Assembly: GCF_001625195.1 (NCBI RefSeq)
Contig: NC_054391.1
Coordinates: 7,203,157 to 7,267,156, forward strand
From: Drechmeria coniospora
Taxonomy: Eukaryota > Ascomycota > Sordariomycetes > Hypocreales > Ophiocordycipitaceae
Reading direction: 5' to 3'
DNA length: 64,000 bases
The first letter of the stretch is position 1. Every line of letters begins with the position of its first letter. This document shows, piece after piece, positions 1-64,000 of the stretch. Below the pieces are notes generated by a model. The model had not been told where the DNA came from, did no database searches, and was given only the letters and a program-made list of their open reading frames with translations. Made by a program: the position numbers and the translations under genes.

Positions 1-1390
1 TGCCTTGCGTGACGGTGCATTTGGCGACTACTGGGCGACCTATCGAGTCTCGACATGACTTACTGTGCGAGAAGGAGTAGGCGATGGGGACGCCCAGGGA
101 TAGACGGGACAGGTACCGTTTGGACGACCCTCAAACGAGATGGTGTATCTATACTCTACTCCTCCATTGGCATGGACCAAGCATGCCGTGTGTGACATCA
201 TCTGGGGAAGAAAGGCTGCACGGCAGGACAAGACGGGTTGGCGAGGGACGTCACCTTGTTGCGACCCATCACATAGTTATACCTCAAGAGCGGTCCCTTG
301 GGTCCATCACTTCGGGTGCCTTTACGCTCATAGGGATGCTCTGGGGATGATGGCTAGGCAACATAATCGCCGACCGTCTCGGTGCCAGCAATGAAACCTG
401 ACCTGTCCGACTGACTTCCCAATGACGACCGGCCTCGTCTCGTCTGACCTGACGCAGGAATCAAGTATCGGTGAAGCTCAAAAAAGTCACATGCAGTTTG
501 CCCATTCCGTCAAACTGGCTTCCTGGCAATGGATCATGTTGCAGGCAGCAGCAACCTGGCCTTGAAAACCCGCCATCGCAATGCTCGAGCATTGTTTAGG
601 CGAGAAAATGACACCTGACCGGCGGCGAGCACTGAGGTTGGCGACTTCTCGTGCCTGCACACATTGAACCCCAAACAGTACCTACGTACCAGTACTTCCG
701 GGTAGTATTGACGTACCAGAGTTACCTGTTCCGAACAGCACCCTTCCCCCGAGGGAAAATATCATCCTTCCTACATCGCCAACCTCGCTTGAGCCCGAAG
801 CCGACGACGTAAATCCTGCCTTGTACGGCTAACCTGCCACCCGGGGGTAGCCTTGGGGCTTGCCGCAGTTGCCAGCTCTTGCCCGTCCGCTCTTTAGACC
901 ACACCTTCTCTGCGACCGGTTGCATTGGCCGAGGTCGTCTTTCTCCAGCCTGCTTTGATCCAAGCTTCTTCCTTTCCCTTCAAACTCTTGCTTGTTTCAC
1001 ACCACCACCGTTCCCATCATTCTCACCACTCCCACCACTCCGACACCGCCACCGTCTTTGATCTCTTCTTGTTCCGTGATCTCGAACATTATATTGCTTC
1101 TTCTCTCTGTCACACGTCCGGTCTCGTCCAACTGCAGCCGCAGCGGGCACGACTTTTGCCATGTCGACTGCCGAACCTTGCGCCACGACGGCTCGGCAGG
1201 GAGTCTTCGTTTCTAGCAGTACCTTCCATGAGGACGCCACCCCGCATGTTGATGATCGAAGTTCTGCTGCAGGGAATTCCGGCGTATGTTTCCGCACAAG
1301 CCCATCACCCCCGTTATTATGCTCTTATCCCAAATCGCCTGCCGTCTGCTGACGAAAGGCGACTATCAGGAGAGCGCCTCGAGTTCCTCG
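1..1390. other. no gene supported; leader of the PUF gene at right
   Basis: I see no convincing coding region from the left edge to the PUF start. The last 450 bases (about 930-1390) are pyrimidine-rich with CACCAC/CATTC runs, typical of a filamentous-fungal 5' leader. An upstream ATG at 1161 opens a 63-codon frame that closes at 1352, out of frame with the PUF start, so it could act as an upstream ORF. The rest (1-900) has only short chance frames. Confidence 0.5.
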
Positions 1391-3746
1391 ATGGCAACGA
1401 ACATTTCGGCTCTGTCAACCTCCAAGCTGGCCAACCAAGCAAATCAAAAGGTATGATCCCCTAACCGCCATAAGCTCAGCCGCCCCAAAGCCCGACTACT
1501 GGCCAGACACGTTCTCACAAGCAGACGCAGGAAATTTGCACGGCGGGGGACTCTTATCCGATGGATAAATTGCTCGCCAAGCTCACTGCTCAACAAACCG
1601 AAACCGGCCAGCAGAACGAGACCATCATTGCGGTCGACGAAGCCAGCGATTCCCACAAAGCATGCTCGGGAACTTTGGAACACGGTGCTTCAAGCAATTC
1701 CCTACCCGTCACGCCCGCCACGGACGCCTTCCCGACCACAGCTCCTAGCACGCGCCCTGCCAGCACGGCTCTAGACGACTCCCGTGTCGATAACGACGAG
1801 GTGCTGAGGCTGAAACTACAGCTTGCCCGGGCCCAAAGCCAAATCTCGAAACTCGACCACGAGCTGGCAAAAACCAGGTCGATCAAGGCGGATGCTGAAA
1901 CGCATGGAATCGTTCTTCCCCGAGCTTCCGCAGCCGCTTCTAGGGAGATGACGTGGGCCACTGCCGATGATGGCCAGTCGGACGCCAGTGACACCGCGGC
2001 GACCACGGCCTTCAATCGCTCTCGCGGCATCTGGGGCAACCCTAAGGGCCTCTTCGGCAACAATGGTGCCCAAACCTCGCCCAATGAGCTGTCTCCAGCG
2101 AACTGGTTCGGAAGCCGCGCCTTCAATCCGGCCTACCTGGAATCGACGCAACCATACACCGCCATTGAGGGATACCGAGGGGAACGCCTCGCGCCTGATG
2201 TCGATTCTCTGATGCGCACCCGCGGTGGCCGAGGCAGCCGCTTTGATAACCGCTTGAGTGCTCCGCACCAGTTCACGGGTGGATTTGGGGCCATGAACGG
2301 GCCAGTGACCCAGTTTGACTCTGTTGGGGGGCCCATGACTTCGGCCGCCATGAACCCACCCCCTGGCCTCGGGCCCATGGGCATGGGTATGTATCCTCCA
2401 TACCAGCAGCAGCCTGTCGGGACGCCACTATCCCCTCATGCGTCCGAATTCACCTCCAAGGCAAATTGGAAGAACGAGGTGAGTGGATGATTCATCCAAA
2501 GTGGTCCCTGCCGATACAATCTAACGATGGGATAGGTTATCCCGATGGATGGCCCAACTTATCTTCCGGCTACAGAACCTCTGAACTACCGTCGCCTGCT
2601 GGACAAGAATGTGAGCGCCAACTGGAAATACATCGTGGATAAGATTGTCTGCAACAACGACCAGCAGGCGTCCATATTTCTTCAGCAGAAACTCAAGGTC
2701 GGTAGTCCGGAGCAAAAGTACGAAATCGTCGAGGCCATCGTGGCGCAGGCGTACCCCTTGATGGTCAACCGATTCGGAAATTTTCTCGTCCAACGCTGCT
2801 TCGAGCATGGAACTCCAGAGCAGGTCATTAAAATTGCCGAGGCCATTCGGGGAAACACGCTGAACCTTTCCATGGACCCCTTTGGCTGCCACGTGGTGCA
2901 GAAGGCGTTCGACTCGGTCCCCGAGGACTACAAGGCCATCATGGTTCACGAGCTTCTTCGACGAATCCCGGAAACTGTCATCCACCGGTACGCCTGTCAT
3001 GTGTGGCAGAAGCTTTTTGAGCTCCGCTGGACCGAGTCCCCCCCCCAGATCATGAAGTACGTCAATGAGGCCCTCCGAGGAATGTGGCACGAGGTTGCCC
3101 TTGGGGAGACGGGGAGCTTGGTGGTCCAGAATATTTTTGAGAACTGTCTCGAGGAGGACAAGGTAGGTGTTGGCCGAGCTACCAACGTCACCGACCCATG
3201 TTGACGCTGCTCCGATAGCGCCCTTGCATTGAAGAAGTACTAGCCAACATTGACATTGTCGCGCATGGCCAATTCGGAAACTGGTGCATCCAGCACATCT
3301 GTGAGCACGGCGGACCGCCCGACCGCAGCCGCGCCATCGATCACGTTATTCGGTACGCGGCTGAGTACAGCACCGATCAATTCGCCTCCAAGGTTGTCGA
3401 GAAGTGCCTGAAGATTGGCGGCACTGACTTCTTGGGTCGATATCTGGATCGAGTGTGCGAAGGCCGCAGGGACAGGACCCGGATCCCCTTGATCGACATT
3501 GCGAGCGACCAATATGGCAACTATTTGGTCCAGTGGATCCTGAACAATGCCACAGCCCAGCACCGCGAGGTGGTGGCTGCACACATCCGCAAGCACATGG
3601 TGTCACTGCGAGGATCCAAGTTTGGCTCCCGCGTCGGCATGCTGTGCACCAACCACGCCGTCACGACACGACCCGGCCCCGGTGTTGGACCCGGCATGAG
3701 CGGCCGCATGGGACCGGGACCACGATTTGGAGGCACCTATCGCTAA
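1391..3746 (+). CDS. Pumilio/PUF-family RNA-binding protein
   Basis: Predicted cytoplasmic post-transcriptional regulator that binds 3' UTR elements. Four exons are inferred: 1391-1450, 1525-2478, 2536-3162, 3219-3746, all joining in frame to about 722 residues; exon 2 could start at 1531 instead (two in-frame AGs). The N-terminal half is low-complexity with a short coiled coil (about residues 90-120, VLRLKLQLARAQSQISKLD) and a Gly/Met/Pro-rich stretch. The C-terminal PUF domain (about 355-700) shows eight repeats with readable base-contact positions: SIFLQ, NFLVQ, CHVVQ, CHVWQ, SLVVQ, NWCIQ, SKVVE, NYLVQ, then a degenerate cap (SRVGM). By the known PUF code these read A,U,A,A,A,U,G,U from repeat 1 to 8, i.e. 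5'-UGUAAAUA. A Gly/Pro/Arg-rich tail ends the protein. The start is the least certain part: exon 1 is only 20 codons. Confidence 0.9.
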
Positions 3747-4510
3747 GACGGGTTTGACAAATTTGGGCGCAGTCAGGTGGATGCCCTCGCCGTCTCTCCG
3801 CCGCCGTCTACCACGCCGGCTGTGGATCGCACCCTCTGATTTGGCCTCTCGTTTCTCATCAGAATGCCGACGGAACAAGAATTTGTCAACGTCTTCTTAG
3901 GAACATTTCCCCTTGCACGTAATTTACAGATCACCCGTCATCCTACGCTCAGCTGGCTACTGCCAGTTTGGGTGCATTGGACACATCATGGTTATGGATT
4001 TTGCAATATGGAGGAGTCTGCAGTTGTTAATCATGAGGAGAGCTTCCATTCCATGGATAATGGCCAGCATATGCCCAGTCGGCCACTGGAGTCTTGACGA
4101 CCTGCGCTCAGCTGTGGTGACCCCACCGCCCAGAGTTCGAATCTGCGATGACTTTGTTTTTGGGCGAATGGGCGGGGGCTGAGAGACAGGTTTGCTAGCA
4201 AAGCCCCGTAGGCGTGCGGAGGACTGTATTTTGTTTTACGCCGGGGACGCTCACGCCGAAGCAGGACAAAGAAGAAAAGTTAATTGTGTCAAGTAGCTGC
4301 GAGGCTCATTAATACACGACTTGTTTTATTATCCCACCTTTGGATTTTGCTTCCAATAGGTCATATCTTTAACGACTCAGGCGGAGTGAAATATACCTAA
4401 CCCCCCAACGTGTTTCAAGAACTTTCATGCCGTACAGTACGTGATGCTGCCTCGCTCATGTGCGCGGGAAGTGTTCGACATTCGAAATGCTTCGTCTATA
4501 TACACTGTCT
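3747..4510. other. convergent intergenic region, 3' UTRs
   Basis: Lies between the stop of the PUF gene (+) and the stop of the KPWE-motif gene (-). No coding frame with sense was found. A GTTCGAATC stretch at 4134 resembles a tRNA T-loop, but no matching A box or acceptor stem could be paired, so no tRNA is called. Confidence 0.4.
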
Positions 4511-5352
4511 TTACAGCGCATTGTTACTGTGAGCGTTGCAAGCCGATGCTGCGCTCTCTTGGGCCGTCTCCGAGGCCTCAGTTTCGAGCGGCGGGAAGTC
4601 TTCATCAAGCGATTGGGGGAGATGGGCTTCAGGAATGGCAGCCGCTGCGTTCTTTTCCCACGGCTTTTTGGGCGCTGTACGAGCGCCGACCGGCTTTACG
4701 GACTACAAAACGAGGTAAGAAAGGATGACGGTGGGATGGCGCGTTCGACTGCTTTCAAGACTTACCCTGTCTCTAGCAACGGTGTTGGGTATTTGCTTGA
4801 TGCCAGGGATTGTCTTCCCCTCCTGAAGCAGCTGAAGCATCTCGGCGAAGGCCATGGGGTAATTCGGCTCCCCGCCGGCTTCGTCTGCGGATCCCGAGGT
4901 AGGTTTGCGATCAAGGTAAAGCTCCGCCTTGGGAGCTGCTTGCTGCCATGGCAGGGCAGATCCCTGTGGTTGCTCCGTTTGCTTCGAGGGATCGAGATGG
5001 TTCTGCGGTAGAACTTGGGGTGGATGATGATCGGGGTGCCGAGCGAGCCATTCTCGGTAACGATCAAAGTCGATTTGGACGCCTATTCGCTGGGCGTAGT
5101 AGAAGATGCGCGCACGGGTGGCGATGTCGGCAGGCGAGTCTTGCGCGTTCTGGAGGATAGCAGCGAGTCCAGACTGCGTCCATCAGCAAGGAGTGAGGAA
5201 TAGCACAGGCAAGGCAGAGGCATATGCACCAGGAAGGCCTCATCCTTGGCCCAGGGGTAGGAATCGAAGGCCTGGTAGATGGGGTCTTGGTCGGTGAATG
5301 AGCGAACGCCATCCGTCTCGGACACTGCCGACGGCTCGTGCTGCTGAGCCAT
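4511..5352 (-). CDS. small Pex14-like KPWE-motif protein
   Basis: Three exons on the minus strand: 5352-5230, 5173-4766 and 4702-4511, joining in phase to 240 residues. Introns are GTGCAT...ACGCAG (56 nt) and GTAAGT...TTGTAG (63 nt). The central segment has a helical region (ILQNAQDSPADIATRARIFY, then QRIGVQIDFDRYREWL). It then carries YPMAFAEMLQLLQEGKTIPG followed by IKQIPNTV, and after the second intron KKPWE. This order matches the KPWE domain known from the C-terminus of some Pex14 proteins and from short fungal orphans. There is no Pex14 N-terminal domain or membrane segment. Function is therefore unknown; a peroxisomal link rests only on family resemblance. It shares a 569-bp divergent promoter with the PP2C gene. 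Confidence 0.75.
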
Positions 5353-5921
5353 TCGTCTCGCAGCCGCGGTTCGAGCCCGCCGCTCAAGCGTACCGCGTGG
5401 ACGATGAGTGAGAGAGGTATTCGTAAGTGGATGGGCGAGTGGTGTTTGCTGATTTGTGCCGTATATGGAATTGAGGTTCCTAAGCTTGTACAACCCCGTC
5501 TCTAGTTACCAGGTCCATACCGAGGTGTTCCGTTTTACGGAGCATAAGAACGAAAAGGTACTCGGTACGGATACTCGTTTCGTCTTTTGCTTGGTAAGTG
5601 CTTCATAGGCTTGGGGCAGTATTATTACTAGGCAATAGTTGCTTGGCGGCACGATTATCGGAGGAGTTCACGAGAGGGGTTGGGCGGCCAATAACGACTC
5701 ACTCCTCCGTCTCCACTCCCAACCTCCAACGATCGGCTTCAAGTTCCAAACGGCCAAACGACTCTCACACCTCACCACCTAGCGCCGTCATTCACGTTCG
5801 CGCCATCACAATACTCGTTGCGGCGGCTTTGCGGTTTGCTTAATTGTACGGAGCACCCTGTGGACCTCATTGTTGTGCGGCCATCAGTTGTCGTCGCTCC
5901 CAGGAACCATCCGCCGCTCCG
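5353..5921. promoter_or_regulatory. divergent promoter region between KPWE gene and PP2C gene
   Basis: This 569-bp interval separates two outward-facing starts (5352 minus, 5922 plus). Pyrimidine-rich stretches near 5700-5800 (CTCCGTCTCCACTCCCAACC) look like the PP2C leader. No TATA box stands out on either side. Bidirectional control is inferred from position only. Confidence 0.4.
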
Positions 5922-7811
5922 ATGCATCGAGCCGCCGCTCGAGCGTTTCGGACGACTTCGATTTACGTCAGCGCAGTCCGCAACCTCTCCCGCATCTCGT
6001 TGCGAAGCTCACGACGCGCCTTCTTGTCACCCTCGAACCACTCGTCCCAGACGTCGCACCCCCATGTGCAGCTGAGGTCCTCCATGTACTTCCGCCGGCT
6101 TCCCGTCGCCCTCGTCTCCAGCCTCGTCGTCGGATACGGCGCCTGGTACTCCTACAACTCGTCATCGAGCAACCCCGGTGCCTCGTTTGGTTCACAGAGC
6201 TTCACGTCGTCTCAGGGAGCTGTCACGGGCACGGGGGCCCCTGCGCCGACCCGCACCGTCCTGGTCGTCGGCGCGGACGAGATTAGACAAGGGACCATCG
6301 TTGGCGAGGGACCGATCCTAAAGCAGTCAGGCGATGACGGCCAACGCATTGTCGAGATGCTAACACCCGAACAAGCCACCCAAAAGATGCGACGCTTGGA
6401 ACAGTCGTACCATGTGAACCGTGGCCCAGGCGTTACGCGATACGACCTCGTTCAGCTTTCGAGCAACGACCCGATCGAGGACGACCACGCCGAGAAGATT
6501 GTCGAGGTCCCTGGTCGGATCGACGGAGCTGATGGAAACGTCGACTGGATGTTCTGGGGCGTCTTCGATGGCCACTCGTGAGTGCAGCCGTCCTTTGCCA
6601 GTGGCGATGATACTCATCCTTTCCTCTAGCGGCTGGACCACATCGGCGACTCTGCGCGAGAGCCTCATAAGCTACGTTGCACGAGAACTGAACGACACCT
6701 ACAAGTCGGCGAAGAGCAACACGCCAACGGCCGAAGCCATTGACCTGGCGATCAAGACTGGCTTTAACCGCTTGGATGACGAGATAGTGCACAAGAGCGT
6801 CGAGAAGGTTTTCAAGGCGAGTTCCAAGGCCGTGGCCGCAGAACTGCTGCAACCAGCTCTTTCCGGTTCCTGCGCCCTGCTTTCATTCTACGACAGCAGA
6901 AGCAAGCTGCTCCGCGTCGCATGTACAGGCGACTCCCGCGCCGTATTGGGCCGTCGCGCATCCTCTGGCAAGTGGACGGCGACGGCGCTGTCGGAGGACC
7001 AGACTGGTGGGAACCCCCAGGAGGCTGCTCGACTCCGCAAGGAGCACCCTGGAGAGGAGCACGTGGTCCGCAACGGCCGCATACTCGGAGGGTTGGAACC
7101 GTCCCGTGCTTTCGGTGATGCCGTCTACAAGTGGAGTCGGGATGTTGCTGGAAAGCTGCGCTCCAACTTCTTCGGTCGTAGCCCGTCTCCTCTGCTCAAG
7201 ACTCCACCGTACGTCACCGCCGAGCCCATTATCACGACGACCAAGATGGAGCCGGAGAAGGGTGACTTTGTCGTGTTGGCCACCGACGGCCTATGGGAGA
7301 TGCTGACGAACGACGAGGTTGTCGGTCTCGTCGGCCAGTGGATCGAAACGCAGACGGCCGGCTCGCATTTGGAGAACGCGTGGTCCAAGATATTCGGCTC
7401 CACCAGCAAACCTCTGCCTGTCGAGCAGAGCAAGGGTACCGCGGAGGACGGGCAGAGGACGCCGATCCGTGTCCAGCAGTGGGGGATCAACCCAGACGCC
7501 AAGGATCGCTTCGCCTTCAAGGACAAGAACGTAGCAACGCATCTGGTGCGCAACGCGCTCGGCGGCACGAACGACGAGCAAGTGTGCGCTCTTCTAACCC
7601 TGCCGGCTCCCTTCTCAAGACGATACCGGTACGTCATTTTCGATGCACCTTTTGCTTCGTCTCCCGCGCGTTTGGGACGAGCTGACCTTTCATGAATAGG
7701 GATGATTTGACTGTCCAAGTCATCTTCTTCGGAAACGGCGACAAGACGGGCGAGGTGACGGTCAACCTGGATGCCACTGCGGAGCAGGACGCGCCCAAGG
7801 CGAAGCTTTAA
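5922..7811 (+). CDS. mitochondrial PP2C-type protein phosphatase (Ptc5/PDP-like)
   Basis: Ser/Thr phosphatase of the metal-dependent PPM family, probably acting in mitochondria on pyruvate dehydrogenase as yeast Ptc5 does. Exons 5922-6577, 6630-7628 and 7700-7811 join in phase to 588 residues. The chosen ATG opens an Arg/Ser-rich, acid-free presequence (MHRAAARAFRTTSIYVSAVR...) and is followed near residues 57-75 by a hydrophobic segment (LPVALVSSLVVGYGAW), fitting an inner-membrane or intermembrane-space protein. An in-frame ATG at 5844 would spoil that presequence. PP2C motifs in order: WGVFDGHSGW (metal Asp, residues about 212-221), SGSCALLSF, ACTGDSRAVLG, LSEDQTGGNPQEAARL, GGLEPSRAFGD, VVLATDGLWEML and RYRDDLTVQVIFF (last metal Asp, about 553). 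All catalytic positions seem present. The Ptc5 assignment rests on presequence and architecture and is less sure than the family. Confidence 0.9.
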
Positions 7812-10640
7812 GTAGCCCAGCCCAGCCTGAGCATGCGCAGCAACGGCGCAGGCACCGACATCTGCTGCTGCTCGATGGCCTCTGCTGCGACAGCCTTGCT
7901 TGCCGGCATCTGGCAGAGGTGAACTCGAACGATTCGCACGCGACGTCCGCCAGCTCTTGCCTTTATGGCGTCGGCTAGTGACACGTGCGGCCGCTTTTCG
8001 GGCTGCTCAGGCATTTGTTTGCGTGTTCTTTTTTTTCTCAACGTCCACACTGCCCCGGGTAAGGATTTTGTTGCATCGAGGGCGTACAACGGCTCTGGTC
8101 TGGGTCTTGGGGGGCGAACGGGAGAATTTCACATGGCGGCTTACTCGGCGGAACTGTATCGAGTAGGCGCAGGTCGAGACGTGGCCGTTATGCATCATCC
8201 GGCTTTTCATACTACTAATCAATGACCTGTAATTCCGACAGCCTTCTCCATCGTTTAGGGGTGTACGAGCCGATGCCTATGCGTGTGCAGCAAGGCGAAC
8301 GGCATCTCTATATTCGTAGGTTGCAGCCACCTCTCCCCACCCACGTGTCGTTGAAGTCCCTGCCCACTTCGGATTGCACGCCAACCTCGATGCTTGAACG
8401 CGATGTCGGCCGCGAGGGGACAGGGAAATATGCGGAAAGCTTGAAATATGTCATCCATTGGGACAAACGAAACGAAACGGGTTGGGTGTGACGGCGCCAG
8501 GGTATGCATGCCACGAGGCGCGTACGAGGCCCATAGCAAAGAGCGGCCCAGTGTGAGAGAGTTGAGGTTGGAGTCATCGTTGGAGCGATAAATATTCCAC
8601 CATTGTGGAAGTGTCGACGGCATGCCGCGGCCGATATTGCCGAAGGCGGGAACAGTGCTTGTGCATCGCCAAACCGATAGCAGATTCAAGCCCGACTAAT
8701 AGGAAAGATATGCTTCGAATGAAGAGATATTGCCAGAGTGCTGGTTGGAAGGGAGAGGAGCGGACGACGAATGGTACCTGGCCGCCTAGACGGCAGCAGA
8801 CCGTCGTAAGCTTTGGAAGGAGTTTCAACCGCAGGCGATAGAGGGAGTTTGAGAGCCAAGGGAATCAAAAACGTAGGTTGTGCCTCCTTGCAGTCATCAT
8901 CATGATCAAATGAAGGGCGTCAAATTCGTCATGGAAAGCTTTCCATCGGCCAGAAAATGCCGCAGTTGGAACGGCGGCGGGCTGATGGAGCTCATTCGAC
9001 GGCCTAGGGCAGGATCCAGAGTTGAAGCGAGACTCCATCACCATCCGAAGACACCAGGAGGCCATGATTCCGGGTCGATGTCCTCGGGGCGACGGGCCAG
9101 CAGCTTGGACATAAAATACAGAACAACGAGCAGGCTTGGTTCGGCATGGGAGAAGGCGAGATTGATGTAGACGAGGTGGGTGAGGAAGACGATGTGATTC
9201 AGGACGAGCGAGCCCACATTGGACAGAGGCATATTCCCGAGAACAGCGAGGGGAGAGGCAACGGTTGACGTCGCGCTGATGCTGCAGCGGAAGTGATTGC
9301 GCCGATACTGGAAGCTTGCGCGGCACCCTGTTCCGCGTACCGAGGGTATGTTTGCCGAGATGAATCGTTATTAGTCCTCTTGATGGATGTTGATTGCGGC
9401 GAGAATGGAACCAATGGCAAGACGATAAGATGAACCGAACATGTGAAAACATCAAGGCATGCTGGAAGAAGGGAATGGAGGCTGCGGCATTGCGAGAGTG
9501 AACCGGTGCGTTCTGCAGCTGATTGTGTTGACGAAGGATGCAGGCACCTGATCAACGGACTTGGTGGCCCAGCATTAGCACTCCAGGTGGTACCCCTCAC
9601 TGTTGCGGCAACAACCAGTACCAGTACTCCGTGCCTTTGCATTCGTACTTATTTTGTACTCCCGTACTCTATACATGTCGGAAAGTTATTAACCCGTACT
9701 TTATGCAGAGGCACAGCCATGATACCAGTTTCCTCACAGAACTTTCCCCCTTCTTTCTTGCGTGTACATGTACCAGGATGCATGTACTATGGGTCATCCT
9801 TTCGATGGGCTGCCGCCGGGGCATCCAAGATATTGGGAGGACTAATCGCGAGGATTTTGCCTGCAAATTTTATTACAAGTCGGTAGTACTGCTATGGAGG
9901 ACAGCGAGTACCAACCTTGGGGACGAATCATAGACGCTGTGTTCTAATCGACGTCAGGGAGACGAGTTTGTACCGATGCAGGCAAGTCCCCTGCGGTGGA
10001 GCGACAAGTTGTGAAATGGGTGTAATATTCTAGATGTACGGAGTACTGTACATGCAAGGAGAAGCATCCCGTGCACTTGGTTTAGTGGCCTCCAAGTAGT
10101 GCCTTGTTTGTACTGCGAGTGCCCGTAGTGTAATTGGGCACCTATTGGTGCTGCAATGCCAACTATTACTACTAACCTACTACCTTAGGTACCTAAGTAG
10201 GTACTAGGCACCTACTGTACTCTGTAGGTACACTTACTTATGTAAGTAGTACTCACCTACGAGCACCTGGATTTCAGTTTGCTTCCACGACAGTCAATCG
10301 ACAAGGGGAAAACGTACTCGTTCCGCTCCGAGCACGAGTGCAAGTACGGTCCGGAGCGTATTTCGCATCTAATGCTGGAATCAAGCGCGCGAAGTCCCGT
10401 GCTGGCTGTGCTGGCTTTGGACGGAGTTGAGCCCAAGCTCGAGTCGAGTTGTTAAGCGGTTCATGGCCGCACGTGACACCTCGTCATCCCATGCATGATG
10501 CCACCTTCGCCGCCAGGCTCAGATTCCGACTATGGGCAGAGCAAGCTCACGTACGCCCACACGGCCAGCTCATTCGATGCTCTGGGAGCCGCGATAGCAC
10601 GCCCAACCATGCAACAAAGCTTCTGAGACGGCTTGCAGCA
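7812..10640. other. gene-poor interval with GTAC-type motifs
   Basis: No confident gene. The first few hundred bases are the PP2C 3' UTR. From about 9590 to 10260 the DNA fills with short GTAC, GTACTT and TACGGAGTA-type words (for example around 10030 and 10180-10240), seen again in other intergenic regions of the window. About 10400-10640 is probably the promoter and leader of the Dsc2-like gene. A possible small membrane-protein frame at 9038-9232 is listed separately. Confidence 0.5.
9038..9232 (-). CDS. possible small hydrophobic protein (64 residues), unproven
   Basis: An ATG-started minus-strand frame encodes 64 residues with a hydrophobic first half (MPLSNVGSLVLNHIVFLTHL, then VYINLAF...LLVVLYFMSKLLARR) and an acidic, Trp-containing end (PEDIDPESWPPGVFGW). 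The frame also stays open upstream to a possible 3' splice site (CTGCAG near 9283), so it could be the last exon of a slightly longer gene, but I found no convincing upstream exon. Composition looks more protein-like than the surrounding frames. I do not recognise a family. Confidence 0.25.
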   Translation of the reverse strand: MPLSNVGSLVLNHIVFLTHLVYINLAFSHAEPSLLVVLYFMSKLLARRPEDIDPESWPPGVFGW

Positions 10641-11534
10641 ATGACCTTCACTCACGCTCCCGTCACGCGGCTCGCGGTCTTGGGGCTCGTTTCGGCCTCG
10701 ATCGCCGCGAGCATGCTCGACATCAAGCATTACTTCTACATTCTCATCGACACCCACCTCTGGCGATACCGGCAACTCTGGCGCCTCCTGGCGTATCAGC
10801 TGTGCTACACCAACTCGGCCGAGGTGCTCTTCGCCGCCATGTCGTTGTACAATCTCCGAGTCGTCGAGAGGTTCTGGGGGCCCCGGAAGTACGCGGTGAG
10901 TGAACCCAAGGCCCGTGTCGCGGCGCCATGAGGGTTTATCCGAAGGCTTATGATCGTCCGTCATCACCAGTCATTCCTCGTCATCGCCTTTCTCCTCACC
11001 GCCGTCGTGCCCCCCCTGATCATGGCCGTCCTGCGCCCGCTGTGGCCAGGCCTCTTCAACTACGTGCCGGCTGGTCCGACGCCCGTCATCTTCGCCGTCC
11101 TCGCCCAGTTCTACGCCATGGTTCCGCACATGTACAAGTACCAGGTGGCCACCTCCCAGGCGCCGCCGACGAGCGAACCCTTCTCCGGCTTGACCTTCTC
11201 CGACAAGTCGTACCAGTACATCATCGCCTTTCACCTCTCCCTCCTGCAGTGGCCTGGCTCCATCGTCGGCGCCGCCGCAGGCTGGCTCGTCGGCCACGCC
11301 TGGAGGGGCGGCGTGCTCCCCGCCCCGCTCGTCGCATGGCGACTCCCCGGCTGGATGGTCGGCCTCAGCTCGCAGCGACGAAGCGCCGAGTTTGACGGCC
11401 TGCGAAGGAGACTCGAGGTCGAGACGTTGGCCGCCGGCGTCTCTACCGGCGTCCAAGGCCAAGCCGACGCTTCCTTAACGGAAAGAAGACCGCTGCGGCA
11501 GCAGATTGTTGACCAGTTCCGCGAAGCATTGTAG
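10641..11534 (+). CDS. rhomboid-like Dsc E3 ligase complex subunit (Dsc2/DscB)
   Basis: Membrane subunit of the Golgi Dsc ubiquitin ligase, which in fungi activates the sterol/hypoxia regulator SREBP and supports membrane-protein quality control (known for the family). Two exons, 10641-10895 and 10971-11534, join in phase to 272 residues. The start MTFTHAPVTRLAVLGLVSAS leads into a rhomboid/Derlin-like fold: an amphipathic HYFYILIDTHLWRYRQLWRL stretch, then YTNSAEVLFAAMSLYNLRVV, then several hydrophobic helices (SFLVIAFLLTAVVPPLIM; TPVIFAVLAQFYAMVP). No catalytic Ser-His rhomboid dyad is visible, as expected for a pseudoprotease. The family usually ends in a UBA domain; the tail here (LTERRPLRQQIVDQFREAL) is short and I cannot show a full UBA, so that domain may be reduced. 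Confidence 0.8.
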
Positions 11535-13935
11535 CACGACACGCGTCGCATACACTTTTCGTATACGGTACAGGTACGGCATAGACTTGGGGGTGGGCGT
11601 TTCAGGTGACACGAAGCCGGTCCGTGGTTGAATTTCTTTCAAACTGCGACGTGGCGGAGCAATCAAACATTGCCCGCGGCGAACCATGGATGCGCACGTA
11701 CTCCGCAATTACATGTCGTGTAGTAATAATACGGGCTGATTCCAAACGCGCGATCACTACAGAGTACGCGTCCTATCCTCGACACAAAATTGCCAAGTGC
11801 TGGCCACAGCCTTTTTTTTTTTGGGCGTACACTGTAATTATTGCTGCACTACCAATCGTAGTCGTCAAGGGAGGATCTCGCCAACAACATTATGCCGATA
11901 GCCTAATTGTACGTTCGAGCGGTTGTTTTCCGTCGTGAAGGGGCGAAGCGCGCCGGGGCCGTACATGAGTGTGAATTCCTAGTCCCTCGACGTGCAAACG
12001 GGACTAAATTTCCACCGTACTAGCAGAAAAAGAGCTGCGGGCTACGGAGTACAAAACATGTTATTCTAATGAATGCACACAATACAGATGGAGATAGGCA
12101 TCATCAATGTCGGTTCGGCCATTTCGTGGAATGAATGCAGTGAACGAACGTGGGCCATCCATGTGCCTGCCTACCAGTGGTGGCACGAAATTATTGTGCA
12201 TGCAATGTGAGTACGAAGTACTCCGTACATGTATAATACTACGACGGAAAAAAAGGTATTCACCACAGTGCAGCTGGGCACGCTCCAGTGCAGGGAGAGA
12301 GTTGATAAGCCACTGGAGCAACAAGGAAGAACATAAAAACGAATAAAGAAACCCACGATGGGCTACCATGGACCACACACGCTCCTGCAGATCGCAATCG
12401 ATCGCTCCTATTTCTGAACTTCATGCGGACCTGGGACGACTGGTGACGGAGACGCAACACCGGGAGTCACCTCGGCAACTGCCTACACGCCGCGGCGATT
12501 CGTGTGGAGAAGATTCTAACGCTATACCGTACAAGTACTGCACTGTGTGTACGCCGAAGTCGAGCACGATGATAAATTGTGTTCCCGAACAATCGATGCA
12601 CCCTCATAACATGTACTTACAGTATTATTTTTCTCTATAAGCAAGCACTTTCTCGCGCAAGTATTCCATAGTACTTGTACTCGCTTCCCTGCCACCTTGG
12701 TTCTATCACCCTGGTATTATAGCATGGTGCAGGCTGGAGGGAAGGGTACGGCAACTAATATGGAGTACTGTACTCCGTACAGCACACCGTATCCATACCA
12801 ATAACGTATTCGTACCGCTTAAGTATGTAGTACGTACTTAGGTACTACAAGGGAATTAAGTACGCAGTACGGAGTAATACTCCGCATACTTAACTTTACT
12901 CATGAATTACTTCAGGGCGTCGGATTGGCCCAATCCTCTCTGTGGACAAGTACCTGCATTCAAGTGTTAGGCACGGAGGAATTACGGCTCATGTAAGTAG
13001 TAGTATACTTACTACTAAAGCAAGTCAAAAAATATATCTGCTCAAAGTCCTGCTGGTGGTACCTAAGTACAGTACAGTACAGTACAGTACTCCGGAGTGG
13101 GGTCTATCAGAGCATCTTGAAGTATCCCTACCTATGCACCCCTCCCTTAGGTGGTACCTACAGTACTACTTGTAGGTACTGTAAGTAAGTACTGGCCTAG
13201 GGGTATCTGGTACTTGATGCCCAGTACGGAGTACCTTCCGTACTGATACATACTTAGTTGTACTTAAGTACTGCACCGTACGCCCTAGCCTACCAACAAC
13301 TCACGAGTAGCGTAATTGGACGCTACTTGCTTGTACGTACTAGTAGGTACCTGCTTGGTACTTCAACAGGGTAATATTCTTAACCACGATGCAGGTACTG
13401 CTTCGTACCTGCAAACATTGTGTACTTGTGTACGGAGTCCAACTAGACAATCACTGGTTGGTACCAGACTTTCGGAGTCAGTCACCAGCCAGCCTCTCCG
13501 CTGACTGCTGACCACGAATCGTCTTCTCGCCTTACTCGTTTAATTCTCGTCGCCTCCTTTTCCCGCTCCTCTCACCACACACCAAAGCGCACGTTTCATG
13601 TTTTCTCTTCTCCGTCTGCACGGCCTACGTCCCTCATTTCTGGATATCTGCAAGTAAATGCCCGTCTCGCCTCTTTCTCTTCTCGCTTCTTTTTTGGATC
13701 TTGCCCTTCCCGCGACCGACCGAACCGCGGAGGGCGCCGATCGAGACAAACGCGCGGCTCGAGCACACGAATCGACAAACGTCGGCCGGTCGACCGCCCT
13801 GCCCTCGTCGTCGACCGCGAATATCCCATCGTTCGAACGTCGAACATTACGGCCGCATCCCATTCTTGTCTAATGTGTTTATGAAAACGACGGACGTGAC
13901 GTGACGGGGCGTTACCGGAGGACGCGCTTGCCACC
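11535..13935. other. gene-poor interval, dense GTAC/TACGGAGTA motifs
   Basis: No coding region could be supported. From about 12750 to 13450 nearly every line holds GTACTT, AGTACT or TACGGAGTA/TACTCCGTA words. There is a GTACAGTACAGTACAGTAC microsatellite near 13069-13091 and an inverted pair TACGGAGTA-A-TACTCCG near 12868-12884. The last 400 bases (about 13530-13935), pyrimidine-rich at first, are probably the leader of the Uds1-domain gene. Confidence 0.5.
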
Positions 13936-16588
13936 ATGAACGGCTACGGGGCCTCCAAACTACCCCGCCGGAGTTCGTCGGGTACTGATAGCAAGATCAC
14001 GCTGGATGGGTACAGGAGAGATGCGCCCAACCTGTTCGACAAGGCCACGCCTCAGTACGCCCTTGTGAGTGACCCGTCCGATGAACAGCGGCCGTCGTGC
14101 CGTCGTGCCACTCCGTTCTCGTATCCTAAACCAACGTGCCGCAGGCGAACCCGAATCTGGGGCAGAAATCAGGCGTCGTCGACCTCAAAGACCCTATACA
14201 GATCCACCTTCTCACCGAGACGGCGCTCTCCGACAGCAAGGGCTTCGAGGTCCTGACGCAGGAAGACGTCGATGAGCTGAAGAAGGAGTCCCAGCTCCTC
14301 CTGCAAAGAGTCGAGTCGACGAAGAAAAACCTGGCCATCCAATCGAAATACCGCGATGCCGCCGTCTCCATGTTCAAGCTGTCGCGGCCGGGCGACGCCA
14401 ACTCGATCGAGGCCGAAAAGGAGATGGCGTCGTGCGAACGGAAGTGCGAGGGACTGGCGGCCGAATTGTTCAACTTGGAGAAGCGACTGATGATTCCTCA
14501 ACGGCGACTTCTCGAGCACACCGCCGGCGTCCTTCAGCTCACCCACAAGGCGTCGAGGAAGAAAGGCCAAGGCTTGGATGGCCAGCCCATCCAAGGCATC
14601 CCCGGCAGCCCCGAGAGCCTCTACACCTACACGCAGAGCAGAAACAGCCTCGAGCAGGCGTCGGACGAAAACTACGCCGACGACCCGAGCCTGTATCAGT
14701 TGGAGTCCCTCGACGGCGTTCAGGCGAGGGCCCAAGCGAGGAAGAACCCGATCGAGATACCGATGAAGTCGCCCATCCGGGAGCAGAACCAGTTGCGCGG
14801 AGAAGTCGACCGCGTGCGGGAAGAAAACATGCAGCTGCGGGGCCAAACGGACATGCTCATCAAGAAACTCCAAGGCTTGAACACGCATCTTCGCGAGACC
14901 ATCGTCAAGTTCAACCCGGAAGTCAACAAGGCGTACCTGGATCCGCCTGCCGTCACGGCGGCGCAGGATGACAGGCTTGCCGAGCTGCTGAAGAGCCAAG
15001 TGGAATACCTCGAAAGCGGCTTGGTCGCCGTTCAGGCGGAGCAGGACTCCTTCGCCGGGGGCAGGGAGGTTGGGGAGAGAATATACTCGTTGAACCTGCA
15101 ACTGAGGGACCTGCTGATGCATTCGGACCCCCACTACACGCCGGAGCCGATTCCTCCGGAAAACGAGATGCAGCGTCAGTTCGGCTACCTCGAGGACTCG
15201 CTCCGCCTCGCCGGCTCACGGCTCGGAGGGCCGTCGAAGGGCGACGGTGCCGAGACGGGCCCGGTGCTCACGGACCTCTGGAACAGCATACAGAACGGCT
15301 TCAAGGAGACCAAGAGGCGCAAGGACGAGCGCCGGAGAACGCGGGGCGACAAGGGGGCGTCGGACGAGGATGACATGTCCGAGGACGAGGCGTTCAACAC
15401 GACCGAGTCCTACTCCATCTCCTCCTTCGCCACGAGGGTGCAATGGTTGCAGTCGCAAGCGTCGACGCTCAAGGACCAGAAATACGTGCTCAAGCGGCAG
15501 ATAAAGCAGCAGCGCGAACTGAACAACAAATCCGACGCCGAGAAGGACGTGGAGCTCGACCGGCTCCGGGAGGAAACGGACCAATGCCGGCAGCGGTTGG
15601 CCAAGGCCGAGAGCGAATCGACCGAGGCCCAGACGATGCTGTCCAAGGCGCGACAGGACCTCGAGAGGTCCAGAGGCGCCGCCAGCGCGACGGAGAGCAT
15701 GCAGACGCAGCTGCAAGATCGCGATGCAAAGATCAACACCCTCGAGACGAAGCTTCGCGACGCCCAGAGCAGCCTCGCGGCGGCCGAGAGCCAGAGCGGC
15801 GGTTCGGGCGAGAAGCTCACGAAGCTGGAGACGGAAATCACCGGCCTGCGACGGCAGAAGACGGCGGCGGAGGAGAATGCCCGAAATTTAGGCAAAGAAT
15901 TGGGGGAGAAGACGGTGAAGCTGGAGGCGAGCGCCAAGGCGATCAAGGGCAAGGAGGACGAGATGGACCTCCTCAAGATGACGCTGGCCGAGCTGAAAAC
16001 CGAGGCGACCATCGCCAAGGCCGAGCTGGACGGCGCATATGGAACGCGTGCAGAGCGGGCGGCCGACGTCGCCGCGGTCAAGAACGGCGGCGACATCGTC
16101 AAACTGCAGAACCAGGTGGAGAGGCTCAAGAAGGAGCTCGGCGAGACGGTCGGCGAGCTCGAAGGCATCACCAAGGAAACCATCGGGGCCGAGCGCGAGA
16201 AGCTCGACCTCGAGACGAAGCTCGACGAGGCGCTGATGGCCAAGGCCGCGCTCGAGGTCGATGTGGGCAAGTCGAGCGAGAGGGTGGCCAAACTGCAGGA
16301 GGAGCTGGACAGCATGCGGCTGAAGGCCTCCCCCGGAGGGGTCCGCGGCGCCGGCGCGTCGATGCTCAGCGAGCAGTTCAGGGCGACGATGAGGGAGGAG
16401 CGCAAGAAGTTTCAGGAGGACCTGAGGGTGCGTACTGTGATTCCCCGTGCGCGGCGCAGACGAGGTCCGAGATTGACGGCTAACCATGACGATAGGAGGA
16501 GCGCACCAAGTGCCGCAGGCTGGAAGACGAGCTCAGCCGACTGAAGCGAGGGCAGGGGCCGGGAAAAAGCCCGCTGAGCCCTCGATGA
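13936..16588 (+). CDS. Uds1-domain coiled-coil protein
   Basis: Three exons, 13936-14064, 14145-16427 and 16496-16588, join in phase to 834 residues; the ATG sits in a good context (GCCACCATGA). Residues about 60-185 match the 'up-regulated during septation' (Uds1) domain: ETALSDSKGFEVLTQEDVDE followed by LKKESQLLLQRVESTKKNLA and IQSKYRDAAVSMF. The rest is almost all heptad-repeat coiled coil (about 240-340 and 440-790), rich in Glu, Lys, Leu and Arg, with an acidic-basic linker near 390-430 (RRKDERRRTRGDKGASDEDD). The tail ends LSRLKRGQGPGKSPLSPR. In fission yeast uds1 is tied to septation; a structural role at a septum, spindle pole or microtubule site is inference. A TPR- or myosin-like annotation would be a coiled-coil artefact. 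Confidence 0.85.
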
Positions 16589-18860
16589 TGCGGCGTGCGA
16601 AGCGACGGTCCGGAACCCTCTCGACCGCTCGGCTCACCCGTCCCCCCTTGCTCGTCTCCGGCCAAAAACCCACCCACCCACAGCTGGTGACGGGCCGCGC
16701 GCAAGCTTCGCTCGCCTCGACGCCCGTTTGCGGCACATTCTTGTACTTATACCACTGCCGACTTTTCTTCCCTTTCTTCCCTCTTTCTTACTTTTCTCAT
16801 TATTGCGCCGCCATCACGACGGTTCCACTCGACGGCCGGATACCATTATACCATCGGATTATACCATAGCCTTTTGGGAGGAGGAAGGGGCCTTTTTCCT
16901 TCCACGCCACTGTTCTGCTCCGTTACGTCGTCGCACATGGTCGGACGCGGCACGGCAGACTTGTACATTGACACGGATCCAGGCTGCCGGATGAAGGGAA
17001 GCGGGTGATTTTGGATGATTGCATGAAAGGGCTGGGGCAAACGGCTTGTTGGATCATGTTACGAATTCGGAGTGTACCATACTATCTGCATGCCCAAACA
17101 AAGGCCAGAGATGGCCAGATATAACGTCAGCGTCGGCATATGACTCTTTCCTATACGCCCTGGGCGATCAATACGCTCCCCAACAGTGACGTGCTTGGTG
17201 GCTAACAGGCCTGCTCGCCTTGACAGGTACATGTGCCCGGGTACGCAACAGCAGCAGCAACACCAACAACAACAACAGAGTATATGCATCGAAAAACGCT
17301 GGGGGATTCAGCCCAACTGGACCTGGACCGTCTACTGACTGACTGATGTTGATTTTACTCACGATGAAGCTGGGTGTCACAACACCGATGTTCACGGAAG
17401 ATGGAGACTTTCACCGGGTCTGAACGGACGGCAGGGGCTGAGGTGTCGATGGCTGCGCGGCCACTAGGATGGCCGTTGGCGTATTGGCTTGCTTCTACGA
17501 TGTGATGTCTGAGTGACACTGGGGCGAAGCACAAGGTCATAGGCGTAGGACTTGTGCCCACTCCTGCCTGTGTGGCACCATTCACCTCTCAGCTCCTTTG
17601 CGAGAGAGCCGAGAGAATTGACGGTACACGCATGATCGTTAGTGTGGTTGGTGTACAGGAGGTTTACTGCAGAAAGTCACCATTAGTAATGCTGAGGCTT
17701 TGCGCGCAGACACTAATGTCGACTAACTTGCGGTTGGAGCCGTCCCGCACGATGCACACGTAACTTCCCGTAATTGTTTGTTTTTCGCTCATGGTTGACC
17801 CAAGGACATGTGGATGACTTGTTTGGTGATGGGGTAGAATAGGAGAACAATAGATTACTTGTGCTCTACTGGTCACGTGTGGTTGGGCCTCGTTCTGATG
17901 CAAGGTGTAAGTAGTAACACGAAGGCATACGCAGTACGTGCTTACGACATACAAAGAGCGGAGGAGACACTATCTCTCGAAGGACTCTGTCAAAAACAAC
18001 TCATGGGTAGTATAAGAGACTTGCTAGTATAAATACTGGCATACTTTCATGACACCAAAGAGTACAGTACACCATACGGATGCCCAAATTTCAGCAGGCA
18101 GTACGTATAGGCAGAGTCGGAAGTATGCTTCATATGGACCAAGGTACCATGGCGAGGGACTATTCACCTAGCACTACATTGTATAACAGCGGCACTACTG
18201 TGATTGCATGAGGTTTGCGAGCCATGGATAGTTGAGATGTGTCCTTGTATTTGGTCGAGATTGGATCGGCATGGATGGATCGAAGGGCAGATGCGGAGGA
18301 AGACGCGGAGGACGATGCGGAGCGGAGCGGATCGGAACTGAGCGGAGCGGAGCGGATTCTGGGCGGGGGCAGCGGGCGGTGCGACGAGGCGGTGCGGAAC
18401 CCGTCAGCAGCACGATGCACCGCGACGACGTCGGAGGCGACGACAATCTTCGGTCTTTCTGGCTTATTGGCCAGCTACGTGGCAGCAGCACGCGTCCGCA
18501 CTTGTGGGGTCGGTACGGAGAGCAGTCTTAGCATCCTGTGGTGCTGCAGTCGTACCCCCTGACGGCAGAGTCATCGTCGTTGTTTGCGTGACCGACGATG
18601 GCGGAGACGGCAGACCGGCAGGATGAGCTGCCGAAACAGGGGTCTCGACGATGAACACGCTTAGTTACAAGTGAAAGTGCAGGAGAGGGGGGTGTAGGTC
18701 CGAGAATATCGGTATCGGGTTGGCACTCTTACACATAAGCGTACTTATGCGGGGACGGCGCAAGTGTGTGAATGCCACGTATCGGGAAAAACGGGCAGCT
18801 TGCCCGCGTGCATGGACGAGACGAGCCCGCAGCTGCAGGCGTGCGCGCTGGCCAGAGTGC

Positions 18861-18885
18861 GATGCGATGCGATGCGATGCGATGC
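18861..18885. repeat. (GATGC)5 microsatellite
   Basis: Five uninterrupted copies of the pentamer GATGC lie in non-coding DNA. Confidence 0.9.
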
Positions 18886-21086
18886 TGGTGATGCGAACAC
18901 AAAGCCTCAGAGGCACGTACAGCATTAATTAGTGTTGGAGAACGTACATGTGCGTGTGTATGCTGTAGTCGTGCTGCACGGCACATGTGCACATAGTAAA
19001 TACGTAGAAGTCGGTGTAATACTGCACGGACAAGTGTGAGCCAAAATGAAAGCACACTTCGCTAGCCTTGGTTGCGTCCGCGCGTTGGCTGTTTGTTTAC
19101 CGTACACGGCCATAGTGAATGGCAAGGTGGCGAATCCTTTGTTTCATAGCACCTGTCCCACGCCCACAGCATCAGCGGCTAGCTGGGCTTGGCCTTGGGC
19201 GGGTTATCGGGCAGTTCGAAAACCCCGAAACGGGGGTGCAGGTGGCGATACGGACGCTAGAAGTTTATACTTGGGTAGTGGTGCACCGCGCCGCACGTGT
19301 GGATGTACATGTAAGGACGGAGTAATTACTGCGGAGCATTTGCACGTTGATGGGAGTCACTCTGACGGAGGTGAGGTGTCAGGCAAGTGTTCTGGTACCA
19401 TGACGTACCGAATCCCGGGCAGGTACAACAGCCCGCGGTACCCAAACGCTAGGTTCCTGCCAGGCAAGTACTCGAAGATAGGTACTCGCCACCTGAACGG
19501 TACATACCACAGTGGTTCCAGGTACCCACTAGCGGTCGGTCAGCGTACTACAGTACTAGGTACTAGGTACTAAGTATGTACGGTGGTCCGGGGGGGGGGC
19601 ACAGGGGCTTTGGCTGTGCCGGTGGCGAACGAAGGTCCCACACAGTCATGACTCAACAGCTAGTTGAGCCATGACTACGGAGCACACCCGTTCACATCGT
19701 GCTCGTCGGAATGGCACGAGAGGCAGAATGGAGTTGCGGAGCGGACGAGGCGAGGCCACGCACACCCGGACGTGTAGGAGTGAACGCCACGGCGTTGGTA
19801 TGCAGGCTACGGATGCAGAAAACACACGGCCAAGAACGCTGAGTGACAGGGCTTCGGTTGGTGGGGAGCCTCGATTAGTACGTACACTGTTGGCTTCGAC
19901 GACTGGATGCTTGGTGGACGCGTTACTCCTCGGTCGCTATCTCGGCATGCACGCGTTTTGCGCCGAAAGATTGGGCAGGCGCCCCTAAAACAACCGCAGG
20001 TACCCCGTATTCCGTACTAGGTAGTATGCATCACATTGAACTCCGTACGGATTACTTACAGCGATGACGGGACTCACCCAGTTCTGTCCGTCGTTTCCCT
20101 CGTAATCGTACTCGTACTCGTACTCGCACGCTACGTGTGCATTTTTAATTGCACAAAGGAATTGCCATTTATCACGGACTGCCAAGAAAGGTGCAGTGTA
20201 AGTACTTATGTTAGCAAGTACAGTACATGCAGGTGCAGGTATTTACCTGAACGGAGTAAGTACTCCGTACAGTAATACCGAATACTCCGTACAAGTATCT
20301 ACAACGTAGCTGGCTGTGCAACTACCTATTAGGTAGTATTAAGCCTAATGAAGGCATTCCGTTTGGAGTACATCTAGGTACACAACTACTTACTGTAAGT
20401 ACACCGGCGCTTCCCGCATTACGGTGCAAGCACGTGCAGCAATACTCCGTACTCCGTACATGCACGGATACTTGGTAGGACGGCACCGACACAGCATGCC
20501 GTGGCAAGTACTCAATACATGTAATGCCCCTACAAGCAGTACAGAGTACCTGTATAGAGTACATGGAGCAATTGACGGAAGTTCGTGTGGCTGCACGCAC
20601 CGCAGCCGCGACCCGGTTCCATCCTCTCCAGGCTGTTAATACATGTACAGCGCACCTGCCGATATGGCGCTGGCGGTGTGGCAGGTGTAAGGGCAGTGCC
20701 TGCCCTCCGGCGCGCCAACTGATGCTTTAACCTTTAAGGTTTGCGAACCGCGGCGTCGCATCAGATTTAGCGAGAGCAGGAACGAAGGAAGGAACGAATG
20801 ATGATCGAATGTGCGGCATGAAGGAACGACGAGCAAACGAATGAACGAATGAACGAACCGAGCCCCCTTCCCTTGCCACCTCGTCCTTTCCCTTCGCGTC
20901 CCTTGTGGCTCGTGGCTCGTGCGCCGCGCCCCCCCCCGGACGCTGATCCTCCCGTCGTGACTGCCCAGTGGTGGTGCTAGCCCAGTGCGCTTGCCGCAGC
21001 TATTGGTGCGCGCAAGAGCTTGTGTGCTCCGTACGGACCTCCCGTACCCGTACTATTGTGACTTGGACCAACGGGCCCCCACCATA

Positions 21087-21145
21087 TCCTCGCACCCTCG
21101 CACCCTCGCACCCTCGCACCCTCGCATCCTCGCATCCTCGCATCG
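21087..21145. repeat. CCCTCGCA/TCCTCGCA tandem repeat
   Basis: About seven copies of an 8-bp unit (CCCTCGCA, changing to TCCTCGCA in the last copies) lie 440 bp upstream of the ABC transporter start. Confidence 0.85.
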
Positions 21146-21583
21146 TTCCTCGGGCCCGGACGCTCTCCCACACGGGATCCCCAGCTGTCAGCCTGCTCCG
21201 TTATTCTCCGCCAGCCGAGTTGCTTGGCCACGGTACCTACTGTACTTACTTGCGGTGTCTGTACGGTGCATTTTTTTTGTTTTATTTACTCATGATGCGG
21301 CCTACCTGCTACCCTTGCCGTGTCATAGCTCGTCACTATTAATTCCTTCACCCACCCAGCTGTTTCTCCCCTTCCCCCATGGCAACGTCTTGACGCCTGC
21401 CACTCCCTCACTCCCTCACCCCCTCACTCCTTTTCGTTCTCTCCATCTTCGTTCCGCTCCTCCTCGCCGTTGGCCTCCGCATCACCTCGACGCTGGTCGC
21501 CCCCCCCCCTGTGTCGACCCGCGGCACGTCCTACCATCGCATCCATTCCTAGAGCGACGGCATCGACCAATGTCGCCGGCATC

Positions 21584-24500
21584 ATGGCCGCATTGTACGG
21601 GATGAATGCTAATTACGACGCCACCGCTGCGTCGAAGGGTGTTCCTATCACCGACCGCCATGGCACCCGCGACGAAGTCGAGATGGTCGCCACCGCAGCA
21701 GCCACCGCAGCCGCTGGCGCCCCCTCCCACAGCCCTGAACCTACCAGCACGCAGGCCACCTCCCTCACTGAGGGCGACACAGACGAGCGGCCTTCGCCAC
21801 CCAACACGCTGCGCAAAGGTGCCGACGACGACGACGACGATGCTGACGACGACGCCCATGTCGAGATGCAGCGCCGCTCCTCCGTCGTCCAGGCACTCGC
21901 ACGATCCTACTCTCGAGCCTCGGCCGTCGGCTCCAAAGACAGCAACCCCTTCTTCGCCGACGCCGACTCGCCCCTGAACCCGAACTCGGACAAGTTCAGC
22001 GGACGAGAGTGGGCCAAGGCCATCGTCGAGCTGGTCTCGCAGGACGGGGGCTCCTTCCGATCCGCCGGCGTCTGTTTCCAGAACCTCAACGTGTTCGGCT
22101 ACGGCGAGGCGACCGACTACCAGAAGGATGTCGCCAACGTCTGGCTCTCGCTCGCCGGCCTCTTCCGCCGCTTCATGGGCCGAGCACGCCAGCGCATCGA
22201 CATCCTGAGGCAGTTCGACGGCCTCGTGCGCGACGGCGAGATGCTCGTCGTCCTGGGACCCCCCGGAGCCGGCTGCTCCACCTTCCTCAAGACCATCGCC
22301 GGCGAGATGAACGGCATCTTTGTCGACGATGGTTCCTACTTCAATTATCAGGGTACGTTCCCTTTCGCGTTTTTTCCCCTTACTGTCTCGCCCCTCCTTG
22401 TTCGTCGCCGAGTTGGAAAATCGTTTCGTCGTGTCGTTTTCGCTTGCCATCCATGTACCCTTTGGCGTCGTGCAACCGCCGTGCGCGCCTGTCATTTATG
22501 TAATAAATCTCCATCGCATATCGCGGCATCCGATCGGACGGAAGATGCCGCACCACCCCAGATCTGCGACACCCTCCCCAAAACGTGGTCGCTGCGGGCC
22601 TCCAGTGGAACAGTCGCGCGGAAGTTGCCGCCCGCCCGCATCCCGCCTCCGCCGCCCGTGTGGAACATGCAGCGTCGGCTAACTTGATTCAATTCAATTG
22701 CAGGCATGACCGCCAAGGAAATGCACACGAACCATCGGGGCGAAGCCATCTACACTGCCGAGGTCGACGTCCACTTCCCCATGCTGACGGTTGGCGATAC
22801 CCTCACTTTTGCCGCCCGCGCCCGCCAGCCCCGCCAGCTACCCCAGGGACTCAACCGGAATGATTTCGCCGCCCACCTCCGTGACGTCGTCATGGCCATG
22901 TTCGGCATCACCCACACCGTCAACACGCGCGTCGGCAACGAGTACATTCGCGGCGTCTCGGGTGGCGAGCGCAAGCGCGTCACCATCTCCGAGGCCGCCC
23001 TGTCCGGCGCTCCGCTTCAGTGCTGGGACAACTCCACCCGCGGTCTCGACTCGGCCAACGCCATCGAGTTTTGCCGAACCTTGCGCCTGCAGACCGAGCT
23101 CTTCTCCAGCACCGCCTTCGTCTCCATCTACCAGGCCCCCCAGAGCGCCTATGACCTCTTCGACAAGGCCGCCGTTCTCTACGAGGGTCGCCAGATCTTC
23201 TTCGGCCGCGCCGACGCCGCGAAGCAGTACTTCGTCGACCTCGGCTTCGAATGCCCCCCGCGACAGACGACGCCCGATTTCTTGACCTCCATGACCTCCC
23301 CCCTGGAGCGTGTTGTCCGACCTGGCTTCGAGGGCAAGGCCCCCAGGACGCCCGACGAGTTTGCTGCCGCCTGGAGGGACAGCGCCGAGTACGCGGCCCT
23401 GCAGGCCGAGATTGAGGAGTACAAAAAGTCGCACCCCATCGACGGGCCTTCGGCCGAGGCCTTCCGCGCCTCCAAGCGCGCCCAGCAGGCCAAGGGCCAG
23501 CGCAAGAAGTCGCCCTTCACCCTGTCGTACGGTCAGCAGGTCCAGCTGTGCCTGTGGCGAGGCTGGAAGCGCCTGAGCGGCGACCCCAGCTTGACCGTCG
23601 GTGCCCTCATCGGAAACTTCGTCATGGCCCTCATCATCGGCAGCGTCTTCTTCAACCTTAGCGACACCTCCTCGAGCTTCTTCCAGCGCGGCGCCCTCTT
23701 GTTCTTCGCCTGTCTGATGAACGCCTTCGCGTCGGCCCTCGAGGTATGGACCGGCCCTTCCCGCGAGCCCTCCGCCCGCTGACGAACCCCCCCCGCAGAT
23801 CCTCACCCTCTATGCCCAACGACCCATCGTCGAGAAGCATAGCCGTTATGCCCTGTACCACCCGTCGGCCGAGGCCGTTGCCTCCATGCTGTGCGACATG
23901 CCGTACAAGATTGTCAACTCCATCATCTTCAACCTGACCATCTACTTCATGACCAACCTCCGGAGGGAGCCGAGCGCCTTCTTCTTCTTCCTGCTTATCT
24001 CCTTCGCCACCGTCATGGTCATGTCCATGATCTTCCGGACCATCGCCTCGGCGTCGCGCACCCTGTTCCAAGCCCTCGTTCCCGCCGCCGTCCTCATCCT
24101 CTACCTCGTAGTCTTCACCGGTTTCGTCCTGCCCAAGCGTTACATGCTCGACTGGTGCCGGTGGCTGAGCTACATCGACCCCCTCGCCTACGCCTTCGAG
24201 GACCTCATGGTCAACGAGTTCCACAACCGCCAGTTTGAGTGTGACCAGTTCGTTCCGACGGCCCAGGGACCGACTGCCGAGGCGACCGCTCAGTTGTCGG
24301 AGTATGCCGGTGTCGGCGGCGCGAATCACGTCTGCAGCTCCGTCGGTGCCGTTCCGGGACGTTCCTACGTGTCGGGAGACGAGTACATCCGCTCGCAGTT
24401 TGGCTACGAATGGGTCAACCGCTGGCGCAACTTTGGCATCATCATCGCCTTCACCGTCTTTCTCCTCTTCTGCTACCTCGTCGCCGCCGAGCTGGTGTCG

Positions 24501-26706
24501 GAGAAGAAATCAAAGGGCGAGGTGCTCATGTACCGCCGCGGCCACAAGCCGGCCGCGGCCAGGCACGCTGAGAAGAAGCGCGACGCCGAGGCCGTCATGG
24601 CGAACATCGGCCCCATCGTCACCGCCGAGAGGAGCCACAGGCAGGGCAAGGAAGGCGGCGTGCTCCAGGTTCAGACCTCCGTCTTCCAGTGGCACGACGT
24701 GTGCTACGACATCAAGATCAAGGGCGAGCCGCGCCGCATCCTCGACCACGTCGACGGTTGGGTGAAGCCCGGAACGCTGACGGCTCTCATGGGCGTCTCC
24801 GGTGCCGGCAAGACCACTCTTCTCGACTGCCTGGCCGACCGCACGGCCATGGGCGTCATCACCGGCGAGATGTTCGTCGACGGACAGCTGCGAGACATGT
24901 CCTTCCAGCGCAAGACCGGCTACGTCCAGCAGCAGGATCTGCACCTGCAGACGACGACGGTCCGCGAGGCCCTGAACTTCAGCGCCCTTCTGCGGCAGCC
25001 CGCCCACGTGCCGAAGGAGGAGAAACTCGCGTACGTCGAGGAGGTCATCAAGCTCCTCGAGATGGACGAGTATGCCGATGCTGTCGTCGGTGTTCCGGGC
25101 GAAGGCCTGAACGTCGAACAGCGGAAGCGTCTCACCATTGGTGTCGAGCTCGCCGCGAAGCCCCCGCTCCTGCTCTTCGTCGACGAGCCTACCTCCGGGC
25201 TCGACTCGCAAACCTCCTGGGCCATCCTGGATCTCCTCGAGAAGCTAACCAAGGCCGGCCAGGCCGTTCTCTGCACCATCCACCAACCGTCTGCCATGCT
25301 CTTCCAGCGCTTTGATCGTCTGCTCTTCCTTGCCAAGGGCGGCAAGACGGTCTACTTTGGCGAGATTGGCGAAAACTCAAAGATGCTGACCAGCTACTTT
25401 GAGCGCAACGGCGGCCATCCCTGTCCCGACGAGGCGAACCCGGCCGAGTGGATGTTGGAGGTTATCGGGGCCGCGCCCGGAACGTCGACGGATATTGACT
25501 GGTTCAGAACGTGGCGCGAGAGCCCCGAGTACACGGCCGTTCAGGAAGAGCTCGAAGAGATCAAGCGCGAGAAGCGCGACACGACGGATAACCCGCCGGC
25601 AGATGAGGACGCCGGCAGCTACCGCGAGTTCGCAGCCCCTCTTGCCGTCCAGCTCAAGGAGAACATCTACCGCGTCTTCCAGCAGTACTGGCGAACCCCC
25701 GTCTACATTTACTCCAAGACTGCCCTGTGCACCCTCGTCGCCCTCTTCATCGGCTTCATCTTCTTCGATGCCCCCAACAGCATTCAAGGCCTGCAGAATC
25801 AAATGTTCGCCATATTCCAGCTCCTTACCGTTTTCGGCCAAATAGTCCAGCAGTCCATGCCGCAGTTTGTCATACAGCGCTCCCTTTACGAAGCCCGAGA
25901 GCGGCCATCCAAGGTGTATTCCTGGAAGGTCTTCATGCTGTCGCAGATCATTGTCGAATTACCCTGGAATAGTCTTATGGCCGTCCTGATGTACTTTTGC
26001 TGGTATTATCCCGTCGGCCTCTACCGCAACGCCATACCTACGGATGCTGTTGCCGAGCGCGGGGCCCTCATGTTCCTCTTCCTGCTCATGTTCATGATCT
26101 TCACCGGCACCTTCTCGACGTTCATCATTGCCGGCTTCGAAACCGCCGAGGCTGGTGGAAACATGGCCAACCTGATGTTTACCTTGTGCCTCATCTTCTG
26201 CGGTGTCCTCGCGACCCCCGCGACCCTCCCTGGCTTTTGGATTTTCATGTGTAAGCACGCATTCCCCCACGCCTGTGCAGGCTCTCTGCCCCTCCGTTGT
26301 TGGTCGCCCCTGACTAACATATCCAGATCGCGTTTCGCCATTCACATACCTTGTGAGCGGCCTTCTCAGCGTGGGCGTTGCCAACACCGTCGTCGTCTGC
26401 GCCGAAAACGAGTTCCTGCACTTCGCGCCCCCCGACGGCCAGACGTGTGGCGAATACATGGCCGCGTATGAGTCTGTCTTTGGCGGAAAGCTGCAAAACG
26501 ACACCTCCACCGTTCTCTGTTCCTTTTGCCCAATCTCCGAGACCAACACGTTCCTCGCGGGCGTGAGCAGCAACTACGATGATCGTTGGCGCAACTTTGG
26601 CATCCTGTGGGCGTATGTCATTTTCAACGTTGTCGCAGCCCTCTTCGTCTATTGGCTTGCCCGCGTGCCCAAGAAGCAACTCGGCAAGGGCAAGAAGAAG
26701 GAATAA
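21584..26706 (+). CDS. PDR-type (ABC-G) multidrug transporter, full size
   Basis: Plasma-membrane efflux pump of the Pdr5/Cdr1 type, exporting drugs, toxins or lipids. Four exons, 21584-22352, 22704-23743, 23799-26250 and 26327-26706, join in phase to 1546 residues. Order is NBD1-TMD1-NBD2-TMD2. NBD1 has the degenerate PDR Walker [17 protein letters not shown] (about 225), signature [13 protein letters not shown] and degenerate Walker B with Asn ([15 protein letters not shown]). NBD2 has a canonical Walker [13 protein letters not shown] (about 935), degenerate signature [14 protein letters not shown] and canonical Walker [16 protein letters not shown]. This asymmetry is normal for the family, leaving one competent ATP site. 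The N-terminus has an Asp run ([12 protein letters not shown]). The start could also be ATG 21602. The first intron, 351 nt, is long for this genome. It converges on the OPT gene. Confidence 0.93.
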
Positions 26707-27490
26707 CCTACCCTCCCCGCTCCCTTCGATTCACCCTACAGCGCCATTTCTCGCCTCGCATCTGCACGACTTCACACCCGCCATTCACGGGGGAAACCGT
26801 ATGCTACACTGCCCACTAAGATGGGGAGCATTTCGGCTCCACGTACAATTCTCTTGTTGCATATCACACTCGCATTGGCTCTCTATTTCATTCCTGTACT
26901 TGCATTCGGTTGCGGCGCACGATAGACCGGTGGGTGTCAGTTGGTGGTCTCAGATGGATTCGTCACTCTTCAGAACCCTAGCTCCAGGAAAGAGACAGAT
27001 GATAAAAAGGACGTCGTCGTTAAATATAGAGAAAGCTAAAACAGTATGGACTCGTGCTATGTCTGGTGCTCATGTCTTGCTGTGCAATTGTCAAGAGCTG
27101 ATATCGGCGTGGCAGCGTTTCGCGCACATATAATATCTGATAACATCGAAGACTGATTTGCAGTCCCGTCTGTGTACAGACACTGACTGCATGGACACTG
27201 GTGGAAACTAGCAAGTGTATGTATTGAGTACACCTAGATGAATTTCCTTGAATTGTAAGGCTGCAAAATAGCAGTTTGGAGAACTAGTGGGGTCATTGAT
27301 AGGTATTTATGAGACAGCAATTCTGTCAGGAGACGATGCCAGCCAACACGCGCTGCGCTATCATCCAAATGCAGCAAAACCAGAACATGAAACAATGAAA
27401 CGAATCACACTCATTCATCAACGTCACTAATAATCGTCGGCTCCAACGGACCTCAACGCCATCAGGGGTCGCATGGTCGATTCATGAATT
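26707..27490. other. convergent 3' UTR interval
   Basis: Separates the ABC transporter stop (+) from the OPT transporter stop (-). Base composition is more AT-rich than the genes. No coding frame or structured RNA was recognised. Confidence 0.5.
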
Positions 27491-30400
27491 TCAAGGAGCA
27501 GGGACCTTGCTGGGATCCCACCATGGGTAGAACCGCTCGCCCTTGGCCAGCTTCAACAGCGTGCAGGGCTTGCCTTCGCACCCCATGTAGGGCTGCGTGT
27601 TGCCCCACCATTTGATCTCGATGCCCGCCCACTGAACGGAGAAGAGCATGACAATGGCAGAGATGGCGACGCCGGCGGAAAATGAGGCCGATAGCACAAA
27701 GTTGTACTTGGACCAGAACGCCAGGTAGCGGCTGCGGATGTAGATCCACGAGAACCAGGCAATGGGCACGCACGGCCAGGCATATGAGAAGCTGTAAGGG
27801 GCCCAGTGAAGCGATCCCGCGATGGCGGCAACGACGTGGATCTGTCGCAGGGCTTGGTTGTTCGGCCACGTCCTCCTCAGGAACCACATGAGGCTGACGA
27901 GAATAATGCCGATGGGGAACCCAAGAAGCAGGAATTTGTACTGGCCATCTTTGCCAAAGACCTTGATAGGGCCAATGGTGCCCCAGAGGACGGAGGCCGT
28001 GAAGAAAGTGTTTGGCCCAGGACAGTAAAAACGCATTGGTGCATCGGGCGTGCAAACATTCTTGATATCCATCTGAAAGAGTCGAGTTAGATCATTTTCG
28101 AGTTTGAACACATCGGGGCAAGGATATATGGGTCCCTTACCTGAAACTTCATAATTCCGGTGCAAATCAAGGTCGAAATAAGGGTGGCAAGCATCTGGCC
28201 TGCAAAGGTAACACGCGGAGGGATCTAGCTTGGGTCAGACGCCAGCGCTCCCACAGCAAGCCATTGAGATGGTAGCAAACCTTGACGTAATGAGCAATCT
28301 TCAAGTCGTTGGCGAAAGAGAGCGCATGGGCGCATGTGACATATCTGTCCCGTTAGCAAAGTCTGGCTTCAATTGGAACATGGAAATCCACCACATACCC
28401 GTATGACTTGAAGAAATTCATGGCAAGCGCGTTGCCCTCGACGATCATACCACCGATGAACTCGGCGAGCACGTTGAGGGTGACCTCCATGCCCGTCATG
28501 GCTGTGACGACACCGATGGGTACGACGAAGATCAAGCAGAGAAGAATACCATCTGGTGCTCACAGTTAGCACGACCAGGAACTTCGGCGGAGGGGTCGGG
28601 GTGGCGCATACAGAGCACGACGGCAGGCGAGGTGTAGGTCGGCCAGAGTGCGATGCCGAGGACGCCAAAGACGACGGAGATGACGAGAACGGAAAAGTAC
28701 CACCACTCAGAGACTGAGAAATTGTTAGAAACCTTGCCCAGGTCCGAGTTGGCACTACATGGCAAATGCAAGGATTCTCCATACCTTCGGGGTATGCCGC
28801 CATCAGACGATTGTGCACATCCATGTATTCGCCTTCGTTTTCCTCGGCTGGATGTCCCTCGGTTTTCTTACTCTTCTTCCACTTGAAGCCCCTGAAGAGA
28901 TTCTTGAAGCCCAAGGAAACTTCGTAGCGGTGATAAAAAATGACGTGGGCGATGACGGCTGAGTAAACGGCGAAGAACCAGCCGTAGAGGAGGGCATTGG
29001 CAGCTCCCATGTATGGAGCAGAGTAGGCAGAGTAGCTCTCCAAATGGAACATGCCACGGTGGTCAAGGGTGGCAGAGACATTGTACAGCTTGCCGAAGTG
29101 ATCAAAAATTCGGTTAGTGTTGATGGGCAGGTAGCCGGTGTTCCACAGGTTATTGAACCAGACGACAAGAATGAGCAGGCCGGTGATGAACATGCCGGCG
29201 ACGGCGTTGAAGGTCGAGAAGGATGGAAGCATCTACCGGATGTCAGCGGACGGAGCGGGACGATGAATGATGGGATGGAACTGACGAGGGGATCGGTTCC
29301 GTTCATGAAGCAAACAACGTTCCAGTCGAAGGTGGGCCACGGGTTGAAGAGCTAGAGAATGAAGGCAAACCTGGTCAGCTCGATTTTCTTCATTCTCAAG
29401 GACGGGTAAGGAGGGGCCTTACACCAAGGCCGTTCTGCATGCCGGTCAGGATATTCAACTTGAGGTTTGTCGGGGCGATCCAGGTCATCCATGAAAAATA
29501 CGACATGGCCTGGAAGATGTAGTTGGGAAACCAGAAGTAGACAAACATGGCGGAGAAGGTGTAGAGGAAGAACTTGTATCGCGACATGGACCACGTCTTC
29601 TTGAAGGGGCCCAGAACGCTCTGGTTCTCCTCGTTGTGCAGGGCAGAGTTCAGGGCGATGGTGACAAGGGACATGGGCCAGACGCAGTAGGAGGGGTAGA
29701 CGAGGAACTTTCTGGTTATGCCGGCGAGGCCGTAGCCAATGAAGTTGGTTGCGAAACCATTGAGGAACATGTACCCGAAGTGGCGAGCGTACTGCTGATT
29801 GAAGTACTGGGGCAAAACCTGGGTCCAGATGATGTAGTTTGTGTAGGGCAAGCTGCGGGAGGTGTTGGCCATGATGGCAATCAGCATGTGCTCCTTTTGG
29901 TTGAAACGGCCCGGGTTGAGGTTGATCCGGTGCCTCGTGAAGGGGATGCCCATCTCGACCCTGGGCATCCATCGCTCCCAAGCTTTGCCGATGGGAAAGG
30001 CGAGCAGCTGGGCAATGTTCGTATCGAAGCGAATAGCAGGCTGTCGGATGCTGAAGAGCTGATTGACGAAAGCGAGGAAGACGGAAAACATGATGCCAAT
30101 GGTCCAGGCGCGAATTGTGGAGACGGGAGTGTTGGGGTCGTCGTGATTATCGACGACGGCACGAACCTCGGCGTAGGGGCTGTTGTTGGTGATGAGGGCT
30201 GCTTCGAGCTTCATCTCCTGGACGAGCTGCTCGTGCTTCTCGGGGAACTCCATGATCTCCTCGTTTGCTGGCGGCAGAGCATCATCAGCATCGGAGCGGA
30301 ATCGAGGGGTGCGTCGTCGGCGCAAGCCTTACAGAGAAACTCCTTGATCTTTTGGAGGGTGACGTAGGGAAAGTTTGGATCACCGTCGTGTATGGCGACG

Positions 30401-30981
30401 ACTTTTTGCATCATCTTTGGCGTCACGGTCAGCAACCGAGACCAGGCGCGGCTGTCGTTTCGAGTTCGGGATCCACTTACATCGCGCACGCTCTCGAGCG
30501 ACAGGTTTGCGGCGGCTTCCTTGGCCTCGAGGATATCATCCTCGGTAGCATTGAGATGGCTACGTGAGGCATGATTGTGAGTACGATTTCCATTCTACTG
30601 GAAGAAACGTCTCGGCGATGCCGATACAGGACAGCAGCCACAGGAAGGAAGTTTTGGAGGGCGAACCGGGGCGAATTGGGAACGTCGACCAGATGATGGG
30701 TTGACGATGTCATCGAAAAAAACATGGAAGAATAAAGGAAAATAACAGAAATAACAGGGAAAGAATTTGAAAAAAGAACTCACCCTTCCAGAGCGTGAAC
30801 AACTTCTGGCTCAACATCTTCGGCCATCTGCAACATGTTAGAGACAATGAATGACCGGGAGTCGTTGATGGAGGATGGGAAGGCTTGCCATCTTCTCGCC
30901 GACGCTGCCGGTGAACGACTTCCTCAAGGCGGCGTCATCCTTGGGTGGGTCGTGGGCGTCGGACCTGGGGTCTTTCTCCAT
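27491..30981 (-). CDS. OPT-family oligopeptide transporter
   Basis: Proton-coupled membrane importer of small peptides (fungal OPT/Isp4-like group); metals or glutathione are alternative substrates. Twelve exons are inferred: 30981-30889, 30827-30784, 30559-30481, 30414-30333, 30267-29423, 29351-29286, 29232-28785, 28713-28612, 28552-28399, 28344-28281, 28224-28141, 28072-27491; every junction keeps phase and gives 880 residues. Family signs are the acidic N-terminus (VEPEVVHALEGHLNATEDD), ALITNNSPYAEVRAVVDNHD, LNPGRFNQKEHMLIAIMANT (OPT NPG block), TNFIGYGLAGITRKFLVYP, and many hydrophobic spans down to NFVLSASFSAGVAISAIVML. The first intron uses a GC-AG pair (GCAAGC...TTGCAG, 61 nt); if it is not real, translation would start at 30827. 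Several 3' splice sites are AAG or TAG. Intron density is high compared with the neighbouring genes. Confidence 0.9.
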
Positions 30982-31895
30982 GATCGCGAACTGCACAGCA
31001 CCGGTTTCCCGGGGCCTGTCGTTTGCGAAATGTGGTGAGTTGGATGGAGAAGAGAAGAGGATTTCAAGAGAGCGACGACGGCTGCTTTCATACGACGAGG
31101 ATCGACAGCTCGAGAGCTGGACCGATGTCAGCTCGTTCCTCCGTCACAGGATACCAGAGAACTTTTGGAAGGTGGCAAGAAGCTCACGTAGCATCGAGAA
31201 AGGCTAAAGATTAGACGTGCAGAACACCTGGCTGTGGCTGCATGAAGGCCGGACCGAGTTCCACCCTCCGGTCTGGACGAGCAGGGACTTTAGTATAGCC
31301 ATAGATACAGCATCGCATAGTATGGTGCCGCACACACATCCATGTACGGGTAGGTACATGTAATATGCCGGGGGCTGGTCGTACACTCCTGTGGTCGGTC
31401 AGGCGACCGAAGATTACCTGCTTCGTATTATTGCCATTGGTCGCTGCACACATGCGCACAAGGGGGCGCTCAAGAGGCAAGGCGACGGGGCCGTGGGGAC
31501 GGACGGGTTGACGGCAGAAGGGTTTGGCGCGGATACGTGCTCCGCACATCGCACATGTACGCGTACTCGCATCGCGGTGTGTCGGTCAGCCAGCCGGGTA
31601 ACCACAACATGGGTACCAAGTCGCATATGCTGATGCAGGTGTACATCAATCGTCCTCGAGTCTCGCGTGGTCATGCGGGAAGCGAAGGGTTCGACGAAAC
31701 AGCAGACCGTACGAGGACCAGTTCGAATCGGGTGTAGGTTGGCGTTGGCCCAATGAAGAGATGGACCTACAGTACCGAGCTGGCGTTGATCCAACAGATG
31801 CTTGCATTGCAGGGCTCATCGTTCGAGGAAAGTTCCATTGGCAGTTCCAATGGAAGGGCACCCGCCGTGGGAGTGAGCGTGGGGGATAGTGAGAT

Positions 31896-31927
31896 TAGCA
31901 TATTGGTGGATTAGCATATTGGTGGGG
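31896..31927. repeat. 16-bp direct tandem duplication
   Basis: The unit TTAGCATATTGGTGGA is followed at once by a second copy ending in G. Confidence 0.8.
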
Positions 31928-32559
31928 ACGAGCGTTGTGGGCATAGGCGTGCCCGTACTTGCGGGCACGTGTACGGTACGTGACAGGCGAAGTGTCGACG
32001 TCTGCGCTGGGTGGATGGATATGACGATCTCCTGGCCGATCCATCGTGCTGTGCGAGTGACGAACTCTTCGCACTCTGGAACTCGGTTAGGTGCACCAGC
32101 ACCAGCTCTGCTAGACCGGCAGGCAACATGCAACCCAGAACAGAGCACGACAGGTAGCTAGGGATGGTATCGGCATCCGTACAGTGTGCAGTAGACGCAT
32201 CGACATCACGATACGTGCTGGACGGGCTCGTGAAGCATGCAGGTCGGAACAAACAAACGGCGGGGCGAGCGAGCTGTCCCGTCGGCTGGCGTCTGTCGGA
32301 CGAGTGGGCGCCAAGGAGGCGGCATGGTGAGCACGAGTCCGTCCTTGCGCTGGTTGGAGGAGGCGTGAGAAGCTTGGAGCTTGGGACTTGCTTTCGGTTC
32401 GGAGGAGTGATGGGGAGGCGGCATAGGGTTCTTGGCGCTGCACGATGCACGGCTCGTTGGCCGGGCTGGCAGATGGAGCAGGATTCGTCAACGAGGATCG
32501 GATAGACTAGCATGTACCGCTGCCGCATAGAGATGTACTGGCTCACCTTATTCTTTGCC

Positions 32560-33960
32560 CGCACAGGTATACATGTACTTACGTGGACGGGTATGAGGTA
32601 CAGGCATACGGAGTACGGAGTACTTAGCACGTGTCGTCTCCATCCCAGTACAGGTACGGACGGCAGCTATATGTACATGCACGCTGCTAGATGCGTACAT
32701 GTGCTTGCAGGTATTGTAGTTATCGTGGCAGAGTACGGGGTGGTATAGCATTAGCCATGGCGTATCTGTACTTGCGCCAATTTGCTAGGTGCAATGAATG
32801 CGGCAACTGCTCATAGCGAGATACTTGGCGTCTGCACGAGCAGCACAAATGCTGCACATGTGTGCCTATGGCGGGCGATGCCGTGATGAAGGATGCGATT
32901 GGTGACACCCTTGCCCGATTGCGCCATTGTACAGCATTGCCTTTGTGCTGCCTTTGCGTCACGCCAGCGTTGTTTGTCGCCATCTGCAAGAACGGAGTCT
33001 ACCAGCGGCGGCGTCGGCGATGGTGGTGACAAGCCAAAATCTACGAGCAGGTGTACACCTATCGGACAGCATTTGGGACTCCGTCGTTTGGTGTAGTTGT
33101 GCTCCGTAATCGTTATTTTATTCAGTTGCAAGTGGTGAGCACGTGCACTTAACAATACTCCGTACCTACCGTAGCTGTACTTAAGTACCTACAGTACATG
33201 TACTTAAGTACTGTAGTTAGATGTACTTACTCCGTACTTACTCCGTACTTAGGTGTAGAATACATTAAGTACAGCCCCCTTCGTAGCCGTCCGTGTGTGT
33301 TCCCTGCTCCCTCCTTCCCTCTTGTGGCTTAGCCTAGTCCACACTTTTTTTGTAAAATCAAGTTTCCTCCTTCCCTAGGTAGGCAATGAAATCAGGACCC
33401 TGGTCCGTGCTGCGTATGTACCCATGTACTCCGGAATACAGTACTTGCACGTTTTTGTACTTGTGCATGTGCTGGTCTTACTTGTTGTCACTTGCTACCT
33501 GCTATTAATACATGCCAGCACTTACTTACTGTACTGTACTGTACTCCGTACTCCGTACTACGGCATCTTGAGTTGCTGAGTACACTGTACACCTAAAGTA
33601 GTGCATAGTACTTGTCGAGTGAGAAGAAGTAAGTGTACTCCGTAAGTACGTGCGGAGTGCATGCACTTGTATTCATACGCAGTATGTACTCCGTACTCCG
33701 TGATGTACTGCACACCTGCAGGTGCTAGGTACGCTTCCTTGGAAGGTACTGTACGTCGATGAAGTACGGAGTAGTACTCCGTACTTGTACATACTTATGT
33801 TAGGCTAGGCACTTACTTTCTTGTGTACTTGTATTGGTAACTGCAGGTAATTACCATCGCACTGAAGTACGGAGTACTCCGTACCGTCCTTAAAAGTAAT
33901 AGACGTAATACTTAAGTACTGTACATGTGCATGTAAGCAAGTACACGTAAATAGGCAGCC
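32560..33960. repeat. cluster of TACGGAGTA/TACTCCGTA and GTAC words
   Basis: The densest of several such clusters. Units TACGGAGTA and its complement occur singly, in tandem (33230-33250, 33538-33560) and as inverted pairs: 33762-33786 (12-bp arms, 1-nt spacer) and 33867-33884 (18-bp perfect palindrome). Other clusters lie near 9590-10260, 12750-13460, 19380-20640, 41130-41180, 43925-44115, 53640-53910 and 57150-57330. They fall in intergenic DNA and are rare inside the called genes. Confidence 0.8.
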
Positions 33961-35483
33961 AGCTCAGGCCTGGATGCAGGCGCCGGTGTAGTCACGTGCA
34001 TTGTTCCATCGGCAAAGCAATATTCGCCATGCGCGCCTCGGCGGCGGGAAAGAGGCCCAAAGATGGAAGGTGCTGGGCGCTAGAATTAAGCTTGTCCCTT
34101 CCCTTGCTTAGCTCACCGACCTTCGGATGACTAGCGAGGACTAGAGAAAGCCAAGGGATGACCAGAACGACGAGAGCGCCTCGAATGGCTAGAATGCCTC
34201 CTCTGTATTTCATGGAGAATGAATGCCCTGCAATGCCCAGCCTCGGCCAAAGGCTGGGCAGTCGTCCTTGGTCGATCGGACAGCCAGACAGATTGACAGA
34301 CCGACAATGATTCCAAATTCAACCACACCAGCCGTCCGTCGCCTCGTGCTACCGCTCGCCGAACCGTGATCCTTCGCGAGCCAAGCCGATGCAACTTCAT
34401 GCAAGAGGACACGAGCGCTCGGAGGGCCTCACTTCGTGGCTTGCACAGCCCGGAGCGATCCCGTCCCATGCGGACATCGATTGATCGTTTGGTTCGGCCG
34501 TCCAGCTGTGTCGCAACGGCAGCATGCGCTTCAGCTGCTCGACCACAGCTAGGCACCGTTTGGCCGGTACGGGACCCAACTGCACCGCATTCCTGCGCAG
34601 AGCTGCATTTTTTTTCGTACCCGTACGGCACGGTACATGGGATCCTGTCCTTGTTCGAATCTCGGCTGTCGTCTCGGCCAACTCGATCCAACGACAATCG
34701 GTCCACCTCTTGCGAACCGCTTCATCCCAACCCCGCCTTCCACCGCACTCTCCACTTCAGCCTGTCGGTACGACCATCACAAGGGGTAATTCTACTTGTC
34801 GGGCAGGAGGTATGAGGAGCGACCGCTCTGGATCCGATCGTCGTCCAATCGTCCCCCCCTTCCCCTCCTGGGGGGGGCCGACAATGGATGACAGAGAGGA
34901 GGGGGCCGACAGTCGAGACGGCGATCGCTTGGCTCGCAGACCAGTTTGCTCTCGTACGAGCACGCTTCGCAGCGCCACCGTACACGCTCACTGCCCTCCC
35001 GTGCACCTAAACTACACCTTCTAGCATACACCTTCAGCTATAAGCCAGGAACTTTTGCATCTCAGCCTCGGACGCAGATGGCTGTGCCCTGTTCGACTCT
35101 GACAAATATCGTCGCCGTCCGTCTGCGATCCCACCACCAGGCCCCCGCGGCAGCTGATGTGCTTGTCGTGTCCTCGCCCTCGCCCTCGCACTGCTGCTGT
35201 CGCACTGTCAGCCAAGGAAGCCAAGCCCTTGCCGCCTCGCGCAAATGGCGGTCCAGATTGCGGCATTTCTCTCTCCTGATCGTCGGTCCCCTTTGTTTGC
35301 GCTCCATTGGAACTGGCCATGGTCGATCGATGGTCAGCTGCTGGTTCCCCGGATTTTGATCCACCTACACATCTGCACCTAAGTATTGTTAGCTTCAACG
35401 TCTGCGTGCTCCAGTTCTGAGCCAAGCGGTATTGAAAAGGGGCCAGGGCCACGCATGCATCGGATGCTACGAACAGCAGCCCA

Positions 35484-35505
35484 CCCCCCCCCCCCCCCCC
35501 CCCCC
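35484..35505. repeat. C homopolymer, 22 nt
   Basis: An uninterrupted run of 22 C residues in non-coding DNA. The exact length may be affected by sequencing. Confidence 0.85.
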
Positions 35506-36362
35506 ACGACATGTGTGGCCCTTGCATATCTTCGAGTGCTGACACCCCAAGCCCTTCATCGTCGTTGTTTATTATGCGGCGACTGCATGCTAGAGGACTG
35601 CGCATGTACGCCCGCCCTTCCTACCTATCCCGACCATGCTTCTCATGCTCTCCATTGTCTCTGTCGGCGGAGCAGGAAGAGCAGGAAGCCGGGCATGCTC
35701 ACTTTGAGCCAGATTCCCCCACCGGCGCGGCTCCTTAAGGTCGAAAAGGGTTCCTGCCAAGGCACGCAGGGCATGTTTGGCGTACGCCTGACCTCATCCG
35801 TTCAATTCATTTTTAATGAATTACCCCACGAAATTGAAGGCGCCAAGAGTGGCGTCGAAAACGTGAAAGAATCCATGGAAGCGGACAGGGCGGAAGCAGA
35901 GCTGGGCATTTTGGTCTACAGGTTGCTCTATGGAGTAATACCGAGTGAGCATACTAACCGGGCGTAGTCACGGTAAAGGAGCCAATAATGCTGCATACCA
36001 CCTTGCTATGGCTCAAACATACCGAGAGCCCTTCGTCATGGGATGGCGCGATTGTCTCGGCCGCGGATCCGAGCTGCCCAAATCGTTCGTCCTTTATCTA
36101 CCTCCGTCTCATGTTGGCCTTCTCCATCCCAGCTATCCCAGCCGTGGAGCGCCGGCCACATGATCCGTCCATCCAGCTTTCACCATGAACACTCATTAGA
36201 TTAAACCACATCACACATCACACATCGTTCATCACCAACACCGGCTGTGGGTGCATCGACAGGGATCTGACTTTTTTATTTTAGCATCGGTACTTTCGCC
36301 AGAAGAAATGCACATGCGCGCGGAATGGTCATGGCCCCCTCTGCCATCAGCTCAAATGCAAC

Positions 36363-36424
36363 GGCCCAACACCACAAAGGCTAAGGCCCAACACCGCAAA
36401 AGCAAAGGCCCAACACCACATATG
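36363..36424. repeat. 22-bp imperfect tandem repeat, three copies
   Basis: Copies begin GGCCCAACACCACAAAGG (36363), GGCCCAACACCGCAAAAG (36385) and GGCCCAACACCACATATG (36407; last one shortened). No coding context. Confidence 0.8.
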
Positions 36425-37707
36425 CCTCTGCAGAACACCTCAAATAATATCCAGTGGGGCCTTTGGTATGCCGAGGCGGCAAGTCTGTGCAAGTACGAAT
36501 TCGTCGCAAGAGATGTCACCGTCGTTCCCGGCCAACGCCCGGGGAGGTGCGAACCGAACGGTTGACCGTTGTTTTGCTGCCGTCGGCACCACGCGAGGTT
36601 GGCAGTTTGGCCGTCGTTCGGTTCAGGTATGCACCATACGTTCCTTTCTTTTCCATTTTCCTTGGTCACTTCTTCAGTCCAAATCTCTTTTTCCCTTGGA
36701 TTTTCGAGAGGAGTGACTGAGATGGGCCAGACTCGGCATCAGCGGATGACATCGAAGCATCCTATTCGATGCCGAATATTCGATGCCGAATCACTCAAAC
36801 ACCAGCCTACCTTGCTATGCAAAAAGGCGACCAGCCTTAAGGCCGCATAGTTCAGACGCTCTCGCTACGTCAGATAATGAGCATTCTTCTTGCTTCCATT
36901 AATTATATTACTCGAATTTTAAATCCTGTCCTGCACTTCTTTTTATTTTTCTTGTTCCTTGTGCCTTTCGCAAAGCCCTCGCCTGACGAGGGTGCACGCT
37001 CACACACTCACATCAGCCACGTACAGCGGACACTCGCACTCGTACACGATACGTGACCGGCTTACCTTACTGTTGCTTCATCCGCTTACCGATATGTTCG
37101 TCTACAATTGCGATCGCCATCTTCATGAGGAATATCAGCACCAGCCGCAGCGATTGGTCGCATCATCACCAACCATCCTCTACGGATCTCACCACCCCCA
37201 AACCTCACCCATCAAATCGCCAACTGCCCAGCGCTTGTCCGCGTCACTCGCCCGAGTCACCCGGCCGACGACGCAGCATGAGCACCTCCTTATTGTTCAA
37301 GGGACCCCTGAGAACACCGGCCCTGACAACCAAGCCATTCGACGACGTGGAGTGGAGCTCGCGACGCCTGGGATCTTATCCAACCAAACGGCAGATAAAC
37401 CTCTTACAGGGTACCTGATGCGCGCGACGGACTGCAGTCTACCTCCGCTGCACGGTAAGCAAGGAGGGCTGCAGTTCATTTGTCGTCACTAAGAGGGAGC
37501 CCTGGTGGATTCCTGCGATGTCCTACACGACGGTATGCACATGTACATGCACCTCGAAATGGCACGATTCCAACGTCTCATGGCCAACCAACGACGCTTC
37601 ATTATCGTGCGGCATGGACCTTCGCTTTTTCTCTGACAGCGTGGCGCCGGATTCATCGATGACACCAGATGCTGCTTTACATTGACCAACCATGAAAATC
37701 GTGCTAG

Positions 37708-37995
37708 CTACATTCTTAGTTTCTTGATGTCCCTGGGGCCGCAATCACCATGGCTGCAGCCGCTGACGATAGTCGGGCCGTAGACTCGAGTGTGAGGTGA
37801 AAAATTTGGTCGCACAACGGCCATGATACGGCACCGTCGAGTCTCGGCTTCCTCTTCCCTGCAGTACTGGATGCCGAGAATTTGGTTGTGGCTTTCGTTC
37901 AATCGGTCAATTCCTTTGCCAGACCAGACCATTCTCCAGAACTGCTTCACGCTGGGTTTTCTGATAGCCTGACGTGAATCCGAAAATCCAGTCAC
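37708..37995 (-). pseudogene. decayed partial copy of the adjacent 505-residue orphan gene
   Basis: The minus-strand translation (SRQAIRKPSVKQFWRMVWSG then KGIDRLNESHNQILGIQYCR, EEEAET) aligns with the end of the next gene upstream (SRQDLRKLRVKQVWRTAWSG, EGISRLNENHKQSLAIRFYR, EAEAET). Downstream, RRCRIMAVVRPNFS still resembles KRRHSYMGVRKLFS after a short deletion. The matching DNA is about 37848-37990 against 38168-38312. Only the C-terminal part is present and no start or N-terminal domain was seen, so this is a truncated tandem duplicate on the same strand, separated by about 70 bp. Confidence 0.7.
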
Positions 37996-38062
37996 ATACT
38001 GTCATCTGGAGGATTGGTTCCTGAAACGTTCTCACGTCCAACCACCAAGCCTCATTTCCAAG

Positions 38063-39580
38063 TCACCTACTGACTAGATGCTTTCCTTTGCTGAACAATT
38101 TCCTGACGCCCATGTAGCTGTGCCGCCTCTTGGCCGTTTCGATTTTTTCGCTCTCAGAAGGACAAGATGTCTCGGCTTCCGCCTCCCTGTAGAATCGAAT
38201 GGCCAGAGATTGCTTGTGGTTTTCGTTCAATCTGGAAATCCCTTCACCAGACCAGGCCGTTCTCCAGACTTGCTTCACTCTGAGCTTTCTGAGATCCTGA
38301 CGAGAATCCCACAACTCCAGTCCGTGCACCAAGTTAGGCCACTCGGATCCAATTTCCTGGCCATGAATCGTCGAAAACTGCGCCCAGAGCGTCTGAGTAT
38401 GGGTTAGGTTCATACCTGAAAACCCGTAACGGTCGGAGTTTGCGGTTTTGCTCCATTCCTCCTCGCGGCCTCGTGGAATGACATACGAGGTGAGCCCTGG
38501 CGGCTGCGGTTGTGATGCAGAAAATTGGAGTAGCATCACACCTTCATATGTCTTTCCTGCGCATTTCCAGACTGCGTTGAGGCGGCCTTTGGCGTCAGGA
38601 TTGGGCACGGCAGCAACAGCTTCTGCCTGCCACACTGCCCAGAGAAAAGCGCGCAAGGGGCTGAAAGCGGTCCAGACGACGGGAAGTTGTCCCGAGCCCT
38701 GGGTTATATGATTACGACTCGATCCCCCATCCAAGGCCAAAAATGGAGGCTGGGAGAGAAACTCGTTAAACGTTCCTTTCTTGGGGTTGTGGGAAGTGCC
38801 ATGGTAGACAGACAATGCTCCAGGTTGGGAGGGGGTCCAGGTGGAGTTTTGAGGACAGTCGGTTTCCAGCTGTTGGGTGAAAGGGAGTCGTTGCCAAGCA
38901 TCTATGATACCTTTACCGACGATTGTTACCTGCTTGAACGGACCGCCATCATCATCTACGCCCGCCTGGGGTCGGGCGCTCGAAGCATGGTCCGATCCGA
39001 CGAGCTGGGAAATTGCTGCTGGAATTGGTCCTCGTCGACGGAGCGGCGGAGCGCCAAAGGCAGCATCCCAGGAATGATGAGCAATTGATGAGCAGACACC
39101 TTGGATCAAATCATAAATGTCTTGCTGCTGGATAAAAACTTCGGAAAGCTTTTGGCATCCGTCGGCTCCTGACATGGACGCAGTAGACCCGACGAGACTG
39201 TCGAAATTCTGGCAGTTGGCTCTGAACCCCTCGAGACAGTACGGGCTGAAAGTCGATGACATGGTTTTGGCAAACTTGTCGACCGAGGACACAAATCGGT
39301 GCCTAACTCGAACTCGACGTATGATCTTGTCGGAGAGGTACCAGGCGAGACACGCTGGAACGTCAGACTCCGGCGTGAAATCGACCATCTCAAGTGCAAA
39401 CTCGGGTGTAAAGAATATAAACGCATGAGTCAAGGCCCCTCTTGCCTTCGACGCTGGTGCTGGGGAATTTTTGAGTGTAGCCATGACTGTGCTGTATTCG
39501 GGGCCGACTTTTGCTGCATGGGGCGAGAGTGTATGGGAGGAAGAGGTTGGGAAGCATGATGGTAGGTTTGAATTGGGCAT
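38063..39580 (-). CDS. orphan 505-residue protein, possible ADP-ribosyltransferase-like fold
   Basis: One uninterrupted frame from ATG 39580 encodes 505 residues. I do not recognise the family with confidence. The central part reads GALSVYHGTSHNPKKGTFNE, then QLPVVWTAFSPLRAFLWAVW, then TYEGVMLLQFSASQ, and later VIPRGREEEW. A YHGTS motif, an aromatic helix about 50 residues later, a beta-like VMLLQF strand and a Glu cluster is the order seen in ADP-ribosyltransferase folds, but sequence alone cannot prove it. The N-terminal 150 residues show no signal peptide or membrane span. A truncated, decayed copy of its 3' end lies directly downstream, so the locus has duplicated. An ATG at 39484 (MATLKN...) is an alternative start. 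Confidence 0.6.
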   Translation of the reverse strand: MPNSNLPSCFPTSSSHTLSPHAAKVGPEYSTVMATLKNSPAPASKARGALTHAFIFFTPEFALEMVDFTPESDVPACLAWYLSDKIIRRVRVRHRFVSSVDKFAKTMSSTFSPYCLEGFRANCQNFDSLVGSTASMSGADGCQKLSEVFIQQQDIYDLIQGVCSSIAHHSWDAAFGAPPLRRRGPIPAAISQLVGSDHASSARPQAGVDDDGGPFKQVTIVGKGIIDAWQRLPFTQQLETDCPQNSTWTPSQPGALSVYHGTSHNPKKGTFNEFLSQPPFLALDGGSSRNHITQGSGQLPVVWTAFSPLRAFLWAVWQAEAVAAVPNPDAKGRLNAVWKCAGKTYEGVMLLQFSASQPQPPGLTSYVIPRGREEEWSKTANSDRYGFSGMNLTHTQTLWAQFSTIHGQEIGSEWPNLVHGLELWDSRQDLRKLRVKQVWRTAWSGEGISRLNENHKQSLAIRFYREAEAETSCPSESEKIETAKRRHSYMGVRKLFSKGKHLVSR

Positions 39581-42500
39581 TTTGGAAGGCGGTTTCTGTT
39601 CTATTACGATTCATTCGCGACTTCCAGTTCTGGGACTTGTTCGTTCCGTCATCCCATCGCGGCTTCCATGCTTGTATGTATATTTATATGTGAAGCGAGA
39701 TCCACCTTTTCTTGCGACCGGCTTGCAATCGCTGAGAAATACCTTGTAATATCTTAGCTGCCTACCTACTAATGTATCTGTGCAAGGCTTGCAGCGACCG
39801 GTTCCGCAAACTCGGGTGAAAAATCGCCTCGGATTTGCCTTGTCACTATCATACGTGGGAATAACAAGGTTCGGCGGTCCATGTAGGAAGAACTGGTAAA
39901 ATTATGCAACATGTCTCCTGCTCTCCAGGTATTAACCTCTTCCATTCGAATTTAGATAAGCCGGCAGCATGCTACAAGGGAAAGACCCCCGAGGCATCCG
40001 CGGATTTCAATACGCGTACTGTTCGCATACATCTCTACTGCCTACGGATACATGTGTTGATGCAAGAAGCTGGATTTGCACAGACGCACTCCGTACATTT
40101 GGCTGCCTGCGTGACTTGCGCCGGAGCTCGTAATGTAGAAGGTAGCTGCCGAGTATAAAGTTGCCGACGTACTAGCTTGAAGTCATATATTCGCTGCCAC
40201 CCGCTGGATGAAGCATACGGACGAGAAAGTATGCAGTACGATGGAGAATTAACTACTTGCACTGAGCTGGCGGTGCTTGAGTTGCACTACAAGCAAGTAC
40301 ATGTACGCACGACTGCATTTTGCTGCTACGGATATGCCTGCATGCATGTACAGCGGTGTACGGAATACATGTCCATCAGGACAGCTAGTCGACAAAGTTT
40401 CTCTTACCAACTGCCGACCTCCATTCGTTCCCAAGAACAAAATGGTGTACTGCACGAGTCCGGGACATGGTGGCAGGCGTCCGGGTCGACTACGAAAGCA
40501 ACGCCCTCCACAGCACTTGCGCGCTGCATGCAATGTACGGTTGAACCCAAGGCCGGTTTCGAATCGAAAAAGTCGGCACACTGGGCGCTAGCTATATTGC
40601 TCGTGCAAGCGGACTTGGCTCATGTGTAATGACTGCTCCATGGAGAGACTGCACATGACGATACAATGGTTACTTCTCGATGCTCCGCAAAGGTTCTGCT
40701 TTCAGCACGTCGCCATCTGTGGCATGGGTTTCGGATAGATGACGTGCAGGCCAATCTCGTATGTGATGGTTGGACATGTATCCGGATCCTCGTCGTCCTT
40801 TTGGGAGTGCAAATTTTGAAACCTTGAAGGGGCGGCTTGCCGTAGAACATTGGGAAAGTGTTTAAGAACGCAATTCAAGAAAGGAACGTCTGGTCTGAGG
40901 AGGACTTGGAAATGAGGCATGGCGACTGGACTTGAGGACGTTGTCGGAAGAAATCCTCTGAACGACAGTATGAATGTGTTCGGAGCCAACGTGTTTCATG
41001 ACGCTTAACGACGCCTCGACGGATTTTTGAAATCCGCAATCACATGGTGTACAGTACGGATACTTGGTGCTGTTGAGGGAGAATCACGTGATAAGGCACG
41101 GGACTACCAGCAGAGGGTAGACTACAGGATATGGTATGCTGTACGGAGTACGGAGTACGGAGTACATGTACATGCACTTATGAGCCGGGAAACCTCTGCA
41201 GGGGCAATAAAGGAAGGCATTCGACAAAGTAACGTCTGATCAGTGGAGAACTTGGAAACGAGGCATGGCGGTTGGGCTTGAGGACGTTGCAGGAAGACGT
41301 CCTCCAGACGACGGCACGTACGTATTTAGAGCCAACGGTCTTCGGTATTGATGCAGGGAATGAAAGTGTTGTCTGGTACGGAGTATTATCGGAACCGTGC
41401 TAGTGTCTTGCGGCCATACTAACTCGCTGACTGTCCTTTGCGTGGAAGTTCTCACTTACTTGTCCCTGCGCACCCCGAGGTACCTACCGTACGGGTACCG
41501 TGCGGAGCTCTTGAGCCACAGTCCTAGCCGGCGTCAGCGGCAGACTGCACCGTGCTGGGAGCATCCTGAGGCTCAAAGGGCCCCCAACAGGAACCAGACT
41601 GGCCTGCCTGCGCCCTCCTGTTGGCTTGCCGAAGCCTCGGCGAGGGGTAACGCGACTATCTAGCTGATCATCGCATGTCCCCAACAGACCATGCCACATG
41701 CGTACCTGCGCTTGCGCACATGTACCTGTACAGTACGCCGGAAGAGAGGGTACGGTGCAGCAAACAAGCCCGCCTACAAACTACAGGTACCTAGTGCCGG
41801 AGGTGTCGCATGCGAGGGTGTGCGTGCGCACAATCCTCGGGCTCGGATCACGACGCGCTTCGTCGCGGCTCGGAAACCAGCAACGGCCGTTTCGCATCCC
41901 CCAATATCCTGGCGTGCCACCCTCGAGCTCCGCCGCCGCCCAAGCACCCTGCCATGCCAGCGTCGACCAGACCGCCTGTGGGGTCGCCGACAGGCTTCCC
42001 CGGATTTCCCCCCCAGGAGCCATCAACTGCCTTCTGCGGGTCTCACGCCAAGCCTGAACGGGCGCCGAGCCCAGGTGCCGCGCCGCACCGGGCAGCCCAC
42101 GTCATGCGCTGGCACGTACTTGGTTACAAGCACTAGCCTCCATGCACTCCGTACTGTGCGTGTACAAGAAGATACACCGACGCCACGCCATACAGCACGC
42201 AATGACAGCACCATCGGCGTGACGACGGGCGCGAGTACTCGGTACTTACCCCGCCCGCTCCGAGGAAACCGTACGGGCTCCTCGAGGGCACTGTCCTGCC
42301 CGGCCTGCTGCCACCTCGGCGCGCACCTCAGGCAGGCATGCGCTGTCCATCTCTGGCCAACCGCCCGTCGTTGACACCTCCTTCCCCTCTCCTTCCCCTC
42401 ACCTCCTCCCTCCCTCCCTCCCTCCGTCACAACCGCTCACCGTTTCCCTCACAAGCACCAACCATCCTCCAATATCAAGGTTCGTCTCGCACCCCCTTCC

Positions 42501-42653
42501 GCTTGTCGAGGAGCTTCCTGCTTGGTCAAGCATCGGCTCGCCGCCCCGGCCTGGCCGTCGATCTCGCCGCTGACCCGACGCGAGCTCAGCAGCAGTAGTC
42601 CAACCCTGGTCGTGTATAACCCTCGCCACGACACGACGCACAGTCCCGCCATC
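39581..42653. other. gene-poor interval with a diverged duplicated segment
   Basis: No complete gene supported. A segment of about 110 bp at 40884-40993 recurs diverged at 41229-41338 in the same orientation (listed separately). TACGGAGTA units stand in triple tandem at about 41142-41166. The last 300 bases (about 42360-42653) are C/T-rich (CCTCCCTCCCTCCCTCCCTCC) and are the probable leader of the DUF6699-like gene. Confidence 0.5.
40884..41338. repeat. two diverged direct copies of a ~110-bp segment
   Basis: Copy 1 is about 40884-40993 and copy 2 about 41229-41338. Shared landmarks are GGACTTGGAAATGAGGCATGG versus GAACTTGGAAACGAGGCATGG, CTTGAGGACGTTG and GGAGCCAACG versus AGAGCCAACG. Minus-strand translations keep TTSSSPVAMPHFQVL versus ATSSSPTAMPRFQVL. 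Many differences are transitions. This could be a fragment of an old gene family or a mobile element. Confidence 0.6.
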
Positions 42654-43453
42654 ATGACCGAAGCACTCTCCAAAGTCGACTCCGCCGTCCAAGGCCTGTC
42701 ATCGCCGACCAAGGAGAAGGGCCATAGGAGGGCAAGCTCCACGGCGGCACCTGGTGTTTTCAACATCAATGAACTGGGTGCGTCTCGTCCATGCTTATGC
42801 AGCGGCCGACCGTCGCTCCTCCCCCTTGTCGTCGATTCCTTTCTCGTCGCAAGACGTCATCGTTGGCGGCTCGCGCCGACGCCGTGGAGGCCATGTCTTG
42901 GTCGCTCGAGTACCAAGGCTGACGTGCTCGCCCGCAGAGAAGGATAAGATTGAGATCCAGCTGCCCGTCGAGACGCAAAAAACGGGCTGGTACGTCCGCC
43001 GAACGACCGTGTCTCCCCTCGCCGTGAATGCTCACCGTGCTGTGCAGGAAGATCAACTCGAGCCCCACGACGGTCGAGGAGTCGGCCATCCTCAAGCTTC
43101 ACCTGACAACGCCCCCCGTCAAGAAGATCGACCTGCACTTCCCGCTCGGGATGGAGGTGACGGCGCGGAACCTCAAGGGCGTCACCATCAAGGACGCCCT
43201 GGATGCCATCTACAAGTCGTACCGGAAACGGGTGAGCAGCCCAGGCGGAGAAAGGGTCGCTCGGCGCATCAACTAACCCTCCCCTCTCCAGGCTGATGAC
43301 GAGCTCGACAACCCGTACCTCGCCGGCTTCGAGTGGGACAAGGAGGAGTCGTGGACCCGCTTGGTTGTCCACCTTCAGAAGCAGCCCGCCATCGGCAACT
43401 TTGGCAGCGGCGGTGGTGGCAAGAAGAAGAAGGGCAAGAAGGACGACGAGTGA
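42654..43453 (+). CDS. small DUF6699-like protein of unknown function
   Basis: Four exons, 42654-42777, 42938-42989, 43048-43231 and 43292-43453, join in phase to 173 residues; introns are 160, 58 and 60 nt. The N-terminus is polar and Ser/Thr-rich (LSSPTKEKGHRRASSTAAPG). The core reads TVEESAILKLHLTTPPVKKI then DLHFPLGMEVTARNLKGVTI and KDALDAIYKSYRKR: a beta-rich block followed by 'VTIKDALDAIY', which resembles the DUF6699 pattern of fungal proteins. The end is a Gly/Lys-rich tail (GSGGGGKKKKGKKDDE), perhaps for nucleic-acid or ribosome contact. No membrane segment or signal peptide. The family call is tentative, but the gene model is well supported by phase and by continuous sense across introns. 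Confidence 0.75.
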
Positions 43454-44512
43454 TTCTTGGCTGCGCCATATCGGTTGCCACATGTCGTTGCGCAGTTCTC
43501 TTTCGGCTCGCTGCTTCCGATGCGAGTCACCGCCCGGCATGTAGCGACTTGATTTCTGCCGCCGCTCACCAGGTGGACCTGTACATTCGCACGTATGCGT
43601 ACGCCGCGATGAAGTGGCCATGGGGGATGGTGCCCCGATGAATACAGCAATGGACGATGAAATGAACGCTGTGCATGGCGTGATGTAGTCTGTCGTGAGG
43701 CAATGACGTTGTATGCCGCATGCAGGAATCTTGCATATAATATGACTCGTCATGTTTGAGCCCAGAGGCGGATGACAGGTTGGCATCGGCATTTACTATG
43801 GGGATATTGGGATGGGTAGAGGAAAGTCAGTGGATTCACCTGGAGATTTGGAATTTCAGCGAGCGTTGCGACTGCATACCAGTTCTCTCTGCTTGCCCTG
43901 CAGTTCTGCGCTTGTTCAGATACACTACAGGTATACTTGCATGCACCTACATGGAATGATGTAGGTGTGACCATGGAGTACTCCGTAGGAGTAGGTGTAA
44001 TACATGTAGGTGGATGCAAGTGTACACGCGATGTACCATACGTAGGTGTAATGAATGCACAGTCGGTACTTACAGTAAGTACTGTACTGTACTGTAGGTG
44101 CAGGCACGTGTACAAGCACTTGTACCACACAGTGCTGCCCCGCACGTGACATCACCAAGTGGGTTACCCGACTATTAATCGGCGGCTACTGTCGGGCGGC
44201 AGCCCCGCGCCCGGCTTTATGTCTCCACGGCGGAATCCCAGCGGGAAGCGGAGGCATGGCTCGGCATCGATGTCGAAATCACGTCAGGGCATGGCACGGT
44301 GGTTCGGTAAACGCAGCTCTCCAAGTACGTACCGTGCTTACGTCGCGGATGCTTGTGCTGCAGAGTAAGTAATAATACTCGTGCTCGTATGGGTTCGGGA
44401 ACTTTCCTATCATGACCATCGCCACATCTACTTTTCTTTCCACTCCATCCCGCTGATCAGCAGCGTTTGCATCCGACTGCGAGACGAGGCACATCGCCCT
44501 TTCCTGCCCACC
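43454..44512. other. intergenic interval
   Basis: Contains the 3' UTR of the DUF6699-like gene and the promoter of the homogentisate dioxygenase gene. GTAC/TACTCCGTA words cluster at 43925-44115. The leader before 44513 contains a CT-rich stretch (CTTTTCTTTCCACTCC near 44431). No further gene is seen. Confidence 0.5.
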
Positions 44513-46053
44513 ATGCCGGTTACCAAGTTTGAGACGCAGGAAAAGTACCGTTACCAGAACGGCTTCAACTGCCACTTCGAGTACGTCGCCCGGCCGGTCG
44601 CGAGCTGCCCTGCTCTCTCCCCCATCCCCGGGCTCGCGTCCCTCGGCTTCCTGTCGTGAAGTGGGTGCTGGCCAGCCAGCTATCCATTCGTCGTCGACTG
44701 ACTCTGTCGACTTTTCGCAGGTCCGAGGCCGTCGAAGGCTGCCTTCCCATCGGCCACAACAACCCGCAGAAACCGGCGTTTGGCCTCTACGCCGAGAAGC
44801 TCTCGGGCACGGCCTTTACGGCGCCCCGACACGACAACAAGCAGTCATGGCTCTACCGCATCCTGCCGTCGTGCGCCCACCCGCCTTACCAACAGCGGCA
44901 GCCGCCAACGACCGGCGACGAAGCTTCGCCGAAGATGCACTACATCCCCAACCAGCTGCGGTGGGACCCCTTTGACCACAACGAGGCCAAGGACCTCGAC
45001 TTCGTCTCCGGCCTAAAGCTCGTCGCCGGCGCCGGCGACGTGACCCAGAAACAGGGCCTCGCCATGTACGTCTACGCCGCCGGGAGGAGCATGGACGAGA
45101 CGGCGGCCTACTACTCGGCCGACGGCGACCTCCTCATCGTGCCGCAGGAAGGCGACCTCGACATCCGGACCGAGTTCGGCTGCTTGCTGGTCCGCCAGAT
45201 GGAGATTGCCGTCATCCCCCGCGGCGTCAAGTACCAGGTCCGGCTCGCCACGGACGCCCCCGCCCGCGGGTACGCCCTCGAGCTCTACCAGGGCCACTTC
45301 AACCTGCCCGAGCTCGGCCCCATCGGCTCCAACGGGCTCGCCAACGCGCGCGACTTCCAGGCGCCCGTCGCCCACTTCAGCGAGCACGCCGGCGCGACCG
45401 CCTCCGACGGCCCGGCCGAGTACAGGGTGACGGTCAAGTTCAACAACACGCTGTTCGAGACGCGGCAGCGGCACACGCCCTTTGACGTCGTCGGCTGGCA
45501 GGGCAACTACTACCCCTACAAGTACGACCTCGGCCGCTTCAACACCATCGGCTCCATCTCCTTCGACCACCCGGACCCGTCCATCTTCACGGTGCTGTCG
45601 GCGCCGTCGCCCGTCCAGGGGACCGCCGTCGCCGACTTTGTCATCTTCCCGCCGCGCTGGCTCGTCGGCGAGGACACCTTCCGGCCGCCGTGGTACCACC
45701 GCAACACCATGAGCGAGTTCATGGGCCTCATCCGCGGCGGCTATGACGCCAAGCGCGGCGGCGCCGGCGGTTTCGTCCCCGGAGGTGCGAGCCTGCACAA
45801 TGTCATGAGCGGCCACGGGCCCGACGCCGAGAGCCACGAGGGTGCGCGCGATGCCAAGCTCGGACCTGCCAAGGTCGGCGAGGGCAGCTGCGCCTTCATG
45901 TTCGAGAGCTGCCTCATGGTCGGTGTCTCCGAGTGGGGGCTGCGAACGTGCAAGAAGGTTCAGGACGGCTACAGCGAGGAGAGTTGGGGGGGCGTCTTGA
46001 CGCACTGGAAGATGCCCGAGGGGAAGACGGTGGTGAGCCACCTAGCCAAGTGA
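44513..46053 (+). CDS. homogentisate 1,2-dioxygenase
   Basis: Fe(II) dioxygenase that opens the ring of homogentisate to maleylacetoacetate in phenylalanine/tyrosine breakdown; its loss gives brown pigment in fungi. Two exons, 44513-44580 and 44721-46053, join in phase to 466 residues, normal for fungal HmgA. Family sequence is clear from the start ([40 protein letters not shown]). By comparison with the human enzyme, iron ligands are His349 and Glu355 in [15 protein letters not shown] and His388 in SGHGPD, and the catalytic base is His306 in [10 protein letters not shown]. Relative to human there is a three-residue insertion (AGG) in the loop after DAKRG. In many fungi hmgA is clustered with fahA and maiA; here the flanking genes are unrelated, though a zeta-GST-like gene lies 11 kb away. 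Confidence 0.97.
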
Positions 46054-47903
46054 GTGCCGGGCCTCGGTCGATTGTTGAAATCCCGTCCAAGTGTCAACTC
46101 GAGGAGGCGAGGAGGCGAGGAGGGGTCGGGGGTCGGGGGGGCGAGCGGGATTGCGGATCACGACGAGTACGGTGAAGCGCAGCATCGGCCGTTGCGAGGT
46201 GCCGAGTTGAGCAGTATGTGATTGACTCGACAAGTTGAATCGATCGTGACCATGGTATGACACGCATATCGTCGATGCGCAAGCCGATTCCTCCGTCTTG
46301 CCCTTGCTTCGATGACGGGCGTGAGAGTCTTTCGTAGTAGGCACTCGATATGTGTGCTTGTGCTATTCGGCTTGCGGCCAGTACAATGATGAATGTGCAT
46401 TGGCAGTGCATGTATCTGCCAGGTGCGGAGTACTAGCAAGCACTATACTTGCTGTCGATACCTGAGGCTGCTTTGAGGCAATAATGTCTGCTGATAGAAG
46501 TTCATTTTTTGGTGCAGGCATGTCCGGCAGTAGTTGCCTGGCCGAATTGCTTCTTTCTTCCCCCATCGACGAGACTCCCTCACCAATTTACTCCTCAAGG
46601 GGACGCGCAACGCATGGATACGCCGAAATTCTGCGCGACCCTTCAGGCAGTCCATTCGAACCTGCTGCTGCTACTACGAGCAGAATGGTACGCTGAGTCT
46701 ATCCCAGGAGTGACCATCGATATGTGACTTTGCAGCCGCCGCCGAAGCCTGCACCTGCGTCAATCTCCCCGACCATGTCGTCGTACCGTGGCCGAAATGC
46801 GGAACCGTCGTCCCGTGCTGCCTGCCTCGAGAAGGCCATGAGGGATGCCTCCTGCTCCCGTCGCCACCGTCGCCCCATAGCCGGTATGGCGCTCTGGGAT
46901 GGCACCCAATTCACCTCTTTTCCGCTAGAAGTTTATGCTTTATTTAACAAAAAACATTTAAACTATTACTGAGCACCGCAGAGGAGGCGACTCGCTTCCC
47001 TGGTCTGCAGCTCGCATATTTCGACGTCGAAGGGACCAAGGCTGGCATGACCAACTCAGTCTGGACACGGACCACGACAGAACTCCTCAGGCAAGCTTGT
47101 CGCATCTTCGCCAGCCTCAGCTCTTCACCCTGAGCCTATGCCCCCTCGGGTTGTGCCGTCAAGGCATCCAACTGGACCCATCGGAACCGCTCGTTTGCAT
47201 CGAATGCAGCTTACCCACCGTCCCGTTCCGATTCTTTCTCCGACCAGCGGAGTTGGCGACGGAGGCGGTGGGTGAGATGCCAGCAGCAGCAGAGGCGACG
47301 GATGGAGGAAAGCCAGTAACCTTCACGGCATGGAGGCAGCGACAGATATCGCCGTGTTTCGGGAGCGAACCATGACAACCGATAGCCTCGAGAATCGTCG
47401 TACAGTCGTCCAAGTCGGCTTGGCCCATTGAAGGGATAAGCACATGTGATGTAGGTAGGTCACCTGGTAGGCAAGGTAACACCAAACTATGCACCCTGCT
47501 AGAATTCATACCTGGAAGAGGCCAGAAATCAGGTTGCTGAGACGCCTACATGTGGGTATAATCGAATCCAGCACACTCCATTCTACAAGTACTTGTGCTT
47601 ATCTTGGTGGAATTATGGATAATAATATCAATATCTGTAAATCATGTATGAATGCTTGCAACTAATATCGGCCAACACCATGCAGGCCCCACTCGTCTCG
47701 GAGCCCCACCAACGAGCGGCTGGTTGAAGGAGCTCGTTGCTCATAATCTTCTTCCAACCTCAACCCCGACTTTACCCAGCTTCGCGTCAATCTCGTCTCA
47801 ACCTCGTCCGCATCCGCCACCCGCGTCCCATCGGCGAGTGTCAGGAGCCATCATACCGATACGCACGTCGCCGACCTCTACCGACGCAGCCGCTGCCGCA
47901 GCC
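46054..47903. other. intergenic interval
   Basis: HmgA 3' UTR on the left and the SRP19 promoter/leader on the right. Several short frames occur on both strands, none with recognisable family sequence. The stretch 47680-47903 has the C-rich look of a leader; its frame is open into the SRP19 gene (from 47652), but the residues encoded there are low-complexity Pro/Ser/Ala. Confidence 0.5.
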
Positions 47904-48758
47904 ATGTCCCACCCCCGCGTCGAGGAGGTCTCGGACAGCGATCCGGACGCCATGTCGGACCCGGACGAGGGAGATATCGACGACTTCATCGACACAGACA
48001 TCATGCGCCGCGTCCCCGACCGGCAGACATCCCAGAAGTTTCAGCAGCGTGCCGCGCAATCCGACGTGCTCGATACGGCCAACCTGCCCCCATCCCGCAC
48101 CACCGCCGTCACCACCGACGAGCACGCCGTCTTCCGCGGCTTCCAGAGCCTCTACCCGGTCTACTTTGATGCCACTCGCTCCCGCGCCGAGGGGCGGCGT
48201 GTCGGCCGCTCTCTCGCCGTCCGCAACCCTCTCGCCCGCGACATCGCCGACGCCTGCTCCCGCCTCCGCCTCCCGACCCTCCTCGAGCCCGAAAAGGTGC
48301 ATCCGAAGGACTGGGCGAACCCGGGTCGCGTCAAGGTCGGCCTCAAGAAGACGATGTCGAACCGCGCCGGCGCCGCTGCCGGACCCAAAAACAAACACCA
48401 CCTCTACCTCCTCATCGCCCAGCACTTGCGCGAGAACCCAACGACTGAGGACAGCCCGGGTCTCCGGGTCCGCATCGGCGGCCAGCTGCAACCGCCCGAG
48501 GGCCAGCCGATCCCCCGTCCGGCCGTTCCCCGCGGCTGGAAGATGGGTGAGCTGCTGCCGTACCTGAGCGCCGCCCAGACGGGAGGTGGCGTCTCCGAAA
48601 ACCTCTTCAAGGACATGATGAAGGAGATGCAGAGCGGCGGCGACCCCATGGCCGCCCTCATGGCCGGGCAGCAGGCCGGAGCGTCGGATGCCGCCGCCGC
48701 CGGCAACGCCGCCGCTAAGAAGAAGAAGAAGGACAAGAAGGGCAAGGGAAAAGCCTGA
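47904..48758 (+). CDS. SRP19/Sec65, signal recognition particle subunit
   Basis: Binds SRP RNA and helps load SRP54, for cotranslational targeting to the ER. A single exon of 284 residues; the ATG at 47904 (CAGCCATGTCC) opens an acidic start (VEEVSDSDPDAMSDPDEGDI). The SRP19 fold lies at about 75-170: FRGFQSLYPVYFDATRSRAE, GRRVGRSLAVRNPLARDIAD and KVHPKDWANPGRVKVGLKK, matching the RNA-binding 'YPVYLD...EGRR...HPRDWxNPGRVRV' signature. Its C-terminal extension ends in a Lys-rich tail (KKKKKDKKGKGKA), usual for fungal Sec65. The frame stays open 252 nt upstream, so an earlier start cannot be excluded, but that extension is low-complexity. Confidence 0.93.
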   Translation: MSHPRVEEVSDSDPDAMSDPDEGDIDDFIDTDIMRRVPDRQTSQKFQQRAAQSDVLDTANLPPSRTTAVTTDEHAVFRGFQSLYPVYFDATRSRAEGRRVGRSLAVRNPLARDIADACSRLRLPTLLEPEKVHPKDWANPGRVKVGLKKTMSNRAGAAAGPKNKHHLYLLIAQHLRENPTTEDSPGLRVRIGGQLQPPEGQPIPRPAVPRGWKMGELLPYLSAAQTGGGVSENLFKDMMKEMQSGGDPMAALMAGQQAGASDAAAAGNAAAKKKKKDKKGKGKA

Positions 48759-49275
48759 AAGAGAGTACCTGTCCGCCGTGAGGCTACCAGAAGCCCTGAC
48801 ACTAGGACCTGACACGAGCTGGATGGAAACCCGCGGTGACGCCCATCACGGATGGAAAAAGGTAGAGCCTCACATGCATGCATGCATGAAGCATACGGGA
48901 TACCATAGACGCGCCAGCGAAGCCCCTTTCTAGCCCGCCGCCAAACCGAGGAACGACGCGTGGCCTGCACCAGGATGCATGCAATACAAGCCTAGTAGAG
49001 AAATACTATGCACCATCAGGTCTTCGCTTATGCTATTCCCCCCCCCCCCTCACACGCATGTCATGTCCTCGGACAAGGTGAATGAAAAACCTAAAGAAAG
49101 AGCACGAATGAGCACGAATGAGAACGCAAGTGCCTGAACAGCCGAGAAGATGATGATAAGTAGAAGATGAATGTACATGCCGAATGTGCGAGTAGGGCGC
49201 AGCGTGGCGGGTATCTATCGACACGCAAATTATACAACACGAAGCGAAGACTTGTGCTCATCCCTCGCACGCACC
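48759..49275. other. convergent 3' UTR interval
   Basis: Lies between the stops of SRP19 (+) and dynactin p150 (-). It includes a CATGCATGCATGC microsatellite near 48872 and a 12-nt C run near 49038. No gene seen. Confidence 0.5.
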
Positions 49276-52200
49276 TCACGCGCCAGAAGCGAGCCCTCCC
49301 TGCAGAGCCTCCCATTCTCGTGACCCCACAACCTGTACGCCATCCCCTCCCAGGCCCGTGCCTGTCATCATCTTGCCGTCGAGGCCGGGTAGGCGGATCT
49401 GCAGCTGCGCCGCAGGGCTTCCAATCAGCCGACCCCGTCGCCGCATCTCATCTTCGCCGTGGCGGAGGAGCGCCGCCGACTTCTCCGCCACCGAGTCCTG
49501 CCACGACGTCCACGCCGCGTAGTCCTCTTGCTGCTTCGCCGCGTGATGCTGCGCCGTCGACCTGGCCGGTCGCCACGCGAGCTTGTCCTTGGGCAGGGAG
49601 CTGAGGTTGAAGATGGTGGCCGATGCCGCCAGCTTGATCAGCTCGCCGAGCACATCCTTGCCCTCGGCCGCGATGAGATTCCTGCGCTGCTCAGGGGGAG
49701 CCGTCGGCCTCGTCAACGGCTCGGCGAGCCAGTCGTAGCTCTGCTGTTCCTTTGTCCGCGCACGACGGTTGTCCTCGCGCAGGTAGCGCACGGCCGACTG
49801 AAGTGACTCGATGTCCTTCTTGAGCGCATCCATCTCTCGGGCCGTGGCCACGGCTCGCTCCTGGCCGGCCTTGACACCGGCGGCATCGGCACCCCCGGCC
49901 ATCGCCTGGCTGTCGTTGGCCATCTTCTGCCACTTGTCGCGCTCCGACTCGAGATTCTTGAGCTCGCGATCCTGCTTCTCGATGTCCTCCCGCAGGCTGG
50001 CCGCCAGCTCCTCCGAGTTTCCGAGCCGCTTCTGAAGGTCGGAAATGCGCTCAACGTTGGCGTGTGCATCTCGCATCCGTGCCTCGAGCGTCTCGATCTT
50101 GAGGACGGCGGTGCTGAGGTGCTCGTCCCGCTGCGTGATGGTTCGCCGAGCTTCGTTATGCTCCTGCTTGAGTCGCCGCAGCTCCTCCTCCGCATCCACC
50201 GGCACCGTCCGGAGCGCTTTGAGCTCTTGGGATCGGAGCCGCCAGGGGGGTGTATGTACGTCAAGATCTTGCGTCTGGTCCGGATCCGTCGCCAGCGCGG
50301 CGAGGTTTGCCATCTGGCTGTTGATGACTCTCAGCTTGGACAGGCAGCTCGAAAGCGTGTCCGTTTCCCCCGCGCCGTCGGCTCCCGACCCGGCCCGCTG
50401 GAGTACTGTTTCGATCTCGGCGTAGGTGAACGGTTCGTTGCGACCTTCGTCGAGGGTAAGCAATCCGTGCATGCCGTTGCCGATCTTGCTCGCCAGTTCT
50501 GCCAGTTCCTCGCTGCTCTTCTCGCACCGCTCAAACGCTTCCGCGCTCTCCGGGAGGAGCGAAGACGAGCGGGCCTTGAGGTCCTCCAGCGCTCGCACCA
50601 CCTTCCCGGCGATGACCTTGGTGCTTCTCGTCTGCGTGATGACGAGGTCTAGATTCTTGAAAAAGTGCTGCGCCATCTCGTCATTGGCGCCGTCGCCGTC
50701 GCTCTCGCCGTCGCCGCCGCACGGGAGGGCGCGCTGCACCATGGCCTTGGTCGTGTTGAAGGCGACGACGGCGGTTTCCATGCGGCTCTGGGCGACGAGT
50801 GACTTCATGTACACGTCGTCCGCGAAGCTCGAGAGGCCCGTCGAGATGTGCACCTCGGCGAGGTGCGACATGAGAGCGACGGTTCGATGCAGCTCCGTTG
50901 CGCAGCTCTTCTCCTTGAGCTCGTCCCGGCGCAGTCCTTCGATCCAGCCGTTGAGCGCTCGCTCGACCGGCTCGAGCTCGTGCAGAGAATTGCGGTACTT
51001 GGAGAAGTGCTCGACGGAGCAGCGGCTCATGTCGTTGACGAACCGTTCGCACATGGCAGACACCCAGGCGAGCTTGTCGACGGCGTCACAGCCAGAGAAG
51101 ACGTCGTCTTCGTGGCCGGCGTGGGGCGGCCCGCCGATGCGCTCCTTGATGAAGGACATCAACAGGTTCGACTTGAAGGCGAGCCTGCGGAATCGGAGCA
51201 GGGCTAGGACGGAGTCTTGGTCCTCGAGGTAGCTGTCGGGCATGAAGAGCTTGACAATGTCGAGGTGCTGCCCCGCTTCCTGCGCTTCCAGATGCCGCAG
51301 TTCCAAGTCGATCGTCTTGGCTTGCGCTTTGGCGGCGGAGAGCTGGAGCTTCATGTTCAGGTCCAGCATGGCCCGCGACCGGTCGTTGAGCTTTTCTGAC
51401 TCGCCCTCGGTGACCGCCTGGGATGCTCGCATATCCTCCAGGTCACCCTGTAGGTTCGTCACGAGCTCGCGGAAGCGCGACAGGGTGTACTCCAGATCCT
51501 CGAGGGACTCCTCCTGCAGGGCCGCCCGGCGGGCCTGCTCGGCGATGACGCTGTCCTTGAAGTCCAGGTCCTCCTGCAGCTCCTTTTCGTTCTGCACGTG
51601 GTTGGCCTCGAGCTCGTCGTTGATCTCCTTGAGGTTTTCCAGGTCATCAACGACGGCCTTGAGCTCCTCGATCTGCTCCGACATGGTCATGGTCCGCTCG
51701 GTCAAGTCCTCAATCATGTCCTCGGCGCCGAGCGCGTTGTCGAGCTGCTGGCGAAGGTCGTCGACGGCGGCGTCGGACGTCGCGAGCTTCTCTTTCGTCG
51801 CCGAGCACTCCTCCTTGACGGCGGCGAGCTCCTTGACGTCCTCGTCGAGCCCGGCGATTTGACCTCGCAGCTCCTCCTCCTGGGCCTGGGTGATGTCGCG
51901 CAATCGCAGGAGCGCCTCTCGGAGCCGTTCGTTGGTCTTCTCCATCTGCAACCAGCCGCTGCTGGCGCGTTCCTCCGACGTCATGCCCTGGTCGTACTCG
52001 GCATTCTCCTCCCGGAGGACATCCACTTCGAGCTCGAGCTCCTCGACCTTTTGCTTCAAGGCGTCGAGCTCCATCTTCAACACCTCGGCCGTCTCCTCGG
52101 CCATCTCGCGGTCGAGGGCGGCGAGCTCGAGGGCCGAGTCGTGTTCGGCTTGCATCGTTTCGACGGATTCGAATCGCGCCTCGGCTTCTTGCAACAGCTT

Positions 52201-53415
52201 CTTGAACTCGGCATTCTCCTGCTGCAGCGGCTGGTACTTTTGCTGCAGCTTCTGAATGATGCCCTCGAACTTGTCCCGTTCGGCCTGAATCTTCTCCAGC
52301 AGCTTCAACTTGTCCCGATCCTCGATCCGTTTCCGATCGAGCACCTTAAGCTTAGCCTTCAAGTCTTCCACCTCGCGATTTGCCGCCGCGTTCGCCGCCG
52401 TTCTCGAGCCGGAGGCGGAGCTCTTGGGCGGTGGCGCCATGGCCGTCTCGGACGACTCGACGGCAGCCAGCTTCTCGAGAGCTCTCGTTCTTCCACGGAC
52501 GGGACTGGTGGGCTGCGGCGACAGTATGCCACCGGCGGAGCGGGTCGTGGAGCGGCTGGCGGCGTCGGAGGCGGAGCCGCTGTCGCGGCCGCCGTGGGAA
52601 TCGGCCGAGGGGCGACGCGAGCCCGGGCGCGACAGGGACGGTATGCCGCCGACGGGGGGTCTGGCGTTGGCGGGTCGCGCTGCGGTAGCCGACGACCTCG
52701 AAGCGACCGACGAAATGGACGATTGCCTTGCCGTTCGAGAGGCCGGCACCGCCGGAGGGCCCATGGAGGTGCGGGTGCTGCCGCCGACGGACGAGCGCGC
52801 CTTGGTTCCTGCGGACACGGGGGTGCCGCGAGGGTTGGACGGGGTGACTGTTCGCGAGGCAGCCGCACTAGGAGGGCCACTGAGAAGCTTCGTTGGAGAC
52901 TTGGTCGGAGACTGGACGGGTCAGCCACCGACGGGACATGCAAGGCAGCGGCCGAGAAGCAAGAGGCGAGAGGCAAGAGGCAAGAGGCAAGAGGGAACAA
53001 GGATGCCTACCTTGACGAGACTTGGCCGTCGGAGGGGCCTAGGGGCCGGGCTCGGACTTGGCATGTTCAGGCTCCTCCTCGTTGCGAGAGAGGCATCCCC
53101 GCCTGCGGTGGCGGAGGCGAGGGCAGCACCCACGTTGGAGCTCGCCGGTTGGCCAGGTTTTCGGCTCGTCAGGGCCTTGACGGGGGACGACGGCGTGAGG
53201 ATGGTGACCATCATGGGCTTGACGAACATGCCGTAGCCCATGGGGCAGTCGAAGTAGCGTTCCCCCTGAACGCTGCCGTCGTTCTTCCCCGTCTTCTCCT
53301 CGAGCTCGACGCCAACCCACTCGCCCACCTGGAAGTGAGTTTGGCCAGCAAAGCGGACGACGCCTTTGCGGCCATCGCTGAGCTGCACGGCCTGGCCAGG
53401 CTTGAAATCCGGCAT
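49276..53415 (-). CDS. dynactin subunit p150Glued
   Basis: Largest dynactin subunit, linking cytoplasmic dynein to microtubules and cargo; in filamentous fungi (N. crassa ro-3, A. nidulans nudM) it is needed for nuclear movement. Two exons, 53415-53011 and 52911-49276, join in phase to 1346 residues, close to the family's usual size. Residues about 5-70 form a CAP-Gly domain with the microtubule/EB-binding motif GKNDG (43-47) in GVELEEKTGKNDGSVQGERY. A Ser/Thr/Pro/Arg-rich basic region follows (about 75-270), then a long coiled coil (CC1, about 290-600), a less helical middle and a second coiled coil (about 980-1120). The minus-strand intron (99 nt) contains a repeated CTCTTGC pyrimidine tract. 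Start, CAP-Gly and coiled-coil order all agree. Confidence 0.95.
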
Positions 53416-55328
53416 GGTGTTGGGCAGTCGAGGGGCCGATGGCGCATCGCGACGCGGTAGGAGACGTTGTTGCTATCTGCTGGTGTTGACCATGACAGGA
53501 GTTGACGTACCAACGAGGGCCTGAGACGCGAACCAGGACTGTACTAAAATAATGCTGTGCACAGGTAATTGTGCGAGTCGAGGAATGATACAACTACAGT
53601 ACATGTGCATGTACAGGCTAGGTACCGTATTCGCTGGAACCCGCCTGATTCGCTGCACAGCAAGTGGACTGTACAGTACCGTACATGCTCGGAGTACTCC
53701 GTACTGTAGTACCGGTTTGCCTTGTACTTGTGTACTTACTATTTGCTAAGGTACGGAGTATTAATTACTGTATAATTAGGGGGTGGATGCTAGCCGATAT
53801 TGGCTGGCAGCCTCCTGTACTTACGGAGCACAGGCAGTATTACTTACTAAGTACGGAGCACAAGTATTACTTACTCCGTTCAGAGTACGGACTGCAGTAC
53901 CTGGGAAAATGTCTATATCGCCGTTGAGGTTCCTGCTCCCCGTTATCAATAGGGAATGAGACTTGTGCGGAGATAAACACTGCAGAAGTATAGCACGAGA
54001 TTCAGCGAGTGGTTTCGCCATTGAACCGAATGCCACTCCGTACAGCGCACTATTATTAATCCTTGCGGCATTGCTTCCTTCGCTGGACACCTTTCGCCAT
54101 GGTAGGTACGAAATGCTCAATTCCAGCACACCAGCACCACCAGTTGCATCAGCACGCCCCATCGCCGCGGCGCGTTTGCTACATAACATCTTCCTCTATT
54201 GCAGCCGAAGATCTGTTTTGCTGCTGTATATGTATGGCTTCTGTTATTTTTATTGCTGCCGTATAAGTATTGCTTCTGTATATGTATGGCTGCTGTATCT
54301 TTGTGGCTGCTGTATCTGTGTGGCTGCTGTATCTGTGTGGCTGCTTGCCGTATCTGTGTGGCTGCTTGCCGTATCTGTGTGGCTGCTGTATATTTTATGG
54401 CTGCCGTATAAGCATTGCTGCTGTACTAGCGTTGCTACTGTATACGTATTGCTGTTAAATATGTATTGCTGTTATACAACTACATGTACTGCTGTCGTAA
54501 ATTTATTGCTGCCGTATATTCTGCCTCGGCCATGTATCTACTATCACAAAGCTGAGCTATAAGGCTAGGAGACAGTTCCTTGCAAGAGGATGAGGCGCCC
54601 CTTAGACATCAATGCTGCACAACCCCATCTCCAGTCCCTCAGCTAGCTAGTAGTCAGCAACACAGCTGTTAAGCGGCCAAAACCTCATCGCTCTAATACT
54701 ACTTCCTACGCTACCCTAGAAATTGTGTCCTGACAATTACAGCCATGGAGTATTGCACAATGGCGAGCTTTTGCTCCGAATCATCCGATTAGTTTGCGAA
54801 TGTTGTTTATATAGAATTCGCATGAGTTGATTAGCAATGTTCATCATAGTTTGCTACTCCGTGGCAATACAACTGGGTCATATAAATATACGCCGACTGC
54901 CATCCGAGATGCCCATGATCAATACCAGAACATGCCGTTCAATGCATGCGATTTGGTGCGGCCGGGCGTTTGATCTACAAAGACCATTGCGGCACCAGGA
55001 CTGGTGTTGGTAATCGTACCGGAATGGCCTCAATATAGTCGGCGGGTTTTGGATGTGTTATTTCATGGGATAAGTACTTGCGAGCGAGATGGTCTGACTG
55101 GTAGAATCTCTTCCGTGTTTTGCTGGTACAAGATCGTACATGTGCCTCGAGGGAATATGCCGTGGAGAAAAATGATGAACCTAGCGAGGCAAGTGTTGCT
55201 TCGCTCACTGCGTTCCCGTCCAAGTTCACAGTGTGCCGAACCGCGGCATTCTCGTTTCCCACCTGCCCAACCCGGGCCTTGCTGGTTCTTGACCAATTTG
55301 GGAACTAAAGTCAGGGCTTGTATTTGCC
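53416..55328. other. intergenic interval at the housekeeping/cluster boundary
   Basis: Left part (53640-53910) is a TACGGAGTA/GTAC cluster; the middle (54200-54540) is a Gly-Cys-Trp-like minisatellite of GCTGCTGTAT units; the right part (54600-55328) becomes AT-rich. A small frame at 54975-55345 has no recognisable product. I see no complete gene. Confidence 0.5.
54210..54520. repeat. degenerate minisatellite based on GCTGCTGTATNTGTNTGG
   Basis: Copies of a 15-19-bp unit (for example TGTATCTGTGTGGCTGCTG) run for about 300 bp with variants GCTGCTTGCCGTATCTGTGT and GCTGTTATAC. The most regular part is about 54285-54390. Non-coding context. Confidence 0.8.
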
Positions 55329-56860
55329 TCATATGTCTCGGTTAATTACCTCTTGGGGCATCGGAGAACTTTCTGCAGGTAGCAGTTCGTAGACTTTAGT
55401 TTTCTCCTTCCATGTTTCGGAGAATCGCCGCTTCAGGAGCCAGTATATTACGGCCAAAATGGCGATCCATAATCCTAAAACACACGAAATCGTGACTGGG
55501 CGATTCGAAAAGTCTCCCAAAATAGATCCTCTGCATCCCACCTATTAGTCGTATTCGTCAGATAGGGTCATGGGTCAACTTGCAGAGCGACATTGAGTGC
55601 TCCAAATAGAAGAACCAAAGTCCCAATAAAGCGATGAGTTCTCAGCAAACCCCCGCTAGTTCCGGTCTTTTTAAATTTCTCATGATGGCTGTACCCGATA
55701 AAGGCTTGACATGGCACTAATACTGCCAAAGCAGCCCCGATCGTAATATGAACTAGAGCCGGACCCTGAAGCTGTTAGTATTTTATAACGCACTGCCAGC
55801 AGTTTGGGGTCACTTGCAGTGATTGGCAGTTGAACCAGTCTTGCGCCAGCAATAACTACTCCTAGCTCAAAGAGCAAAACCGAGATGATCTGGACGATAG
55901 CATGTACCTTAACGGGCAAGTAGTGCTGTCTCAATAGAAAGGCACCACATGGGAAGGCAATGAGAAACACAAAAGCCATAATAAGGCCGTGCGCTATCTT
56001 CGCGACCCCTACCCGAGATGGAACCAGTCGGGCTGTGACCCGGTTCGGGGAAATGCATAGGGGCTGCTGCATTTCGCCATTGGCTGGTGCCGAAAGACTG
56101 GCGCTAAAGCTGCCTTTGAAACATGTCAGCGATCGCAAATGATTGACAGATCGAGTAGAAAAAATCCCACCGTAAGCTGTATGCAAGTGGAGGGGTTGAT
56201 CAACATCGTTTGATTTCATCTCTTGTCTGTTGTTGAATGACCATATCCAATCCTGCTCTGTGTTCATAGAGCGAATGCAGGAATGGCACACAACTTCAGC
56301 TTCGTAATAGCCACTCGAAACTCTTTCGTTCCTCATAACGGTTAGAGCCTGCTGGCGCTCGTCTACAGTCGGTGGGATGTGGCCACTGCATGCATGAGTA
56401 TAGAGAATCGGGAGGGGAGGAGGTGGAAGTTCATTCGTGCTTACCTGGTAGACCGAACGCTCACAGTGAGATCTGTTCAACTGCATGATCAGTTCTAGTT
56501 CTGTCTGAAAAAAAAACACGAACCAGAGGAGTAGGTCTAACTTTGACTCTCGGGAGAGGGGTGAAAAACAAACATAAGAGCATTTCTCATAAGTGTTCCA
56601 GGACCAAGTGCCAACCATCCCTTTCCGGAACGAAAGTGGCCTGAGAATAAGAAATGAATGTCTCCCCGTGCAGAAGCAATATTCGATATGGCAATGCATA
56701 AGTCTAAAGCCAAAATGTCGTCCTTGGCACAAAACTGAGGATTCTTGCTAGTATTGCACTCTGGGATAGCTTCCGCGAGTCGCGAAAGCATCCAAAAAGC
56801 AATCAAGTTGAAAATAATCATAATGGAAAACTGAGAAATGCGAAGGACACGGCTAGTCAT
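55329..56860 (-). CDS. DOMON / cytochrome b561 membrane protein
   Basis: Predicted transmembrane electron carrier: an extracellular DOMON haem/sugar-binding domain followed by a b561 core. Exons inferred: 56860-56542, 56472-56445, 56385-55818, 55765-55580 and 55541-55329, giving about 437 residues in phase. A signal peptide is likely (FSIMIIFNLIAFWMLSRLAEA). DOMON features include GWLALGPGTLMRNALMFVF and, across two introns, NLTVSVRSTSGHIPP. The b561 part shows four His candidates for the haem: HGLIMAFVF, VKVHAIVQ, VHITIGAAL and RTHRFIG, then a last membrane span (TISCVLGLWIAILAVIYWLL). Intron 3 appears to be GC-AG (GCAAGT...CTTCAG, 52 nt, branch TACTAAC). Intron 4 as drawn is only 38 nt, so its borders are uncertain; exon 2 is just 28 nt. 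It is the first gene of the AT-rich right end; cluster membership is unproven. Confidence 0.8.
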
Positions 56861-57480
56861 TGGTTGCAGGACGCACTATTTCGACGAGATGGGCGAGATG
56901 TTGTTTGCAGTTTGTCAACCCCTGCGCCATCCCGCTTATTCTTATTGACTGATGCAGAAACCTCGAAGAATGATGGAATAAACCTGCCACAGGCTACATG
57001 GATTTATCGCCTATAAATCAATGAGTTAAGTATATGGAATATCACCGAAAATTAAGACGTCACACGCGAGTGGAGACGCAGCTTACATGCGTCGATGTTA
57101 CGACGTGCCGCTACGACTTCGCGAAAAACATCCTTGCATCATTTCATCCCCTACGGAGTACCCCGTATACAACCAAGTATACGCAGTAATACAAAGTACT
57201 TGTACAGTACAAGTACTCCGTACTGTACTTGTAACGCAGTGGATCGTAGGATCGTAGTGAGCCTTTGAACTAGTTACTTTTACCCCAGCACTACTATATC
57301 AACACCTGGCGCCCGCTTCGTACCTATAAGTAGTATTACTGCAACTCGCATCCAGCTCAACGAGGCACGGTATCAGTGCATTCCTCGTACTTGGTCCAAG
57401 ATTTTTTTGGGGCATAAACAGTCCTCATTTGTTGCCATTTTGCCGTCAATTTTGGCTGTCGACCGCCGTTACTCTCTAAA
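56861..57480. promoter_or_regulatory. divergent intergenic region between b561 gene and GST-like gene
   Basis: The 620-bp interval lies between two outward-facing starts. It holds TACGGAGTA/GTACAAGTAC words at about 57150-57240. No further gene is seen. Shared regulation is possible from layout only. Confidence 0.4.
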
Positions 57481-58185
57481 ATGGACTCTGCGGACACATT
57501 TCACCTGCACACGTTTTATTCGTCATCATGCTGCCAGCGTATTATTATTGCTGCCCAGCTTAAGTCGATTCCTCTCAAATTTTCATATATAAACCTCACA
57601 AAAGACGAGCAGCGAAAAGACGATTATATGAGAAGATTCAATCCAAGCGGGAGCGTCCCTACTCTTGTGGTCTCTAGTGACACTCGTCCAGAGTTGATTA
57701 TTCGACAGTCTGCTACAGTACTGGAATACTTCGAAGAGCGTTTTCCTACCCAGCACCCATTACTTCCACCAACAGACCAGCCTATGCACCGTGCACTTGT
57801 ACGAGATTTCGTCAATATCATTACAAATGACGTTCAGCCGCCAACAAACTCCCGAATTGCAAAGCGCATAAGGGCGCTTCGGGGTAAACTTGATGATCAA
57901 ATTGAGTTTGTTAAGACTGTATTTATTGATGGATTAGGAGCTTATGAAGCTCTACTCGTTCAAACAGGGGCTGAGTCGCAGAGCAGGGGTTTCACAGTAG
58001 GAGAGGAAATTACAATGGCAGACATCTGCCTCATTCCAGCGGTAGACCAAGCCTTGATTTACAAGTTAGATTTGGGGTTTGTTCCTAACATAATGAGAAT
58101 CTACGAGAATCTCAAGAAAATGGCAGCATTTCAAGCAGCTGACTGGAGACGGCAGGAGGATACACCTGAGGAGCATAGAGTTTAG
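57481..58185 (+). CDS. zeta-class glutathione S-transferase / maleylacetoacetate isomerase-like
   Basis: Single-exon protein of 234 residues. The N-terminal thioredoxin-like domain has SSSCCQRIIIAAQLKSIPLK, matching the zeta-GST active-site pattern SSCSxRVRIAL, with Ser and Cys kept. It then has YMRRFNPSGSVPTLVV, the cis-Pro region, and RQSATVLEYFEERFP, the glutathione-binding SxxILEYL block. The C-terminal helical domain ends with EEITMADICLIPAVDQALIY, the family's N-capping Asp helix. Zeta GSTs isomerise maleylacetoacetate in tyrosine breakdown, and similar enzymes occur in secondary-metabolite clusters as isomerases or for thiol addition. Given its neighbours and AT-rich composition, a tailoring or protective role beside the RiPP genes is possible; a paralogue of the true maiA elsewhere in the genome would favour that. 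Confidence 0.88.
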   Translation: MDSADTFHLHTFYSSSCCQRIIIAAQLKSIPLKFSYINLTKDEQRKDDYMRRFNPSGSVPTLVVSSDTRPELIIRQSATVLEYFEERFPTQHPLLPPTDQPMHRALVRDFVNIITNDVQPPTNSRIAKRIRALRGKLDDQIEFVKTVFIDGLGAYEALLVQTGAESQSRGFTVGEEITMADICLIPAVDQALIYKLDLGFVPNIMRIYENLKKMAAFQAADWRRQEDTPEEHRV

Positions 58186-59652
58186 CGACGTTTAAAGCGT
58201 TGAAAATTTGGAAATCGATACGTATCCGTGTTGCCCTAGGGCCAACTTTAATGTATTTACCGTGTTTCCTGCAGTAGCTTCAAGCGTACTCCGTAAATAT
58301 ATTGTGTTTCTAATGCATAATACCGCACTGGTACATTGAAAACGACTCATCACAGAACGTCAGTTCTAGTCTTATGGCAGCCTGCCTTGTTTCCTATTAT
58401 GGTTTGCGGATGCGGAGGAGGTAGGTTGGTTCGAGTTACACGGTCTAAGCAATAAGCAATAACAGCCCACATATTGCGAAGTTTTGTTCACAGAATATTA
58501 GCGCACTAGAATAGTGTGTAGCGGAGTGGCTAACTTGGGCTTTGGCCGTGGTGCCAACTGCTTGTGCGCGTTATATCGAAATGTACTCCGTGCGGCGTTG
58601 CTTCCTTGTGCTCCGTGAGTTCGGAGAAGAGAATGTGGACTACTATACTCCGTGGACGTCCTATTCCATTATGCGTGTGCGGCGATATACTACCGTGCAG
58701 TGACAACAGTTGTGGATATTTTGCGTACAACAAAGTCAAAGATGCCATTGTAACAAGAGATAGCGTTCACAACGAAGTAACCACTCGTTCCGCATCTGGA
58801 CTTGTTGGGAAACTGGTATTACAATCGCCACAGGGAGCTTCCGGATAGGGCTAGGATGAATGATTACTGTTACATTGCATCAGCAGTGCAACATGGGCAA
58901 CTGTTGGTACATGGCATTTGATCCTATCGGGCGGCCTTTTCCGAGCGCAGAGATGTCCGATAGTTCTACTTCGTACATTTACAGCATTATGTTCCGGTCT
59001 AGTCTATACAATGGTCTGTTCCACTTCACAGTATTGTATTCTTATCATGAGTTTCCTCGTGACCAAACTTTGACAAGCTTTGTTTCCTCGCTCGATCATC
59101 GGTCCCACTGCACAAGGCAGCAATTTGGAAATTCAACCATCGACTCTGCCAAAATTTGACGAATCGTCCATTCGACAGTATAATTCGTGCATATAATTTC
59201 ATTCAATGCCATGATGTTTTGGCCATCTCGGTAGGGCGAAATGTATTGGTTCCCTCAAAATCACTTGTGCTAAGAGTATCAGAGGAACACTTGCAACAGC
59301 TCAAGAGCTGGATCTGAGGCTTGTCTCATCAAGCGAGCCTCGATTATTGTTTGGGCCAATTGACACCGAAACCCTACTACTTGAATCAATCCCTACCGGT
59401 CAGAGTCAAAGACTCTCTGTATTAGTCAACGGCCAGGACCGATTCCTCATATGGGTGGCGAGGGCATCCGACGAATCGACTCTTTCATTTGATTATTTGG
59501 TGTCGCGTGTCCATTGCTATTTTCACGAAAACCGTGAATCTTCACTGGTTCTTTTGTTTCAAGGTCCGGATATCGACGACATAGAAAAGGCTGCGAGTGC
59601 GACGACATTTGTCTTCGCTGCCACGAAATTCCAAGGTCTGATATCTGAGTCG
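58186..59652. other. interval with an unexplained coding-like frame before the first UstYa gene
   Basis: From 59343 to 59652 a frame without its own ATG runs straight into the UstYa-like gene and has protein-like composition (RLSVLVNGQDRFLIWVARAS; SLVLLFQGPDIDDIEKAASA). Just upstream, in another frame, VLVPSKSLVLRVSEEHLQQL ends near 59316, and a one-base shift would connect the two. This looks like the remains of a broken gene. I do not recognise the family. Left of about 59150 nothing is supported. Confidence 0.4.
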
Positions 59653-60354
59653 ATGCGCTTTCAACACACCTATGATGAGCCGCATCAATCCGGAGATTCT
59701 CATCCCGGTGACCAAAATTCCATGGGATCTTTAATTCGGAAAAGGCTTCCATGGCTTATTTTAGGAGTCTCTTTGATTATTGCTGTTGGTTTGTTCCTGT
59801 TTCAATTATTGGACAGGACGGAACCGGTCTGGATAAGGTACAATACTAATGGAAGTATTGGACCTAAGTATCAGCTTCAATTTAGTCACAGGAATGTTAG
59901 CAAATGGGCTGCAAAAACTCCTCATACCCAAGGCGAGTGGGCCCTTCGAATCGACGACCAGGCTATGATTCCAGCCAATCTATGGGACGAGGAGGAGGAG
60001 CATTATCAGCAGTGGTTCCGAAAACACTACCCTGAAACTGATGAGATCCGAAAGAAGGAACTTTACATTAATCCGAATTTTCTTGGAGACCCATACTCGA
60101 TACAAGTCAAAGCCGATAAGCGTTTTCACACAGCTCATTGTGTGCTGGCGCTACGTCGATACTGGAAAGCTCGGGAGTCAGGTCGCCATGTTTGCCCCCG
60201 AGATATTGATTACAGGCACATGAAGCATTGTCTTGATTCACTTGATGAGCTAGCGTTTCCTGATAACACTAAATTTACTAGCACTGAGCTACAGAATAAT
60301 ACCTCAATGGATGGGCATATTGTGCTATTGTGGAAGACGAAGATTTGTTGGTAG
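59653..60354 (+). CDS. UstYa-like (DUF3328) membrane oxidase protein 1
   Basis: Intronless 233-residue protein from ATG 59653. It has a short cytosolic end, one membrane span (about 33-53, LPWLILGVSLIIAVGLFLFQ) and a lumenal domain. Both DUF3328/UstYa motifs HxxHC are present: HTAHC (159-163, followed by VLALRRYW) and HMKHC (189-193, followed by LDSL). UstYa-type proteins are required for oxidative cyclisation of the core peptide in fungal dikaritin RiPPs (known for ustiloxin, asperipin, phomopsin). The part after the second motif differs from the usual LRQxxxCxxD: it reads LDSLDELAFPDNTKF and stops 33 residues later, so the C-terminus is short or diverged. The open frame continues upstream without ATG. 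It lies 2.7 kb from the precursor gene, which has the same orientation. Confidence 0.85.
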   Translation: MRFQHTYDEPHQSGDSHPGDQNSMGSLIRKRLPWLILGVSLIIAVGLFLFQLLDRTEPVWIRYNTNGSIGPKYQLQFSHRNVSKWAAKTPHTQGEWALRIDDQAMIPANLWDEEEEHYQQWFRKHYPETDEIRKKELYINPNFLGDPYSIQVKADKRFHTAHCVLALRRYWKARESGRHVCPRDIDYRHMKHCLDSLDELAFPDNTKFTSTELQNNTSMDGHIVLLWKTKICW

Positions 60355-60967
60355 GCGAGATTGACTGGCTATCCGCTTTTCATTGTAGACTAGGTTGTGT
60401 CTCCAATCTGGTTTTATTTGGTTAGTTTGATAGTCAGAAATAAATTTGAAATCTCCTGAAATTTCTTTTTGTATTATTGTGCGGCCTCTATTCCTTTGTG
60501 GCCCGTGTGCCTGATGTCCATGAAGTGTTCCCCTTTTCACTCGCGAGACACTTCAGTATCATATTTGTGTTTGACATGCTCAAATCTGTGCAACAGGCAA
60601 GAGATTTTAAAGGCATAGTTTTTCCCGATTGCCTTTTGTTAGTCAGAATGTGTTTTCTCACACCACGCAATATCAAGGCCAGTGATTGATTTTTGTCATT
60701 TGTTTGTAACTTCAGGATCATCATCACCATCCAATTAAAGTCCCATTCAAGCCGCTAGAAACCAAGGTAGGGTGGCAGAATTAAGAAGCCATGTGATGAC
60801 AAAACCCAGAGCAGGGGATTGGTAGTTCGTTATTGGCCATGGCCACTTGTACCAAGGAAATATTTTTCAATTCATAAATAGACATTACAATTGAATAAGT
60901 TGAATAGTAATAGAATCACCATACGCGTTTTTCTTGGATCCATAGAGTAATACATATCGTACTGTTA
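60355..60967. other. convergent AT-rich interval
   Basis: Between the stops of the two UstYa-like genes. No protein-like frame or structured RNA recognised. Confidence 0.5.
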
Positions 60968-62052
60968 CTAGATCTGCGACCCTCCATGTCGCATTCCTCT
61001 ACCATAGTCAGGTACACCAGATATTGACCCTCTATTGGTCGTCCAATCTCTCAATTTATTGAAGTCTCGGCAAGTGTGGACTTGGCTGGTGTCCATGACA
61101 TCTAAACCTACACTTGGCCAAAATCTGGTTGGAATTGGGGTGAAATCGGAACAACATTGCACAGACTGACGAATGACATCAAGGCAGTGGTCTTATGGAG
61201 ACTATCAGCATGGCTTACAAAACGTATGTAGGTGGAGGGTCGTTATGCTTACCAGTGTGAATTCGGCCATATTGCCCATGGGGTAACTTGTAGTATTCTT
61301 GATCGATGGCTTTTCTCACTAGATTCTGAGCGGCCTTAGCATCTTATGCATTATGTTTAGTTTTGTATTAGAATGAAAGGTGCTTACCACACAATGAAGT
61401 ACATGAAGAACTTCGATCCTGGTCCGTTGGTCAGCGGTATCATTGGAAGCCACGAAATGAACATACCCAGCCATATATCCATATTCATTGCGATATTTTT
61501 GGTAGTCGTTTCCCCAAATATTCTTCGCTTCCGTTTCTGAAACATTGAACCATCGATCTATTTCATTAGAAGTGTGAAGAGATCGTAGTGACATGCACAA
61601 ACCTTTAAGCAACTCATCCCACGCCAAATCAATCGCAGGGGACGGAATCCCGACGAAACGAGTATCGTCTGGATCGTATTCCAAATACTCGTTTCCTTCT
61701 TCATCAAAAGCCGGACTTCCAGAGAATTTGATCTCTTTATACGATATTTCTTGACGGGCAAAATCTATGCTTTCTCATTAATACCAGTTCTCTGCATGCG
61801 AATCGATTTTTACTGACATAGATCGGTCCGGAAGCCCGCGAGCTTTTCATCAGTAGCTGAGAGTGCTATTAATTGCGCGAGCAGTAAAAAGGTTGTTCCA
61901 GCAAGAAAAGTAGTTGAATATATCCAAGGCCTGGGAGACTGAAACACTGTCTTCCAATGAGGGGTTTCTTGCTTTCCATCGATACTAAGTTCGTCTGTCG
62001 GAACTTTGAAGAATTCATAAGATTTAAGCCAAGAATAGTATAGGAAATTCAT
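60968..62052 (-). CDS. UstYa-like (DUF3328) membrane oxidase protein 2
   Basis: Five exons, 62052-61818, 61764-61603, 61557-61388, 61325-61253 and 61191-60968, join in phase to 287 residues. Order: cytosolic start, one membrane span (about 41-65, WIYSTTFLAGTTFLLLAQLI), then the lumenal DUF3328 domain. First motif HVLHC (184-188) continues across an intron as VNLVRKAIDQEYY, the usual HxLHCxNxxRKxxxxxYY block. Second motif HTDHC (212-216) continues as LDVIRQSVQCCSDFTPIPTR, the usual HxDHClDxLRQxxxCxxDxTPxP block. The end (VMDTSQVHTCRDFNKLRDWT) is also typical. It is thus the more complete of the two copies. It is transcribed away from the precursor gene across a shared 961-bp promoter. By family knowledge it should act on the precursor in the secretory pathway. 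Confidence 0.9.
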
Positions 62053-63013
62053 CGCGGCTTCCCAAAGATGAAACCATAAGCCTTTGCTAGAATATTGGTT
62101 TAAACGGAGAAGGGCGTGTAACAGGACGACAGATGCATTCAATCGACGACTCAATCCTAAATTGAATCGTCGCTAGTCACAGTGTAGGGGTGTGTATATA
62201 TTGACAAAGGCAAGTCAATGCGTGGGCAAACTGTCTTAGAAAAGGATTACGTAATCGAAGCCTTGCGATTACTAGGGGATAAGTAGTAGGTCGCATCAGC
62301 GCAACCTCCTTTTCCCTCTCTTCGTACCAAATTGAATCATTGAAAGAGATCTATTGTTACCAGTTTCCCCCAGAACCGAACCAACAGTAGGATCATTTTG
62401 GCTGGCCGTGATATCACGAACTGCGGGAGCAATCCGGAGAATGACCTCCCGGATTGGGAAATAACTGCGGATCGGCGCACAGCCACAATGCAAAATGTTG
62501 CATGAGTCCACATCAGCCTGTTGGTTACGCTGAACTGAAGGTCTAGATGTCACACGGAGCGTTTCTCAGCCGTGTTATGAGTTGCATTGCATGATCCTCT
62601 TTCAACTCTTGCCCATTGATCTAGAACCTGTTATGCAAACAGCGCCTCATGCCAACGGACTTATTTCCCGCACAATGGATCCCTCGGCGATGCGGCTCTG
62701 TGCCGAGGCGAGCGTTGAGCTTAGCGTTCCAGTACATTGGGGGCCGGCCAGAGGTAAACGTTAGTTTTGCCATGTACTAAGTGTATCGGAATTGAGACAG
62801 AAGTTGCTGGCAGGCTTACTTCTGGCCGATTTCCGATGTAATAGAACGGCAAGACTATCATCCGCACTCGTTAAGAATACGACGAACAATCTGGCAATCT
62901 GTCACTACATAAAACCCAGGAGTTTCACCAGTCAAAAATTGACTTCCAGTCAGCATCTCGCACTTTGTACTACCCAATATAAATTAAGACGGAGCTTAGC
63001 AAAATTCCTCAAA
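62053..63013. promoter_or_regulatory. shared divergent promoter of UstYa-like gene 2 and the RiPP precursor
   Basis: This 961-bp interval lies between two outward-facing starts and contains no supported gene. On the precursor side, TATA-like words are TACATAAAA at 62906 and TATAAAT at 62978; the second sits only 30 bp before the ATG, so the first is the better candidate. An inverted repeat of CGG type (62682-62708) is listed separately. A further CCGG-containing pair (TCCGGAGAATGACCTCCCGGA near 62433) also recalls zinc-cluster regulator sites. Confidence 0.5.
62682..62708. promoter_or_regulatory. inverted repeat CCTCGGC-N13-GCCGAGG, candidate regulator site
   Basis: Perfect 7-bp arms separated by 13 bp lie about 305 bp before the precursor ATG. 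Each arm contains a CGG/CCG triplet, the half-site type used by Zn2Cys6 regulators that control fungal clusters. No regulator gene is in the window, so function is inference. Confidence 0.4.
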
Positions 63014-63547
63014 ATGAGAATCGAAACCGCAATTAAATTCACAGCCGTTGCTGCGGCTAGCAGCGTGCTCTCGGCACCAATGGCGGCTCCAAAAGCCATG
63101 AAAATTGATAGCTTGGCCAACCACCCACCTTTGAGTCCACAGGCTGTTGAAATGGCATTAAAGGAATGGGAAACTCCAGAGCCATGGGAAAAGCGCCAGC
63201 AGATGCCCTATGAAAAGGAGTTCCCTAACGTCAAGCGCCAGCAGATGCCCTATGAAAAGGAGTTCCCCAACGTCAAGCGCCAGCAGATGCCTTATGAAAA
63301 GGAGTTCCCCAACGTCAAGCGCCAGCAGATGCCCTATGAAAAGGAGTTCCCCAACGTCAAGCGCCAGCAGATGCCCTATGAAAAGGAGTTCCCTAACGTC
63401 AAGCGCCAGCAGATGCCTTATGAAAAGGAGTTCCCCAACGTCAAGCGCCAGCAGATGCCTTATGAAAAGGAGTTCCCCAACGTCAAGCGCCAGCAGATGC
63501 CTTATGAAAAGGAGTTCCCCAATTCCAAGGTTGAGCTCACTGGCTAA
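63014..63547 (+). CDS. secreted repeat precursor of a dikaritin-type RiPP
   Basis: Intronless 177-residue protein. ATG 63014 (CAAAATGAG) is chosen because it begins a clear signal peptide (MRIETAIKFTAVAAASSVLS); the longer open frame upstream lacks a sensible start. A spacer follows (ANHPPLSPQAVEMALKEWET) and ends PEPWEKR. From residue 62 to the end there are eight tandem copies of QQMPYEKEFPN; seven continue VKR and the eighth ends SKVELTG. KR dipeptides at 60-61 and after copies 1-7 are Kex2 sites, which would release 12-residue units QQMPYEKEFPNV after trimming. Signal peptide, KR-bounded identical units with aromatic residues (one Tyr, one Phe per unit) and two UstYa-type neighbours fit the ustiloxin/asperipin/epichloecyclin precursor plan. 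The unit is not one I know. A repetitive secreted wall protein or a Kex2-processed hydrophobin-like or pheromone protein is the alternative; the UstYa neighbours argue against it. Confidence 0.9.
   Translation: MRIETAIKFTAVAAASSVLSAPMAAPKAMKIDSLANHPPLSPQAVEMALKEWETPEPWEKRQQMPYEKEFPNVKRQQMPYEKEFPNVKRQQMPYEKEFPNVKRQQMPYEKEFPNVKRQQMPYEKEFPNVKRQQMPYEKEFPNVKRQQMPYEKEFPNVKRQQMPYEKEFPNSKVELTG
63197..63523 (+). repeat. eight 42-bp tandem units encoding the putative core peptide
   Basis: Units begin at 63197, 63239, 63281, 63323, 63365, 63407, 63449 and 63491 (last one partial, 33 bp). All differences are third-position changes at two prolines (CCC/CCT) except AAT for AAC and the altered end in unit 8. 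Prolines by unit: CCC-CCT, CCC-CCC, CCT-CCC, CCC-CCC, CCC-CCT, CCT-CCC, CCT-CCC, CCT-CCC. Units 1 and 5, 2 and 4, and 3, 6 and 7 are thus identical in DNA. Confidence 0.97.
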
Positions 63548-64000
63548 GTCCGTTTGGCGTGGTTGCGCAACACATCAAACGATGTACTTCGGCTCGGCTT
63601 GTCAACAACAGGATTTACTACATTCCATAGATCATGTTTTCGGCTTTATTACAAAACTGCTGGGCTCATAAGGGAGGGCATTGAAATTTGATTTAACTCT
63701 TCCTCCGAAGGAAAGTGCGTTGAAGAAATCATCGTACGTCATCGATGTCATTCTCCTCATGTAAGCGCGACATGAAACGCCACATAATTGGTTATCATAT
63801 AAAAGTTGAGATACACACGAGTTTTGCTCCAGTGCTCACAATGATCCCATTTTTCGTATTAGTTCATGCCAATGTGATGCATTCACGGCCTACGCATATG
63901 TTGCACAACATAGTCATACGAATGGGGCTCCGCTCAACGTTGGCAAAAGTTGGTAGGCTGAACGATGTAATTTAGATCAACATGTGATTTTCCTTGGCTT
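63548..64000. other. downstream of the precursor, AT-rich, no gene seen to window edge
   Basis: Short frames only, none recognisable. The cluster may continue beyond the edge. Confidence 0.4.

Follow-up and report, generated by a model that had tools for sequence, protein, structure and literature searches.

The repeat gene and its neighbors

The window, the 64,000-nucleotide stretch of the Drechmeria coniospora genome analyzed here, contains a single-exon gene on the forward strand (63014-63547) that encodes a putative peptide precursor. An uninterrupted 177-codon frame, running from an ATG at 63014 to a TAA at 63545-63547, specifies 177 amino acids. The N-terminal end reads MRIETAIKFTAVAAASSVLSAPMAAPKA and is signal-like by eye; hydropathy and inspection suggest a likely signal peptide, MRIETAIKFTAVAAASSVLSA (63014-63076, +), with a presumed cleavage point, and hydropathy peaks over the 12 residues FTAVAAASSVLS (mean 1.59). 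A spacer or leader (63077-63196, +) follows, terminating in WEKR, the first KR site. The remainder is a repeat array of eight 42-bp (14-residue) units (63197-63532, +): units 1-7 read QQMPYEKEFPNVKR, and unit 8 reads QQMPYEKEFPNSKV, ending in NSKV and then ELTG. The repeated unit comprises 12 residues, QQMPYEKEFPN(V/S), in eight copies, seven of them closed by KR. This is exactly the plan that the preliminary description had given for 63014-63547, i.e., a KR-terminated spacer followed by eight tandem units, seven of them KR-closed. Provided that the signal peptide is real, the protein fits the definition of a KEP, or Kex2-processed repeat protein (Kex2 sites between the repeats, behind a signal peptide), its KR sites numbering eight with the WEKR of the spacer included.

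The array received the highest Tandem Repeats Finder score (622) of the 21 rows returned for the window, and a six-frame search located it at one place in the genome (one match among five candidates scored). No Pfam family matches the precursor at E 1. The preliminary description had named a match to a structural wall-protein family as one outcome that would count against it, and none appeared in this Pfam comparison.

Several frames are open over the array because the 42-bp unit is a multiple of three. Specifically, one other frame runs forward (RCPMKRSSPTSSAS..., KR included) and one runs in reverse, and no signal-like start was seen in either of these alternative array frames. Units 1-7 vary at two base positions, both of them third codon positions that are silent in the precursor frame, and the same two sites alter residues in both other open frames. 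Two silent sites would carry little weight by themselves, but combined with the signal-like start they favor 63014-63547 as the coding frame. The array was also evaluated against chance, using as a rule at least three identical 4-mers beside KR within one open frame. No KR-repeat frame satisfied the rule in the 77 kb used as a control (window 1-57000 and the stretches L003 and L004), and the repeat frame is thus more than a chance occurrence.

Head to head with the precursor gene lies a UstYa gene (60968-62052, -). It was identified by a genome search and a manual gene model, built from sequence alone, with six exons (62052-61818, 61764-61603, 61557-61467, 61418-61388, 61325-61253, and 61191-60968, all -) and five GT-AG introns of 45-62 bp. 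The 271-residue product matches PF11807 at 122.5 bits (cut-off 25 bits; E 3.1e-35) over profile positions 10-219 of 220. The spliced model carries both HxxHC motifs, as HVLHC and HTDHC, and one hydrophobic stretch is evident by eye near the N-terminus; against solved structures, the protein gave no match at E 1. The 961 bp between the divergent start codons of the two genes (62053-63013) could possibly serve as a shared promoter.

Beyond the UstYa gene, a single-exon frame (59722-60354, +) encodes a short protein of 210 residues. It has a hydrophobic stretch near its N-terminus (by eye) and the motif pair HTAHC and HMKHC, 30 residues apart. The protein stops 41 residues past the start of the second motif, and the rest of the UstYa domain is missing. 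Its PF11807 score, 13.7 bits (E 0.058), falls below the cut-off of 25, and comparison with solved structures returned one meaningless match (E 0.97). Given the low score and the presence of both motifs, we consider this product UstYa-like at most. No open frame in the same 77 kb of control sequence has two HxxHC motifs within 60 residues of each other.

A frame of similar layout occurs elsewhere in the genome (L024:7213-8091, -; C2:6687.2-6688.1 kb). Along with a hydrophobic stretch, it contains HVRHC and HTHHC motifs 32 residues apart; it is not among the PF11807 genome-search matches and lies at a UstYa locus that has a GGCYNYI repeat frame, described below. The two short proteins barely align, each having been compared against a one-sequence database: BLASTP gave E 0.75 across the motifs and E 0.27 for an alignment outside them, and phmmer gave E 0.02 (0.7 bits). 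We therefore claim a common layout and not demonstrated homology.

Two additional genes precede the short UstYa-like gene. One encodes a glutathione S-transferase (57481-58185, +; PF13409 at 42.8 bits and PF13417 at 38.2 bits). The other, with several exons (55329-56875, -), could encode a cytochrome-domain or b561 membrane protein, and its Pfam matches are all sub-threshold (CDH-cyt, 18.3 bits with a cut-off of 27; Cytochrom_B561, 13.3 bits with a cut-off of 23). Whether either gene belongs to the cluster is uncertain.

The cluster lies inside a block some 25 kb long that is richer in AT than its surroundings. Counted per 2 kb, GC content stays at 0.42-0.47 between about 54 kb in the window and about 6 kb into L003, a span that takes in stretch L002 (first base at window position 63001). 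Elsewhere in the window the values are 0.495-0.640, and farther rightward, in L004, they are 0.54-0.67. To the right of the cluster, this AT-rich island also holds five frames of one family that end in CARVSCSY(N/D)(A/S)AIWWC (L002:3087-3467; L002:6774-7193, -; L003:1662-2093; L003:3637-4044; and L003:6011-6418). Four of the five were compared with Pfam, and none had a match above cut-off.

Related loci and a pheromone gene elsewhere in the genome

A genome search with PF11807 yielded at least 17 matched stretches, which we grouped into five UstYa loci. Reading 10-kb stretches around each revealed KR-closed repeat frames at three of the five, the window locus included. The second repeat scan accepted any repeated 6-mer, and many low-complexity frames were set aside by eye. 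A stricter rule retains two of the five loci, those of the window precursor and of L025; it undercounts, because it misses both the L023 precursor and the pheromone frame described below.

At the second locus, the repeat frame (L025:3587-4319, +; C2:6693.6-6694.3 kb) accompanies UstYa stretches at C2:6690.9-6692.2 kb. Within it, GGCYNYIKR alternates with segments such as DGVQYAVPEGCPEAAPDAKVKR; the signal-like start is upstream and probably separated from this frame by an intron. By its repeat pattern, this one protein may give rise to two different peptides. The third KR-repeat frame (L023, approximately 3900-4700, -; C2:841.9-842.7 kb) lies about 2 kb from a UstYa stretch at C2:839.6-839.8 kb. 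It contains six units of the type ENHVDVAATRSGW(L/I)Y(V/S)KR, with KR closing five of the six. Downstream of a signal-like start, the units are divided between two frames, and introns probably separate the repeats.

No credible KR-repeat precursor was found in the stretches read around the other two UstYa loci. At C2:340-350 kb, a signal-like, Tyr-rich repeat protein of the GYADYGDY type, which does not contain KR, is encoded about 3 kb from the UstYa stretch (L026:1172-1586, -; C2:341.2-341.6 kb). Two overlapping opposite-strand frames with RR or KR at the same locus are of low complexity and were dropped, no signal-like start being seen. At C2:9989-9999 kb, the repeat scans flagged nothing.

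With respect to processing enzymes, the genome contains one P-domain match, consistent with Kex2. A six-frame, exon-by-exon genome search for the tyrosinase family PF00264 gave three matched stretches, on contigs C1 and C2. There was no match on C3, the contig of the window; a tyrosinase gene in the cluster is a mark of the ustiloxin/phomopsin subtype.

The genome also encodes a separate repeat precursor of pheromone type. The pattern WC-x3-G-x2-CW has 13 genome matches, and a narrower pheromone pattern has none. Four of the 13 fall within about 0.6 kb (C3:8871480-8872091), where a 250-residue frame (L040, C3:8871101-8872500) opens with a signal-like sequence and carries WCTRPGSGCW four times; K-x-KR follows three of the copies and KKR the other. 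From this arrangement, the frame is very likely the alpha-pheromone precursor, and the window gene is therefore something else. Another four matches constitute a repeat with 459-bp spacing (C2:9820.3-9821.7 kb, -; L036-L039), in which four near-identical stretches potentially encode WC(N/H)CTGPSCW. The remaining five are scattered single matches. We also considered descent of the window precursor from the pheromone precursor, given that both contain a PEPW and an EKEF stretch, and found no support for it: 168 of 2000 shuffles align equally well.

A dikaritin-type reading and its alternatives

We consider it likely that the window gene specifies a dikaritin-type RiPP precursor: cleavage by Kex2 would occur at KR, and the adjacent UstYa would oxidatively crosslink the peptide via its single Tyr. 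The preliminary description had arrived at this class from the precursor itself. The class assignment has since gained support from the head-to-head UstYa gene 961 bp away and from the KR-repeat frames at two other UstYa loci.

The predicted sequence of events is as follows. The precursor would enter the secretory pathway, Kex2 would cut after each KR, and a carboxypeptidase would trim KR from the released peptides. The N-terminal Gln could convert to pyroglutamate. UstYa would crosslink the peptide oxidatively through Tyr5, and a first guess for the ring partner of Tyr5 is residue 7, i.e., i+2 as in ustiloxin. The preliminary description had put forward Tyr5 and, less firmly, Phe9 as crosslink positions. 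Each precursor could supply as many as seven copies of one peptide, together with a longer peptide from its C-terminus. The calculated [M+H]+ of QQMPYEKEFPNV is 1509.704 for the linear form and 1492.678 for the pyroglutamyl form, minus 2.016 per crosslink. The pathway would be nearer to that of asperipin-2a, which is not known to involve a tyrosinase, than to those of ustiloxin and phomopsin, because the contig gave no tyrosinase match. Tyrosinase is reported as a requirement for ustiloxin and phomopsin, and asperipin-2a as having a single DUF3328 (UstYa-type) gene (PMC7329392).

Survey data bear on this reading. Across 1461 fungal genomes, DUF3328 (UstYa) genes are reported among the 15 nearest genes for 22% of KEPs, and tyrosinase genes show no significant accumulation around KEPs in the same 2020 survey (PMC7329392). 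Tyr is reported in 65.6% of the repeats of UstYa-neighbored KEPs versus 38.2% in the rest (PMC7329392). The double HxxHC has been suggested as a mark of RiPP-related DUF3328 proteins (PMC12048977). The silent variation in units 1-7, the second double-HxxHC protein, and the Kex2-type P-domain match also speak for the reading. Several observations weigh against it: the long, charged unit has no Tyr-x-Ile, the short UstYa-like protein falls short of the Pfam cut-off, the contig gave no tyrosinase match, UstYa proteins are reported to catalyze other reactions too, and a KR-repeat precursor was recognized at three of the five UstYa loci, or at two by the stricter rule.

The foremost alternative is that the precursor is a KEP from which unmodified linear peptides are secreted, acting as signals or on a host, while the UstYa neighbors serve something else. 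By the survey figure above, 78% of KEPs have no UstYa gene among their 15 nearest genes (PMC7329392), and the unit is hydrophilic, unlike known crosslinked cores. Set against this are the divergent UstYa gene 961 bp away, the second double-HxxHC gene beside it, and the one Tyr in each unit, and we judge a purely linear product improbable. Lower still in our estimation is a UstYa-modified peptide that has no ring, altered instead by side-chain hydroxylation or desaturation. UstYa-family proteins are indeed reported to hydroxylate, to chlorinate, and to install dehydroamino acids (PMC12048977, PMC10512285), but cyclization is their main role in the precursor-linked cases described elsewhere in the literature consulted (including PMC7329392), and a ringless product strikes us as distinctly unlikely.

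Two further possibilities merit little weight. Tandem arrays form readily, and this one is open in three frames, which would fit a non-coding minisatellite or a structural repeat protein of the wall or repellent type. The signal-like start, the lack of any Pfam family match at E 1, the KR that closes seven of the eight units and also precedes the first, and base variation that is silent only in the precursor frame all argue against that origin, which we deem very improbable. An alpha-type mating pheromone precursor would share the overall plan of signal-like start, repeats, and KR, but the unit has no WC-x(n)-CW core, a separate WCTRPGSGCW frame exists at C3:8871480-8872091, the spacer plus one unit resembles the pheromone protein no better than do 168 of 2000 shuffles, and pheromone-type precursors in the survey are reported, with three exceptions, to have no UstYa nearby (PMC7329392), such that we give this idea almost no credence.

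Returning to the dikaritin-type reading, a bolder version of it is that the product is a crosslinked peptide of novel chemistry, in which a normal UstYa and a short, divergent double-HxxHC partner together build a long, charged 12-residue ring system. Because a protein of similar layout is encoded at the UstYa locus with the GGCYNYI repeat frame, the short form may represent a distinct type of enzyme in such clusters. We offer this proposal tentatively and regard it as doubtful.

Relation to known peptide systems

The features shared with the dikaritins ustiloxin, phomopsin, and asperipin-2a are a signal-peptide-like start, KR-separated repeats, an adjacent UstYa gene, and a Tyr in the unit. 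There are differences as well. The window unit, at 12 residues, is longer and more charged than known dikaritin cores, a claim of the preliminary description that is upheld, and the window system is known here from genes alone. The ustiloxin/phomopsin subtype has a Tyr-x-Ile core, whereas the window unit has Tyr-Glu-Lys and no Ile. Finally, the window cluster adds the short UstYa-like protein that scores below the Pfam cut-off.

Epichloe, like Drechmeria, is a hypocrealean fungus. The epichloecyclins, encoded by GigA, are described as having, like the window gene, a multicore repeat precursor, longer cores (cyclic nonapeptides), and an internal Tyr. In the GigA cores, as reported, Tyr is crosslinked to an N-terminal Ile, a residue that the window unit does not contain. 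KEPs form a wider class, and most of the members surveyed are reported to have no nearby UstYa gene (PMC7329392). With alpha-pheromone precursors, the likeness is confined to the overall plan: the window precursor has no WC...CW core and no significant similarity to the separate pheromone-type protein of this genome.

The KEP class is large. The 2020 survey of 1461 genomes reports 7878 KEPs, 5318 of them in 838 types and 2560 stand-alone, with 2991 UstYa genes near KEPs (PMC7329392). A 2022 review sets five reported dikaritins against at least 838 repeat-precursor types (PMC10512285).

Searches for earlier records of the peptide gave the following results. When the precursor was compared with a protein database, none of the best 7997 candidates scored reached E 10 or better, and the UstYa protein, compared with the same database, had 213 candidates and none at 0.001. 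UstYa is a large fungal family. That even a member of this family matched nothing implies that the database contains hardly any such fungal proteins, if any, and the result for the precursor thus speaks neither for nor against novelty. Neither QQMPYEKEFPNV nor MPYEKEF was found in the full-text literature searched. The two D. coniospora genome papers report clusters of NRPS/PKS type, and their main texts make no mention of ustiloxin, DUF3328, or RiPP (PMC4792172, PMC4859500). The main texts of two KEP surveys likewise make no mention of Drechmeria, and the gene may stand in their supplementary lists.

Taken on its gene content, the window precursor is likely a further dikaritin, in a class that is already known and well populated. 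Two features could set this cluster apart: its short UstYa-like partner and the length and charge of its unit. D. coniospora is described as having been used extensively in studies of Caenorhabditis elegans immunity. If a secreted crosslinked peptide is indeed produced, its role would be testable in this tractable host–parasite pair, and the precursor sequence supplies the exact masses to look for.
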